A DNA stretch of 48,057 bases, from positions 1 to 48,057 of the forward strand of contig CANAZG010000014.1 in the NCBI GenBank assembly GCA_947365965.1. The letters run 5' to 3'. The notes below the pieces were generated by a model. The model was not told the DNA's origin. It ran no database searches and saw only the letters and a program-made list of their open reading frames with translations. The stretch is from an uncultured Clostridia bacterium (GTDB taxonomy: Bacteria > Bacillota > Clostridia > Oscillospirales > Oscillospiraceae). Below are positions 1 to 48,057 of the stretch, piece by piece; position 1 is the first letter of the stretch; each line of letters begins with the position of its first letter. Both the position numbers and the translations under genes were made by a program.

Positions 1-199
1 GTCGGCAAGGTAGAACTGCCCGACTAAAGCCCGACCCGTCCGGCAGTCAGCCGGACAGGGAACGGCAAAATTTTTACACTTCTTTTACTTCTTTATCTCA
101 CATGAGCAAAGTGAACGGAAAGAAATCAAACCGTTGGATGAAATCCAGATTGCAAACTTTCTGAACACTATCAAAGGGAGCTGTTTTGAGGATATGTTT

Positions 200-1022
200 G
201 AAGCTGTATTCATAAGCGTTTGAGCAGTGTATGGAAATGAGAAATTATAACCATAGCCTCAGCGGAAGAGATGGAAATCTCATAATCTTTGCTGAGCCGT
301 CTGGAATGATTGAGCCAGGAGAGGGTGCGCTCCACCACCCATCTCCAAGGAAGTTTTCCCATTGATGGGGCTTGATCTTCTCTGAAATATCAACATCAAG
401 GTCAAGCTGTTCCTTCAAATCAGAAACGAGAGTTCCCCGATATCCTGCGTCCGCACAGAACTTCTGAACAGATGGATACCGCTCATACGCTCGTTTGGCG
501 GTAGATATTCCACCTTTTGTGTCATGAATATTGGCAGAATGGACCACAACAGACAACAAGCCGCCCAGAACATCCACTACGATATGCCGCTTCCTGCCTT
601 TCGTTTTTCCCCTCCGTCCATTCCGCGTTCTTCGCTGGCTGCTACCGTTTCACACTCTGGGAATCAATGATCGCATAGCTTGGACTCTCCTTGCGTCCGG
701 CATTTGTTCGTGTCTTTTTTACAAGATGCTCCAGGATTTTATCCCACAGCCCACTGATCCGAGCGCGGCGATAAAAACTATGTACTGTTGAATACGGCGG
801 AAAATCATGAGGCAACTGTCTCCATTTGCACTCAGAATCCACCAAATACAGTACTGCATCCGTCAATTCCCGCTTGCTCCACGTGCAGTTGCGCATCCCT
901 ATATATAGTGGCGATATTTCTTTCCGCTGCTCATCTGTCAAGTCGCTGGGATACGCCCCTCGTCCTTTTTCTTCCATGTATCCTATTTTACCACTGCTTT
1001 GTCTTCTTGTGAATACAGGGTC
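200..1022 (-). mobile_element. IS5-family insertion sequence (IS427-like), 823 bp, decayed
   Basis: The ends are imperfect inverted repeats: GAAGCTGTATTCATAAG at 200-216 and, read inward on the minus strand, GACCCTGTATTCACAAG at 1006-1022 (14 of 17 match). A ttt at 197-199 is repeated at 1023-1025. Removing the element and one ttt restores the integrase reading frame across the junction, which fixes both borders and the 3-bp duplication. The transposase stop codon lies inside the left repeat, as is common in IS427-group elements. Assignment to the IS5 family rests on the transposase; the subgroup is inferred from size and layout. The terminal repeats resemble those of the element at 38655-38815. 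Confidence 0.85.
210..977 (-). pseudogene. IS5-family DDE transposase, three frameshifts
   Basis: Starts at ATG 977 (MEEKGRGAYPSDLTDEQ) with the DUF4096-like N-terminal region (CKWRQLPHDFPP, then AIIDSQSVK with the first catalytic Asp). It continues in other frames as KGRKRHIVVDVLGGLL, DAGYRG (second Asp) and [16 protein letters not shown] (catalytic Glu), ending at TGA 210-212. Three frame breaks are visible, at about 648-650, 604-608 and 354-357. Each would be repaired by one extra A (minus strand) in a short A run. All catalytic residues are still encoded, but no single frame gives a full protein. Some IS427 relatives use programmed frameshifting, which could explain one break but not three. 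Confidence 0.85.
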
Positions 1023-1463
1023 TTTATTGTGACCTTGTTCACAGGTATGCGGCAAGGGGAGGTTCTGGGTTTGACCTGGGATTGTGTCGATTTTGATCAC
1101 AGTACAATCACCATCAATAAGCAAATGCAGCTTCACTAGGGGGACGGGATTGATACCTACAAATTTGTGTCCACTAAAAACGGAAAATTCCGAACAATAG
1201 CAGTGGCACCCTCTGTTTTAACCCAATTAAAGCGCCGCCGTAAGCTGCAAGCAGAACAGCGTTTACAGGCTGGCCCGCTATGGGAAGACAGCAACTTTGT
1301 GTTCACGGATGATACAAGCCATCATTGGACCAAACCAAAGGTTTACAGAAGCTTCAAGAAAGCTATTGCCGCCATCGGCTGACCCAATATCCGCTTTCAT
1401 GACCTCCGCCACCCAAATGTCAAGCCCAAGACATACAGGCTTTCCTTGATCGCGGTATAGTTC

Positions 1464-4253
1464 TCAGCTTTTTTTCTTTTTCCGGCACACAGGACAGCCG
1501 CTCCCTTCTGTGCGATAAGCAATCGGCGCATTCCAACGACAACCGCAGGATTGGCAAATCCATCCAACCATCCGCATAGATCTGGGGAGGACCTGTTCTG
1601 GAGTCAAGTTGTCATTTACATCATAATCCCACTCGGCAGCTAAGACCGGATTAAGCGTGGCAAGACAGTTTTCCTTACTGGCTAGTCGTCCATTGCAATA
1701 GGGGCAGCCACTTCCGTCCATTCGGGAGTCGGGTGTGGCTTGCCATTCATGTCCTCTCTCACAGCGCCACCAAACCTTTTTGTTGGAATGTGCCATATAG
1801 GCACTGGGAGGCAAGGGATTATATGTAGGGTGCCACTGAGCGCACAACTCAGGTGAGGCTATGTCCAGTGTGATTCCTTTTTGCAGCCGCTTTGCACAAT
1901 AAGGACATCCCCTTCCCTTTCTTCGATTGCTGACACTGGATTGCCATTCGTGCCCGCCCTCACAGACCCACCAGATTTTTTTACCGCTGCAAGGCGCAAC
2001 ATCCCATGGAGTAAGAGTTCCGTTTTTCTCTGGATGCCACTGGGTAATCAATTCCGGCTGTACCGCAGCCAGGCAGTGTTCAGGAGAAACCCGCCGCCCG
2101 GAGCAATAGGGGCAACCCTGACCGCGCTTACTCCGTTTCATCACTTGTGCCTGCCATTCATGCTGTTTCTGGCACATCCACCAAACTGTTTTTGTACTGT
2201 TTGCAGTCACGTCTTGTGGCGTCAGGTCACCATTTTTGACCGGATGCCATTCCTGGGTCAGCAGAGGAAACACAGCGGCCAGACAATTGTCAGCACTGAC
2301 CTTCAGGTTGATACAGTAAGGACAGTCAGTATGATTAATGTGCCTGCTGTACACACTGGCGCGAAATGTGTGACCTTGAGCGCAAAGCCACCAAACACGT
2401 CTAGGTGAAGTGGCAGTGACATCACGAGAAGTCAGATTCCCGTTTTTTGTGGGGTGCCATTGTGCGGCTAACTCTGCATCAATGGTATCCAGGCAATTGT
2501 CATCGCACACTTTATCGTTTCGGCAGTACGGACACAGATGGGCGACCGGCGTTTTGCTCATGCTATTGGGCGCGCCCCGCCATTCATGCCCCTTCTCACA
2601 GATCCACCACCACCGCTTATTGCTTTGGGGCATCACCTGACTTGGGGTGATGCGTCCATTTCGCGTCGGGTGCCAGAGTGCGGCCAGCTCTGGACGCTTG
2701 GCCGCCAAATTGTTTTCATCCGCAGGGATGCTGCGTATGCAGACTGGACATCGGCTTCCGTTTGGATTTGCCCGGTTGTACAGCATAGTTTTCCATCGGT
2801 GTCCACAGGTAGAGCACACCCAGGCGGCCAAATATTTTGTATTGGGCAGCAGTTCATATAAAGTCTTGTCATTGAGTTCTGCGTCCCATTCTAACAAAAG
2901 ATGGGGGAAGCGGACAGCGGCATTATTGGTGTCTGTGGGAAGTTTTCCAGCACAGTAGGGACAGCCGGAATGCCGTTTGGTTCGGTTTACCACAGTAGCG
3001 GTGAATTCTCTCTTACAGGTTCCGCATTCCCAAATCCCATTCCTGGAAGAACCAGCCAAAACGGCCTCGGGAGGACTGCCGTTCTTTTTGCTCCACTCCC
3101 TGCCCAATTCCGGGAAACAGGCCGCTAAGGAGCGTTGTCTCCGTTCGTGATAGTATGTATTCTCTATTTTCTGATGGTCCTGGATAAAATCCGGCGTGTT
3201 AAAGTATATCACCTCTCCGGTCAGCGCTTCCAGCCAATGGAACACATAGCATATCAGCTGATCCAGCTTTTTATATGGCGCAGGATCATAATAGGTCAGT
3301 ACATCTCCGTCTAAGATAAAGCCGGAGATCGGGTCCGGACTCTCTGCCAGCCAAAGCACATGGCGATACCCCTTCTGGAGTAATTCGTCCCGACGGCGAA
3401 CATCTCGCTTGTGAGCCTCCTCCTGCCAATGCGTATAGCCATGGTGTTCAATGGCGATACGGTAGGAGGGAAGGCAGATATCTATATGGTAGCGCCCCTC
3501 CGGATACTCACAGATACAATCAGGAAAAACCTTGCGAAGGTAGTAAAATAGAGCCCGGCTGGTATAAGTGATTTTGAATAGGCGGGCACAGCGGGGACAG
3601 CCTCTGCGCAATAATGTTCGGTTCGCGATTCGATCCTGCCAAACATGGCTTGGATCAAAATCACACCTCCACCAGACCTTCTGATGGCTGGCCGGAAAGC
3701 ACTCCCGAGCTTGAAGGCCTTCATTCAGAAGGTTGTCAAACTGGCGTGAAAGCTCTGGGTAACGGTCCGCCAAATTATATTGAGGAAAGATCTTTTGCTT
3801 GCTGCAAAAAGGACACAGTTCACCGCCTTTGCTTCGGACCAGTTCAGCAGACCTGATCCGGTCCCCCAAACACGCAGCCCAACGGTTCCTGCACCGTTGA
3901 CAGTACCAGTAAAACTTACTGTTCCTATTTTTGCATTGCTCAGGCTCCACGATATTTGCTTGGAAATCCCACTGGAGAAGCAACTCCGGATACCGCTTTG
4001 TCCAAATATTATCCTTCCACGGTACCCGGTCATGACAAGCGGGACAGTCCAATTTGGCCCCTTTGCGCGTCACTTTATTCAGGCAGCGATTCCATTGATA
4101 GCCGCATTCAGAGCACAGAAATGCGGCTGTGCGGCTGGAGGAAAATCCAACTTGATTTGCCGGAAGAAGATTTGCGCCGGCCTCATAGCAGCGCAATAAT
4201 TCCTCTGCGCTATGTTCGCTGCACCAGTCTTGGAAAGATTTTGTAAAATTCAT
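1464..4253 (-). CDS. Multi-zinc-ribbon (DUF4379-like) protein with an embedded PD-(D/E)XK/Vsr-like nuclease domain
   Basis: 929 aa from ATG 4253. The alternative ATG at 4259 sits directly against the AGGATGG that serves the second ATG. Three zinc-ribbon modules come first (CSEC...CPAC near residue 50, CQRC...CPFC near 120, WWRC...CPRC near 195). A domain of about 120 residues follows (about 230-345) with YHIDICLPSYRIAIEHHG and LLQKGYRHVLWL, the D-(x)n-E-x-H pattern of Vsr/DUF559-type endonucleases. Eight further repeats then follow (W..C..GHEW...CPYC, each with a LAAQWHPTKNG-type leader), ending in a KKKKS tail. Eleven ribbons suggest nucleic-acid binding; the centre suggests cleavage. Actual function is unknown. 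It lies 19 bp after the Y1-like gene and is surely co-transcribed. Codon use is more AT-rich than the chromosome around it, which suggests transfer. Confidence 0.8.
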   Translation of the reverse strand: MNFTKSFQDWCSEHSAEELLRCYEAGANLLPANQVGFSSSRTAAFLCSECGYQWNRCLNKVTRKGAKLDCPACHDRVPWKDNIWTKRYPELLLQWDFQANIVEPEQCKNRNSKFYWYCQRCRNRWAACLGDRIRSAELVRSKGGELCPFCSKQKIFPQYNLADRYPELSRQFDNLLNEGLQARECFPASHQKVWWRCDFDPSHVWQDRIANRTLLRRGCPRCARLFKITYTSRALFYYLRKVFPDCICEYPEGRYHIDICLPSYRIAIEHHGYTHWQEEAHKRDVRRRDELLQKGYRHVLWLAESPDPISGFILDGDVLTYYDPAPYKKLDQLICYVFHWLEALTGEVIYFNTPDFIQDHQKIENTYYHERRQRSLAACFPELGREWSKKNGSPPEAVLAGSSRNGIWECGTCKREFTATVVNRTKRHSGCPYCAGKLPTDTNNAAVRFPHLLLEWDAELNDKTLYELLPNTKYLAAWVCSTCGHRWKTMLYNRANPNGSRCPVCIRSIPADENNLAAKRPELAALWHPTRNGRITPSQVMPQSNKRWWWICEKGHEWRGAPNSMSKTPVAHLCPYCRNDKVCDDNCLDTIDAELAAQWHPTKNGNLTSRDVTATSPRRVWWLCAQGHTFRASVYSRHINHTDCPYCINLKVSADNCLAAVFPLLTQEWHPVKNGDLTPQDVTANSTKTVWWMCQKQHEWQAQVMKRSKRGQGCPYCSGRRVSPEHCLAAVQPELITQWHPEKNGTLTPWDVAPCSGKKIWWVCEGGHEWQSSVSNRRKGRGCPYCAKRLQKGITLDIASPELCAQWHPTYNPLPPSAYMAHSNKKVWWRCERGHEWQATPDSRMDGSGCPYCNGRLASKENCLATLNPVLAAEWDYDVNDNLTPEQVLPRSMRMVGWICQSCGCRWNAPIAYRTEGSGCPVCRKKKKS

Positions 4254-4272
4254 CGTCATCCATCCTATGTGC

Positions 4273-4707
4273 TCACAAGGAGTTTTCAGCGCAGTTGCAC
4301 CCTGCCCACCAGTCAGCCTCCAACTGATTGCCTATGTAATTCTGAATCGTTTGCTTGCTCAGTGCTTTTGTATACAGCAGGCAGCCGTCCGTCCAGAAGC
4401 TTTTACCTTCAAGAATATGCAACAAACCTGAATACCGCTGAAACAATTCGCTGCTGCTTATGTTTTTCAGAGACCGGACCACCTCTAACGGACTATTCCG
4501 CGGATGAATGCTGAGTTGTATATAAACATGGTTCGGGCTGATTTCTAATGACAATATATCAACTTCAAGTCTGCGGCAAATATCTGCAAAGATCGTCTCC
4601 AACTCCCGCCTAAGTATACAAAATGCACTTGTTGCCATATTCCGGGGCACAAGAACGAGTTGGTAATTACAATGCCATACAATGTCTGAGAAGTAATTAT
4701 TTTTCAT
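4273..4707 (-). CDS. Y1-transposase-like (IS200/IS605 TnpA-related) protein with altered HUH motif
   Basis: 144 aa from ATG 4707, which has TTGGAG eight bases upstream; an in-frame GTG at 4716 is less well placed. The order of blocks matches the Y1_Tnp fold: CNYQLVLVPR (beta-1), LEISPNHVYIQL at the HUH strand, SLKNISSSELF, GKSFWTDGCLLY, and IQNYIGNQ carrying the candidate catalytic Tyr and Gln. In active TnpA proteins the HUH strand is HVH; here the second His is Tyr, so metal binding should be weakened. It may be a domesticated or regulatory relative, or a dying transposase. No TnpB/IscB partner is present; the zinc-ribbon nuclease gene takes that place. Confidence is fairly high for the fold, low for activity. 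Confidence 0.72.
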   Translation of the reverse strand: MKNNYFSDIVWHCNYQLVLVPRNMATSAFCILRRELETIFADICRRLEVDILSLEISPNHVYIQLSIHPRNSPLEVVRSLKNISSSELFQRYSGLLHILEGKSFWTDGCLLYTKALSKQTIQNYIGNQLEADWWAGCNCAENSL

Positions 4708-4736
4708 ATCGTCCACTCCAAGATTTTCTTATATAG

Positions 4737-4765
4737 GTTATATCATAAATCTTATAAAAAATCAA
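4737..4765 (-). promoter_or_regulatory. Promoter of the Y1-like/zinc-ribbon operon
   Basis: On the minus strand TTGATT (4760-4765) and TATAAC (4737-4742) are separated by exactly 17 bp, about 30 bp upstream of the start codon at 4707. Confidence 0.6.
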
Positions 4766-4811
4766 CTTTTTCTCAAGCATTTATAACTGATAAAACCGGA
4801 AATTATTATAT

Positions 4812-5042
4812 TTAAATAGAATTATATATGTTGTAATTTAGAGGCCATGGCCTTGTAGAATCTGTGAGAACAATACCTAGCATTAATCCAGGTGAAAATA
4901 TTGGTACAGGAATATATCGCTCTCTAAACAAATAAACTCCATCTGCACTATGACCGCCAGACAAAACTATGAGGCAACCAGAATATCCCCTATTTATAAT
5001 TTTCGATTCCTTAAGATCCAGAAGCTTACTATATAAAAAGTG
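4812..5042 (-). pseudogene. Remnant reading frame of unknown origin, about 76 codons
   Basis: An open frame without a start codon runs from a TAG just before 5042 to TAA at 4812-4814. It encodes segments such as GYSGCLIVLSGGHSADGVYL and SPGLMLGIVLTDSTRPWPL, which have protein-like composition. It probably is the C-terminal stub of a lost gene in the island, but I do not recognise it. Otherwise the 4708-5044 stretch holds only the operon promoter (4737-4765) and AT-rich sequence. Confidence 0.3.
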
Positions 5043-5065
5043 CTATGGCGCAAACCATAGCACTT
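5031..5065 (-). terminator. Hairpin with U-tract (terminator-like)
   Basis: Perfect 11-bp stem: AAGTGCTATGG (5038-5048) and CCATAGCACTT (5055-5065), 6-nt loop. On the minus strand it is followed by TTTATATAG. It could be a terminator, or a structured end of the mobile element. Confidence 0.55.
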
Positions 5066-5308
5066 GAGGGGATTATATCATGTTCTGTTTTCCACTTCCA
5101 CGAGGATGGCTTCATTTTCCGCTTCCACGAGCTTAGGCCCTCTTATGCGGTGGCCGCGATAAAAAGCGGGGACGACATCAAAACGGTGCAGAGCAACTTG
5201 GGACATGCCACCGCCTCCTTTACTCTGGATATCTACGGTCATGTTACTGAACAGATGAAAAAGGAACGTGCGGATCGGATGGAGCAGTTTATTCAGAATG
5301 CTTCCTAA
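5045..5308 (+). pseudogene. C-terminal stub of a second tyrosine integrase
   Basis: From about 5117 the frame reads FRFHELRPSYAVAAIKSGDD, then IKTVQSNLGHATASFTLDIY and GHVTEQMKKERADRMEQFI, ending at TAA 5308. This is the catalytic C-terminus of a Tn916/phage-type integrase, including the LGHA box and the catalytic Tyr in LDIYGHV. The HxLRH box is degraded to HELRP. The overlapping FHDLRH segment also exists in the left remnant (about 1389) with different codons, so the two stubs come from different integrase genes. The stub ends 36 bp before the terminator of the tRNA array, the usual attachment position of such elements. The first 24 codons look non-homologous. Confidence 0.8.
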
Positions 5309-5343
5309 CTCTATGATAAGGAAAACCACTGGTGAAAAGCATA

Positions 5344-5383
5344 GAAAAAAGTCCTCAAAACCTTGCGGCTCTAAGGACTTTTC
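5344..5383 (-). terminator. Terminator of the tRNA array
   Basis: Stem AAAAGTCCT (5347-5355) / AGGACTTTT (5374-5382); on the minus strand it ends in a T run. It lies 3 bp beyond the CCA end of tRNA-Cys. Confidence 0.8.
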
Positions 5384-5385
5384 TA

Positions 5386-5460
5386 TGGAGGCGACACCCG
5401 GATTTGAACCGGGGAATCAGGGTTTTGCAGACCCTTGCCTTACCACTTGGCTATGTCGCC
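5386..5460 (-). tRNA. tRNA-Cys (GCA)
   Basis: Full cloverleaf with acceptor GGCGACA/TGTCGCC, anticodon GCA in GGGTCTGCAAAACCC, T-arm GGTTCAAATCC, and encoded TCCA. Last gene of the array; its 3' side faces the integrase stub. Confidence 0.95.
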
Positions 5461-5470
5461 ATATTAGGAA

Positions 5471-5497
5471 TCAGGAGCAAAAGGACCTTGCTCCTGA
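5471..5497. other. Intergenic hairpin between tRNA-Gly and tRNA-Cys
   Basis: Perfect 10-bp stem TCAGGAGCAA (5471-5480) / TTGCTCCTGA (5488-5497), 7-nt loop and no U-tract. It may help processing of the polycistronic tRNA transcript. Confidence 0.5.
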
Positions 5498-5507
5498 CTC
5501 CCTTTTG

Positions 5508-5583
5508 TGGAGCGGGCGACGGGGCTCGAACCCGCTACCTCCACCTTGGCAAGGTGGCGCTCTACCAGATGAGCTACGCCCGC
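5508..5583 (-). tRNA. tRNA-Gly (GCC)
   Basis: Acceptor GCGGGCG pairs with CGCCCGC; anticodon GCC in CACCTTGCCAAGGTG; T-arm GGGTTCGAGCCC; encoded TCCA. Confidence 0.95.
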
Positions 5584-5647
5584 ATAAATGTGCAGCCTTC
5601 AACGGAATAAGCTGTACTGCTCTCCGGGCAATCCAGCTGCACATGAT

Positions 5648-5723
<76 letters not shown>

Positions 5724-5748
5724 ATATCGGGCGTTCCGCCCGAAAAAA

Positions 5749-5825
5749 TGGCGACCCAGAACGGGCTCGAACCGTCGACCTCCAGCGTGACAGGCTGGCG
5801 TTCTAACCAACTGAACTACTGGGCC
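5749..5825 (-). tRNA. tRNA-Asp (GTC)
   Basis: Acceptor GGCCCAG/CTGGGTC, anticodon GTC in AGCCTGTCACGCT, T-arm GGTTCGAGCC, encoded GCCA. Confidence 0.95.
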
Positions 5826-5856
5826 ATCTCTCCTCCAGAAAATCCAGCCTATGAAA

Positions 5857-5933
5857 TGGTGGGAACAACTGGACTCGAACCAGTGACCCCCTGCTTGTAA
5901 GGCAGGTGCTCTAACCAGCTGAGCTATGCTCCC
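5857..5933 (-). tRNA. tRNA-Val (TAC)
   Basis: Acceptor GGGAGCA/TGTTCCC, anticodon TAC in TGCCTTACAAGCA, T-arm GGTTCGAGTCC, encoded ACCA. First gene of the array, closest to its promoter. Confidence 0.95.
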
Positions 5934-5960
5934 AAGGCTGTTTCCTGAACGGCAAGGGTT

Positions 5961-5989
5961 ATTATACTAAAACACACCCCCAATGTCAA
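5961..5989 (-). promoter_or_regulatory. Consensus sigma-A promoter of the tRNA array
   Basis: Minus strand: perfect TTGACA (5984-5989) and perfect TATAAT (5961-5966) with a 17-bp spacer, 27 bp upstream of tRNA-Val. The consensus match fits a strong stable-RNA promoter. Confidence 0.92.
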
Positions 5990-6022
5990 GCGGTAAATCC
6001 AAATTTTTCAGAAAATTTTCCC

Positions 6023-6043
6023 GGGGGCGGCAGAGCCGCCCCC
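6023..6043 (-). terminator. GC-rich hairpin downstream of the DUF2156-GNAT gene
   Basis: 9-bp stem GGGGGCGGC/GCCGCCCCC with a 3-nt loop, 10 bp beyond the stop codon at 6053. The following minus-strand sequence is AT-rich but not a clean U run. Confidence 0.5.
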
Positions 6044-6052
6044 GCAGACGGA

Positions 6053-7456
6053 TCATACCGTCTTCTCAAAGTACAGAAAGGTCTCGTCCTCCCCGGCCGG
6101 GCGCATACACGACTCCAGCATCCGCCGGGAGGCCTCGTTCTCGTGGAAGCACTTGCCCCGCAGCCGGCTCAGGCCCAGCTCATAGAGGCTCCACTCCGCC
6201 GCCCGGCGGAAGGCCTCCTGCCCGTACCCGTTTCCGGCGAACTCCGGCAGGATGCGGCAGCCCAGCTCTGCGGCCCCCTTGTAGTCAAACCGATAGAGCA
6301 CCGCCTCCCCGATGAACGCCCCGTCCAGGCGCACCGCGAAGTTCACCGCCAGCCGGTTCCCAAAGTCCCGGCGGGCCACCTCCAGAAAGTAGTCCTCCGT
6401 CAGCTCCCCCTCCAGGTCCGCCCGGTAGTCGTAGCCCCACCAGCGGTTGCGCTCATCGTCCAGGCACAGGCGGTTATAGGCCGCCCGGTCCGCCTCCCTC
6501 AGCGCGTCCAGAGTCAGCCGCTCGCTCTTCAGGACAGGGATCTCCTCCAGGAGGGACAGCTCGCTGCGGGTCTGAACCCGGAGCTTGGCCCCCATGTCCG
6601 CGGGCAGGTATTGCAGCTTGCTGGTGCGCAGGCCCCGGTCCCCGGCGTCGTCCTCCCGGTTGATCCACCGCAGGCCCTGGCTGTGGGCGGCGGCAAAGGA
6701 CTGGACCATAAAGGGGTACACCCCCTCGTACTGGGGCAGCCCCTTCTCGATGTGGCAGACCAGGGTGTCCCCGCAGATCTCCCCCAGGGAGATGGCCAGC
6801 AGCTTGCCCTCCAGCTCCACGCACCCGGCCAGGACCCACCGCTTGCCCACCTGCCGCATCAGCTTCCGGGCATAGCACAGCTCCTTTTTCGCCAGGGCGT
6901 CCTCCTTGTTGAACACCTGGTGGAACTCCTCCCAGAAGGCCTCCACCGCCTCGGCGTCCGCCTCGGTGAGGTCCCGGTAGACGGCGTCGGGGTAGAGCTT
7001 GCGGAACTTGTTGATGTGGTTGCGCTGGCCGGAGTAGCGCCGCCCGGCAAAGGCGCTCAGATCCTCCGCCCGGTAGAGGTAGTCCTGCCAGAGCCGGTCG
7101 TTGTCCACGGCTGTGTAGGGGTAGCGGTCCATCAGATACTCCCGCTCCTCCACCGGCACCACGCCGAACCGGGGGGCCGTGCCCTTCTCCATGCACCAGG
7201 CGTCGATCTCGTCCAGGGCGGCGTCAATGTCGCCTTCCCCGGGCAGGGGCACCGGGTAGTCGAACATGTACCCGAAGTGGCTGCTGTGGTTGAGCACCAC
7301 CAGACACCCGTTGGTCTCCGCATACTCGGGGCGCCAGTGCTGCCGCCACATGAGCTTCGTTCCCGCAGAGTATTCGCACAGGCGGTAGGTGCAATGGCTG
7401 TAGTATTTGCGCAGCCGGGCCGCGCTCCTCACTTGAATGGGCTTGAACTCCAACAT
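6053..7456 (-). CDS. DUF2156 (phosphatidylglycerol lysyltransferase-like) - GNAT fusion protein
   Basis: 467 aa from ATG 7456 (MLEFKPIQVRSAARLRKYY). The frame extends to an ATG at 7495 inside mscS, but MLEFKPI is the usual start of DUF2156 proteins. Residues 1-290 form the DUF2156 part (MWRQHWRPEYAE, GQRNHINKFRKLYP, IEKGLPQYEGVYPFMVQ), which has a double acyltransferase-like fold related to the aminoacyl-transfer domain of MprF. Residues about 300-467 are a RimJ/RimL-type GNAT N-acetyltransferase (LKSERLTLDALREAD, ELGCRILPEFAGNGYGQEA, NEASRRMLES). The substrate is unknown; amino-acyl or acetyl transfer to an amine is the reasonable guess. It follows mscS by 13 bp and is probably co-transcribed with it. 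Confidence 0.85.
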   Translation of the reverse strand: MLEFKPIQVRSAARLRKYYSHCTYRLCEYSAGTKLMWRQHWRPEYAETNGCLVVLNHSSHFGYMFDYPVPLPGEGDIDAALDEIDAWCMEKGTAPRFGVVPVEEREYLMDRYPYTAVDNDRLWQDYLYRAEDLSAFAGRRYSGQRNHINKFRKLYPDAVYRDLTEADAEAVEAFWEEFHQVFNKEDALAKKELCYARKLMRQVGKRWVLAGCVELEGKLLAISLGEICGDTLVCHIEKGLPQYEGVYPFMVQSFAAAHSQGLRWINREDDAGDRGLRTSKLQYLPADMGAKLRVQTRSELSLLEEIPVLKSERLTLDALREADRAAYNRLCLDDERNRWWGYDYRADLEGELTEDYFLEVARRDFGNRLAVNFAVRLDGAFIGEAVLYRFDYKGAAELGCRILPEFAGNGYGQEAFRRAAEWSLYELGLSRLRGKCFHENEASRRMLESCMRPAGEDETFLYFEKTV

Positions 7457-7469
7457 AAATAGATTGTAC

Positions 7470-8348
7470 TCACTTTTCTTTTGTGTTTTTTTCATCCACC
7501 AGATGGACGTTGAGGTGGTTGTAGGTCATGGTGATCCCGTCCTCCTTGAAGCAGGCGCGCACCTCCTCCAGGGCGGCGTTGTGGGCGTCCCAGAAGACCT
7601 CCGTGGACGCCCAGAAGCGCACCCGGTAGGCCACGGCGCTCTCCCCATAGGCGGATACCACCACCTGGGGCGGAGGCTCCTCCAGAATGCCGGGCACCCG
7701 GCTCAGGGCCCGCAGGCAGGAGGCCCGCACCGCCCCGGCGCTGTCGTCGTAGGAGGCGGACACGGCCAGATCCGCCCGGCGGACGCCCCGGACGGAGTAG
7801 TTGACGATCTTCCCCGCCACCAGGCGGCTGTTGGGCAGCATCACCCGCTGGCCGTCCACGGTGTCCAGCTTGGTGTGGGTCAGGGTGATCTCCTCCACCA
7901 CGCCCTCCCCGTCCTCCGTGGCCACATAGTCCCCCAGGGTGAAGGGCTTGGAGAAGAGCAGCACCATGCCTCCGGCCAGATTGGAGAGCACGTCCTGCAC
8001 CGCCAGGGACACCGCCAGCCCGAATACGCCCACCAGTGCGACGAGACTGGTCACGTCGATGCCCAGGCTTCCCGCCACCATCAGGGCTGTCAGCACATAC
8101 AGCAGCGTCCGGACGCCCTGCTGGACATACCGGCCGGTCCGCTCCTCCAGGGAGGACCGGCTCAGCAGCCGCCGCACCAGCCCCATCACCAGCCGGATCA
8201 GGAGCAGGCACACCGCCAGCAGCGCCGCCGCCCAGAGGATCTTCTCCACGCTCAGCATACCCCAGCTGGCCTTCATCCATCCCTCCACCAGGGAGGCCGC
8301 GTCGCCGGTCTCCTCCAGAAGGGCGCCTGTATCCACCGTGTTCTCCAT
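7470..8348 (-). CDS. mscS: Small-conductance mechanosensitive channel, MscS family
   Basis: 292 aa, close to the family norm. Transmembrane segments are visible near residues 38-58 and 80-102, followed by the pore helix region ALVGVFGLAVSLAVQDVLSN, with its Gly/Ala pattern. The beta domain (GGMVLLFSKPFTLGDYVAT) and VMLPNSRLVAGKIVNYS then follow, all characteristic of MscS. It would release solutes on hypo-osmotic shock. The N-terminal 35 residues are variable and acidic. The upstream intergenic space (8349-8630) is shared with the divergent NCS2 permease gene; no confident promoter for mscS was seen there. Confidence 0.93.
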   Translation of the reverse strand: MENTVDTGALLEETGDAASLVEGWMKASWGMLSVEKILWAAALLAVCLLLIRLVMGLVRRLLSRSSLEERTGRYVQQGVRTLLYVLTALMVAGSLGIDVTSLVALVGVFGLAVSLAVQDVLSNLAGGMVLLFSKPFTLGDYVATEDGEGVVEEITLTHTKLDTVDGQRVMLPNSRLVAGKIVNYSVRGVRRADLAVSASYDDSAGAVRASCLRALSRVPGILEEPPPQVVVSAYGESAVAYRVRFWASTEVFWDAHNAALEEVRACFKEDGITMTYNHLNVHLVDEKNTKEK

Positions 8349-8630
8349 GGTCCCGCCTCCTCCTCTCCCGCTGCCGGCATACGCGCCGGAACGGCCTTCA
8401 GGATCCTACCATACCATATTTTTCCCTGCTTGAGAAGCACTATTTCGGGAAAATGGTGGTAAAGGGAAAATTTTGCCAAATACTTTCCTAAAAAACCGTG
8501 AGCTTGCACAAAAATTTTTCTGGTTTTGCGCTAGGGCTTTTCTTTTTGGACAAAATGGTGTAAGATAGTCTCAGACAAGACAGGGGCAATCCCGCCCTTA
8601 CGGCTGTCTTTGTGAAAGAGGAGGAGAAAT

Positions 8631-9977
8631 ATGGACAAATTCTTTAAGATCTCCGAGCGGGGCAGCAGCATCCGCACTGAGATCGTAGGCGGCATCACCA
8701 CGTTCTTTGCTATGGCCTACATCATCTTCGTCAACCCCAACATGCTGTGCGTCAATCTGAACGCCGGCACCAGCGATCCGGCCTTCTACCCCGCCATGCC
8801 CGGCGAGCTGTGGGTGCCTGTGCTGGTGGCCACCTGCGCCGCCGCCGCCATCGGCTGCGTGCTCACGGCCCTGCTGGCCAACGCCCCCTTCGCCCAGGCC
8901 CCCGGCATGGGCCTCAACGCCTTCTTCACCTACACGGTCTGCCTGGGCATGGGCTACACCTGGCAGGAGGCCCTGGCCATCGTGCTGCTCAGCGGCGTCC
9001 TGTTCCTGATTATCGCCGTGAGCCCCCTGCGCAGCAAGATCATCGCCTCCATCCCCGCTTTCCTCAAGAGCGCCATCTCCGCCGGCATCGGCCTGTTCAT
9101 CGCCTTTATCGGCCTTCTGAACGTGAAGCTGATCGCTTTCGGCTCCGGTGTGCCGGCCCTCAACTTCGCCGGCAACAAGGACGGCATCCTCACCCTCATC
9201 GGCCTGCTGGTCATCGCCATCCTCATGTGCTACAGGGTCAAGGGCGCCATTGTCATCGGCATCCTGGTCACCACCGTCATCGCTTTCCCCATGGGCCTGA
9301 CCTCCTTCCCCGAGGCCATCACCATGGAGGGCGTCACCCTGGCCCCCCTGTTCATGAAGCTGAACATCGGCGGCGTGATGGAGAAGGGCATTCTGCCCCT
9401 GCTGACCGCTGTCATCAGCTTCGCCCTGGTGGACTGCTTTGACACCGTGGGCACCCTCATCGGCACCGCCACCAACGCCGGCATGACCGACAAGCACGGC
9501 AACCTCCCCGGCGGCGACCGTGCCCTCATCGCCGACGCCATCGCCACCTGCTGCGGCGCCTGCCTGGGCACCTCCACCGTCACCACCTTCGTGGAGTCCT
9601 CCACCGGCATCTCCGAGGGCGCCCGCACGGGCCTGAGCTCTCTGGTGGTGGGCGTGCTGTTCGTGGTGTCCATCCTGCTGGCCCCCATCGCCGGCATCAT
9701 CCCCTCCGCCGCCACGGCCCCCGCGCTGATTATCGTAGGCGTGCTGATGATGAAGGGCGCGGTGAGCATTGACTGGAACGATCTGGAGTGCGCCATCCCG
9801 GCTTTCCTCACCATCTCCATGATGCCCTTCGCCTACTCCATCTCCGACGGCATCGGCTTTGGCTTCATCAGCTACAGCATCATTAAGCTGGCCCGGGGCA
9901 AGGCCAAGGACGTGCCCCTGCTGGTGTATATCATCGCCGTGCTGTTCGTTCTGAAGTATGTCCTCACCAACATCTGA
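8631..9977 (+). CDS. NCS2-family purine permease (AzgA/PbuG-like)
   Basis: 448 aa with GAGGAGGAGAAAT before ATG 8631. The N-terminal MDKFFKISERGSSIRTEIVG and GGITTFFAMAYIIFVNP, then FVESSTGISEGARTGLSS, are hallmarks of the AzgA/GhxP-type guanine-hypoxanthine-adenine proton symporters; about 12 to 14 membrane segments can be traced. It is convergent with ygfK-ssnA, whose products belong to anaerobic purine breakdown, so import of a purine for catabolism is plausible. The leader has a short stem-loop (about 8577-8612, AGACAG/CTGTCT), and a weak TAAGAT lies near 8561. No purine riboswitch core was found. Confidence 0.92.
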   Translation: MDKFFKISERGSSIRTEIVGGITTFFAMAYIIFVNPNMLCVNLNAGTSDPAFYPAMPGELWVPVLVATCAAAAIGCVLTALLANAPFAQAPGMGLNAFFTYTVCLGMGYTWQEALAIVLLSGVLFLIIAVSPLRSKIIASIPAFLKSAISAGIGLFIAFIGLLNVKLIAFGSGVPALNFAGNKDGILTLIGLLVIAILMCYRVKGAIVIGILVTTVIAFPMGLTSFPEAITMEGVTLAPLFMKLNIGGVMEKGILPLLTAVISFALVDCFDTVGTLIGTATNAGMTDKHGNLPGGDRALIADAIATCCGACLGTSTVTTFVESSTGISEGARTGLSSLVVGVLFVVSILLAPIAGIIPSAATAPALIIVGVLMMKGAVSIDWNDLECAIPAFLTISMMPFAYSISDGIGFGFISYSIIKLARGKAKDVPLLVYIIAVLFVLKYVLTNI

Positions 9978-10005
9978 TCCCGGCGCTCCCTGAAGCTGTG
10001 TCAAA

Positions 10006-10037
10006 CGGGTCCCGGCCTCTTCGGAGGCCGGGACCCG
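10006..10037. terminator. Bidirectional terminator between NCS2 permease and ygfK
   Basis: 14-bp stem (10006-10019 with 10024-10037) closed by a TTCG tetraloop, followed on the plus strand by TTCTCTT. It lies between two convergent genes. Confidence 0.85.
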
Positions 10038-10069
10038 TTCTCTTATAACCGCTATACAGGAAATTTCCT

Positions 10070-13021
10070 TTACAGCAGATAGCGGTACTGGCTGAGCACC
10101 GTATAGATGAGCGTCTCCACGTCAGCGGGCAGATCGTTGGCGGCGTCCAGGTCAATCTCCTCCACCCGTCCGTTCAGCCGCACCAGAACCCGGCCCTCCC
10201 CCAGGGGCAGGAAGCCCTGGTTGTCCCCGCTCTCGTCAAAGCCGGCCCTGTCGTGGAACAGGGTGAGCTTATCCCGGTAGGGGGCGCTGTCGTAGGGGCA
10301 GAAGGACTGGCAGTTGCCGCACTCGTTGCACATCCGGTCCACGTGGAGGATCTGGCGGCGGCCGTCGGGCAGCGGGATAACCACGTTGGCCCGGTTGGGG
10401 CACACGCCGGCGCAGGTCTCGCACACCGCGCCGCACTGGAGGCACCGCTCCCCCTCCCGCTTGGCGGACAGGCAGAGGACCCCCTTTCTTGCCAGGGCCT
10501 CCTCCCGGTCCACCTGAGCGCAGCCGGGAATGGAGGGCTCCCGCCTCGCGCCGGCAGCGAGCTCCGCAAAGGCCGCCGCGTCGGCAATGCCCTCCACCAC
10601 CGTGGCCGGACCCCGGAGAACGTCCCCGGCGGCGTACACATTCTCCAGATTGGTGCGGAAGGCGGGCCGGCCATTCTCCCCCGTCTCCACGCCCAGGGAG
10701 GCCAGCAGATCGCCGTCCACCCGCTCCCCCACGGCGGAAATCACCGTGTCACAGGGGAGCTCCAGGGTCTCCTCCGTCTCCACCGGGGTCCGGCGGCCGG
10801 ACGCGTCCGGCGCGCCCAGGGCCATCTTCCGGCACACCAGCCTGCCGTCCCCCTGCCCCACCGGCGCAGCCAGCTCCAGGAACCGGACCCCGTCCGCCAG
10901 AGCCAGCTCCAGCTCCTCAGCGTCGGCGGGCATATATTTTTTCGTCCGGCGGTAGACCAGGGTGCAGCTCTCCGCCCCGGCCCGGAGGGCCAGACGGGCC
11001 GCGTCCATGGCCGTGTTGCCGCCGCCCACCACGGCCACATGGCCCAGCTTCTCCCGCCGGCCGGCCTTCACAGCCTCCATCCAGGAGATGACCGGCCGCA
11101 CATTGCCGGGGATGTCCAGCCTGCCCGGCTTCCACGCGCCCACGGCCAGAAGGATATGGGTGTACCCCTGGGCCTTCAGCGCCTCCACAGAGGGGGCGGG
11201 GGTGTTCAGCCGCAGGTCCACGCCCAGCTTCTCCAGGAGGGCAGCGTCCCTGTCAATGGCCTCGGCGCTGATGCGGAAATCGGGGATCACCCGGCGGACC
11301 ACGCCCCCCAGGGCGTCCGCCTGCTCAAAGAGGGTGACGGGCACCCCGGCCCGGGCGCAGAAGAAGGCCGCCGCCATGCCGGTGGGACCGCCGCCGATGA
11401 CGGCCGCCCGCCGGTTGTCCCGCACAGACCCAGAGGGGCGCAGCTTTGCCAGAACCTCCTCGTATCCCCGCTCCGCCGCCGTCAGCTTCCCGGCGCGGAT
11501 CTGGACCGGCCGGTCATAGAAGTTCCGGGCGCACTTGTCCATGCAGTGGTGGGCGCAGATCGTGCCGGTGATGAAGGGCAGGGGGTTCTTCTCCAGAATG
11601 ACCTCCAGGGCCTGGGCGTACCTGCCCTGACGGCAGAGCTCCATGTACTCCGGGATGTCCTGGCCAATGGGGCAGCCGCCCTTGCAGGGGGCGGTGAAGC
11701 AGTCCATGAGGGGAACCCTCTCCGCCAGCTTCCGCCGGGGCAGGGGCTTGACCGCCTTCACGTGGAGGGGGTCCCGCCGGGCCGCCAGGGCCAGGGCCTC
11801 CACCCCCGCCGTGTCCACCCGGGTGAAGGGGGCGAAGGGCAGGGCCTCCAGCTTCTCCGCAATCTGGGTGAACCGCTGATAGCCGCCGGGCTTGAGGGCC
11901 GTGGTGGCCATGGTGACAGGCCAGACCCCGCACTGGAAGAGCCTGTCAATGTTGAAGTAGTCCGCGCCGCCGGAGTAGCTCAGCCGCAGGCGGCCGTCAA
12001 AGTCCCTGCTCACCCGCCGGGCCATCTCAATGGTCAGGGGGAACAGGCTCTTGCCGGCCATGTACATCTCCTCCGCAGGCAGCTCCTTGTTTTTCACCTC
12101 CACGGGGAAGGTGTTGGACAGCTTCAGTCCGAACTCCAGCCCCCGCTCCCCGGCCAGGGCCAGCAGGCGGCGGAACATGGGGATGGCGTCCTTGTACTGC
12201 AAGTCCTCCCGGAAGTGGTGCTCGTCAAAGGACACGTAGTCGTAGCCCATGCCGTCCAGGATCTCCCGGGCGGACTGGTAGCCCAGGATGGTGGGGTTGC
12301 ACTTGACGTAGGTGTGGAGGCCCTTCTCCGTGAGCAGATAGGAGGCGATGCGCTCGATCTCCTCCGGCGGGCAGCCGTGGAGGGTGGAGACGGTGACGCT
12401 GCGGGACACCCGGGGGGAGATGGCGTTGATAAACGCCGTCTCTTGGGGGAACATGTCCCGGAGCACCCGGAGGCACTCCTGAAAGACCGGCGCGCCGGAC
12501 GCGTCCATCATGCCGCTGAGGTACTTGTCGATCTTGGGCCCCTGGATGCCCTCCAGGTCATAGCCCACGGACATGTTGAAGACAAACCCCTCCGGGTCCC
12601 CCAGGCCCCAGACCCGGGCCAGGATCTTGCACGCGCACCAGGCCTTCACGTACTCCTCATAGGCCTGGGGAACCGTGAGCTCCGTGGACCACTCGCAGTT
12701 GTAGCACTCGTCCTCCGCCAGAATGCAGGGGCGGCTGATGCAGGCGGCCAGCTCCGCGCCGTCCATCTTCTGCACGGTTTTCAGCTCAAAGAACCGGGCC
12801 CCGGCGAAGTAGGCGGCCACGATGTTCTGGGCCAGCTGGGTGTTGGGTCCGGCGGCGGGGCCGAAGGGGGTCTCGATCCGCTCGTCCCCGAAGATGGGCA
12901 GACGTTTCTCCCCGGCGTGGTAGGGCCGGTGGACGCCGAAGACGGACCCCTCCCGGCCGTGCTCCGTCACAATCCAGGTCATCAATTCCCTAAAGGGGAT
13001 GGGAATCATCTGTTCAGACAT
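10070..13021 (-). CDS. ygfK: YgfK, putative selenate reductase / purine-catabolism flavoprotein
   Basis: 983 aa from ATG 13021, preceded by AAGGAGAGGAAAACC. The frame is open further upstream, but MSEQMIPIPFRELMTWI matches the known YgfK start. The N-terminal half resembles a dihydroorotate-dehydrogenase-type barrel (FGPAAGPNTQLAQNIVAAYF, then FELKTVQKMDG). The middle is a GltD-like oxidoreductase with FAD (VIGGGPTGMAAAFFCARAG) and NAD(P) (VVGGGNTAMDAARLALRAG) Rossmann motifs. The C-terminus has Fe-S cysteines (CLQCGAVCETCAGVCPN, then CNECGNCQSFCPYDSAP). In E. coli ygfK lies with ssnA and xdhD, and genetic work on gut anaerobes links this gene set to anaerobic purine use. It is co-transcribed with ssnA (34-bp gap). 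Confidence 0.93.
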   Translation of the reverse strand: MSEQMIPIPFRELMTWIVTEHGREGSVFGVHRPYHAGEKRLPIFGDERIETPFGPAAGPNTQLAQNIVAAYFAGARFFELKTVQKMDGAELAACISRPCILAEDECYNCEWSTELTVPQAYEEYVKAWCACKILARVWGLGDPEGFVFNMSVGYDLEGIQGPKIDKYLSGMMDASGAPVFQECLRVLRDMFPQETAFINAISPRVSRSVTVSTLHGCPPEEIERIASYLLTEKGLHTYVKCNPTILGYQSAREILDGMGYDYVSFDEHHFREDLQYKDAIPMFRRLLALAGERGLEFGLKLSNTFPVEVKNKELPAEEMYMAGKSLFPLTIEMARRVSRDFDGRLRLSYSGGADYFNIDRLFQCGVWPVTMATTALKPGGYQRFTQIAEKLEALPFAPFTRVDTAGVEALALAARRDPLHVKAVKPLPRRKLAERVPLMDCFTAPCKGGCPIGQDIPEYMELCRQGRYAQALEVILEKNPLPFITGTICAHHCMDKCARNFYDRPVQIRAGKLTAAERGYEEVLAKLRPSGSVRDNRRAAVIGGGPTGMAAAFFCARAGVPVTLFEQADALGGVVRRVIPDFRISAEAIDRDAALLEKLGVDLRLNTPAPSVEALKAQGYTHILLAVGAWKPGRLDIPGNVRPVISWMEAVKAGRREKLGHVAVVGGGNTAMDAARLALRAGAESCTLVYRRTKKYMPADAEELELALADGVRFLELAAPVGQGDGRLVCRKMALGAPDASGRRTPVETEETLELPCDTVISAVGERVDGDLLASLGVETGENGRPAFRTNLENVYAAGDVLRGPATVVEGIADAAAFAELAAGARREPSIPGCAQVDREEALARKGVLCLSAKREGERCLQCGAVCETCAGVCPNRANVVIPLPDGRRQILHVDRMCNECGNCQSFCPYDSAPYRDKLTLFHDRAGFDESGDNQGFLPLGEGRVLVRLNGRVEEIDLDAANDLPADVETLIYTVLSQYRYLL

Positions 13022-13055
13022 GGTTTTCCTCTCCTTTTCGTCATGATTCGATGAA

Positions 13056-14396
13056 TTAATACGCTCTGTGGTTGAGTTCGCCCCACAGCTTTTTGCTCTC
13101 CTCCAGGATGCGGGCGTTCTCGGCCTCCTCATCCACCCCCACCAGCTCCCGGTCCCGCATGAGGATTTTGCCGTTGCAGATGGTGGTCTGGCACTGGCGG
13201 CCGGTCATGCCGAAGAGCATGTGGCCGTCGATGTTCTCCCCGGAGAAGGGGGTAAAGGGCTTGTAGTCCATGACGATCACGTCCGCCGCCGCGCCGGGGG
13301 CCAGTCTGCCCAGGGGAACGCCGAAGGACTTCTCCGCCATGAGGGGGTTATTTTTGAAGAGCATGTCCGTGACCTCGCACCAGCCCACGTTGGGCAGGCA
13401 GGCGTTGTGGCGCTGAATGGCCAGGGCGGCCTTCAGGCTCTCCAGCATGTCGTTGGTGTAGGCGTCGGTGCCCAGGCCCACGGTGATGCCCCGCTCCATG
13501 AGCTGGAGCACCGGGGAGCAGCCCACGGCGTTGCCCATGTTGCTCTCCGGGTTGTTGACGCACATGGTCCCGGTCTCCCGGATGAGCTCCATCTCCGCCG
13601 TGTTTACGTGGATGCAGTGGCCCAGGATGGTTCTGGGGCCCAGAACGCCGTGGTCCTGGAGCCGCTGGACCGGCCGGCGGCCGTAGGTCCGCAGGCTGTC
13701 GTACACGTCGTTCATGCCCTCGGAGACGTGGATGTGGAAGCCGGTGCGGCCGCCGTTGGCGCCGGCCATCTTCTCAAAGGTGGCGTCGCTGATGGTGAAC
13801 AGGGCGTGGCCGCCGAACATAGCCGCCAGCATGGAGCTGGGATTTTTCTCGCACCAGTCCAGGAAGTCCCTATTCTCCCGGACGGCCTGGTCAGCCTTCT
13901 CCGCCCCGTCCCGGTCGCTGACCTCGTAGCACAGACAGGAGCGGACGCCGAAGCGCCGGGCGCTCTCCGCGATCTGGAAGAGGGAGCCGGGGATCTCGCC
14001 GAAGGAGGCGTGGTGGTCAAAGATGGTGGTGACCCCCTGCTTGATGCAGTCCATGTACAGCGCGTCCGCGCTGGCCCGGGTGCCGGCCAGGGTCAGGCGG
14101 CGGTCAATGGCCCACCAGGTCCCCTCCAGCACCTCCAGGAAGTTGGTGGGGCTGTTGCCGTCAATGGCGAGGCCCCGGGCCAGGGCGGAATAGATGTGGG
14201 TGTGGGCGTTGATAAGCCCGGGCATGATGACGCCGCCCCTGGCGTCCACCAGCTCCGCCTCCGGGTACTGCTGCCGCAGCTGGGCGGTGGAGCCCACGGC
14301 GGCAATGCGCTCTCCGTCAATGGCCACGCCGCCGTCCTCCAGGTAGGGCAGGGCGCTGTCCCGGGTGATGAGTCTGCCGTTTGCCAGAATGTACAT
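13056..14396 (-). CDS. ssnA: SsnA, putative aminohydrolase of the amidohydrolase superfamily
   Basis: 446 aa from ATG 14396, with AGGAGG nine bases upstream; the frame extends further but without an SD. Metal-binding and catalytic motifs of the TrzA/ATZ/guanine-deaminase class are present: INAHTHIYSALARG, IFDHHASFGE, ILGHCIHVN and GLGTDAYTNDMLESLK. It likely deaminates or hydrolyses a purine-derived intermediate; the true substrate is not fixed. First gene of the ssnA-ygfK operon, under a leader that contains a terminator hairpin. Confidence 0.93.
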   Translation of the reverse strand: MYILANGRLITRDSALPYLEDGGVAIDGERIAAVGSTAQLRQQYPEAELVDARGGVIMPGLINAHTHIYSALARGLAIDGNSPTNFLEVLEGTWWAIDRRLTLAGTRASADALYMDCIKQGVTTIFDHHASFGEIPGSLFQIAESARRFGVRSCLCYEVSDRDGAEKADQAVRENRDFLDWCEKNPSSMLAAMFGGHALFTISDATFEKMAGANGGRTGFHIHVSEGMNDVYDSLRTYGRRPVQRLQDHGVLGPRTILGHCIHVNTAEMELIRETGTMCVNNPESNMGNAVGCSPVLQLMERGITVGLGTDAYTNDMLESLKAALAIQRHNACLPNVGWCEVTDMLFKNNPLMAEKSFGVPLGRLAPGAAADVIVMDYKPFTPFSGENIDGHMLFGMTGRQCQTTICNGKILMRDRELVGVDEEAENARILEESKKLWGELNHRAY

Positions 14397-14427
14397 TGCA
14401 TTTTCCTCCTCTTTCTCCTGTGGTGGA

Positions 14428-14463
14428 AATAAAAAATGTTTCAAACCTTTTTCGTTTGAAACA
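14428..14463 (-). terminator. Intrinsic terminator inside the ssnA leader
   Basis: 9-bp stem (14437-14445 with 14455-14463; core GTTTCAAA/TTTGAAAC), followed on the minus strand by ATTTTTTATTT. It lies upstream of the ssnA start, so it can act only as an attenuator. Confidence 0.75.
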
Positions 14464-14539
14464 CCCAAGCAGAGCTGAGTGATAGTTGCAGCCCGTGCGC
14501 GCGGCACTTCGTTACAGCTACCACCGTATGAACTTTTAC
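14428..14539 (-). promoter_or_regulatory. Structured 5' leader of ssnA-ygfK (attenuator / riboswitch candidate)
   Basis: The promoter at 14546-14574 places the transcript start near 14539, giving a leader of about 140 nt. It can fold as a stem (14518-14522 with 14481-14485), an internal loop with GTAACGA opposite GGGCTGCAA, and an inner GTGC/GCAC hairpin (14495-14507). A terminator hairpin (14428-14463) follows, and then AGGAGG and the start codon. This is the usual layout of a transcription-controlling leader. No known riboswitch class could be named by eye. Confidence 0.55.
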
Positions 14540-14545
14540 AGATCT

Positions 14546-14574
14546 ATTATACTTGCTTTTCCGGCGAATTACAA
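14546..14574 (-). promoter_or_regulatory. Promoter of ssnA-ygfK
   Basis: Minus strand TTGTAA (14569-14574) and TATAAT (14546-14551), 17-bp spacer. Confidence 0.75.
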
Positions 14575-14652
14575 TGGAAACATCTGCGATATCCGCCGGG
14601 GACGCAGCCAAAAAAAGCGGCGCGGGTTTGTGCGCTTTGACGAAGGCGGCCT

Positions 14653-14898
14653 CTATGATGAGGGGTCCGTGGGCGGGAGGAGGATGAGGGCGGGGGGATT
14701 GCCGGCCTCCTCTATGTACTGCTCCTCCGCCTCCAGCAGGGCGCTTTTCAGCAATTCCTTGACCTGCTGGACGTGAAACCAGTCAAAGGCCTGCCGTTCG
14801 GTCATGCTCTCCAGGCGGGTGATGGCCTCGTCCACCCGGCCAGCCAGGGTTGCGTAGCGCCTTGCGGTTCCCCCGGTAAAGGTCTTTCGATTACTCAT
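14653..14898 (-). CDS. Small hypothetical protein (81 aa)
   Basis: Starts at ATG 14898 with ATGGAGAAC upstream at a good distance. Helical, charged protein (RYATLAGRVDEAITRLESM, then VQQVKELLKSALLEAEEQYI) with a proline-rich tail; no family recognised. It is divergent from the XRE genes and its promoter (14938-14966) is framed by two operator palindromes. It is therefore likely regulated by, or functionally tied to, one of those regulators, as in small regulatory or toxin-antitoxin-like modules. That link is inference. Confidence 0.65.
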   Translation of the reverse strand: MSNRKTFTGGTARRYATLAGRVDEAITRLESMTERQAFDWFHVQQVKELLKSALLEAEEQYIEEAGNPPALILLPPTDPSS

Positions 14899-14918
14899 AT
14901 GTTCTCCATATCTTTTTC

Positions 14919-14938
14919 TTGGAATGTATATATTCCAA
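14919..14938. promoter_or_regulatory. Operator palindrome 1
   Basis: TTGGAAT-N6-ATTCCAA; it abuts the downstream edge of the minus-strand -10 box. Same half-sites and same spacing as the site at 14970-14987; centres exactly 50 bp apart. Confidence 0.65.
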
Positions 14939-14966
14939 TCTTACCACAAAAAACAGATAAAATCAA
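14938..14966 (-). promoter_or_regulatory. Promoter of the 81-aa gene, between the two operators
   Basis: Minus strand TTGATT (14961-14966) and TAAGAT (14938-14943), 17-bp spacer. A plus-strand alternative for the XRE genes (TTCCAA 14933-14938, GATAAA 14956-14961, 17 bp) overlaps the same operator. Confidence 0.6.
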
Positions 14967-14969
14967 CAG

Positions 14970-14987
14970 TGGAATTAATCCATTCCA
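14970..14987. promoter_or_regulatory. Operator palindrome 2
   Basis: TGGAAT-N6-ATTCCA, three bases upstream of the minus-strand -35 box and 18 bp before the first XRE start codon. Confidence 0.65.
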
Positions 14988-15004
14988 AGAATCAGGGGTA
15001 AGAT

Positions 15005-15256
15005 ATGGAAGAAAAACTGAAACAGGATATATCCATAGGCGTAAATCTCCGGCGGCTTCGGAGGCGGGCAGGGCTCTCCCAGGCAGGGGCGGCCGCCCAG
15101 CTCCAGCTCATGGGCCTCCCCGTCAGCAGGGAGATTGTCTCCCAGATGGAGCTGGGGCGCTACAGCGTCCGGGTCAGTGTGCTGCTGGGGATGAAGAAGA
15201 TATACGGCGCTTCCTTTGACGACTTTTTCCAGGGGCTGTCGCTGGGGGAGGAGTGA
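15005..15256 (+). CDS. XRE-family HTH regulator (83 aa)
   Basis: Single HTH_3 domain: GVNLRRLRRRAGLSQAGAAA, REIVSQMELGRYSVRVSVLL and a short C-terminus. No effector domain. ATG 15005 follows AGGGGTAAGAT. Lies just downstream of the operator pair, so it is the best candidate for binding TGGAAT-N6-ATTCCA. First of three XRE genes in the same direction. Confidence 0.82.
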   Translation: MEEKLKQDISIGVNLRRLRRRAGLSQAGAAAQLQLMGLPVSREIVSQMELGRYSVRVSVLLGMKKIYGASFDDFFQGLSLGEE

Positions 15257-15303
15257 ACAGGAAGCGTCTCTTACAAAAAATATCCGTTCCAGAGGAGGTG
15301 CCT

Positions 15304-15537
15304 ATGGCCTCATACTATCCCCGGCTCCGCGATCTGCGGGAGGACGCCGATCTGACCCAGGACGAACTGGTGCAGGAGCTGAAAATGCCGAAGACCACCT
15401 ACACCAACTATGAGCAGGGCAAACGGGAGCCGCCCTTCTCCCTGATTATCCGTCTGGCTAAGCGGTACAACGTCTCCATCGACTACATTGCCGGTCTGAC
15501 CAACACGCCTACGCCGCTGAACAAAGAGAAACGCTGA
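15304..15537 (+). CDS. XRE-family HTH regulator, tandem copy 1 (77 aa)
   Basis: Start at ATG 15304 with AGAGGAGG upstream; the open frame reaches back to 15253 without an SD. Sequence MASYYPRLRDLREDADLTQ then KTTYTNYEQGKREPPFSLII forms one HTH_3 domain of the small Cro/CI type. Residues from about 30 to 72 are identical in protein to the next gene, whereas the first 30 differ clearly. It is co-transcribed with the flanking XRE genes (47-bp gap upstream, 11 bp downstream). Confidence 0.85.
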   Translation: MASYYPRLRDLREDADLTQDELVQELKMPKTTYTNYEQGKREPPFSLIIRLAKRYNVSIDYIAGLTNTPTPLNKEKR

Positions 15538-15548
15538 GAGGTACTGCT

Positions 15549-15782
15549 ATGGCTGGTTACTATCCGCGTCTGCGGGACCTGCGGGAGGACGCAGATTTGT
15601 CCCAGACAGCGCTTGTCAATGAACTGGGAATGCACAAGACCACCTACACCAACTACGAGCAGGGCAAACGGGAGCCGCCCTTCTCCCTGATTATCCGTCT
15701 GGCCAAGCGGTACAACGTCTCCATCGACTACATCGCCGGTCTGACCAACACGCCCACGCCGCTGGATAAGAAAAAGAAATAA
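15549..15782 (+). CDS. XRE-family HTH regulator, tandem copy 2 (77 aa)
   Basis: ATG 15549 preceded by GAGAGGTACTGCT. MAGYYPRLRDLREDADLSQ, then a recognition region VNELGMHKTTYTNYEQ and the same second half as its neighbour. The period between the two copies is exactly 245 bp. The second halves differ at only a few, mostly silent, positions, whereas the first halves are much more diverged. The differences fall in the N-terminal helices, so the two may respond to or bind different partners. Followed directly by a strong terminator. Confidence 0.85.
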   Translation: MAGYYPRLRDLREDADLSQTALVNELGMHKTTYTNYEQGKREPPFSLIIRLAKRYNVSIDYIAGLTNTPTPLDKKKK

Positions 15783-15820
15783 GCAGAGGAGTGGGACAGC
15801 CCCACTCCTCTGCTTTTCTT
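15783..15820. terminator. Strong bidirectional terminator
   Basis: 13-bp stem GCAGAGGAGTGGG (15783-15795) / CCCACTCCTCTGC (15801-15813), then TTTTCTT. It ends the XRE operon; the GNAT gene stop at 15819 overlaps its T-tract. Confidence 0.92.
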
Positions 15821-16346
15821 ACGTATTCCGCTCCCGATAGAAGCTGATAAGGTCCACCGCGCCCTCCCCCGGCAGGAAAAACCCCTTGTGGATCCGCCCC
15901 TCCCGGATAAAGCCCAGCTTCTCCAGCAGGGCCAGGGAGGCGGCGTTTCCCGCCGCCGCGCCGGCCGTCACCAGGACCGTGTCCGTCTCCTCAAAGAGGT
16001 ACCGGATCACCCGCTCCACCGCCTCCGCAGCGTAGCCCCGGCGGCGGCAGGCGGGGCTGATGACGTAGCCGATCTCCATGGCCGGCACCCGCCGGAGGGC
16101 GTCCTTGAAAATGTGGACCGTGCCCACTACCCGGCAGGAGGCCCGCTCCTCCACCATGTACCGCCCCTCCTGGCCGGCGAGCTTCTCCATCAGCGCGTCG
16201 TAGTCCCGGTCCATCTCCCGGAAAGGCTCATAGCCACCGTCCAGATGGCAGGTCTCCGGGTCCGAGAGGAAGGCGAAGCAGTCCGCCCGGTCCTCCGGGC
16301 GGAAGGGCCGCAGCAGCAGGCGGTCCGTCTCCAGCGTTCTTCCCAT
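15819..16346 (-). CDS. GNAT N-acetyltransferase, RimJ/RimL type
   Basis: 175 aa: LETDRLLLRPFRPEDRADCF at the N-terminus, EIGYVISPACRRRGYAAEA as the acetyl-CoA-binding motif A (RRRGYA), then NAASLALLEKLGFIREG. This is the classic layout of ribosomal-protein or small-amine acetyltransferases; the substrate cannot be told. Its ATG is 2 bp after the upp stop codon, so the two are translated from one message. Confidence 0.9.
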   Translation of the reverse strand: MGRTLETDRLLLRPFRPEDRADCFAFLSDPETCHLDGGYEPFREMDRDYDALMEKLAGQEGRYMVEERASCRVVGTVHIFKDALRRVPAMEIGYVISPACRRRGYAAEAVERVIRYLFEETDTVLVTAGAAAGNAASLALLEKLGFIREGRIHKGFFLPGEGAVDLISFYRERNT

Positions 16347-16348
16347 CG

Positions 16349-16984
16349 CTACTTGGTCCCGAAAATCCGGTCCCCCGCGTCGCCCAGGCCGGGGACAATG
16401 TATCCGTTCTCGTTGAGCTTCTCGTCCACCGCGCCGCAGTAGATCTCCACATCCGGGTGCTCCCGCTGGATGCGCTCAATGCCCTCCGGCGCGGCCAGCA
16501 GCACCATGAGCTTGATGTTGGCGCAGCCGTACTCCTTCATAAACCCGATGGCCGCCGCAGCGGACCCGCCGGTGGCCAGCATGGGGTCCACGATCAGCAC
16601 GTCCCGCTCTGCCACGTCCTTGGGCATCTTGCAGAAGTACTTCACCGGCTCCAGGGTGTCCTCGTTCCGGTACAGGCCGATGTGGCCCACCCGGGCGGAG
16701 GGCACCATCCGCAGCACCCCCTCCACCAGCCCCAGGCCGGCCCGGAGGATGGGCACCACGGCGAACTTCTTGCCCCGGATCGTGGGGGCCATGGTCTTGC
16801 AGATGGGGGTCTCCACCTCCTTGTCCACCAGGGGCAGATCCCGGGTGGCCTCGTAGGTCAGCAGCATGCCGATCTCGCTGACCAGCTCCCGGAAATCCTT
16901 GGTGGCGGTGTCCTTGTCCCGCAGAATGGTCAGCTTATGGCTGACCAGGGGGTGGGTTACCACATGGACATTCTCACTGAACAT
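16349..16984 (-). CDS. upp: Uracil phosphoribosyltransferase
   Basis: 211 aa, normal length. Carries [35 protein letters not shown], the PRPP-binding loop [18 protein letters not shown] and the uracil-binding end [18 protein letters not shown]. Makes UMP from uracil and PRPP (pyrimidine salvage). ATG 16984 is preceded by AAGGGAGAATGCT. Upstream spacing to tsaB is 86 bp without a clear terminator. Confidence 0.97.
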
Positions 16985-17070
16985 AGCATTCTCCCTTCTT
17001 TTGTACGGCGTTTCTCACTTCATCCGGAGGCGGCGCGAACGGAAAAGCGCCTCTCGGATTCCTTTTGATC

Positions 17071-17772
17071 CTATGTTGCCTTCTCCCGCTCCATCCGCTC
17101 CCGCTCCGCCTGACTCAGGCGCAGATACACCGGGGCCAGGGCCTGGGGGTCCACAGCCCCGTCCGGCCAGAGGCGGCAGGCGGCCAGTCCCACGCCCACG
17201 GCGCTCTGGAGGCGCAGATGGACCGGGGCCAGACGGCAGGGGATGTTCTTTTCCCGGAAAAAGTCTCCGCACAGGGCGGCCCCGTCCCCCACAATAGTGA
17301 GGGGCTCCCCCAGCGCCGCCAGATCCGCCGCCGCGTCCTCCAGGGAGACGGCCCGGTCCTCCCGCAGGCGGGTGAGGGCCCCGTCCCCGGCCCGGAAAAC
17401 GGCGTTGTAGATCTGCTGCCGCCGGGCGTCCATGGCGCACACGATCACACCCTCCAGGTGGGCCAGGGGCCAGGCCATGGCCTCCAGGGTGGACACGGGG
17501 ACGCAGGGCTTGTCCGACGCCCAGGCCAGCCCCTTCACGGCGGCCATGCCGATGCGCAGGCCGGTGAAGGACCCGGGCCCCGCCGCCACGGCCAGCGCGT
17601 CCATATCCGCCAGAGAGAGCTCGCTGTTTTTCAGCATGTCCTCCACCATGGGCAGCAGGGTCCGGCTGTGGGTCAGGCCCGTGGCCTGCCAGGAGGAGGC
17701 CAGGACCTCGCCGTCCCTCAGCACCGCGCAGGACGCGGCCTTGGCTGTGCTCTCAAGGGCCAGCAGCTTCAT
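17071..17772 (-). CDS. tsaB: tRNA threonylcarbamoyladenosine biosynthesis protein TsaB
   Basis: 233 aa from ATG 17772 ([20 protein letters not shown]). Actin-like ASKHA fold with SRTLLPMVEDMLK and VAAGPGSFTGLRIGMAAVKG typical of TsaB, the partner of TsaD in t6A37 synthesis. Its start overlaps the end of tsaE by 20 bp. The C-terminus ends with VYLRLSQAERERMERE, also usual for the family. tsaD is not in this window. Confidence 0.95.
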   Translation of the reverse strand: MKLLALESTAKAASCAVLRDGEVLASSWQATGLTHSRTLLPMVEDMLKNSELSLADMDALAVAAGPGSFTGLRIGMAAVKGLAWASDKPCVPVSTLEAMAWPLAHLEGVIVCAMDARRQQIYNAVFRAGDGALTRLREDRAVSLEDAAADLAALGEPLTIVGDGAALCGDFFREKNIPCRLAPVHLRLQSAVGVGLAACRLWPDGAVDPQALAPVYLRLSQAERERMEREKAT

Positions 17773-18196
17773 CGCCCGCCCTCCCTTCAATGGTAATGCG
17801 CCGCCAGTCCTCGCTCTCCGCGCACCGGCGGATGGAGACCCAGACCGTCTCCCGGGGCAGGGCGGCCTCCGCCCGCTCGCTCCACTCCACGGCGCACACG
17901 CCGCCCCGGTCCAGGTAGTCCTCCCAGCCGATATCGTAGAGGGCGTCCTCCCCATCCAGGCGGTAGAGGTCAAAGTGGAAGAGGGGCAGCCGGCCCTCGT
18001 ACTCGTTGACCACGGTGAAGGTGGGGCTGGTGACCCGGCCCGTGCAGCCCAGCCCCCGGGCCAGTCCCCGGGTGAAGGCGGTCTTGCCCGCCCCCAGGTC
18101 CCCCCGGTAGGCCACCACGTCCCCGGCCCCCAGCCGGCGGGCCAGGGTCTCGCCCAGGGCCTCGGTCTCGATTTCGTTGTGGGTGAGATAGTCCAT
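17753..18196 (-). CDS. tsaE: tRNA threonylcarbamoyladenosine biosynthesis ATPase TsaE
   Basis: 147 aa from ATG 18196, which has CGGGAGGACGGC upstream; an in-frame ATG at 18214 lacks an SD. P-loop [39 protein letters not shown] and DLYRL are the TsaE signature; ends with a short variable tail. ATPase of the TsaB-TsaD-TsaE complex that makes t6A. First gene of a tsaE-tsaB pair. Confidence 0.95.
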
Positions 18197-18311
18197 GCCG
18201 TCCTCCCGCCGCATCGCATATCGTATATTGATTCAATAGTATAGCACAGATTGCCCCCGGGGGAAAGGGGTAGGCCGGGATTTTTTGACGAAATTCCCTA
18301 CAGCCGCCAAA

Positions 18312-18339
18312 GAGGGGATGCCCCGATGGGCATCCCCTC
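18312..18339 (-). terminator. Terminator of the pheST operon
   Basis: Perfect 12-bp stem (18312-18323 with 18328-18339), 4-nt loop, followed on the minus strand by TTTGG; it sits 18 bp after the pheT stop. Confidence 0.8.
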
Positions 18340-18357
18340 AGTAGTTGGTTTCCCGGT

Positions 18358-21066
18358 TTACCGCAGCACCGCGCCCAGCTCCGCCTCCAGGGCGGCCAGG
18401 ATGGTCTTGACCTCCTCGTCCGCCTCCCCGGCGGTGATGGACCGATCGTCGGCGCGGAGGGTGAGGCTGAAGGCCACACTCTTGCTGCCGGCGGCCACGC
18501 CCTGGCCACGGTAGATGTCAAAGAGGGCCGTCTCCCGCAGGAGCTTCCCGCCGGCCCGGCGGATGCAGGCCTCCAGTGCGCCCACGGTGATCTCCTCCCG
18601 GCAGACCACGGCGATATCCCGGGCCGCCGCCGGGAACCGGGGCAGGGGCGCGTACTCCACCCCCGGGCCCTGGTGGGCCAGCAGGGTGTCAAAGCTCAGC
18701 TCGGCGCAGTAGAGGTCCTCCTCCACGCCGTAGGCGGCCGCCGTCAGGGGGTGGATCTGACCCACCACGCCCAGCCAGTCCTCGCCGGCCCGGACGGCCG
18801 CGCAGCGGCCGGGGTGGTAGGAGGGGTCCTCGCCGTAGGCCTCAAAGGTCACGTCCTTGACCCGCAGCTCCTTCAGCAGGGCCTCCACGGCCCCCTTGAT
18901 GGCGAAAAAGTCCATGTCCTCCCCGTAAGCGCCCAGGGTGAGCATCCGGGGCTCGTTGGCCAGTCCGCCGGGCCCGCCGGGGAGATAGATCTTGCCCACC
19001 TCGTAGAGCCGGGCGGCCCGGTTGCGGTAGTTGACGTTCCGGGCCAGCACCTCCAGCATGGAGGGCAGGGTGGTGGTGCGCATGATGGAGGTGTCCTCCC
19101 CCAGGGGGTTGAGGATGCGCAGGGACTGGCGCAGGGGCTCGTCGGGGGCCCAGCGGATCTTGTCGTAGCAGGAAGGGGAGATGAAGGAGTAGGTGATGAT
19201 CTCGCTGTACCCGCAGGCCCGGCACACCGCGCCCAGGCGGCGCTCCGCCTGCTGGGCCGGGGTGTAGCCTCCCCGGGTGGTCTCCCCCCGCATGAGGGTG
19301 GCGGGGATGTTGTTGTACCCGTGGAGCCGGGCCACCTCCTCCGCCAGATCCGCCATGGCCAGCACGTCGCTCCGCCAGGAGGGGATGGCGACGGGGGCGG
19401 GGCCGTTGGGGAAGTCCCGGTTTTCCGTGTGGATCTCCACCCGCTCCAAGTATCGGTACATGTCCGCAGCCTCGATATCCGTGCCCAGCAGGGCGTTGAT
19501 CCGCTCTGGGTCCATGGTGATGGTCCGGGGCTGGGGCACGTGGTTGAGCACGTCAATCACGCCGTCCACCACCTCGCCGGCCCCCAGCAGCTCCACCAGC
19601 TCGCAGGCGCGGTCCACAGCGGGGAGGGTGTTGAGGGGATCCAGGCCCTTCTCAAACTTGGCGGAGGCCTCGGTGCGCATACCCAGGGCCAGGGCGGCCT
19701 TGCGGATGCAGGTGCCGTCAAAGTTGGCGGACTCGAAGACCACGTCCGCCGTGTCCTCCACGATCTCGCTGTTCTCGCCGCCCATGATGCCCGCCAGACC
19801 CACGGCCCGGGTCTCGTCAGCGATGACCAGCATGTTGGGCGTGAGCTTGCGCACATTGCCGTCCAGGGTGGTGAGCTCCTCCCCCTCCTGGGCCCGGCGG
19901 ACGACGATCTTCCCGCCCTTTACATAGCGGTAGTCAAAGGCATGCATGGGCTGGCCGTACTCCAGCATGACGTAGTTGGTGATATCCACGATGTTGTTGA
20001 TGGGCCGCACGCCCATGGCCCGCAGCCGCTCCCGCATCCACTTGGGGGAGGGGCCGATCCTCACATTGCGCACCATCCGGGCAGTATACCGGGGGCAGAG
20101 GTCCGGGTCCGGGGTCTCCACGTCCAGCAGCTCCGCCAGATTCCCGGGGCCGCCCCCTCTGACTGTGGGGGTGTGGAGGGTCAGGGGCTGGTCAAAGGTG
20201 GCGGAGGCCTCCCGGGCCAGGCCGATGACGGACAGGCAGTCGGGCCGGTTGGGGGTGATCTCAAACTCCACCACGTGGTCGTCCAGGCCCGTTACAGGCC
20301 GGATGTCGTCTCCGGGCTTGCAGTCCTCCTGGAGGACAAAGATGCCGTCCGGGATGCAGTGGGGGAACTCCCGCTGCTCCGCGCGGAGGTCCGCCAAGGT
20401 GCAGATGCGCTCCCGCGCCGTGTCCAGGGCGACGGTGTCGTGGGCGTGGATATTGGCAAGGGCGGTGGTGATGGTGTGGCAGGTTCCGCCGCTGTCGCAG
20501 CTCACCGCGAAGCGGCCGTCCCCAAGGCTCTCCACCTTGGTCACAAAGGCGGCCTTGACGCTGCCGGAGATCTGGTATCCCGGGGTCACGCCCTGGGGGA
20601 TGGAGGGCTTTTCCGGGTCAATGGGCTTGTAGTCGTTCAGGAGAGCGGCGGCCTCAATGACGGCGTAGGGGAAGTCCCGCTCGTCCAGGCCCAGCTCGCT
20701 GAGGGAGCAGAGCATCCCGTTGGACAGCACGCCCCGCAGCTTGCCCTTCTCAATCCTCTTGCCGCCGGGGAGGGTGGACTTGTGCAGGGCCACGGGCACC
20801 ATGTCCCCCACGTGGATGTTCCAGGCCCCGGTGACGATCTGGACCGGCTCGTCCCGGCCCACGTCCAGCTGGCAGACCCACATGTGGTCTGAGTCCGGGT
20901 GGCGCTCCATGGCCGTGATCCGGCCCGCTGCCACGTTGGAGATCTCTGCGCCCAGGTCCTCCGTCCCCTCCACCTTGGAGCCGGAGAGGGTCATGGCCTC
21001 GGCGAAATCCTTGTCATTGGCGTCAACGGTGACGAACTCGTTGAGCCATTTTCTGCTCAGTTTCAT
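18358..21066 (-). CDS. pheT: Phenylalanyl-tRNA synthetase beta subunit, with an unusual insertion
   Basis: 902 aa from ATG 21066 (MKLSRKWLNEFV), preceded by AAGGATG; longer than the usual 790-810 aa. The EMAP/tRNA-binding domain (HPDSDHMWVCQLDVG, SNGMLCSLSELGLDE) is followed by an extra stretch of about 85-95 residues (around 160-250, PGYQISGSVKAAFVTKVESL to ALDTARERICTLADL). The normal sequence then resumes (DGIFVLQEDCKPGDD, VEFEITPNRPDCLSVIGLAR). B3/B4, B5 (RPINNIVDITNYVMLEYGQP), core and the C-terminal anticodon-binding fold (SVAFSLTLRADDRS) are intact. Works as alpha2beta2 with PheS. The long palindromic element at 21102-21223 separates it from pheS. Confidence 0.95.
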   Translation of the reverse strand: MKLSRKWLNEFVTVDANDKDFAEAMTLSGSKVEGTEDLGAEISNVAAGRITAMERHPDSDHMWVCQLDVGRDEPVQIVTGAWNIHVGDMVPVALHKSTLPGGKRIEKGKLRGVLSNGMLCSLSELGLDERDFPYAVIEAAALLNDYKPIDPEKPSIPQGVTPGYQISGSVKAAFVTKVESLGDGRFAVSCDSGGTCHTITTALANIHAHDTVALDTARERICTLADLRAEQREFPHCIPDGIFVLQEDCKPGDDIRPVTGLDDHVVEFEITPNRPDCLSVIGLAREASATFDQPLTLHTPTVRGGGPGNLAELLDVETPDPDLCPRYTARMVRNVRIGPSPKWMRERLRAMGVRPINNIVDITNYVMLEYGQPMHAFDYRYVKGGKIVVRRAQEGEELTTLDGNVRKLTPNMLVIADETRAVGLAGIMGGENSEIVEDTADVVFESANFDGTCIRKAALALGMRTEASAKFEKGLDPLNTLPAVDRACELVELLGAGEVVDGVIDVLNHVPQPRTITMDPERINALLGTDIEAADMYRYLERVEIHTENRDFPNGPAPVAIPSWRSDVLAMADLAEEVARLHGYNNIPATLMRGETTRGGYTPAQQAERRLGAVCRACGYSEIITYSFISPSCYDKIRWAPDEPLRQSLRILNPLGEDTSIMRTTTLPSMLEVLARNVNYRNRAARLYEVGKIYLPGGPGGLANEPRMLTLGAYGEDMDFFAIKGAVEALLKELRVKDVTFEAYGEDPSYHPGRCAAVRAGEDWLGVVGQIHPLTAAAYGVEEDLYCAELSFDTLLAHQGPGVEYAPLPRFPAAARDIAVVCREEITVGALEACIRRAGGKLLRETALFDIYRGQGVAAGSKSVAFSLTLRADDRSITAGEADEEVKTILAALEAELGAVLR

Positions 21067-21101
21067 ATATCGCAAACATCCTTCTATGTTGTGTTTTTTC
21101 T

Positions 21102-21223
21102 CTTCTTTTCTTTGTGAACAAAGAAAAGAAGCAAAAGAAAAACTTTAGACGCGCTTTGTCGGTAGACAGGCCCGTAGGGCGGATAAAGTTCTTTTTGCTT
21201 CTTTTTCTTTCAAGAAAAAGAAG
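21102..21223. repeat. Palindromic intergenic element between pheS and pheT
   Basis: Two perfect long stems, 14 bp at 21102-21131 (2-nt loop) and 12 bp at 21198-21223 (2-nt loop). They are flanked inside by a looser inverted pair (GCAAAAGAAAAACTTTA and TAAAGTTCTTTTTGC) around a GC-rich middle. It resembles a REP/MITE-like unit rather than a coding sequence, and lies inside the pheST transcript. Confidence 0.7.
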
Positions 21224-21231
21224 GGAAAGAG

Positions 21232-22257
21232 CTAAAACTGCTCCAGGAACCGCACGTCGTTCTCAAAGATCAGCCGCATATCGTCGATCTTGAACCGCCG
21301 CAGGGCCAGCCGCTCCAGACCGAAGCCGAAGGCCCAGCCGGAGTAGACCTCCGGGTCAATGCCGCTCATCTCCAGCACCCGGGGGTGGATCATCCCGGCC
21401 CCCAGCAGCTCGATCCAGCCCTCCCCCTTGCAGGTGGAGCAGCCCACGCCGCCGCACTTGTGGCACTGTACGTCCATCTCGCAGCTGGGCTCGGTGAAGG
21501 GGAAGTGGTGGGGGCGGAAGCGGGTTTTCGTGCCCTCGCCGAAGAGCTGCTCCGCCACGGTGTTCAGCGTGCCCTTCAGATCCGCCATGGTCACGCCCTT
21601 GTCGATGACCATGCCCTCCACCTGGTGGAACATGGGGGAGTGGGTGGCGTCCACCTCGTCCTTCCGGTACACCCGGCCCGGAGCCACCATGCGGATGGGC
21701 AGGGGCAGGGCATCCATGGCCCGGACCTGGATGGGGGAGGTCTGGCTGCGGAGCATGACCCGGCTGTCCCGGTCAAAGTAGAAGGTGTCGGACCAGTCCC
21801 GGCTGGGGTGGCCCTCTCCGGCGTTGAGCCGGTCAAAGTTCAGCTCCGCCAGCTCCACCTCCGGCCCGTCCAGGACCTGGAAGCCCATGCCGATAAAGAT
21901 GTCCTTCAGCTCGTCCAGGGCGATGTTCATGGGGTGCTGGCGGCCGATGGAGACCGCCCTGCCGGGGATGGTCACGTCCAGGGCCTCGTTTTGCAGCCGC
22001 CGCTCCAGGGCGGAAGCCTCCAGCTTTTTGGAGCTCGCCTCCAGGGCCCCCTCCAGGGCGGCGCGGACATCGTTGGCCAGCTGGCCCATGACCGGCCGCT
22101 CCTCCGGCGTGAGCCTGCCCATCTGCTTGAGCAGGGCCGTCAGCTCCCCCTTCTTGCCCAGATACTTCACCCGCAGCTCGTCCAGGCGGGCGGCGTCCTG
22201 GACGCTCTCAAAGGCGGCCAGCGCCTCGGCGCGGATTTTTGCCAGTTGTTCTCTCAT
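21232..22257 (-). CDS. pheS: Phenylalanyl-tRNA synthetase alpha subunit
   Basis: 341 aa, normal length. N-terminal coiled coil (residues 1-85, VKYLGKKGELTALLKQMG), motif 1 and 2 (HPMNIALDELKDIFIGMGF, DTFYFDRDSRVMLRSQTSP, MVAPGRVYRKDEVDATHSPM), and motif 3 (GWAFGFGLERLALRRFKIDD). A CHKCGGVGCSTCKG segment in the insertion loop is present in many bacterial PheS proteins. Charges tRNA-Phe together with PheT. Confidence 0.97.
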   Translation of the reverse strand: MREQLAKIRAEALAAFESVQDAARLDELRVKYLGKKGELTALLKQMGRLTPEERPVMGQLANDVRAALEGALEASSKKLEASALERRLQNEALDVTIPGRAVSIGRQHPMNIALDELKDIFIGMGFQVLDGPEVELAELNFDRLNAGEGHPSRDWSDTFYFDRDSRVMLRSQTSPIQVRAMDALPLPIRMVAPGRVYRKDEVDATHSPMFHQVEGMVIDKGVTMADLKGTLNTVAEQLFGEGTKTRFRPHHFPFTEPSCEMDVQCHKCGGVGCSTCKGEGWIELLGAGMIHPRVLEMSGIDPEVYSGWAFGFGLERLALRRFKIDDMRLIFENDVRFLEQF

Positions 22258-22286
22258 GGTATGGTAAACTCCTTTTGTATAGTAAA

Positions 22287-22676
22287 TTACTGCTGTTCCC
22301 GCTCAAAGCCCAGATAGCGGGAGCCCTGGAAGGTGAGATACCCCCGGTCCCCCTCTGCCAGCAGGCCGTAGTCCTGGCCGCTGAGCTGGAGCTCCATCCG
22401 GTCCCCGCTCTCCACCTCAAAGGTGGCGTAGTAGGTGGTGGAGCTGGCGGTGTGTCCAACGCCGTCCGCCCCGCTGTGGCGGGAGACGTTGGTGCGCTTG
22501 GCCGTCACCAAGGCCCCCACGGTGAGCCGGGGGGAGCGGTTATTTTTGTTCCACTGCCCCAGGATTCGGATAGAAACAGCCAGGAATATGCCCAGAAAGA
22601 CCAGAAAGCCCAGGGCAAACAGGACACTGAACACGCTTTGAAGGCCGCCCATCCCAAAACTGCCGATCATCGTCAT
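22287..22676 (-). CDS. DUF2500 family membrane protein
   Basis: 129 aa from ATG 22676 with GAAGGAGGCATTGCG upstream. One N-terminal membrane helix (VFSVLFALGFLVFLGIFLAV), then a small beta domain (RLTVGALVTAKRTNVSRHSG, TTYYATFEVESGDRMELQLS) typical of DUF2500. Function unknown. Lies between the Phe T-box and pheS (29-bp gap), so it is controlled by charging of tRNA-Phe. The link to translation is not understood. Confidence 0.85.
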   Translation of the reverse strand: MTMIGSFGMGGLQSVFSVLFALGFLVFLGIFLAVSIRILGQWNKNNRSPRLTVGALVTAKRTNVSRHSGADGVGHTASSTTYYATFEVESGDRMELQLSGQDYGLLAEGDRGYLTFQGSRYLGFEREQQ

Positions 22677-22703
22677 CGCAATGCCTCCTTCTCATTTTCA
22701 GGC

Positions 22704-22950
22704 AGAAAAATAAGCGCCCTCCGTCCCTCAAACAGGGACGAAAGGCGCAAGCCCTCCGCGGTACCACCCGCATTCGCGCCCCACGCCGGGCGCACACTCA
22801 CTCTCCGGTAACGGCGGAGAAAACCGTCCTGCTCTCGCAGGCCGCTCCCGGGCGAACCAAACGGCGCTGGCCAGGGCGGCTCTCAGCCAGCGGCCGCCCC
22901 TCTCTTAGAGCCCTCGAACCCGTTATTTTCCCGTTCTTCGCATGTATCAG
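22704..22950 (-). promoter_or_regulatory. T-box riboswitch, Phe-specific (DUF2500-pheS-pheT)
   Basis: Carries the T-box core GGGTGGTACCGCG on the minus strand (22757-22769), whose TGGT bulge matches the ACCA end of tRNA-Phe. A stem I of about 130 nt contains a UUC specifier candidate (22854-22856). A terminator hairpin GCGCC...GGCGC (22714-22748) is followed by TTATTTTT. Uncharged tRNA-Phe(GAA) would favour read-through into DUF2500, pheS and pheT. Confidence 0.93.
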
Positions 22951-22956
22951 GTATTA

Positions 22957-22985
22957 TTTATAGCACAAAAGCCGGGGTTTCGCAA
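22957..22985 (-). promoter_or_regulatory. Promoter of the T-box/pheST operon
   Basis: Minus strand TTGCGA (22980-22985) and TATAAA (22957-22962), 17-bp spacer. Confidence 0.75.
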
Positions 22986-23118
22986 GAGGGAATTTATTTT
23001 GTCCTTTATAAAAAGTGCTGTTGCGGTATAATTTCGGCAGTTTCTACAAAGCCAGGTTGATGCGTTAATCACTGTGTGCTATAATCAGTCCAGCAAGCGC
23101 AGCTTTTGGGAGGATTTT

Positions 23119-23466
23119 ATGTTTAATGAAATATGTATATATGAGGCAAAACTAACAAAGCTGGATGAAATTGAAGCGCTGATGAAGGAAGTGGCTGAAT
23201 TTTATTTGAAACAGGATGGCGTTATAGATGTACGTTATATAAAACGTACTCACCGGCAAAAAGATTTTAATGCGGTGAAAGACGGTGAACTGCCTATTCG
23301 TCTCACAAGAAATGTAGGTAAGGTAACATATGTCTTATATTGGGTGTTAGAGAACGAAGAAGCGCATGCAAGAGTGTCAAAGCTTGGTGTAGAAAAATTT
23401 TATAAACGCTGGAACCGATGTTTGACCACAATGCCTAAAATCATTTTGGGCGAGAATATTGTTTAA
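23119..23466 (+). CDS. Small alpha/beta protein, possible ABM-type (ferredoxin-like) fold, low GC
   Basis: 115 aa from ATG 23119 with GGGAGGATTTT upstream; the frame extends 15 codons further without an SD. Begins FNEICIYEAKLTKLDEIEAL and continues with VAEFYLKQDGVIDVRYIKRT and VGKVTYVLYWVLENEEAHAR. This alternation resembles the dimeric alpha+beta barrel of antibiotic-biosynthesis-monooxygenase-like proteins, but the match is only structural. Codon use is strikingly AT-rich against GC-rich neighbours, a sign of recent acquisition. Probably a single-gene unit. The gap 23467-23675 holds a promoter and leader only. Confidence 0.72.
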   Translation: MFNEICIYEAKLTKLDEIEALMKEVAEFYLKQDGVIDVRYIKRTHRQKDFNAVKDGELPIRLTRNVGKVTYVLYWVLENEEAHARVSKLGVEKFYKRWNRCLTTMPKIILGENIV

Positions 23467-23590
23467 CTTATAAACACACATTTATCAGGTAGTTCCCCGT
23501 ATAACCCGCTTTTAGGCATTTAGAGCGAATCCTTTTGCCAAATATCCAAAGGAAGACATGCTTAAATCTCCCCGCTCCTAAAAATTTTCG

Positions 23591-23619
23591 TTGTCTCCGG
23601 GCATATTTCCCTTTATAAT
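23591..23619 (+). promoter_or_regulatory. Promoter of the DUF819 gene
   Basis: TTGTCT (23591-23596) and TATAAT (23614-23619) with a 17-bp spacer; TAGGAGG precedes the start codon at 23676. Confidence 0.8.
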
Positions 23620-23675
23620 GGACAGGCAGGGCGGAAGATGCCTTCGCCTGTAAAACCACTTTAGGAGGAAACAAC

Positions 23676-24938
23676 ATGCTGTTTGAAATGTGGCTGGGCC
23701 ACCCCCTGATCGAGGCGGACAACGTCTGGGGCCTGCTGGGCGTCATGTGCGTATCTGTGGCCCTGGCAATCGGTCTGGAGCAGAAATACCAGTGGGCATC
23801 CCGGGTCTCCGGCTCCATCATCGCCCTCATCCTGGCCATGCTGATGGCCAACGTGGGCATTATCCCCACCCAATGCCCCCTGTACGACGACGTTGTCTGG
23901 GGCTACGTGGTGCCTATGGGCATCCCCCTGCTGCTGCTCCAGTGCGATATCCGGCGGATCTGGAAGGAGGCCGGGCGGATGCTCACCATCTTCCTCATCG
24001 GCGCGGTGGGCACCGTGGCCGGCGCGTTTTTGGCCTACTACCTGCTGCGGGCCCCCTTCGGAGACGCCCAGGGCCTGGCCAAGGTGGCGGCCATGATGAC
24101 CGGCTCCTATATCGGCGGCAGCGTGAACTTCACCGCCCTGGCCAACGCCTTCCACGCCGGCGGTCTCACCGCCTCCGCCACGGTGGCGGACAACCTGCTC
24201 ATGGCCTGCTACTTCTTCGTACTCATCGCCTTTGCCGGAATGCGCTTCTTCCGCCGCCAGTTCCGCCACCCCCACATCGACGAGGTGGAGAGCGGCGCGT
24301 CCGGCGGGGACACCGCCACAACCCAGGCCGCCGCCTTCTGGAGCCGCAAGGACATCTCCCTGCGGGACATTGCCTCCAACGTGGCCTACGCCATCCTGGT
24401 GGTGTGGGGGGCCAACCTCATCGCCGGCGTCTTCAGCCCCCTCACCCCCGGCGCGGACGCGGTCCCGGGCGCGGCCACGGTGCTGATGAACTTTGTGGGC
24501 CGCTTCCTGGGCAGCCAGTACGTGTGGATTACCACCATCTCCGTCATCGTGGCCTCCTGCTTCACCAGACAGGTGGAGCAGATGCACGGGTCCCAGGAGA
24601 TCGGCACCTACCTCATCTACCTGTTCCTGTTCGTCATCGGCGTACCCGCCAACATCTACACCGTGGTCACCGAGGCGCCGCTGCTGCTGGTGCTGACCTT
24701 CCTCATGGTGGTGGTGAACATGGTCTTCTGTTTCGCAGGCGCTCGGCTGCTCCACTTTGACCTGGAGGACGCCATTATCGCCTCCAACGCCAACATCGGC
24801 GGTCCCACCACCGCCGCCGGTATGGCCATCGCCCAGGGCTGGTCCCGTCTGGTGGGCCCGGCCATGCTGGTGGGCACCCTGGGCTATGTCCTGGGCACCT
24901 ACGCGGGCACCATGGTGGGCATCGCCCTGGGGGCGTAG
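23676..24938 (+). CDS. DUF819 family integral membrane protein
   Basis: 420 aa, about 10-12 membrane segments. Family marks: VPMGIPLLLLQCDIRRIWKE, MMTGSYIGGSVNFTALANAF, DNLLMACYFFVLIAFAGMRF and AIIASNANIGGPTTAAGMAI, the duplicated Gly-rich half-repeats of DUF819 (YjcL-like) proteins. Such proteins look like transporters; no substrate is established. The last codons stop at 24938, convergent with the Cof-type hydrolase 6 bp away and without room for a separate terminator. Confidence 0.9.
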   Translation: MLFEMWLGHPLIEADNVWGLLGVMCVSVALAIGLEQKYQWASRVSGSIIALILAMLMANVGIIPTQCPLYDDVVWGYVVPMGIPLLLLQCDIRRIWKEAGRMLTIFLIGAVGTVAGAFLAYYLLRAPFGDAQGLAKVAAMMTGSYIGGSVNFTALANAFHAGGLTASATVADNLLMACYFFVLIAFAGMRFFRRQFRHPHIDEVESGASGGDTATTQAAAFWSRKDISLRDIASNVAYAILVVWGANLIAGVFSPLTPGADAVPGAATVLMNFVGRFLGSQYVWITTISVIVASCFTRQVEQMHGSQEIGTYLIYLFLFVIGVPANIYTVVTEAPLLLVLTFLMVVVNMVFCFAGARLLHFDLEDAIIASNANIGGPTTAAGMAIAQGWSRLVGPAMLVGTLGYVLGTYAGTMVGIALGA

Positions 24939-24944
24939 GGAGCC

Positions 24945-25769
24945 CTAGAGGCAGAAGCGCTCCACGGCCTTGGCCACGCCGTCATTGTCGTTGGTGTCGG
25001 TGACATAGTCCGCTGCCGCCAGCAGGCGCTCGTCCGCGTTGGCCATGGCCACCCCCACACCGGCGGCCTGGAGCATGGATACGTCGTTGCTGCCGTCCCC
25101 GCAGGCCATGGTGTCCCGGGGGTCAATGCCCAGGCGCCGGCAGAGGAACCGGAGCCCCTCCCCCTTGCTGGCCGCCCTGGCGTTGATCTCGATGTTGAAG
25201 GACACGGAGCTGGTCACCGACATGTCCGGGAAGTCCCGGATGAATCGCTCCATCTCCCTGTCCCGGGCCTCTGTGGTCCGGAAGAACATCTGGGTTTTCT
25301 GCACCGGCGTGCCCGTCCGGCGCACGTATCCCCGCAGGTCGTCCACCGGCCGGCGCAGATCCTGAATCAGCCGCCGCACCGCCGGGTCCTCCACAAACTC
25401 CCCCACCCGCTCGTAGTGCCGCCGGTCCATGCAGCCACAGCCGTCGATAAAGCAGTCGTAGAGCACCGGCAGCTGTTCCATGCGCTGGAAGAGCCGGTCC
25501 GCGTCCTCCGGGGGGATGTCCGCCCGGCGCAGTGCCTTATCCTCTGCGGCGTCATAGATCAGAGCGCCGTTGATGGACACCACGTAGCGCACAAAGGGCA
25601 GCTCCCGCACCACCTGGGGCATTCCGCTGTAGAACCGCCCCGTGCTGGGCACGATATGTACGCCTCTGGCCGCCGCCCGTTCCAGGGCGGCCCGGTTGCC
25701 CGGGCTCAGGTCCTTGCCGCTGGTGAGCAGCGTGCCGTCCAGGTCTAGCAGGATCATTTGAATACCCAT
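24945..25769 (-). CDS. Cof-type HAD-IIB phosphatase
   Basis: 274 aa from ATG 25769; GAGGAG lies 11 bases upstream, and a GTG at 25781 overlaps that SD. HAD motif I (MILLDLDGTLL), motif II (VPSTGR), C2b cap, and motifs III/IV (SKGEGLRFLCRRLGI, ACGDGSNDVSMLQAAGVGVA). Family members dephosphorylate small sugar or cofactor phosphates in the cytoplasm; the substrate cannot be told. Confidence 0.93.
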   Translation of the reverse strand: MGIQMILLDLDGTLLTSGKDLSPGNRAALERAAARGVHIVPSTGRFYSGMPQVVRELPFVRYVVSINGALIYDAAEDKALRRADIPPEDADRLFQRMEQLPVLYDCFIDGCGCMDRRHYERVGEFVEDPAVRRLIQDLRRPVDDLRGYVRRTGTPVQKTQMFFRTTEARDREMERFIRDFPDMSVTSSVSFNIEINARAASKGEGLRFLCRRLGIDPRDTMACGDGSNDVSMLQAAGVGVAMANADERLLAAADYVTDTNDNDGVAKAVERFCL

Positions 25770-25796
25770 CTTTATGTCCACTCCTCTGTGTTTCTC

Positions 25797-26018
25797 AGAG
25801 CCTGTTTAGCATCTCGACGTGTTTGGATTGGCGAGCGGATTTTTTGCCCTGCAAGGCAAAAATCCGCAGGCATCCATATCGTGCAATGACCCCATCGAGG
25901 GGTCATGCACAATTGCATTCTGCACGGCCCCTCGATGGGGCCGTTGCAGAATCCATAACGCAGTCAGGGCGGAAAATACGCCGCCAAGACAGGCGCGGGG
26001 AGATGATAAACAGGCTCT
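25797..26018. repeat. MITE-like element with 19-bp terminal inverted repeats
   Basis: Ends AGAGCCTGTTTAGCATCTC (25797-25815) and its inverse, one mismatch, at 26000-26018. Three internal hairpins are visible (about 25835-25866, ATGACCCC/GGGGTCAT near 25895, and a long stem near 25916-25951). No coding frame; no clear target duplication. Probably a non-autonomous transposon that was moved in trans. Confidence 0.75.
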
Positions 26019-26173
26019 TATTATGCAGCCACAGTATACCACACCTCGGCCCGGCCGTCAAAGCGAGAATAGAGGCCGCCGAATGTTCGCTCTCCCCTTC
26101 TCTTTTCCCTCCCAGCCGCATAGACTGTACCAAAAAACGGAGGAGGTCCGGTCATATGAGGAGGGGGAGCCCC

Positions 26174-26281
26174 ATGAAGATCTTTTTGCTGCGCAGGCGG
26201 TATCTGCTGCTGGGCGCGGCGCTGGCGCTGGCGGCGGCCATGTTGTTCGCCGCCTGTCTGCCGGAGCTGCTGATGGGATAG
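26174..26281 (+). CDS. Very small membrane protein (35 aa), uncertain
   Basis: ATG 26174 has AGGAGGGGGAGCCCC upstream. MKIFLLRRRYLLLG followed by a hydrophobic helix of about 20 residues (ALALAAAMLFAACLPELL) and a stop. It resembles the N-terminal anchor of some secreted deacetylase or sporulation proteins, so it could be a fragment, but the SD and the strong terminator right after the stop favour a true small gene. Confidence 0.45.
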   Translation: MKIFLLRRRYLLLGAALALAAAMLFAACLPELLMG

Positions 26282-26290
26282 GGACGCCAA

Positions 26291-26340
26291 GGGGGGCGGC
26301 CGGGAAAATTCCCGGCCGCCCCCCTGAAAATATTTTTTTA
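26291..26340 (+). terminator. Strong intrinsic terminator
   Basis: Perfect 16-bp GC-rich stem (26291-26306 with 26309-26324), 2-nt loop, then TATTTTTTTA. It ends the short plus-strand unit; the amylosucrase gene is convergent. Confidence 0.88.
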
Positions 26341-26363
26341 TCGCCAGAAACCGGCATAAATGC

Positions 26364-28292
26364 CTATTCTTTTTCCTCCCGCAGCAGCCACGCGAAGCCG
26401 TTGGGCCACAGCTCCACGTCTCGGAGGCCCTGGCGCTTTCCGCCGTACATCAGCTCCGTGTAGGATTCGTCCCGGTTCAGATGGGCGTGGACAAACTGGC
26501 CGCTGAAATTGAACAGGCACACCAGCTCCCGGCCCTCCATCCGCCGGCACAGGGCCAGCACATGCCGGCTGCCGCTCTCCTCCACCCACACGTCCGCCTG
26601 ACCGTCAAAGCAGGGCTCCGAGGCCCGGATCCGCTCCAGCCGCCGCAGGCCCTGGAAGAGCTTGCCCTGGCGGGTGGATTCATCGGCGCGCAGATCGGCC
26701 AGCTCCCACTGGAAGTTGCCCCGGTGGATGTACCGGCTGTCCTCCCGCCTGGCCGGATCGCTGTGGTAGCCGTAGTCGTTGAGCTGGCCCACCTCGTCGC
26801 CGCTGTAGATCACCGGGATGCCGCTCTGGGAGAGCATCCAGGCGTGGAGGGTCAGATCACAGGCCACGGCCCGCTCCAGCTTGAAGGGGTCCTGCTCGTA
26901 GTCCGCCGCCTCCATGCCGCATAGGGAGGCCGTGGTGCCGCACAGCCGGGCGTCCCCCAGCCGGGGATCGTCGTTGTACAGCTCCCCCCGGGCGTCGCTG
27001 CCCGGCCATTTGCCGGTGAAGTAGTCGTTGAGGTACCGCTTGTGGGCCACCTCCTCTGTGCCGAAGCGGGCCTTCAGCCAGGGATAGTCCAGGCCCCAGC
27101 CGATGTCGTCGTGGCAGCGCAGGTAGTTGAGGAAGAGAAAGTCCTTGGGCAGGGCGCAGAGGGCCTCCATCTGCCGCCGCAGCAGGGACACGTCCCCGGT
27201 GGCCAGGGTGTGCCAAGTGGTGGCCATGGTGGTCACGTTGTAGAGCATGTGGCACTCCGGCTTCTCCGTGGTGCCGAAGTAGGGGGCCACCTTGGCCGGC
27301 TCCATCACCACCTCCCCCAGCAGCAGCACACTGGGACAGACGATCTCGCAGGCAATGCGCAGCATCCGGGAGAGGGTGTGGACCTGGGGCAGGTTGCGGC
27401 AGTCGGTGCCCAGCTGCTTCCAGATGTAGGGGATGGCGTCCAGGCGGATCACGTCCATGCCCCGGTTGGCCAGATAGAGCATGTTCTCCGTCATGTCGTT
27501 GAACACCACCGGGTTGGCGTAGTTCAGATCCCACTGGTAGGGGTAGAAATTGGTCATGACGATCTGGCCGCCCTCCAGCTGGGTGAAGCTGCCCGGGGCG
27601 GTGGTGGGGAACACCTGGGGCACCGTCCTCTCAAACGCCCGGGGGATGTCCCAGCTGTCGTAGAAGAAGTACCGCTCCCGGTACCCCGGCTCCCCGGCCC
27701 GGGCCCGTCTGGCCCAGTCGTGGTCCTCGCTGGTGTGGTTCATCACAAAGTCCAGGCACAGGCGGATCCCGGCGGCACGGCAGGCGTCCGCCAGATGCTC
27801 CAGGTCCGCCATGGTCCCCAGCCGGGGCTCCACGGCCCGGAAATCGCTGACCGCGTAGCCCCCGTCGCTGCGGCCCTCCGGGGAGGCCAGCAGAGGCATC
27901 AGGTGGAGGTAGTTGACCCCGCACTCCTGGAGGTAGGGCAGCTTCTCCTCCACCCCCTTCAGGGTTCCGGCAAAGGCGTTCACGTAGAGCATCATGCCCA
28001 GCAGATCCCGGCGGCGGTACCAGCCCGGGTCCCCCTCCCGGACCCGGTCCTGGGCCCGGAGGGGCTCCTTCCGCGCCTCCCAGCACCGGCGGAGCATGGT
28101 CAGAAAGTAGTCAAAGGCCCCGGTGTCGTTGTGGTAGAGCTCACAGTAGAGCCACTTCAGCTCCTCCCGGCGCACCGCCAGACGGCGCTGGAAGTCGTCC
28201 GGCAGGACCGCCTCTCCAGCGGCAGGCCCTGGCGCGGCGGGCTTTACGGCAGCGGGTTTCTTTTTCTCCTGAGCCTTTCTCGGTTTTTTCAC
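26364..28292 (-). CDS. Amylosucrase-type GH13 enzyme
   Basis: 642 aa from GTG 28292; the GTG overlaps the scrK stop (GTGA), so translation is coupled. The GH13 barrel has LHLMPLLASPEGRSDGGYAV, LCLDFVMNHTSEDHDWA, GMDVIRLDAIPYIWK (nucleophile Asp), SVLLLGEVVM (acid/base Glu) and NYLRCHDDIGWGLDYP, the subfamily 4 pattern. Length and the long N-terminal helical part also fit amylosucrase, which splits sucrose and builds alpha-1,4-glucan while freeing fructose; sucrose hydrolase is the alternative. The neighbouring fructokinase would use the fructose. The first 25 residues are Lys/Ala/Pro-rich linker. Confidence 0.88.
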   Translation of the reverse strand: MKKPRKAQEKKKPAAVKPAAPGPAAGEAVLPDDFQRRLAVRREELKWLYCELYHNDTGAFDYFLTMLRRCWEARKEPLRAQDRVREGDPGWYRRRDLLGMMLYVNAFAGTLKGVEEKLPYLQECGVNYLHLMPLLASPEGRSDGGYAVSDFRAVEPRLGTMADLEHLADACRAAGIRLCLDFVMNHTSEDHDWARRARAGEPGYRERYFFYDSWDIPRAFERTVPQVFPTTAPGSFTQLEGGQIVMTNFYPYQWDLNYANPVVFNDMTENMLYLANRGMDVIRLDAIPYIWKQLGTDCRNLPQVHTLSRMLRIACEIVCPSVLLLGEVVMEPAKVAPYFGTTEKPECHMLYNVTTMATTWHTLATGDVSLLRRQMEALCALPKDFLFLNYLRCHDDIGWGLDYPWLKARFGTEEVAHKRYLNDYFTGKWPGSDARGELYNDDPRLGDARLCGTTASLCGMEAADYEQDPFKLERAVACDLTLHAWMLSQSGIPVIYSGDEVGQLNDYGYHSDPARREDSRYIHRGNFQWELADLRADESTRQGKLFQGLRRLERIRASEPCFDGQADVWVEESGSRHVLALCRRMEGRELVCLFNFSGQFVHAHLNRDESYTELMYGGKRQGLRDVELWPNGFAWLLREEKE

Positions 28293-29236
28293 GTCAAAGC
28301 GCTCCCTTCCACTTCCGCCAGCGTGGGCATGGCGGGAATCGCTCCGCTGCGGGAGCAGGTCAGGGAGGCGGCCCGGTTGGCAAAGGCGACGATCTCCCGC
28401 AGCTCCGCCGGCTCCAGGCCCTCCAGGGGCTTCTCGCCCCGGCGGCAGAGGCGGTGGAGCACCGCGCCCATGAAGGTGTCCCCGGCGCCGTTGGTGTCCG
28501 CCACCCTGGTGGGGAAGGCGGGCACGGTGAAGGTCTCCCCCCGCCAGCGGCAGAAGGTGCCCTTCTCCCCCAGGGTAATCATGATGAGGGAAATGCCCTG
28601 CTCCTCCAGACGGCGGCTGCCCTCCTCCAGATCCATGGTCTCCGTGAGCAGGGGCAGCTCCTCGTCGGAGAGCTTGATAATGTCCACCAGAGGCAGGGGC
28701 AGGGTCATCCACTCCAGGGCGTCCCGCTTGGTCCGCCAGAGGGCGGGGCGGTAGTTGGGATCATAGCTCACCAGCACGCCGGCCTTGTGGGCCGCCCGGG
28801 CCGTAAAGATGGTGGCGCTGCGGGCCACGCCCTGGGTCAGGCTCACGGAGCCGAAGTGGAGGACCTTGCTGCTCTGGGCCAGGGCCTCGTCCACGTCCTC
28901 GGGCACCATCTCGCAGTCCGCGCCCCGGATAAAGCGGAAGCTCCGCTCTCCGGTCTCGTCCACGGACACGATGGCCATGGTGGTGGGGCCTTCCGCCGTC
29001 TGGAGGCCGGAGTGGTCCACCCCGTTCTCCTCCAGCACCTGACGGAGATAGCTGCCAAAGCCGTCATTGCCGGTCTTGCCGATGAAGGCGGTCCGGCTGC
29101 CAAGCCGGGCGGCGGCTACCGCCACGTTGGCCGGCGCACCGCCGGGATTGGCGGCAAAGAGGGGGACGTTTGCGTCATTCTTCCCTGTCTGTGTCAGGTC
29201 GATCAGGATCTCGCCGATGGATGTGATGTCTGTCAT
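28289..29236 (-). CDS. scrK: Fructokinase, PfkB family
   Basis: 315 aa. PfkB signatures: FAANPGGAPANVAVAAARLG near the start and VADTNGAGDTFMGAVLHRL (anion hole GAGD with catalytic Asp) near the end; VSYDPNYRPALW in the middle is typical of bacterial fructokinases. Phosphorylates fructose to fructose-6-P. The symbol is by family similarity. Located between lacI-type regulator and amylosucrase, sharing a stop/start overlap with the latter. AT-rich regulatory DNA lies upstream (29335-29375). Confidence 0.9.
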   Translation of the reverse strand: MTDITSIGEILIDLTQTGKNDANVPLFAANPGGAPANVAVAAARLGSRTAFIGKTGNDGFGSYLRQVLEENGVDHSGLQTAEGPTTMAIVSVDETGERSFRFIRGADCEMVPEDVDEALAQSSKVLHFGSVSLTQGVARSATIFTARAAHKAGVLVSYDPNYRPALWRTKRDALEWMTLPLPLVDIIKLSDEELPLLTETMDLEEGSRRLEEQGISLIMITLGEKGTFCRWRGETFTVPAFPTRVADTNGAGDTFMGAVLHRLCRRGEKPLEGLEPAELREIVAFANRAASLTCSRSGAIPAMPTLAEVEGSALT

Positions 29237-29334
29237 AGCGCCTTACCTTCCTTTCTGTTGTTTGGCCGGGGAGCGGGATGCGGCTTCCCGGCAGCATCTC
29301 CCGCCGCCAGCTGAGCGGCCAGCGGCGAATATTC

Positions 29335-29375
29335 CTATTATTTGTCAAGAATACGAATTATTTTCGATAATATAG
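29335..29375 (-). promoter_or_regulatory. AT-rich control region of scrK-amylosucrase, candidate LacI operator
   Basis: Contains CGAA-N5-TTCG and GAATACGAATTA, the latter resembling the GAATGCGTATTC palindrome in front of the LacI gene. A TTGACA exists on the minus strand near 29355 but no good -10 follows at the right distance, so the exact promoter is uncertain. Confidence 0.35.
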
Positions 29376-29390
29376 GCGGATTTGTTCCGC

Positions 29391-30359
29391 TCAGACGCTC
29401 TCCCGCACCACCAGCTCCGCCTGGAGGGCCAGATCCAGAATCCCCTCCTCCCGGGGGTGGTCGATGCGCCAGAGGAGGCGGGACACCGCCTCCTCCGCCA
29501 TGACGGTGATGGGCTGGGACACGCTGCTCAGGGCCGGGCGAAGGTATCGGCCGGTGGAGATGTCGTCAAAGCCGATGACCCCGGCCTGCCTGGGCACGGC
29601 CACCTCCAGCATCCGCAGGGCGCTCAGGGTCCGCAGGGCGAAGATGTCGTTGCTGGCGAACACCGCCGTCCGTCCGCCGGGGCGGCGGAGCCAGGCCTCC
29701 AGGAAGTGGGTAAGCTGTCTGTCGCTCTCGTAGACCACGCTGCCCGTCCGCTCCGCCATCCCCAGCGCAGCCAGCTTCTCCCGGAAGCCCACGTACTTCC
29801 GGTCGCACTCCTCCCCAATAAACAGAAACCGCCGGTATCCCCGCTCCGCCAGATGCTCCGCCACCAGCACACCGGCGCTCCTGTGGTCCACGTACACCGC
29901 GTCCAGAGAGGCCGTGGGCTTGGTGATGGCCACCACGGGGATGTCCAGATTCTCCGTGAAGCCCGGCAGCTCCTCGCCGTTTTCCTTCACCGGCGCCACC
30001 AGCACCCCGTCCACCCGGTAGCGGCTGACCACGTCCAGGTAGGACCGCTCCTTCTCCAGGTCGCAGTCGCTGTTGAAGAGGATGATGGTATATCCGGCCT
30101 TCCGGGCCGCCGCCTCGATGGCCTTGGCCAGATCCGCGAAAAAACCGTTGGAGATATCTGTAACCAGCACGCCCAGCAGCATGGTCTTGCTGCCCTGGAG
30201 CCCCTTGGCCAGGGCGTTGCACTGGTAGTTGTGTTCCTTGGCGCAGGCCAGGACCCGCTCCCGGATCTCCTGCCCCACATTCGGGTTCCCGTTGAGCACC
30301 CTGGAGACCGTGGGCTGGGATACGCCGGCAAGCCTTGCGATCTCAGTCATTGTAATCAT
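29391..30359 (-). CDS. LacI-family transcriptional regulator
   Basis: 322 aa from ATG 30359. HTH MTEIARLAGVSQPTVSRVLN, hinge NALAKGLQGSKTMLLGVLV, and the periplasmic-binding-like effector domain (DISNGFFADLAKAIEAAARK, VIGFDDISTGRYLRPALSS). Lies between the ABC transporter genes and scrK, all in one direction, so it most likely controls this sugar locus; a phosphosugar or sucrose-like ligand is possible. It has its own promoter and a palindrome just downstream of it, fitting autoregulation. Confidence 0.92.
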   Translation of the reverse strand: MITMTEIARLAGVSQPTVSRVLNGNPNVGQEIRERVLACAKEHNYQCNALAKGLQGSKTMLLGVLVTDISNGFFADLAKAIEAAARKAGYTIILFNSDCDLEKERSYLDVVSRYRVDGVLVAPVKENGEELPGFTENLDIPVVAITKPTASLDAVYVDHRSAGVLVAEHLAERGYRRFLFIGEECDRKYVGFREKLAALGMAERTGSVVYESDRQLTHFLEAWLRRPGGRTAVFASNDIFALRTLSALRMLEVAVPRQAGVIGFDDISTGRYLRPALSSVSQPITVMAEEAVSRLLWRIDHPREEGILDLALQAELVVRESV

Positions 30360-30373
30360 AGATGCACCGCCAT

Positions 30374-30385
30374 GAATGCGTATTC
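30374..30385. promoter_or_regulatory. Candidate LacI autoregulatory operator
   Basis: GAATGCGTATTC, an almost perfect palindrome about 10 bases downstream of the expected transcription start; similar to a site before scrK. Confidence 0.4.
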
Positions 30386-30400
30386 TAAAATTCTGGAGAT

Positions 30401-30429
30401 ACTTTACCAAAACTCGGAAAAATTTGCAA
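30401..30429 (-). promoter_or_regulatory. Promoter of the LacI gene
   Basis: Minus strand TTGCAA (30424-30429) and TAAAGT (30401-30406), 17-bp spacer. Confidence 0.65.
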
Positions 30430-30501
30430 TCCGCAGGTTCAACAAAGTTGCGGGCTATTTTTTGTGCAGAACAGGAGGATTTTCCGGGGCGGGACAGAAA
30501 A

Positions 30502-30530
30502 GGCCCGGGACGGATATTCCGTCCCGGGCC
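30502..30530 (-). terminator. Terminator of the ABC transporter operon
   Basis: 13-bp stem (30502-30514 with 30518-30530), then TTTTCTG on the minus strand, 17 bp after the permease stop. Confidence 0.88.
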
Positions 30531-30546
30531 CTGCTGCCAGAGGGGG

Positions 30547-31407
30547 TTATCCCTTGACGCCGCCGGAGGCCAGTCCGCTGACCAGATTCTTTTCAATGCA
30601 CATGAAGAGAATCACCACAGGGATGATGGCGAAGATGGAGGCGGCGAAGAGGTACTGCCACTCGATCATGTTGTAGCCGTTAAAGATGTTGATGCCCACA
30701 GTCAGGGGCTTGTTGGTGTCCGTGGAGATGAGGCACAGGGCCACGGTGTACTCGTTCCAGGCGTTGATGAAAATAAAGATCAGCGTGGTAACGATGCCCG
30801 GGGCCGCCACGGGCAGGAGCACCCGGGTCATGGACTGGAGCCGGTTGCACCCATCAATGGTGGCCGCCTGCTCCATCTCCGCCGAGATGCCCATGAAGGT
30901 GCCCCGCAGCAGCCAGATGGTGAAAGCCTGGTTGAAAGCGGCGTTGATGAAGATCAGACCCAGCAGGCTGTCCGTCAGGCCCAGGCGCAGCATCACCTGA
31001 TAGATACCGATGAGCAGCACCACCGGCGCGAACATCTGGGAGACGATGACAAAGCCCAGGAAAGCGGTCTGGCCCTTGAAGCGCATCCGGGCCAGGGCGT
31101 AGGCCGCCGGGATGCCGCAGAGCATGGCGATGATGGTGGACCCGCCGGCGATAAGGATGGAGTTAAGCAGGTAGTTGGCCATGGGGGCCCGGCTCCAGAT
31201 GTCGATGAAGTTGGACCACAGGGCCGTCACCGGCAGGATGGTGCCGTGGGGGGAGAAGATCTCCGCCCGGCTCTTCAGGGCGGTGCAGAACATGGCGAAA
31301 TAGGGGTAGAGGGTGATGATGCACACGTCGATCACCACAAAGTAGAGCAGGATCCGCAGCACCGTCTTCTGAATGGAAAAGGGCTTCTTTGCAGCGTTGT
31401 CGTTCAT
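30547..31407 (-). CDS. Carbohydrate ABC transporter permease (MalG-like)
   Basis: 286 aa, six predicted membrane helices. The EAA loop reads EQAATIDGCNRLQSMTRVLL and the C-terminus shows the usual FMCIEKNLVSGLASGGVKG end of CUT1-type MalG proteins. Its ATG overlaps the stop of the upstream permease gene by one base. No ATPase gene is in the locus; CUT1 systems of Firmicutes often share a common MsmX-type ATPase. Confidence 0.93.
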   Translation of the reverse strand: MNDNAAKKPFSIQKTVLRILLYFVVIDVCIITLYPYFAMFCTALKSRAEIFSPHGTILPVTALWSNFIDIWSRAPMANYLLNSILIAGGSTIIAMLCGIPAAYALARMRFKGQTAFLGFVIVSQMFAPVVLLIGIYQVMLRLGLTDSLLGLIFINAAFNQAFTIWLLRGTFMGISAEMEQAATIDGCNRLQSMTRVLLPVAAPGIVTTLIFIFINAWNEYTVALCLISTDTNKPLTVGINIFNGYNMIEWQYLFAASIFAIIPVVILFMCIEKNLVSGLASGGVKG

Positions 31408-32357
31408 CAGTTGTCATCTCCTTTCCGCAGGGTGTAGATCATGTACACGCTGGCGCAGACCAGCAGGATCAAAAACCCGATGACGGAGACCGCCGCGGCC
31501 TCCCCCTGCCGGCCGTTGTAGAAGGCCAGCTTGTACAGGTAGGTGACAAGGGTGTCCGTGTGGTTGGCCGGGTCGCCCTTGGTCATGGTCCAGATGATGG
31601 GGAAGGAGTTGAAAACGTAGATGATGTTCAGCACCGTGCTCACCGTCAGGGAGGACTTGACCAGGGGCAGGGTGATCTTGAACAGCTTCTGCCAGTAGTT
31701 GGCCCCGTCCACCGTGGCGGCCTCGTAGTAGGTGGTGTCAATGCTCTGCAGCCCGGAGAGGACGCAGAAGGTGACAAAGGGGATGGTGACGAAGATGCCG
31801 CAGGCGATCTCCCAGGCGAAGTAGGCCTCCGGCGTGGGGGTCCAGTTCACCGCCTGCTTGATGATGCCCAGCTTCATGAGCAGGGTATTCAGGGTGCCGT
31901 AGTCGGTGTTGATGATGAAGTTCCACACGCTGGCCTGGATGACCAGGGTGGTGGCCCAGGGGAAGACCACAATGGCCCGGGCGACCTTCCGGCCGCGGAA
32001 CTTGTTGTTGAGGATCAGGGCCAGCACAAAGCCCAGCACCGTGGACAGCACCACCACGGCGATGGTCCACACCAGGGTGTTTTGCAGCACCAAGCCGAAG
32101 GCGGAGCCCTTGACCACCTTGATGAAGTTGCCAAGGCCGTTGAAGCCCTTGATCTTACCCGCCTTGCTCACATCGCTCAGGGACATCTGGAACACGGACA
32201 GGATGGGGATCAGAATAAAGACAGCCATCAGGATCACGCTGGGCGCGATCCAGATATAGGGCTCAATTCTGCGCAGAGCCCTCTTGGCCGGGGAATTGCC
32301 GCTGCGCGGCGGGGTCATTTTCGCAGGAACAGGCTTTTTCTGGGCAACTTTGCTCAC
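31407..32357 (-). CDS. Carbohydrate ABC transporter permease (MalF-like)
   Basis: 316 aa. Short cytoplasmic N-terminus, six membrane helices (YIWIAPSVILMAVFILIPIL, TLVWTIAVVVLSTVLGFVLA), EAA loop EAATVDGANYWQKLFKITLP. Heterodimer partner of the MalG-like protein. Preceded by a hairpin (32411-32443) after the binding-protein gene, which likely tunes its dose. Confidence 0.93.
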   Translation of the reverse strand: MSKVAQKKPVPAKMTPPRSGNSPAKRALRRIEPYIWIAPSVILMAVFILIPILSVFQMSLSDVSKAGKIKGFNGLGNFIKVVKGSAFGLVLQNTLVWTIAVVVLSTVLGFVLALILNNKFRGRKVARAIVVFPWATTLVIQASVWNFIINTDYGTLNTLLMKLGIIKQAVNWTPTPEAYFAWEIACGIFVTIPFVTFCVLSGLQSIDTTYYEAATVDGANYWQKLFKITLPLVKSSLTVSTVLNIIYVFNSFPIIWTMTKGDPANHTDTLVTYLYKLAFYNGRQGEAAAVSVIGFLILLVCASVYMIYTLRKGDDN

Positions 32358-32410
32358 AGGAGCACCTCCCTACTCTCTCAGTTCTCTCAGCTCTCTACTT
32401 TTTGAAAAAG

Positions 32411-32443
32411 GCCGCGGGCCGAACAAAGCGGCCGGCCCGCGGC
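32411..32443 (-). terminator. Partial terminator between binding protein and permeases
   Basis: 11-bp stem GCCGCGGGCCG / CGGCCCGCGGC with TTTTTC after it on the minus strand. It sits inside the operon, so incomplete termination would give more binding protein than permease. Confidence 0.7.
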
Positions 32444-32471
32444 TGTGCGATCTACCTATGTTTTCTTTGGC

Positions 32472-33785
32472 TTAGCCGGCGATATCGCTCTGGAGCGCAT
32501 CCAGCAGCTCACGGACGCTGCCGCCCAGCAGGGCCTGCTGCTCCACGTTGATAACGCCCTGCTTCACGTCGGCCCACTCCGCCTTGGCGGTGGGGTAGAA
32601 CTTGCAGGAGCCCACGATGTCCACCCAGGGAGCCATGCTCTCGTCGGCCTTGGCAACGATCTCGCCGCCGGCGGAGGTGGCGGGCAGGAAGCCCTCCATC
32701 AGCACCCAGTCGGAGTAGCGGGCATCCTCATAGAAGTAGTCAAAGAAGGTCTTGATGGCCTCCAGCTTCTCCGGGGAGTGGCCGTTGTCGAAGCACATGA
32801 AGCGGTCCATCACGCCGGCGGAGACGGAGGGGTTGCCGCCGTTGGTGGGGATGGGGGCGAAGGCGTAGTTGATGGTGCTGCCGCCCTCAGCGATGTAGGT
32901 GGGGATGGAGTTGGGCCCGATCATCATGGCCAGCTTGCCGGCGCCGAACAGATCCTGCAGGGTGTAGCGGGTCTCGTTGGCGGGATCGGAGTTGGTCAGG
33001 CCGGAGTTGACCAGATCAATGGCGTACTCAATGGCCTCCACGTTGGCGTCGCTGTTGAGGGTCCAGTTGCCGTCGGCGTCGGTGAAGTCGCCGCCGTTGT
33101 TCCAGATGTAGTAGGCAAAGGCGGCCTGGCCCTCGTCGGTGGTCATGTCGATGCCCCAGGGATAGATGCTGGAGTCATAGGCCTTCAGCTTCTCGCAGGC
33201 GGCCTTCAGCTCGTCCCAGGTGGTGGGTACTTCCACGCCGGCGGCGTCCAGGATGTCCTTGTTGTAGTACATGGCGCGGGCGGAGGCCAGATCGGGGATG
33301 GCCCAGATGGTGCCGTCAATGTTGGACTGCTCCAGGAAGGCGGGGTACATCTTGGCGTAGGTCTCCTCGGAGACGTAATCCTTGGCCGGGAGCAGCAGGC
33401 CGTCGGCCTGATAGTCGGCGAACACGTCGATGTTCAGGATGTCGGGGGCGGTGTTGCCGGAGATGCGGGTGTTGACCACGGTGTAGATGTCGTTCCAGGA
33501 GACGACTTCCACGGTCAGGTTGATGTTCTCATGCTCCTTGTTGAAGGCCTCCTGGAAGTCAGCCCACCACTTGTTGGTGTTCTGGCCGTACTGAGAGGCG
33601 ATGACGCTGATGTCGATCTTCTCGCCGGCAGGGGCCTCGGGAGCGGGATCCGGGGTGCTGGGGGCGGGGGTGTTGGCGTCGGTCTGGGTGTTGCTGTTGT
33701 CAGCGGGCTTGTCGTCGTTGCCGCCGCAGGCCACCAGAGCCAGGGTCATCACCAGCGCCAGGAGCAGTGCAAGAGTTTTCTTCAT
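32472..33785 (-). CDS. Extracellular sugar-binding lipoprotein (ABC, family 1)
   Basis: 437 aa with a lipoprotein signal peptide (MKKTLALLLALVMTLALVAC, lipobox LVAC with Cys20), then an Asp/Pro/Thr-rich linker. The body is family-1 binding protein: GNTAPDILNIDVFADYQADG, YNKDILDAAGVEVPTTWDEL, LFGAGKLAMMIGPNSIPTYI. Anchored outside the membrane, it delivers the sugar to the two permeases. SD CAAGGAGGATC upstream. The stretch to the regulator gene (33786-33993) carries no confident promoter. Confidence 0.94.
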   Translation of the reverse strand: MKKTLALLLALVMTLALVACGGNDDKPADNSNTQTDANTPAPSTPDPAPEAPAGEKIDISVIASQYGQNTNKWWADFQEAFNKEHENINLTVEVVSWNDIYTVVNTRISGNTAPDILNIDVFADYQADGLLLPAKDYVSEETYAKMYPAFLEQSNIDGTIWAIPDLASARAMYYNKDILDAAGVEVPTTWDELKAACEKLKAYDSSIYPWGIDMTTDEGQAAFAYYIWNNGGDFTDADGNWTLNSDANVEAIEYAIDLVNSGLTNSDPANETRYTLQDLFGAGKLAMMIGPNSIPTYIAEGGSTINYAFAPIPTNGGNPSVSAGVMDRFMCFDNGHSPEKLEAIKTFFDYFYEDARYSDWVLMEGFLPATSAGGEIVAKADESMAPWVDIVGSCKFYPTAKAEWADVKQGVINVEQQALLGGSVRELLDALQSDIAG

Positions 33786-33993
33786 TCTTCATGATCCTCC
33801 TTGTAAACAAGTTGATAGAAGCGGCGCCCTCTGCGCGGCAGGACATCCTTCCGCAGGGAGAGCGTCGTTCTGTTTTTATTGTATCTCTTTAACACGCTAA
33901 TTAATAGGACCCAGCGTTCACAAAATAGCACAATCGTACACCCTCCGTAAGATTGTACGAATTGAAAGAAATTCGGGGTCCGGTTTCGTCGTT

Positions 33994-34851
33994 TTAACCA
34001 AAGTTTTGCGCCTTCTGCCGCCCGTTTTCCCGAAAGGTTCTGGGCGTGGTGCCGGTGAGGGAGCGGAAGACCCGGGAGAAGTAGTTGTAGTCGCTGATGC
34101 CCACGGCCTCGGCCACGGCGGAGACGGGCAGGTCGTTCTCCAGCAGCAGGACCTTGGCCGCGTCGATGCGCCGCTGGGCGATGAGATAGGTGAGGGTGCG
34201 GCCGCCGGAGAGCTCCTTGGCCAGCCGGCAGAGCTTGGTGCGGCCGATGTGGAGCTGCTGGGACACGGACTCCAGGCTCAGCCGCTCCATGTAATGCTGA
34301 TCCAGGTATATGGCCAGCTTCTGGGCGTCCGTCTGCTCGGTGAGGCGGATCATCTCCTTGAGCTGGATATAGGCGGCCAGGGCCTCCAGGGTCTCTGCGT
34401 AGGCCTTCAGCTCCGGGGCGGCGTACTGGCGGAACTGAAGGAAGGCGTCCCGCAGGCTGTCCGGTCCGCCGGGGTACCAATCCAGGGTGGCCCGGGTGCG
34501 CTGCCACTGCTCCTCCATGGGCTCGTCGTCCAGGAAGCAGCCGAAGACCAGATAGGCCAGGGGGTGGTTCCTGTCGAACAGGGGCATGACGGCCTCGCAG
34601 ATACCGGCGTGGCAGCGGTAGAACTGGAAGCCCCCGGACGCCGCGTAGCTCCTGACCTTCCAGGCGTCGCAGGCCACGCAGCGGCGGTGGCCCTCCGGGC
34701 AGGCGTTGAGGGCCCGGCAGAAGGGGGGATGGCCCTCGAAGAGGTTGATGTCCCGGCCCTGGGGGTCCAGGATGTTGGCCGGGATGCCGGTGAGCAGGTA
34801 GAGGTTGGAGACCAGCTGGAGCAGCTGCTCCTGGTCAAAGAGAATGTTCAT
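33994..34851 (-). CDS. AraC-family regulator with PocR sensory domain
   Basis: 285 aa from ATG 34851 (GCGGAGGTGCTCT upstream); the frame stays open further but has no SD. Residues 1-160 are a PocR domain (LFDQEQLLQLVSNLYLLTGI, CPEGHRRCVACDAWKVRSYA, FQFYRCHAGICEAVMPLFDR) with several Cys residues. Residues about 185-285 are the double HTH (SLESVSQQLHIGRTKLCRLA, SAVAEAVGISDYNYFSRVFR). PocR domains bind small hydrocarbons or sugars. Its place directly upstream of the binding-protein gene suggests it activates the transporter. Confidence 0.9.
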   Translation of the reverse strand: MNILFDQEQLLQLVSNLYLLTGIPANILDPQGRDINLFEGHPPFCRALNACPEGHRRCVACDAWKVRSYAASGGFQFYRCHAGICEAVMPLFDRNHPLAYLVFGCFLDDEPMEEQWQRTRATLDWYPGGPDSLRDAFLQFRQYAAPELKAYAETLEALAAYIQLKEMIRLTEQTDAQKLAIYLDQHYMERLSLESVSQQLHIGRTKLCRLAKELSGGRTLTYLIAQRRIDAAKVLLLENDLPVSAVAEAVGISDYNYFSRVFRSLTGTTPRTFRENGRQKAQNFG

Positions 34852-34887
34852 AGAGCACCTCCGCACAGAGGGAATCCTTTCCCGTCC

Positions 34888-34931
34888 AGTCCCCCAGGGG
34901 GGACTGAAAACGGGAGTACTCCCGTTTTCAG
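34888..34931. repeat. Nested palindromes in the PocR-regulator leader
   Basis: AGTCCCCC/GGGGGACT (34888-34905, 2-nt loop) runs into a perfect 28-bp palindrome at 34904-34931 (14 bp per arm, no spacer). A TATACT (34951-34956, minus strand) with an upstream TGC forms an extended -10, so the palindromes lie within the transcribed leader. Confidence 0.65.
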
Positions 34932-35040
34932 CGGCTCTGCCGCAGGAAAGAGTATAGCACAAAAAGACCCTCTTGTGTACTGTGACTTTTCCCTCCGGGG
35001 GATATAGGGCATGTTTGAAAATTGTCAACACACCCAAATA

Positions 35041-35105
35041 GCGGGCCTTTTTCTGCCATACTGCGTTAAATTTTCTTGCCATCCGTCAGGATGCCTGCGA
35101 AAATT
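35041..35105 (-). repeat. Diverged copy of the groESL-intergenic repeat core
   Basis: On the minus strand this stretch aligns with 38716-38783: shared blocks include CTGACG.ATGGCAAG, ACGCAGTATGGC and GAAAAAG.CC. Identity by eye is around three quarters. Terminal repeats are not evident. Confidence 0.5.
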
Positions 35106-35177
35106 TGCCTTCTTTTCAAGTTGTTTGATGATAACGGACCGGCGGAGCGCATAGGCTGTCCAGAGGAGGTGAGCCGG

Positions 35178-35702
35178 ATGGAGCGGGTCAAGCTCCGGCG
35201 CCGGGGCTCCTGCCTGGGGGAGATCACCCTGCGGGACCAGGGGGGCCGGACAGAGGTGCGGGCATCTATGGAGGACCCGGGGGACGGGCTCTACCGGGCG
35301 TTCCTGCGGGGGGAGCAGGGGGAGCTGATGCTGGGGGTTCTGGCCCCCGAGGGGGGCGTACTGACCCTGCAGCGAACGGTCTACACCCGGGATATCGCGG
35401 CCCTGGGCCGGCTGGAGGAGGGGGAGGCCCGGCAGTCCTTCCCCTTCCGGCCCGCCGGCTGGCGGGAGACCCGCTGCCCGGCCCAGCTGTTCCGAAGCCC
35501 TTTTTTTCAGGTGCGGCTTCAGGGGATGGGCCGGGCGTGGTGGCGGCGGGAGGAAACGCTTCTGCTGCTGGCCCTGCCGGCGGAGGCGGGCAGGCCCTTC
35601 CCCCTGGAGTGCCTGTTCTGCCTGGGGCGGCTGGAGCGGGTGGAGGGAGAGGTGTGCGTGGTGTACGCCTTTCAGGAGGAGGAGCCGGTGCTGCCGCCGT
35701 GA
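35178..35702 (+). CDS. Hypothetical protein (174 aa)
   Basis: ATG 35178 follows AGAGGAGGTGAGCCGG. Predicted mostly beta strands: VKLRRRGSCLGEITLRDQGG, LMLGVLAPEGGVLTLQRTVY, RVEGEVCVVYAFQEEEPVLP; no signal peptide or membrane segment. I recognise no family. It stands alone between the sugar locus and ribF and has its own terminator (35724-35757). Confidence 0.75.
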   Translation: MERVKLRRRGSCLGEITLRDQGGRTEVRASMEDPGDGLYRAFLRGEQGELMLGVLAPEGGVLTLQRTVYTRDIAALGRLEEGEARQSFPFRPAGWRETRCPAQLFRSPFFQVRLQGMGRAWWRREETLLLLALPAEAGRPFPLECLFCLGRLERVEGEVCVVYAFQEEEPVLPP

Positions 35703-35723
35703 GGGGCCGGAGCGGCTGGAGGA

Positions 35724-35757
35724 ACCTGCGGGCGGCGGCCGAAGAGGGCCCGCAGGT
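35724..35757 (+). terminator. Terminator after the 174-aa gene
   Basis: 10-bp stem ACCTGCGGGC / GCCCGCAGGT with CCTTTGCC after it. Confidence 0.7.
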
Positions 35758-35796
35758 CCTTTGCCCCGGCCGCCGGGCCCGATGGGCCACAATTTC

Positions 35797-35825
35797 TTGA
35801 CAAGACCCGGTTTTTCTGCTAGGCT
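35797..35825 (+). promoter_or_regulatory. Promoter of ribF
   Basis: Perfect TTGACA (35797-35802), TAGGCT (35820-35825), 17-bp spacer. The leader of about 85 nt shows no FMN-riboswitch core. Confidence 0.7.
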
Positions 35826-35919
35826 GATACGGGTCCCAGACTGCGGAGATTCCTGTAAGACCAGCGGCTCCCGGCAGTGGGACAGGCCATGATTTTTGAG
35901 CAAGAGGGGGGACTGCGCC

Positions 35920-36822
35920 ATGGACCGCGCCATCGCGCTGGGATTTTTTGACGGGCTGCACCTGGGCCACCAGGCGCTGCTGGAGCAGGCCGCCCGGCGG
36001 GCCTTGGAGGGGGGCTTCACCCCTGCCCTGCTCACCTTTGACCGCTCCCCCCGGGAGTACGTCACCGGCGTGCCCGTGCCCCTGCTGACCACGGCGGAGG
36101 AGCGGCAGGCGGCTGCGGCGGCCCTGTGCCCCGGCGCGGAGGTGATCGTGGCCTCCTTTGACCGGGAGATGATGACCATGCCCTGGGAGGACTTTGTCAC
36201 ATGGCTGGTCCGGCGTTGGGACGCCCGGTGGCTGGTGGCGGGCCACGACTTCCGCTTTGGCCACAAAAACGCCGGGAACGCGGCCCTGCTCTCCCAGCGG
36301 GCCTCGGCGCTGGGCCTGGGGTGCGACATCATCCCCCCGGTGACCCTGGACGGCGTAACCGTCAGCTCCACCCACATCCGCGGGCTGCTGGAGCGGGGGG
36401 ACGCGGAGACGGCCGCCCGGTTCCTGGGCCGGCCCTTCGCCATCACCGGCCCGGTGCGCCACGGCAAGGGCCTGGGCTCCTCCCGGCTGGACGCGCCCAC
36501 GGTCAATCTGGCACCGGACGAGCATCAGCTGATCCCCGCCTTTGGGGTCTACGTCACCCGGGTGACCGTGGCGGGGCATTCCGGCCCGGCGGTGACCAAC
36601 GTGGGGGTGCGGCCCACGGTGGATACAGACGGGGGCGTGACGGTGGAGAGCCACCTGCTGGACCGGCAGGGGGATCTCTACGGGGCCCGGTGCCGCGTGG
36701 AGTTTCTACGGATGCTGCGGCCGGAGCGCCGCTTCCGGAGCCTGGAGGACCTGCGGCGGCAGATCGCCCGGGACGGGGAGGCGGCCAGGGCCTATTTCCA
36801 ATCCATTTCAAGAGATATATAG
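35920..36822 (+). CDS. ribF: Bifunctional riboflavin kinase / FAD synthetase
   Basis: 300 aa from ATG 35920 (MDRAIALGFFDGLHLGHQAL) with GAGGGGGGACTGCGCC upstream. N-terminal FAD-synthetase domain (HLGHQALL nucleotidyl motif, VAGHDFRFGHKNAGN, VSSTHIRGLLERGD) and C-terminal kinase domain (GPVRHGKGLGSSRLDAPTVN, ESHLLDRQGDLYG). Makes FMN and FAD from riboflavin. Starts a plus-strand unit with the DUF4180 gene 8 bp downstream. Confidence 0.95.
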   Translation: MDRAIALGFFDGLHLGHQALLEQAARRALEGGFTPALLTFDRSPREYVTGVPVPLLTTAEERQAAAAALCPGAEVIVASFDREMMTMPWEDFVTWLVRRWDARWLVAGHDFRFGHKNAGNAALLSQRASALGLGCDIIPPVTLDGVTVSSTHIRGLLERGDAETAARFLGRPFAITGPVRHGKGLGSSRLDAPTVNLAPDEHQLIPAFGVYVTRVTVAGHSGPAVTNVGVRPTVDTDGGVTVESHLLDRQGDLYGARCRVEFLRMLRPERRFRSLEDLRRQIARDGEAARAYFQSISRDI

Positions 36823-36830
36823 GAGTTTTT

Positions 36831-37199
36831 ATGAATATAGAACACATCACCCAAAACGGCGTGAACATCGCGGTGATCTCCGGTCCGGAAAAGCTCATCA
36901 CCAGTACGTCCTCCGCCCTGGAGCTGGCCATGACGGCCCGCTATGAGGCCGGGGCGGACAGGATCGCCATCGAGAAAAGCGCCATTGCGGAGGACTTCTT
37001 CATCCTCAGCACCGGCGTGGCCGGAGAGATTTTGCAGAAGTTCATCAACTACCACATCAAGGCCGCCATCTGGGGGGACTTCTCCCGGTACACCAGCAAG
37101 CCCCTGCGGGACTTTATCTACGAGTCCAACAACGGCCGGGACTTCTTCTTCGTGGAAACCCGGGAGGAGGCCGTAAGACGGCTGGCGGAGGCCCCGTGA
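36831..37199 (+). CDS. DUF4180 domain protein
   Basis: 122 aa from ATG 36831 with TAGGAGTTTTT upstream. VNIAVISGPEKLITSTSSAL, FFILSTGVAGEILQKFINYH, and AAIWGDFSRYTSKPLRDFIY match the DUF4180 pattern. No enzyme activity is known for this family. Eight bases downstream of ribF, so in the same message. Confidence 0.85.
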   Translation: MNIEHITQNGVNIAVISGPEKLITSTSSALELAMTARYEAGADRIAIEKSAIAEDFFILSTGVAGEILQKFINYHIKAAIWGDFSRYTSKPLRDFIYESNNGRDFFFVETREEAVRRLAEAP

Positions 37200-37249
37200 G
37201 CCCCGGATACGCCAGATAAAGATTGCATAAGAAGGAGGGGCAGGGAGCC

Positions 37250-38215
37250 ATGAAGCACGTATTCATCATCAACCCCGCCGCCGGGAAAAAGGACTGCACC
37301 GCCCAGCTGATGGACATGGCCCAGGCCCTGGCCTCCCGCCACGGCCTGGAGATGGAGTGCATCCTCACCAGACGGCCGGGCCACGCCGCAGAGACCGCCC
37401 AGGCCCTGGCCCGGAGCGGCGGGGAGGTGCGGATCTACGCCTGCGGCGGCGACGGCACGGTCAACGAGGTGGCCAACGGCATCGCCGGATGGGGCAGCGC
37501 CGCCATGACCTGCATCCCTGTGGGCACGGGCAACGACTTCCTGCGCAACTTCGGGGACGCGGCTCCCCTCTTCCAGCAGGCGGAGAACCTGTGGGACGGC
37601 CCCTGCTTCCCCCTGGACGCCATCGACTGCAACGGCCGGCTGGCCCTGACGGTGGCCTGCTCCGGCTTTGACGCCCAGGTGGCCCACGACGTACATACCT
37701 ACGGCAAGCTCCCTCTGCTGGGCGGCCAGGGCAGCTATGTCCTCTCCCTGGCGGTGAACTTCGCCCTCCGGAGCCTGGGTCACCGATGGACCGTCACCCT
37801 GGACGGGAGGGCCATGGAGGGGGAGTACGTGCTGGCGGCGGTGTGCAACGGCCGGTACTACGGCGGGGGCTTTATGCCCGTGGCCGAGGCCAGGATGGAC
37901 GACGGCGTGCTCAACACCCTGATTGTGGACAGGGTCAGCCGCCCCGTATTCCTCCGCTTCGTGGGGGCCTACGCCAAGGGGGAGTACTACCGCCTGCCCG
38001 GCGTGGCCCGGTGCTATACCGCCCGGGAGATTGTCATCGAGTCCCGGGACCGGGACATCGTCACCTGCCTGGACGGGGAGGTCTCCCGCAGCCGGCGGGC
38101 GGCGCTGCGCCTGTCGGAGAAGAAAATTCTCTTCTTCGGCCCCCGGGGGTGCGATCCCAACGCCACCTATCGGCCGCTGCCGGGCCCGGCGGGAGCGGAA
38201 TCGGCCCGTTTGTGA
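37250..38215 (+). CDS. Diacylglycerol/lipid kinase family protein (YegS/DagK-like)
   Basis: 321 aa from ATG 37250 after GGAGGGGCAGGGAGCC. MKHVFIINPAAGKKDC, ACGGDGTVNEVANGIAG (nucleotide-binding GGDGT) and CIPVGTGNDFLRNFGD are the DAG-kinase catalytic signatures; the C-terminal beta sandwich (LVAAV-type NGRYYGGGFMPVAEARMDDG) is also complete. It phosphorylates a membrane lipid such as diacylglycerol in phospholipid recycling. Confidence 0.93.
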   Translation: MKHVFIINPAAGKKDCTAQLMDMAQALASRHGLEMECILTRRPGHAAETAQALARSGGEVRIYACGGDGTVNEVANGIAGWGSAAMTCIPVGTGNDFLRNFGDAAPLFQQAENLWDGPCFPLDAIDCNGRLALTVACSGFDAQVAHDVHTYGKLPLLGGQGSYVLSLAVNFALRSLGHRWTVTLDGRAMEGEYVLAAVCNGRYYGGGFMPVAEARMDDGVLNTLIVDRVSRPVFLRFVGAYAKGEYYRLPGVARCYTAREIVIESRDRDIVTCLDGEVSRSRRAALRLSEKKILFFGPRGCDPNATYRPLPGPAGAESARL

Positions 38216-38253
38216 ACTTTTTGTAAAACAGCCGTTTTTTTCTTAAAATCCTC

Positions 38254-38282
38254 TTGCAATCCTGGCAGAGATGATGTAAGAT
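38254..38282 (+). promoter_or_regulatory. Promoter of groESL
   Basis: TTGCAA (38254-38259) and TAAGAT (38277-38282), 17-bp spacer, just upstream of CIRCE. Confidence 0.8.
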
Positions 38283-38283
38283 A

Positions 38284-38324
38284 GGCACCGTTAGCACTCC
38301 AGAAGCATGAGTGCTAACGGTGCC
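38284..38324. promoter_or_regulatory. CIRCE operator (HrcA site), extended palindrome
   Basis: Perfect consensus TTAGCACTC-N9-GAGTGCTAA at 38291-38317. The dyad continues outward by seven more bases on each side (GGCACCG/CGGTGCC), giving 16-bp arms. HrcA binding here represses groESL until heat stress. Confidence 0.97.
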
Positions 38325-38369
38325 AATCTTTGTTATCAAAAATAATAACGATATAGGAGGAACCAAACT

Positions 38370-38654
38370 ATGAAGCTCACACCCTTAGCGGACCGCGTGG
38401 TACTGAAGACCCTGGAGGCGGAGGAGACCACGAAAGGCGGCATCATCCTCACCTCTGCGGCCAAGGAGAAGCCCTCTGTGGCGGAGGTGATCTCCGTGGG
38501 GCCCGGCGGCAATGTGGACGGCAAGGAGATCGTCATGTCCGTTAAGCCCGGCGACCGGGTCATCACCGACAAGTACTCCGGCTCCAACGTGAAGATCGGC
38601 GACGACGAGTACACCATTGTCCGCCAGGGCGACATCCTGGCCATTGTGGAGTAA
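38370..38654 (+). CDS. groES: Co-chaperonin GroES (Cpn10)
   Basis: 94 aa, typical length. MKLTPLADRVVLKTLEAEET, the mobile loop KGGIILTSAAKEKPSVAEVI and GDRVITDKYSGSNVKIGDDE. SD ATAGGAGGAACCAAACT. Caps the GroEL ring during protein folding. Its TAA stop (38652-38654) is part of the 3-bp duplication flanking the element that follows. Confidence 0.98.
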   Translation: MKLTPLADRVVLKTLEAEETTKGGIILTSAAKEKPSVAEVISVGPGGNVDGKEIVMSVKPGDRVITDKYSGSNVKIGDDEYTIVRQGDILAIVE

Positions 38655-38815
38655 GAACCTGCATTCATAGCCGGGGGATGCCGGATGGACGAGGATTTTT
38701 CTCGTCAGACAAGGAGATTTTCCGCAGCCATACTGACGTATGGCAAGGGAAATCGACGCAGTATGGCGGGAAAAAGACCGCCCAGACGGCGTGCAGCGGT
38801 TGTGAATACAGGTTC
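38655..38815. repeat. 161-bp MITE inserted between groES and groEL
   Basis: Terminal inverted repeats GAACCTGCATTCATAGCCG (38655-38673) and GAACCTGTATTCACAACCG (minus strand, 38797-38815), 16 of 19 identical. Flanked by TAA on both sides (38652-38654 and 38816-38818). The repeats share CCTGTATTCACAA with the IS5-family element at 200-1022, and both make 3-bp duplications. No coding frame. The remaining groES-groEL gap (38819-38958) is GC-rich with short stems and no gene. Confidence 0.8.
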
Positions 38816-38934
38816 TAAAAACCCGGAAGATTCCCGGCTGGCCGCTCCCCGCGAGGGCGGAGGGCCGCCGAGGCTTCTGATGAAGTCCCCCTCCCCCGGG
38901 GAGGGCCGCCCGGACCGTGCCGGGCAATGAATGA

Positions 38935-40587
<1,653 letters not shown>

Positions 40588-40612
40588 TAAACGCCTGCAT
40601 ACCGTAAACGCG

Positions 40613-40646
40613 CCAGCCGGCGTCCGCAGAAGCGGACGCCGGCTGG
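40613..40646. terminator. Terminator between groEL and trmB
   Basis: 15-bp stem (40613-40627 with 40632-40646), 4-nt loop, weak T-tract. Lies between convergent genes. Confidence 0.65.
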
Positions 40647-40675
40647 ATTCATGCCGGGAAACGGGGGCTGCCCTG

Positions 40676-41338
40676 TCACGCCGTCTCCTCCTGGTCCCGG
40701 GGCAGCACGGTTCCCACGCACCGTTGGATGGGGATCCCCTGATCGTAGAACTTGGCCTCGTAGTCGGTCATGACCCCCTGGGGGCCCCCCTCGTGTAGGT
40801 TGCGGGTCACCTCACTGAGGGCGTATCCCGCCGCCGGGAACTCCCGCAGGGAGAAGGCGAAGAGGGGCTGGTTGTCGGTCTTGAAGCGGACCTGCCCCTC
40901 CGGCCGCAGCACCCGCCGGTATAGGTCCAGAAAACCCCGGTGGGTCAGGCGGCGCTTGGCCTGACGGGTGTGGGGCCAGGGATCGCAGAAGTTGATATAG
41001 ATGCGGTCCACCTCGCCGGGGGCGAAGTAGTCCGGCAGCAGGGCCGCGTCCCCCACCACGAAGAACACGTTCTTCAGCTCCATGTCCATGGCCCGCTCCA
41101 TGGCCACCACCAGCGCGTCCGGCACCTTCTCAATGGCAATGAACAGCACGTCCGGGTGCCGGCGGGCGGTCTCCGCGGTGAAGCGGCCCTTGCCGCAGCC
41201 CAGCTCCAGCCGCAGCTCCCGGGCCGAGGGCATCAGCTCCTCCCGCCAGCGGCCCTTGAGGGCAAAGCCGTCCTGGACGCGGCAGGGGGCGCACCGCTCC
41301 ATCCGGGGAATCAGGTTCTTTTTCTTTCGCATCCGCAT
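40676..41338 (-). CDS. trmB: tRNA (guanine-N7-)-methyltransferase
   Basis: 220 aa. ELRLELGCGKGRFTAETARR (SAM site), FIAIEKVPDALVVAMERAMD, and INFCDPWPHTRQAKRRLTHR are the TrmB signatures, followed by VRFKTDNQPLFAFSLRE and a C-terminal YEAKFYDQGIPIQR. Methylates G46 of tRNAs with SAM. ATG 41338 follows GGAGGTAGTACCCT. Confidence 0.96.
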   Translation of the reverse strand: MRMRKKKNLIPRMERCAPCRVQDGFALKGRWREELMPSARELRLELGCGKGRFTAETARRHPDVLFIAIEKVPDALVVAMERAMDMELKNVFFVVGDAALLPDYFAPGEVDRIYINFCDPWPHTRQAKRRLTHRGFLDLYRRVLRPEGQVRFKTDNQPLFAFSLREFPAAGYALSEVTRNLHEGGPQGVMTDYEAKFYDQGIPIQRCVGTVLPRDQEETA

Positions 41339-41431
41339 AGGGTACTACCTCCAGCGCAAATTACCGACTGATTGTACCACGGTCCATGGGAAAAGGCAAG
41401 GCCCGGCTGACCCGCCGGAGGCACGCCGCCC

Positions 41432-41460
41432 TTGTCTTTTCCGCCGTCTACAGCTATAAT
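41432..41460 (+). promoter_or_regulatory. Promoter of the 356-aa secreted protein gene
   Basis: TTGTCT (41432-41437) and TATAAT (41455-41460), 17-bp spacer. Confidence 0.8.
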
Positions 41461-41492
41461 GGAGGTATCCAACAACAAAGGAGGACTGCGTG

Positions 41493-42563
41493 ATGAAACG
41501 ACACGTCTTAACGGCCCTGCTGGCGGTGTGCTTGGTCCTGGCCCTGCCGGCCTTCCTGGGCAGGGAGCGGGAGATCACGGGGGAGATCGTGGAGGTCCTC
41601 CGGGACAGCGGCGGCACGGTCCTGGTGCTGGAGACGGACCGGGGCCGGCGGACGGGCGTGCTTTTGGAGGAGAACACCACCATCGGGTCCTGGGTGAGCG
41701 GGGTGGACACGGCGGCCTTCGGGGCCAGCCCCCAGCTGCGCAGCGGCGTCTCCGCCGGCTGCCGGGGCCTGGGGCGGTCCGTGGAGACCGGGAACGGAGA
41801 GAGCGTCACCGTCCGGACCGCCTCCCATCTGGCCGTCCACAGCATCCGGACCCCCGGGGCGCTGACGCTGGCGGACGGCACGGCGCTGGACCGGGTGGAC
41901 CAGTCGAACCGGGTCTGCTACGAGCTGCCGGAGGGCCCCCTTCTCCTGTGGGAGGACACGCCCATCGGCCCGGAGAATGTCCACACCGGCGACACAGAGG
42001 GCTTTGACGCCCTGAGCCCCCAGGCCCAGGAGAAGGTGCTGGCCCACTACCGGGCGCAGGGCCCGCTCTACGATCTCCAGGCGGAGCTGGAGCGGGCCTG
42101 GGCCGAGTACCGGGCCGCCGGTGAGCCGGAGGACTTCCAGGGGTACACGGTGGGGCAGGAGATCCGGCCCGCCGGCTCCAACGAGACGCTGATGTACTTC
42201 TGCACCGAGCTCACCCTGCCGGTGGAGGCCGGCGTGGTGGAGTCGCGCCGCCTGACTGCGGCCTTTGACCGGAACACCGGGGCGCTCATAGACAACTGGG
42301 ATATCTTCACCTGCCCGCCGGAGGAGGCGGTCCGCACCATCCTGGAGCTGGCGGAGCCCGGCGACACGGCCCTGCGGCGGGAGATGGAGGCGGCCTTCTC
42401 ACCGGATATGCTGCTCTTTGGCCAGGACGGCCTGGAGGTCTTCTTCCCCCGGGGCTCTCTGCCCAGCCAGGAGTACGGCTGCGGCTTCTACGTGGCCTAC
42501 GAGGGGCCCCTGGCGGACATCCTCCAGGACTGGGCCCTGCCCAGGACTCCGGCGGCAGGCTGA
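41493..42563 (+). CDS. Secreted or membrane-anchored hypothetical protein
   Basis: 356 aa from ATG 41493 with AAGGAGGACTGCGTG upstream (a GTG directly before it is in frame). MKRHVLTALLAVCLVLALPA is a signal peptide or N-terminal anchor. A small beta domain follows (EITGEIVEVLRDSGGTVLVL). The C-terminal part (GLEVFFPRGSLPSQEYGCGF, VAYEGPLADIL) resembles the DUF3298/RsiV-type end. No enzyme motif is visible. It has its own promoter and is followed 9 bp later by the next promoter. Confidence 0.8.
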   Translation: MKRHVLTALLAVCLVLALPAFLGREREITGEIVEVLRDSGGTVLVLETDRGRRTGVLLEENTTIGSWVSGVDTAAFGASPQLRSGVSAGCRGLGRSVETGNGESVTVRTASHLAVHSIRTPGALTLADGTALDRVDQSNRVCYELPEGPLLLWEDTPIGPENVHTGDTEGFDALSPQAQEKVLAHYRAQGPLYDLQAELERAWAEYRAAGEPEDFQGYTVGQEIRPAGSNETLMYFCTELTLPVEAGVVESRRLTAAFDRNTGALIDNWDIFTCPPEEAVRTILELAEPGDTALRREMEAAFSPDMLLFGQDGLEVFFPRGSLPSQEYGCGFYVAYEGPLADILQDWALPRTPAAG

Positions 42564-42571
42564 GAAAATTC

Positions 42572-42600
42572 TTGCCAAGAGCCGGTCCGGGGGCTATAAT
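42572..42600 (+). promoter_or_regulatory. Promoter of the FapA-CheX-CheY operon
   Basis: TTGCCA (42572-42577) and TATAAT (42595-42600), 17-bp spacer. Confidence 0.8.
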
Positions 42601-42653
42601 GGAGCCATAGACAGTCCGTCCCGCCCCTCCAGGGCGGAGACGGCCCCCAGGAG

Positions 42654-44372
42654 GTGATTCCTATCGCGTTCTATCGCACGCTTCTGTCCCGGCTGTTCGG
42701 TGACGAGCCGGAAAAGGAGACCCAGGAGGCCCAGGAGGAGGCGCCCCAGCAGCAGGACCCCGGTCCGCCGCCTCCCGCTCCCCGGGAGCTGACGCTGTCC
42801 CAGGACCACCCGGTCTGTCAGCTGTGGAGCCTTCACGCCTTTACGGCAAAGCGTCTGCCCCAGCCCCGCCTGTGCCTGACGGACCCGCCGGACCTGCCTC
42901 TCGACGAGCAGGAGGCGGAAAAGGAGCTGGCCCGTCTCCAGAGCGCTGTCACCGACAGCGCCGGAAGCCGCCTCGCCCTGCTGGACTCCGGCCGCGCTTC
43001 GGATCTGGACGCCCAGGTGGTGGTCTTCATCTCCGCCGGCGGCATGGCCGCCTGGCTGCTGGTCTATCCCCCGGCGGGCCAGGGCGCTGAGGTGAGCCGC
43101 GAGATGCTGGACCGGGCTCTGGCGGAGAGCAAGGTCAGCTGGGGTCTGGACGAGGCCCTGCTGGAGAGCCTCCCCCAGGACCCGGAGCGGTATTTCCACC
43201 TCTTCCTCTGCGCCTGGGGCAAGAGCGCCATCCAGGGCCTGGACGGCAGGGTGGTGGACCTGTTCCCCCGGGTCCTGGAGCGCTCCGTCGCTGTGGACGA
43301 GAACAACCGGGTGGACTACAACACCCTGAACTTCTTCCAGAACGTCACCCAAGGGGACGTGATCTGTAAGCTGATCCCCCCCACCGAGGGCGTGGAGGGG
43401 CGCACGGTGACGGACCAGCCCATCCCGGCCAGGGACGGCAAGAAGGCAGTCCTGCCCAAGGGCCGCCACACCGAGATCTCCGAGGACGGCATGAGCCTGC
43501 TGGCCTCCTCCTCCGGACATGTGGAGTTCAGCGGCCGGGCCTTCCAGGTCAAGCCCCTGCTGGATATCCCCGCCAACGTGGACTTCTCCACCGGGGACAT
43601 CAACTTCCTGGGGGACGTGTGCATCCACGGGGACATCTGCAGCGGCTTCACCGTGCGGGCCATCGGCAACATCACCGTGGGCGGCGTGGTGGAGGCCTGC
43701 ACCGTGGAGGCCGGCGGGGATCTGGTGGTCTCCGGCGGCGTGCAGGGGGATAATCAGGCCGTCATCCGGGCCCAGCGGAACATCTTTGCCAAATTTATTG
43801 AGAACAGCTGCGTGTACGTGAAGGAGTCCCTCCACGCGGACTGCCTCATCAACTGCGAGGTATACTGCGACGGCGAGGTGGAGGTGCGCTCCGGCCGCAT
43901 GACCGTCATCGGCGGCACGCTGCGGGCCGCCCAGTCGGTCAGCGCCGGCACTGTGGGGTCCCGGGCGGAGTGCCGCACGGAGGTCTCCCTGGGGGGCCAG
44001 CCCTGCGCGGACTTTGAGTGCCGCATCCTCCACCAGGAGATCGAGCAGCTGGAGAAGGATCTGGAAAAGACCGAGCGCCAGCCCGACAGCCCCGCCAAGC
44101 TCAGCAGCATGAGCAAGATGCGGATGCAGCTGATGATTAACCGGAAGAAGCTGGCCCAGCTGGACAAGGAGCTGACCCAGCCGGCGGAGGAGGCGGAGAA
44201 GCCGGAGGATGCGGAGACGGCGGAGAAGCCGGAGAAGCCCCCCCTCCGCCTCACCTGCTCCACCGTCTACCCCGGCACGGTGCTGAGCATCAACGGCGTG
44301 ACGCACCAGTTTGACCGCAGGTACAGCCCCTGCACGGCCGATCTGGCCGACGGGGAGATCCGCCTGCAATAG
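42654..44372 (+). CDS. FapA (DUF342) family protein
   Basis: About 570 aa. DUF342 features: NRVDYNTLNFFQNVTQGDVI, the beta-helix repeats (FSTGDINFLGDVCIHGDICS, VRAIGNITVGGVVEACTVEA, GGDLVVSGGVQGDNQAVIRA), and a coiled C-terminus (EIEQLEKDLEKTERQPDSPA) with a long acidic linker. FapA proteins control flagellar or polar placement in Vibrio; their job in Firmicutes is unknown. Start is uncertain: an in-frame GTG at 42654 overlaps the strong AGGAGG (42649-42654), while no ATG/GTG/TTG lies at the ideal distance, only ATC at 42663. Confidence 0.85.
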   Translation: MIPIAFYRTLLSRLFGDEPEKETQEAQEEAPQQQDPGPPPPAPRELTLSQDHPVCQLWSLHAFTAKRLPQPRLCLTDPPDLPLDEQEAEKELARLQSAVTDSAGSRLALLDSGRASDLDAQVVVFISAGGMAAWLLVYPPAGQGAEVSREMLDRALAESKVSWGLDEALLESLPQDPERYFHLFLCAWGKSAIQGLDGRVVDLFPRVLERSVAVDENNRVDYNTLNFFQNVTQGDVICKLIPPTEGVEGRTVTDQPIPARDGKKAVLPKGRHTEISEDGMSLLASSSGHVEFSGRAFQVKPLLDIPANVDFSTGDINFLGDVCIHGDICSGFTVRAIGNITVGGVVEACTVEAGGDLVVSGGVQGDNQAVIRAQRNIFAKFIENSCVYVKESLHADCLINCEVYCDGEVEVRSGRMTVIGGTLRAAQSVSAGTVGSRAECRTEVSLGGQPCADFECRILHQEIEQLEKDLEKTERQPDSPAKLSSMSKMRMQLMINRKKLAQLDKELTQPAEEAEKPEDAETAEKPEKPPLRLTCSTVYPGTVLSINGVTHQFDRRYSPCTADLADGEIRLQ

Positions 44373-44404
44373 ATTTATAGATTTAGAGAGAGGAGGCGCG
44401 AGGC

Positions 44405-44914
44405 ATGGATACCGCCATGGAGCAGCAGAAGCTGGAGGAGATGCTGGACAGGGCCGTGCGGGAGGTGACCAGACGGACCGCAGGCGTGGAGCTCTTCAAG
44501 ACCCAGGAGCCCCCGTTCGGGGACCTGTGCACCGTGTACATCACCTTCAAAAACGGGTTTCAGTCCAGTCTGACGCTGTGGGGAAACATCTCCCTGCTGG
44601 CCCGCATGGCCCGCAGCGCCCTCCGGGAGGAACATCTGACCCAGCAGGATCTGGAGGACTTCAGCAAGGAATACTTCAACATTCTCTGCGGCAAGATCGC
44701 CGCCCTGCTCTTCCAGGCCACCAAGGTGCCCGCCCGGTTCAGCGTGCCCGCCCTCTACCAGGGCCGCTTTGAGCCGGAGGGGCACAGCCGGCAGTTTGTC
44801 CTCACCTATACGGACGACCAGCGGCAGGGCGTGCAGCTGGTCCACCACGTGCCAGACCGCCGGCAGGAAGACGGTCTGGCGGAATCATTACTTATCAATG
44901 AAAGAGGCGATTGA
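44405..44914 (+). CDS. CheX-like chemotaxis phosphatase domain protein
   Basis: 169 aa after GAGAGGAGGCGCGAGGC. Composition and order (VTRRTAGVELFKTQEPPFGD, YITFKNGFQSSLTLWGNISL, LEDFSKEYFNILCGKIAALL, LTYTDDQRQGVQLVHHV) match CheX/FliY-C family proteins, in which an E-x(2)-N motif acts in dephosphorylating CheY-P; here EYFN (inside SKEYFNILCG) occupies that place. Stop is one base from the start of the response regulator, so the two proteins are made together. Confidence 0.75.
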   Translation: MDTAMEQQKLEEMLDRAVREVTRRTAGVELFKTQEPPFGDLCTVYITFKNGFQSSLTLWGNISLLARMARSALREEHLTQQDLEDFSKEYFNILCGKIAALLFQATKVPARFSVPALYQGRFEPEGHSRQFVLTYTDDQRQGVQLVHHVPDRRQEDGLAESLLINERGD

Positions 44915-44915
44915 C

Positions 44916-45278
44916 ATGGGAAAGAAAATTATGGTGGTAGACGACTCCCGTATGATAGCGCTGCAAATGCAGAATCTGCTGGAGGATACGGAGTACGAGA
45001 TCGCCGTCTACTGCCGCAACGGGGAGGATGCCCTGGCCAAGTACGGCGAGATCCGGCCGGACATCGTGACCATGGACATCATCATGCCCGGCATGGACGG
45101 GCTGGAGACGGCCCAGGCCATTCTGGAGGAGGACAAGGACGCCAGGATTATCATGGTCTCCTCCCTGGCCTATGACGACACCTTTGAGGAGGCCAAGGCC
45201 ATCGGCGCAAAGGGGTTCATCGACAAGCCCTTTGAGAAGGAGCAGCTGCTGGAGGCCTTTGCCAAGGCCCTGAGCTGA
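44916..45278 (+). CDS. Single-domain response regulator, CheY-like
   Basis: 120 aa. KKIMVVDDSRMIALQMQNLL (acidic pocket DD), DIVTMDIIMPGMDGLETAQA (phosphorylatable Asp), MVSSLAYDDTF (Ser switch) and GFIDKPFEKEQL (conserved Lys). No output domain, as in CheY. Start ATG 44916 has GAGGCGATTGAC upstream. Its likely partners are the CheX-like protein just before it and FapA; no histidine kinase or flagellar gene is in the window. Confidence 0.95.
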   Translation: MGKKIMVVDDSRMIALQMQNLLEDTEYEIAVYCRNGEDALAKYGEIRPDIVTMDIIMPGMDGLETAQAILEEDKDARIIMVSSLAYDDTFEEAKAIGAKGFIDKPFEKEQLLEAFAKALS

Positions 45279-45279
45279 C

Positions 45280-45501
45280 ATGGATGATCTTTTTGCCCCC
45301 GGTCCGGATCTGGATGCCATGGACCGGGCGGAGCTGCTGGACTACCTTGCCACGGTCCGGGCGTGGATCGCCGGGCTGGACGGGGAGGAGCCGGAGGACA
45401 TGGACAGCGAGGCCTACGACGCCTGGGGGGACCGCCACGAGGCCCTGGAGGATCTGGCGGACGACATCCTGGACCGGCTGGATGAGCTGGACGAGCCATG
45501 A
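45280..45501 (+). CDS. Small acidic protein (73 aa)
   Basis: ATG 45280 starts one base after the response-regulator stop. Very acidic: DLFAPGPDLDAMDRAELLDY and LEDLADDILDRLDELDEP, predicted helical. No family recognised. The tight coupling suggests a role in the same cassette; it ends at a strong hairpin. Confidence 0.75.
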   Translation: MDDLFAPGPDLDAMDRAELLDYLATVRAWIAGLDGEEPEDMDSEAYDAWGDRHEALEDLADDILDRLDELDEP

Positions 45502-45506
45502 AACAA

Positions 45507-45540
45507 GAGCCGCCGCGCAGTTTATTCTGCGCGGCGGCTC
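45507..45540. terminator. Bidirectional terminator
   Basis: Perfect 14-bp stem (45507-45520 with 45527-45540), 6-nt loop; on the minus strand it is followed by TTGTTTC. Placed between two convergent operons. Confidence 0.8.
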
Positions 45541-45555
45541 GTGTGCCTGTAAGAA

Positions 45556-46674
45556 TTATGTATGGCCGCCATACTGGGCCACAATGGCCTCCAGCTCCGC
45601 CCAGCGGTCCTCCATGTCCTTCACCAGCTTGCACTGGGTCCGGCAGCGGTCCAGGTTCTGTCCCTCCCGGCTGATGTGGAAGTACTCGTCCCCCACCAGA
45701 TGGTCCGTGAGAAACCGCATCCCGCACTCCAGGGTCATGAGCTTGGCGCCCCAGGGCAGGTAGGCCACCTCCTGGGCGGTCAGAGAGCCCTCCGCCCCCT
45801 CCAGGAAGGCCTGGGTATACACCCGGAAGAGGTCCACGTCCAGGCTCACCTTGCTCAGATCCCGCTCGTCCTCGGCGCAGTGGTTGGCCCCGAAGCGGAT
45901 GGAGTCGCCGAAGTCGTTGATGGCCAGACCCGGCATCACCGTGTCCAGGTCAATGATGCAGATGCCCTCCCCGGTCTTCTCGTCCATGAGCACGTTGTTG
46001 AGCTTGGTGTCGTTGTGGGTCACCCGCAGGGGCAGCTTGCCCTCCCGCAGGGCCTGGAGGGCCACGGAGCAGTCCGCCTCCCGGGACAGCATAAAGTCAA
46101 TCTCCTCCCGGCACGCCTTCACCCGGCCCAGCTTGTCCTCCGCCACGGCGGCCTTCAGCTTGCTGAGCCGGTCCTCAGTGTCATGGAACCGGGGGATGGT
46201 CTCGTGGAGGGTGGCGGCGGGATAGCCCTGGAGCAGCCGCTGGAACCGGCCAAAGGCCCGGCCGGAGGCGGCGAACAGCTCCGGCGTCTCCGCGGACTGG
46301 TAGCAGACGGTCCCCTCCACAAAGGGGTAGATCCGCCACGCGCCGCCCTGGCTGTCCGTATAGTAGGGGCTGCCGTCCCTGGGGCGGATCACCTCCAGGG
46401 CCTCCCGGGAACGGTCCCCGCCGTGCTTTTCGATCTCCCGGCCCAGGTAGTCCGTCACGCCGATGATGTTCTCCATCAGCTGGTCCGGCCGCTTGAAAGC
46501 GGCGGGGCTCATGCGCTGGAGGATGAACCGGCGGCAGCAGCGGTCCTCGGGCTGGGTATGCACCACAAAGGTGTCGTTGATGTGCCCCTGGCCGAAGCGG
46601 ACCGCTCCCACCACAGGCGCCATCAGGTCAAAGGACGAGAGCACCTCGCCCAGAAAATCCTCAGCTCTGGCCAT
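45556..46674 (-). CDS. Sugar kinase of the APH fold, N-acetylhexosamine 1-kinase (NahK)-like
   Basis: 372 aa from ATG 46674, one base overlapping the stop of the nucleotidyltransferase gene. APH/choline-kinase-like fold: FGQGHINDTFVVHT (nucleotide loop), LRVTHNDTKLNNVLMDEKTG (catalytic H-N-D-T-K-x-N-N) and IDLDTVMPGLAINDFGDSIR (metal-binding Asp). This set is typical of NahK/LnpB, which makes N-acetylhexosamine 1-phosphate in mucin-glycan use. The neighbours (nucleotidyltransferase, galE) fit that. Exact sugar unknown. Confidence 0.82.
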   Translation of the reverse strand: MARAEDFLGEVLSSFDLMAPVVGAVRFGQGHINDTFVVHTQPEDRCCRRFILQRMSPAAFKRPDQLMENIIGVTDYLGREIEKHGGDRSREALEVIRPRDGSPYYTDSQGGAWRIYPFVEGTVCYQSAETPELFAASGRAFGRFQRLLQGYPAATLHETIPRFHDTEDRLSKLKAAVAEDKLGRVKACREEIDFMLSREADCSVALQALREGKLPLRVTHNDTKLNNVLMDEKTGEGICIIDLDTVMPGLAINDFGDSIRFGANHCAEDERDLSKVSLDVDLFRVYTQAFLEGAEGSLTAQEVAYLPWGAKLMTLECGMRFLTDHLVGDEYFHISREGQNLDRCRTQCKLVKDMEDRWAELEAIVAQYGGHT

Positions 46675-47597
46675 TACGCGTCCCTCCACAGCTTGGCCGG
46701 GTACAGGCCGGCCCTGGTTTTCTCCGCGATGGCCGCCACCACCGCCTCCTTGTCCTCCCGGTACGTCACGCCGTACCACTTGTCCTCGCTGCGCAGCACC
46801 TTCACCCGGGCCTTGCCCTCGTCCAGCAGCTGGCTGACCACGCTGGGCAGGAAGTACTCCGCCTTCAGCGGATTCTCCGCCAGGGCCCTGTCCAGGAAGG
46901 CGGGGAAGCGGGCCTCCGCCTCCTTCAGGAAGCTCCGGTTGAAGCCCCACAGGTTCATGGACACGATGGTGTCCCCGGGCAGATCCGTCCAGGTCTTCCC
47001 GTCGTCCTCGGTGTAACGGGGGGGCTCCCCCTTCTCGATCTTGGTCCGCTCGGTGACCCGGGAGAGGTAGTTGTCCGCCGTCTCCTCGCACACGCCCCGG
47101 GCCACGGTGCCGTTCTCAGTCACCGTGTTGCGCAGCAGGTAGCCCACCATGGCGTACTCGTACAGGTCCCCGTCCGGGTGGGCGCAGAGGTAGTCGAAGA
47201 TCTCCTTGTAGGCCTCGGGGCCGTAGTAGTCGTCGGCGTTGATGACCGCGAAGGGCCCGTCCACCACGTGCCGGGCCGCCAGCACCGCCTGGGCGGTGCC
47301 CCAGGGCTTGGTCCGGTCCGCCGGGACGGCGTAGCCCGCCGGCAGATCCTCCCTCTCCTGGAAGACGTAGCTTACCTCCATCTCCCGGGCCACCCGGTCC
47401 CCCACCAGGGCCTTGAAGTCGGCCTCGATCTCCCGCTTGATGACGAACACCACCCGCTCAAAGCCGGCCCGGCGGGCGTCGTAGATGGAGTAGTCGATAA
47501 TCATCTGGTTGTTCTCGCCCACGGGGTCCAGCTGCTTGAGCCCGCCGTAGCGGCTGCCCATGCCGGCGGCCATGATGAGCAATACAGGCTTGGTCAC
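46674..47597 (-). CDS. Sugar nucleotidyltransferase
   Basis: 307 aa from GTG 47597, which overlaps the galE stop (GTGA). GT-A fold: [20 protein letters not shown] (nucleotide-binding signature), [35 protein letters not shown] (metal-binding Asp). Such proteins activate a sugar 1-phosphate to a UDP or NDP sugar. Between galE and the NahK-like kinase, it could take the kinase product. Confidence 0.85.
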
Positions 47598-48057
47598 TGT
47601 TCCTTCCCTCCTTTATATCCGTTGGGGTTCATGGACTGCCACTTCCAGGAGGAGGCGCACATCTCGTCGATGCCGTACCTGGCCTCCCAACCCAGCTCGT
47701 CCCTGGCCTTGGCGGGGTCGGCGTAGCACTGGGCGATGTCGCCGGGCCGGCGGGGATCCATAGAGTAGGGCAGGGTCCTGCCGCAGGCCTTCTCGTAGGC
47801 GTGGAGCACGTCCAGCACGCTGTAGCCCTTGCCGGTGCCCAGGTTGCAGACAAAGAGGCCGCAGCCGGTGTCCAGCTTCTTCAGCGCGGCCACATGGCCC
47901 CGGGCCAGATCCACCACGTGGATGTAGTCCCGCACGCCGGTGCCGTCGGGGGTGGGGTAGTCATTACCGTAGACGTGGACCTTCTCCAGCTGGCCCACCG
48001 CCACCTTGGCGATATAGGGCACCAGGTTGTTGGGGATGCCGTTGGGGTCCTCGCCGA
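47594..48057 (-). CDS. galE: UDP-glucose 4-epimerase, partial (N-terminus outside the window)
   Basis: Only the C-terminal 154 residues are present; the gene runs off the right edge. [60 protein letters not shown] and [20 protein letters not shown] are GalE hallmarks. Interconverts UDP-glucose and UDP-galactose (or the N-acetyl forms). First gene of a three-gene operon with overlapping start and stop codons. Confidence 0.93.

Follow-up and report, generated by a model that had tools for sequence, protein, structure and literature searches.

IS200/IS605 elements often carry a transposase, TnpA, together with TnpB or IscB. The closest further systems are the streptococcal serine-integrase IMEs, which are nested in the traG, maff2 and snf2 genes of ICEs (PMC5357655), the CIMEs, which are cis-mobilisable elements that undergo accretion in tandem (PMC7563491), and the endonucleases of phage group II introns, in which CapR-, DUF4379- and DUF723-like domains are combined with an EDxHD/Vsr domain (PMC12350094). 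The window analysed here, a stretch of 48,057 nucleotides from an uncultured Clostridia bacterium, contains a Y1-like gene and a gene for a zinc-ribbon, nuclease-like protein, both of which most likely travel as passengers on a small mobile island that resides in the integrase gene of another element.

The island is a 3.73-kb unit at positions 1410–5137 whose whole span is taken up by the two genes, and it interrupts a tyrosine-integrase gene within the codons of the HDLRH motif. The N-terminal part of the integrase gene (1041–1412, plus strand) contains two in-frame stops and has HDLRH as its last codons, and the C-terminal part, which begins SYAVAAIKSGDDIK (5138–5308, plus strand), picks up where the N-terminal part ends. 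The latter is matched by PF00589 with an E-value of 6e-7 (in the ORF at 5045–5308); the 80 residues between the stops of the former gave no Pfam match by themselves, and their closest intact homologues are 54–55% identical over most of the length. Homologous intact integrases read HDLRH-SYAVAAI uninterrupted, and HDLRH[ST][YF]A is present without a gap in 15 of 16 integrase loci, the sixteenth being the genome's own interrupted contig (C165). At the expected start of the integrase gene lies the relic of an IS4/IS5-family transposase in two broken pieces (245–1136, minus strand), one of which (642–1136) matches PF13340 at an E-value of 9e-16 and the other (245–577) PF01609 at 0.003, short of the cut-off. 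The sequence-only reading had called this region degraded and mobile, and that description is borne out by the integrase pieces on both sides (with Pfam support for the C-terminal piece only) and by the relic. A cluster of five tRNA genes detected with Rfam (5389–5933, minus strand) adjoins the integrase end outside the island. An intron or IStron was also considered and was ruled out, as Rfam at gathering scores returned only tRNAs between 1000 and 6000.

Both boundaries of the unit recur at other loci. The left end, CACCCAAATGTCAAGCCCAAGACA (1410–1433, plus strand), corresponds to the element half of attL. In the form CACCCAAANGTCAAGCCC, searched as a pattern of the first 18 bases with one free position, it was found at 19 sites in all, a count that leaves out three sites of the own genome with two mismatches and a second left end of the island L063, which has one mismatch and stands behind a right end. 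At 16 of these sites the left end abuts the 3' side of HxLR codons of an integrase-like gene, in which the wobble bases vary freely, at two it is immediately 3' of a right end of the window-unit kind, and the remaining one (L057) lies elsewhere, with no recognisable integrase there; the reversed pattern, used as a control, gave no match in 400 genomes. The four bases preceding the left end are variable over the 16 sites, the common denominator being the integrase HxLR coding pattern. That the left end is itself conserved integrase coding sequence was rejected because different genes follow it and because it also forms junctions with right ends.

The right end (5099–5137, plus strand), the element half of attR, ends in CTTCCACGAGCTTAGG and mimics the integrase target. 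Close to it lies a hairpin (5038–5065), terminator-like on the minus strand, which shows covariation over six right ends and is common to recombinase-bearing islands. Right ends of this kind are also present in five loci (L047, L062, L063, L066 and L079), and in L066 and L079 the right end is followed by CAT and, as read in translation, an integrase C-terminus, in the same arrangement as in the window, where CCC stands for the His codon and the right-end core is CC, not CA. No right end besides that of the window was found in its own genome at up to three mismatches, and none was seen in L072 or L144; the L073 island extends past the end of its contig. A scan of 400 genomes, in which two candidates were scored per genome so that the counts are lower bounds, gave matches in at least five, namely the own genome, one with a decayed right end (G294), and three with short weak matches at which no right end was seen.

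Relatives with the same ends carry serine recombinases, and the ends are therefore best read as attachment sites. Three serine recombinases in a row were identified by Pfam in L063, and the same triplet was assigned by likeness in L056, L057, L058, L061 and L064. A single-type serine recombinase of 410 residues, with the domains PF00239, PF07508 and PF13408 in L063, is present in L063, L079, L072 and L073, lacking its N-terminus in L072, and a 55% relative of it occurs in L080, on a contig with neither end. The single type was found neither in phages or plasmids at an E-value of 1e-60 nor, the own genome apart, in 295 order-level genomes at 1e-80 with up to six candidates scored per genome. 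By tblastn it has no significant match in positions 1–8000 of the window, and a copy hidden in 4708–5040 was likewise ruled out.

The only close relative of the window unit that was found, L047, is 94–98% identical to it in the retained parts, and internal deletions have destroyed both of its genes. It resides in a different integrase gene, as the 400-bp left flanks have no DNA similarity by blastn; the two integrases are relatives at the protein level (52–57% over short stretches), so that these are two insertions in different, but not unrelated, genes. No recombinase is present within the L047 unit, although another left end stands directly behind it, together with serine recombinases. In the L047 genome the best-scoring match to the single-type recombinase is 37% identical, with partial ones reaching 42%. 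L047 suggests that a unit with both genes deleted may have moved, and the lack of a recombinase in both this unit and that of the window suggests that such units may be mobilised in trans.

The segment 1410–5137 is probably a recombinase-less, att-flanked island of a CIME-like or satellite kind, which would have integrated site-specifically, would be mobilised in trans and would carry its genes as cargo. Both ends of the recombinase-bearing family are present and no recombinase gene lies inside, and mobilisation by a resident recombinase would fit the finding of the unit in two separate integrase genes. In the proposed mechanism, a circular form in which the right end, CA and the left end are joined (attP) would recombine with the HDLRH codons of an integrase (attB), the exchange taking place presumably at or beside the CA of the second His codon, with recombination being supplied in trans by the large serine recombinase of sister islands, either of the triplet or of the 410-residue single type. 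Tyrosine recombinases have catalytic residues in their C-terminal part. The insertion would sever the integrase ahead of these residues with a presumed loss of its function, so that the host mobile element should be disabled.

Like the streptococcal IMEs, islands of this family are serine-recombinase elements that lie within conserved genes of other mobile elements and disrupt them; unlike the IMEs (PMC5357655), they target the HxLR(H) codons in a diverse range of genes for tyrosine integrases, and a recombinase is missing from the window unit. With CIMEs it shares att-flanked cargo without integration genes, and L047 stands in tandem with a recombinase-bearing island; it differs from CIMEs (PMC7563491) in that no recombinase island is adjacent to the window unit and in that the ends are of the serine, not the tyrosine, recombinase type. 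Among the literature matches listed, nothing was found on islands targeting integrase HDLRH codons or on a pair of Y1 and DUF4379 genes.

The ORFs of both cargo proteins are intact and lie on the minus strand with 13 bp between them. P0002 (4273–4707, minus strand; 144 residues, with an alternative GTG start possible at 4716) is Y1/IS200-like, matching PF01797 (Y1_Tnp) at an E-value of 3e-21 and the NCBIfam model transpos_IS200 above its cut-off, and has the Y1 fold in a Foldseek structure comparison. The earlier observation that it retains the Tyr and Gln (Tyr124 and Gln128) and has HVY in place of HVH stands, since H-x-H is kept in all 25 relatives that could be aligned, out of 29 fetched (four gave no alignment). 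With one HUH metal ligand missing, P0002 would more likely be a binder of single strands or hairpins than a transposase, and the best reading is that it is not the mover of the unit. The Y1 fold and the two-gene layout recall IS200/IS605 elements, from which the unit differs by the HVY motif, by a partner of DUF4379 plus Vsr-like type rather than TnpB or IscB, and by its ends and target.

The partner, P0001 (1464–4259, minus strand; 931 residues), consists of DUF4379 zinc ribbons around a central Vsr/EDxHD-like domain (3156–3614, minus strand, as modelled). Eleven such ribbons had been counted from the sequence, and PF14311 (DUF4379) recovers all eleven stretches with a whole-protein E-value of 2e-160. 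The Vsr/DUF559-like nuclease core claimed alongside them gains weak structural support as a fold: when modelled with AlphaFold (pLDDT 75), the central domain has as its nearest structures I-Bth0305I (E 0.013) and Vsr (E 0.037), both at a Foldseek probability of 1.00 and with nothing below an E-value of 0.001. At the level of Pfam the claim falls short, as MTES_1575 (E 0.007) and DUF559 (E 0.032) remain under their cut-offs. The domain retains D45, E56 and H62, but has TSR where DUF4379-linked relatives have a PEQ-like motif and EHH where most of them have ExD; the Glu of the former, kept in five of five such relatives, is Ser in P0001, and the Asp of the latter, kept in four of five, is His. 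P0001 most likely binds DNA in a sequence-reading manner, its EDxHD nuclease being presumably weakened or lost. It resembles the phage intron endonucleases in joining ribbon-like domains to a Vsr-like nuclease, but these (PMC12350094) have three to five domains with the nuclease at the C-terminus, in contrast to eleven ribbons around a central domain, and no intron was found at the window unit with Rfam.

The pair is not co-conserved: 29 further DUF4379 loci were fetched with flanks of about 1.5 kb on each side, and none of them showed a Y1 gene, nor did the loci of nuclease relatives with similar flanks. In L047, the sole close relative found, both genes are destroyed. Viral contigs searched with P0002 and the nuclease domain gave nothing, and among genome contigs searched with P0002 only L047 was matched, in a scan that uses exact short peptides and detects close relatives only. 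Matches to P0002 were obtained in 18 phage and 371 plasmid records, with at most 36% identity among those listed (the 18 phage and best 20 plasmid matches), of which most of the annotated ones are named as transposases or IS elements and some as hypothetical proteins; P0001 matched many zinc-ribbon proteins of phages and plasmids at below 60% identity. Within the genus, P0001 has matches in three of 25 genomes including its own, the other two being partial DUF4379 proteins. A family sample of 200 genomes, own included, contains Y1 in 37, the nuclease domain in nine and PF14311 in 26, and in at least five other genomes that have both Y1 and DUF4379 the two lie on different contigs or are separated by over 100 kb.

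It is possible, if doubtful, that the pair is a decayed and non-functional remnant whose frames are open by chance or recency. Consistent with that, both parts of the integrase gene are broken, deletions have removed the two genes from the second copy, and both proteins have active-site substitutions; the frames of 931 and 144 residues, however, are long and free of stops, against two stops in the neighbouring integrase piece, and the CPxC ribbon motifs are preserved in all eleven instances. A homing-type element, in which the DUF4379-Vsr protein would cut the empty HDLRH site of an integrase and the island would be copied by repair or by a recombinase, appears improbable: the nearest structure is a homing endonuclease, a 2025 report (PMC12350094) describes phage intron endonucleases in which ribbons of the DUF4379 kind are joined to a domain resembling EDxHD/Vsr, and the L066 island, with the same right end, holds another DUF4379 gene, but sister islands at the same site have other cargo instead of such a nuclease, and the conserved Glu is replaced by Ser in P0001. 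The TnpA-plus-nuclease transposition unit raised in the sequence-only reading, taken here as an IS200/IS605-like element in which the Y1 protein would cut single-stranded ends and the zinc-ribbon Vsr nuclease would replace TnpB, is very unlikely, for although the whole unit is two genes, P0002 retains the fold, Tyr and Gln, a hairpin lies close to the right end and neither known copy has a recombinase, the same ends occur on serine-recombinase islands in which no Y1 gene was seen, the hairpin belongs to these islands too, insertion is at an integrase motif that is degenerate, the HUH is broken, and P0002 is the one Y1 match in its own genome, with no Y1 gene near the other DUF4379 loci.

As cargo of the recombinase-less island, the P0001/P0002 pair is perhaps a DNA-binding defence module, a role that is the leading guess on account of the defence-type genes in the same slot of some sister islands; the PADLOC defence models, at E-values up to 1, gave no match for either protein. 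A wider proposal, which is speculative and rather unlikely as a whole, is that small serine-recombinase islands have specialised on the active-site codons of tyrosine integrases, disabling or controlling the integrases of rivals and swapping anti-virus cargo, with the pair being a new kind of defence cargo whose ribbon-array DNA-binding protein and Y1 protein of altered metal site would recognise invading DNA, and with the same unit moving without a recombinase of its own. The analysis places a puzzling gene pair within a bounded mobile unit, for which it offers a precise model of the attachment sites, and it points to islands whose insertion site is the catalytic motif common to the integrases of other elements, several of these islands having defence-type genes. 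If this is true, the common left end would be a handle for finding undescribed defence cargo, and serine recombinases would provide attachment sites tolerant of synonymous change.

By raw count, among five related islands with other readable cargo, three have matches to defence models, and the cargo of a fourth is STAND/TPR-like. LmuA-like proteins are found in L063 (PADLOC E-values of 8e-29 and 3e-76), HD/dGTPase-like and DarG-like proteins in L073, a STAND/TPR protein in L144, and AIPR and FRG in L072, where the genes lie beside the recombinase and are separated from the left end by over 5 kb and by other genes. The 271-residue cargo protein of L079 had no PADLOC match and a sub-threshold Pfam model only. 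The other DUF4379 protein, in L066, matched itself only when used as a query, and its gene stands next to a recombinase remnant.

The 3.73-kb unit carrying the ribbon protein P0001 and the Y1-like protein P0002 (window 1410–5137) interrupts one integrase gene at its HDLRH codons, since intact integrases of other genomes and of L143, a locus of the same genome, read HDLRH[ST][YF]A ungapped in 15 of 16 loci, the sixteenth being the interrupted copy on contig C165. The left end (1410–1433; searched as CACCCAAANGTCAAGCCC) was found at 19 sites in all: four exact copies in the unit's own genome, ten in viral contigs, two in the Oscillospiraceae assembly contig L047 and three more in other family genomes, so that 4 of 400 genomes, including its own, carry it in a search that fixed the free position as T and whose reversed control pattern gave zero matches. 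Sixteen sites lie directly 3' of integrase-like codons ending in H-x-L-R, where −12 C, −11 A, −5 T and −2 G are invariant and the wobble positions vary; the upstream integrases were identified by eye from the translated motif, with Pfam limited to the L047 integrase and to the window pieces, of which the C-terminal one is matched. Two further left ends (the second site of L047, and L062) directly follow a window-type right end, and one, in L057 (4119–4136, minus strand), lies in other sequence with no recognisable integrase, its flank still target-like in DNA, as an off-target site would be. Contigs C33, C115 and C129 of the own genome hold three left-end-like sites with two mismatches each.

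The right end consists of a hairpin (5038–5065), terminator-like on the minus strand, and a terminal part to 5137, the final CTTCCACGAGCTTAGG of which mimics the target. Within its own genome the window's copy is the only one; others lie in L047, L062, L063, L066 and L079, with a decayed form in another genome, G294. Across six sequences 98.5% of the hairpin's pairs are kept and two are changed on both sides; among 500 shuffles, 4 reached the covariation score and 42 the count of both-side changes, so the covariation, with only six sequences, offers modest evidence. After the right end, L066 and L079 continue with CAT and, in translation, an apparent integrase C-terminus, and the window is laid out alike, with CCC as the His codon. 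Here the right end is in frame with the integrase C-terminus in one 87-aa ORF (5045–5308, plus strand) and may give the integrase tail a new start. On contig C6 of G294 (L068/L075) the decayed right end adjoins an integrase tail with no left end found, perhaps the scar left by an earlier insertion. Immediately past the window's integrase tail come five tRNA genes (5389–5933), and the element to which the interrupted integrase belonged may therefore have integrated at a tRNA gene.

The cargo of islands sharing these ends was tallied for the five short-type islands with readable cargo other than DUF4379; L062, L145, L146, L055 and L075, which hold no readable cargo or a remnant only, were left outside. 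L063 encodes LmuA-like proteins (PADLOC E 8e-29 and 3e-76). In the own genome, with the left end as in the window, a lone (single-type) serine recombinase stands beside AIPR (E 3e-20) and FRG, PDC-S15 (E 9e-29) genes on C63 (L072), and beside HD/dGTPase-like (E 7e-11) and DarG-like (E 8e-6) genes on C87 (L073). L144 encodes a STAND/TPR-like protein (nSTAND_NTPase5, E 4e-7, under its cut-off) with no PADLOC match, and L079 a 271-aa protein with no convincing match. Defence-model matches thus occur in three of the five, and one more looks related, the background rate of such matches lying outside this comparison. Membership of L072, L073 and L144 in the island family is less certain, because no right end was seen in L072 or L144, the L073 contig ends first, and L072 has a recombinase without its start and AIPR/FRG genes over 5 kb away from its left end. 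In L066, another DUF4379 protein adjoins a recombinase remnant.

The sequence-only reading had taken the window's two genes for an operon of a TnpA-like protein and an unrelated nuclease, possibly serving defence or domesticated transposition, and both genes are indeed present with intact frames (P0001, 1464–4259, and P0002, 4273–4707, both minus strand). Profile search finds eleven DUF4379 stretches in P0001, all 11 with their CPxC motifs, and a weak nuclease match mid-protein; the model of this central domain (153 aa, pLDDT 75) best matches I-Bth0305I (E 0.013) and Vsr (E 0.037), both with prob 1.00, and the structural search gave no match below 0.001. P0001 has TSR where five DUF4379-linked relatives have PEQ, AEQ or PEY, a Glu conserved in all five being Ser, and EHH where four of the five show ExD; Asp (D45), the Glu of ExD and the next His (H62) are retained. 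P0002 is a Y1_Tnp protein above the NCBIfam cut-off for IS200/IS605 transposases, and its model (pLDDT 84) matches the TnpA of ISDra2 and IS608 (best E 8e-10). It carries H-V-Y where all 25 alignable Y1 relatives (29 fetched) keep H-x-H, and diverges from the usual N-terminal YHIVFAPKYRR stretch, Tyr124 and Gln128 being retained. With the CPxC motifs kept and active-site residues substituted, the DNA-reading ribbon part appears complete and the two catalytic sites appear changed.

Co-conservation of the pair, by contrast, is not borne out: within the searched set it occurs only in the window and, deleted, in L047, and the same reading had held that occurrence only here would speak against it. 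In a sample of 200 family genomes Y1 was found in 37 and DUF4379 in 26, and among the matches listed no pair besides the window's lay side by side. By tblastn against the collected loci (most with ~1.5 kb of flank) P0002 matched only own-genome loci, the Y1 loci themselves and L047, and none of 29 other DUF4379 loci; across its entire own genome the single match is P0002 itself. Neither protein has a PADLOC match. Given the cargo of the sister islands, the best single guess is that the pair acts against invading DNA, in which case the ribbon array would be the reading head and P0002 would bind single strands or hairpins; a serious alternative is that the pair is a decayed remnant.

When one genome per species was scanned, L047 gave the one close relative of P0002, a match that covers residues 1–46 only. 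There the unit has two internal deletions that destroy both genes, joining window 1392–1867, 4146–4239 and 4588–5081 (94–98% identity) at the shared short stretches TCCA and AAAGAT. Similarity to the window ends near equal outer points; both left flanks are integrase genes, without DNA similarity over 400 bp and related as proteins (52–57% over short stretches). No recombinase lies inside either unit. The simplest account of how a unit without a recombinase came to sit in two different integrase genes is mobilisation in trans, in which a serine recombinase from sister islands would insert the unit into integrase genes, severing the host integrase ahead of its C-terminal catalytic residues, with the P0001 and P0002 genes as passengers. 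Alternatively, a recombinase gene may have been lost after insertion in both the window and L047 lines.

Candidates for such trans action are found behind the left end. L063 comprises two islands in tandem, reading integrase, left end, cargo, single-type recombinase (410 aa; PF00239, PF07508 and PF13408), right end, second left end and a triplet of consecutive large serine recombinases, all minus-strand and each recognised by Pfam. By likeness, L056, L057, L058, L061 and L064 resemble the triplet arrangement, and contig C165 (L074) reaches as far as the first recombinase. The join of right end to left end, also present in L047 and L062, resembles the attachment site that a circular form would carry. 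Serine recombinases are numerous in the L047 genome; against the single type, the top-scoring one shows 37% identity and partial ones reach 42%. A 55% relative lies in L080, a contig without these ends, so not every single-type relative uses them. In the window, the interval from the Y1 gene to the right end contains an open stretch (4830–5040, minus strand; peptide YSGCLIVLSGGHSADGVYLFRERYIPVPIF...), roughly where the sister islands' recombinase starts, in a region ~92% identical in L047.

The nearest known kind is the streptococcal serine-integrase IMEs inside conserved ICE genes (12 of 16 in the available part of PMC5357655), also treated in the available parts of PMC7168690 and PMC5704250; the portion of PMC10083194 at hand does not name tyrosine integrases. 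Units that have att sites on both sides but carry no integration genes go by the name of CIMEs (PMC7563491), and ribbon-plus-Vsr endonucleases have been described in phage introns (PMC12350094, in part). In an archaeal integrase review the phrase "within the integrase gene" describes where suicidal integrases have their attachment sites, which is a separate question (PMC8371274). New here are the motif that is targeted, the form that lacks a recombinase, and the cargo. The literature, as far as available, gave no description of integrase HxLR codons as a target class for serine recombinases; runs of these recombinases stand behind the left end in L047, L056, L057, L058, L061, L063, L064 and, in part, C165 (L074), nearly always at HxLR codons and in diverse integrase genes.
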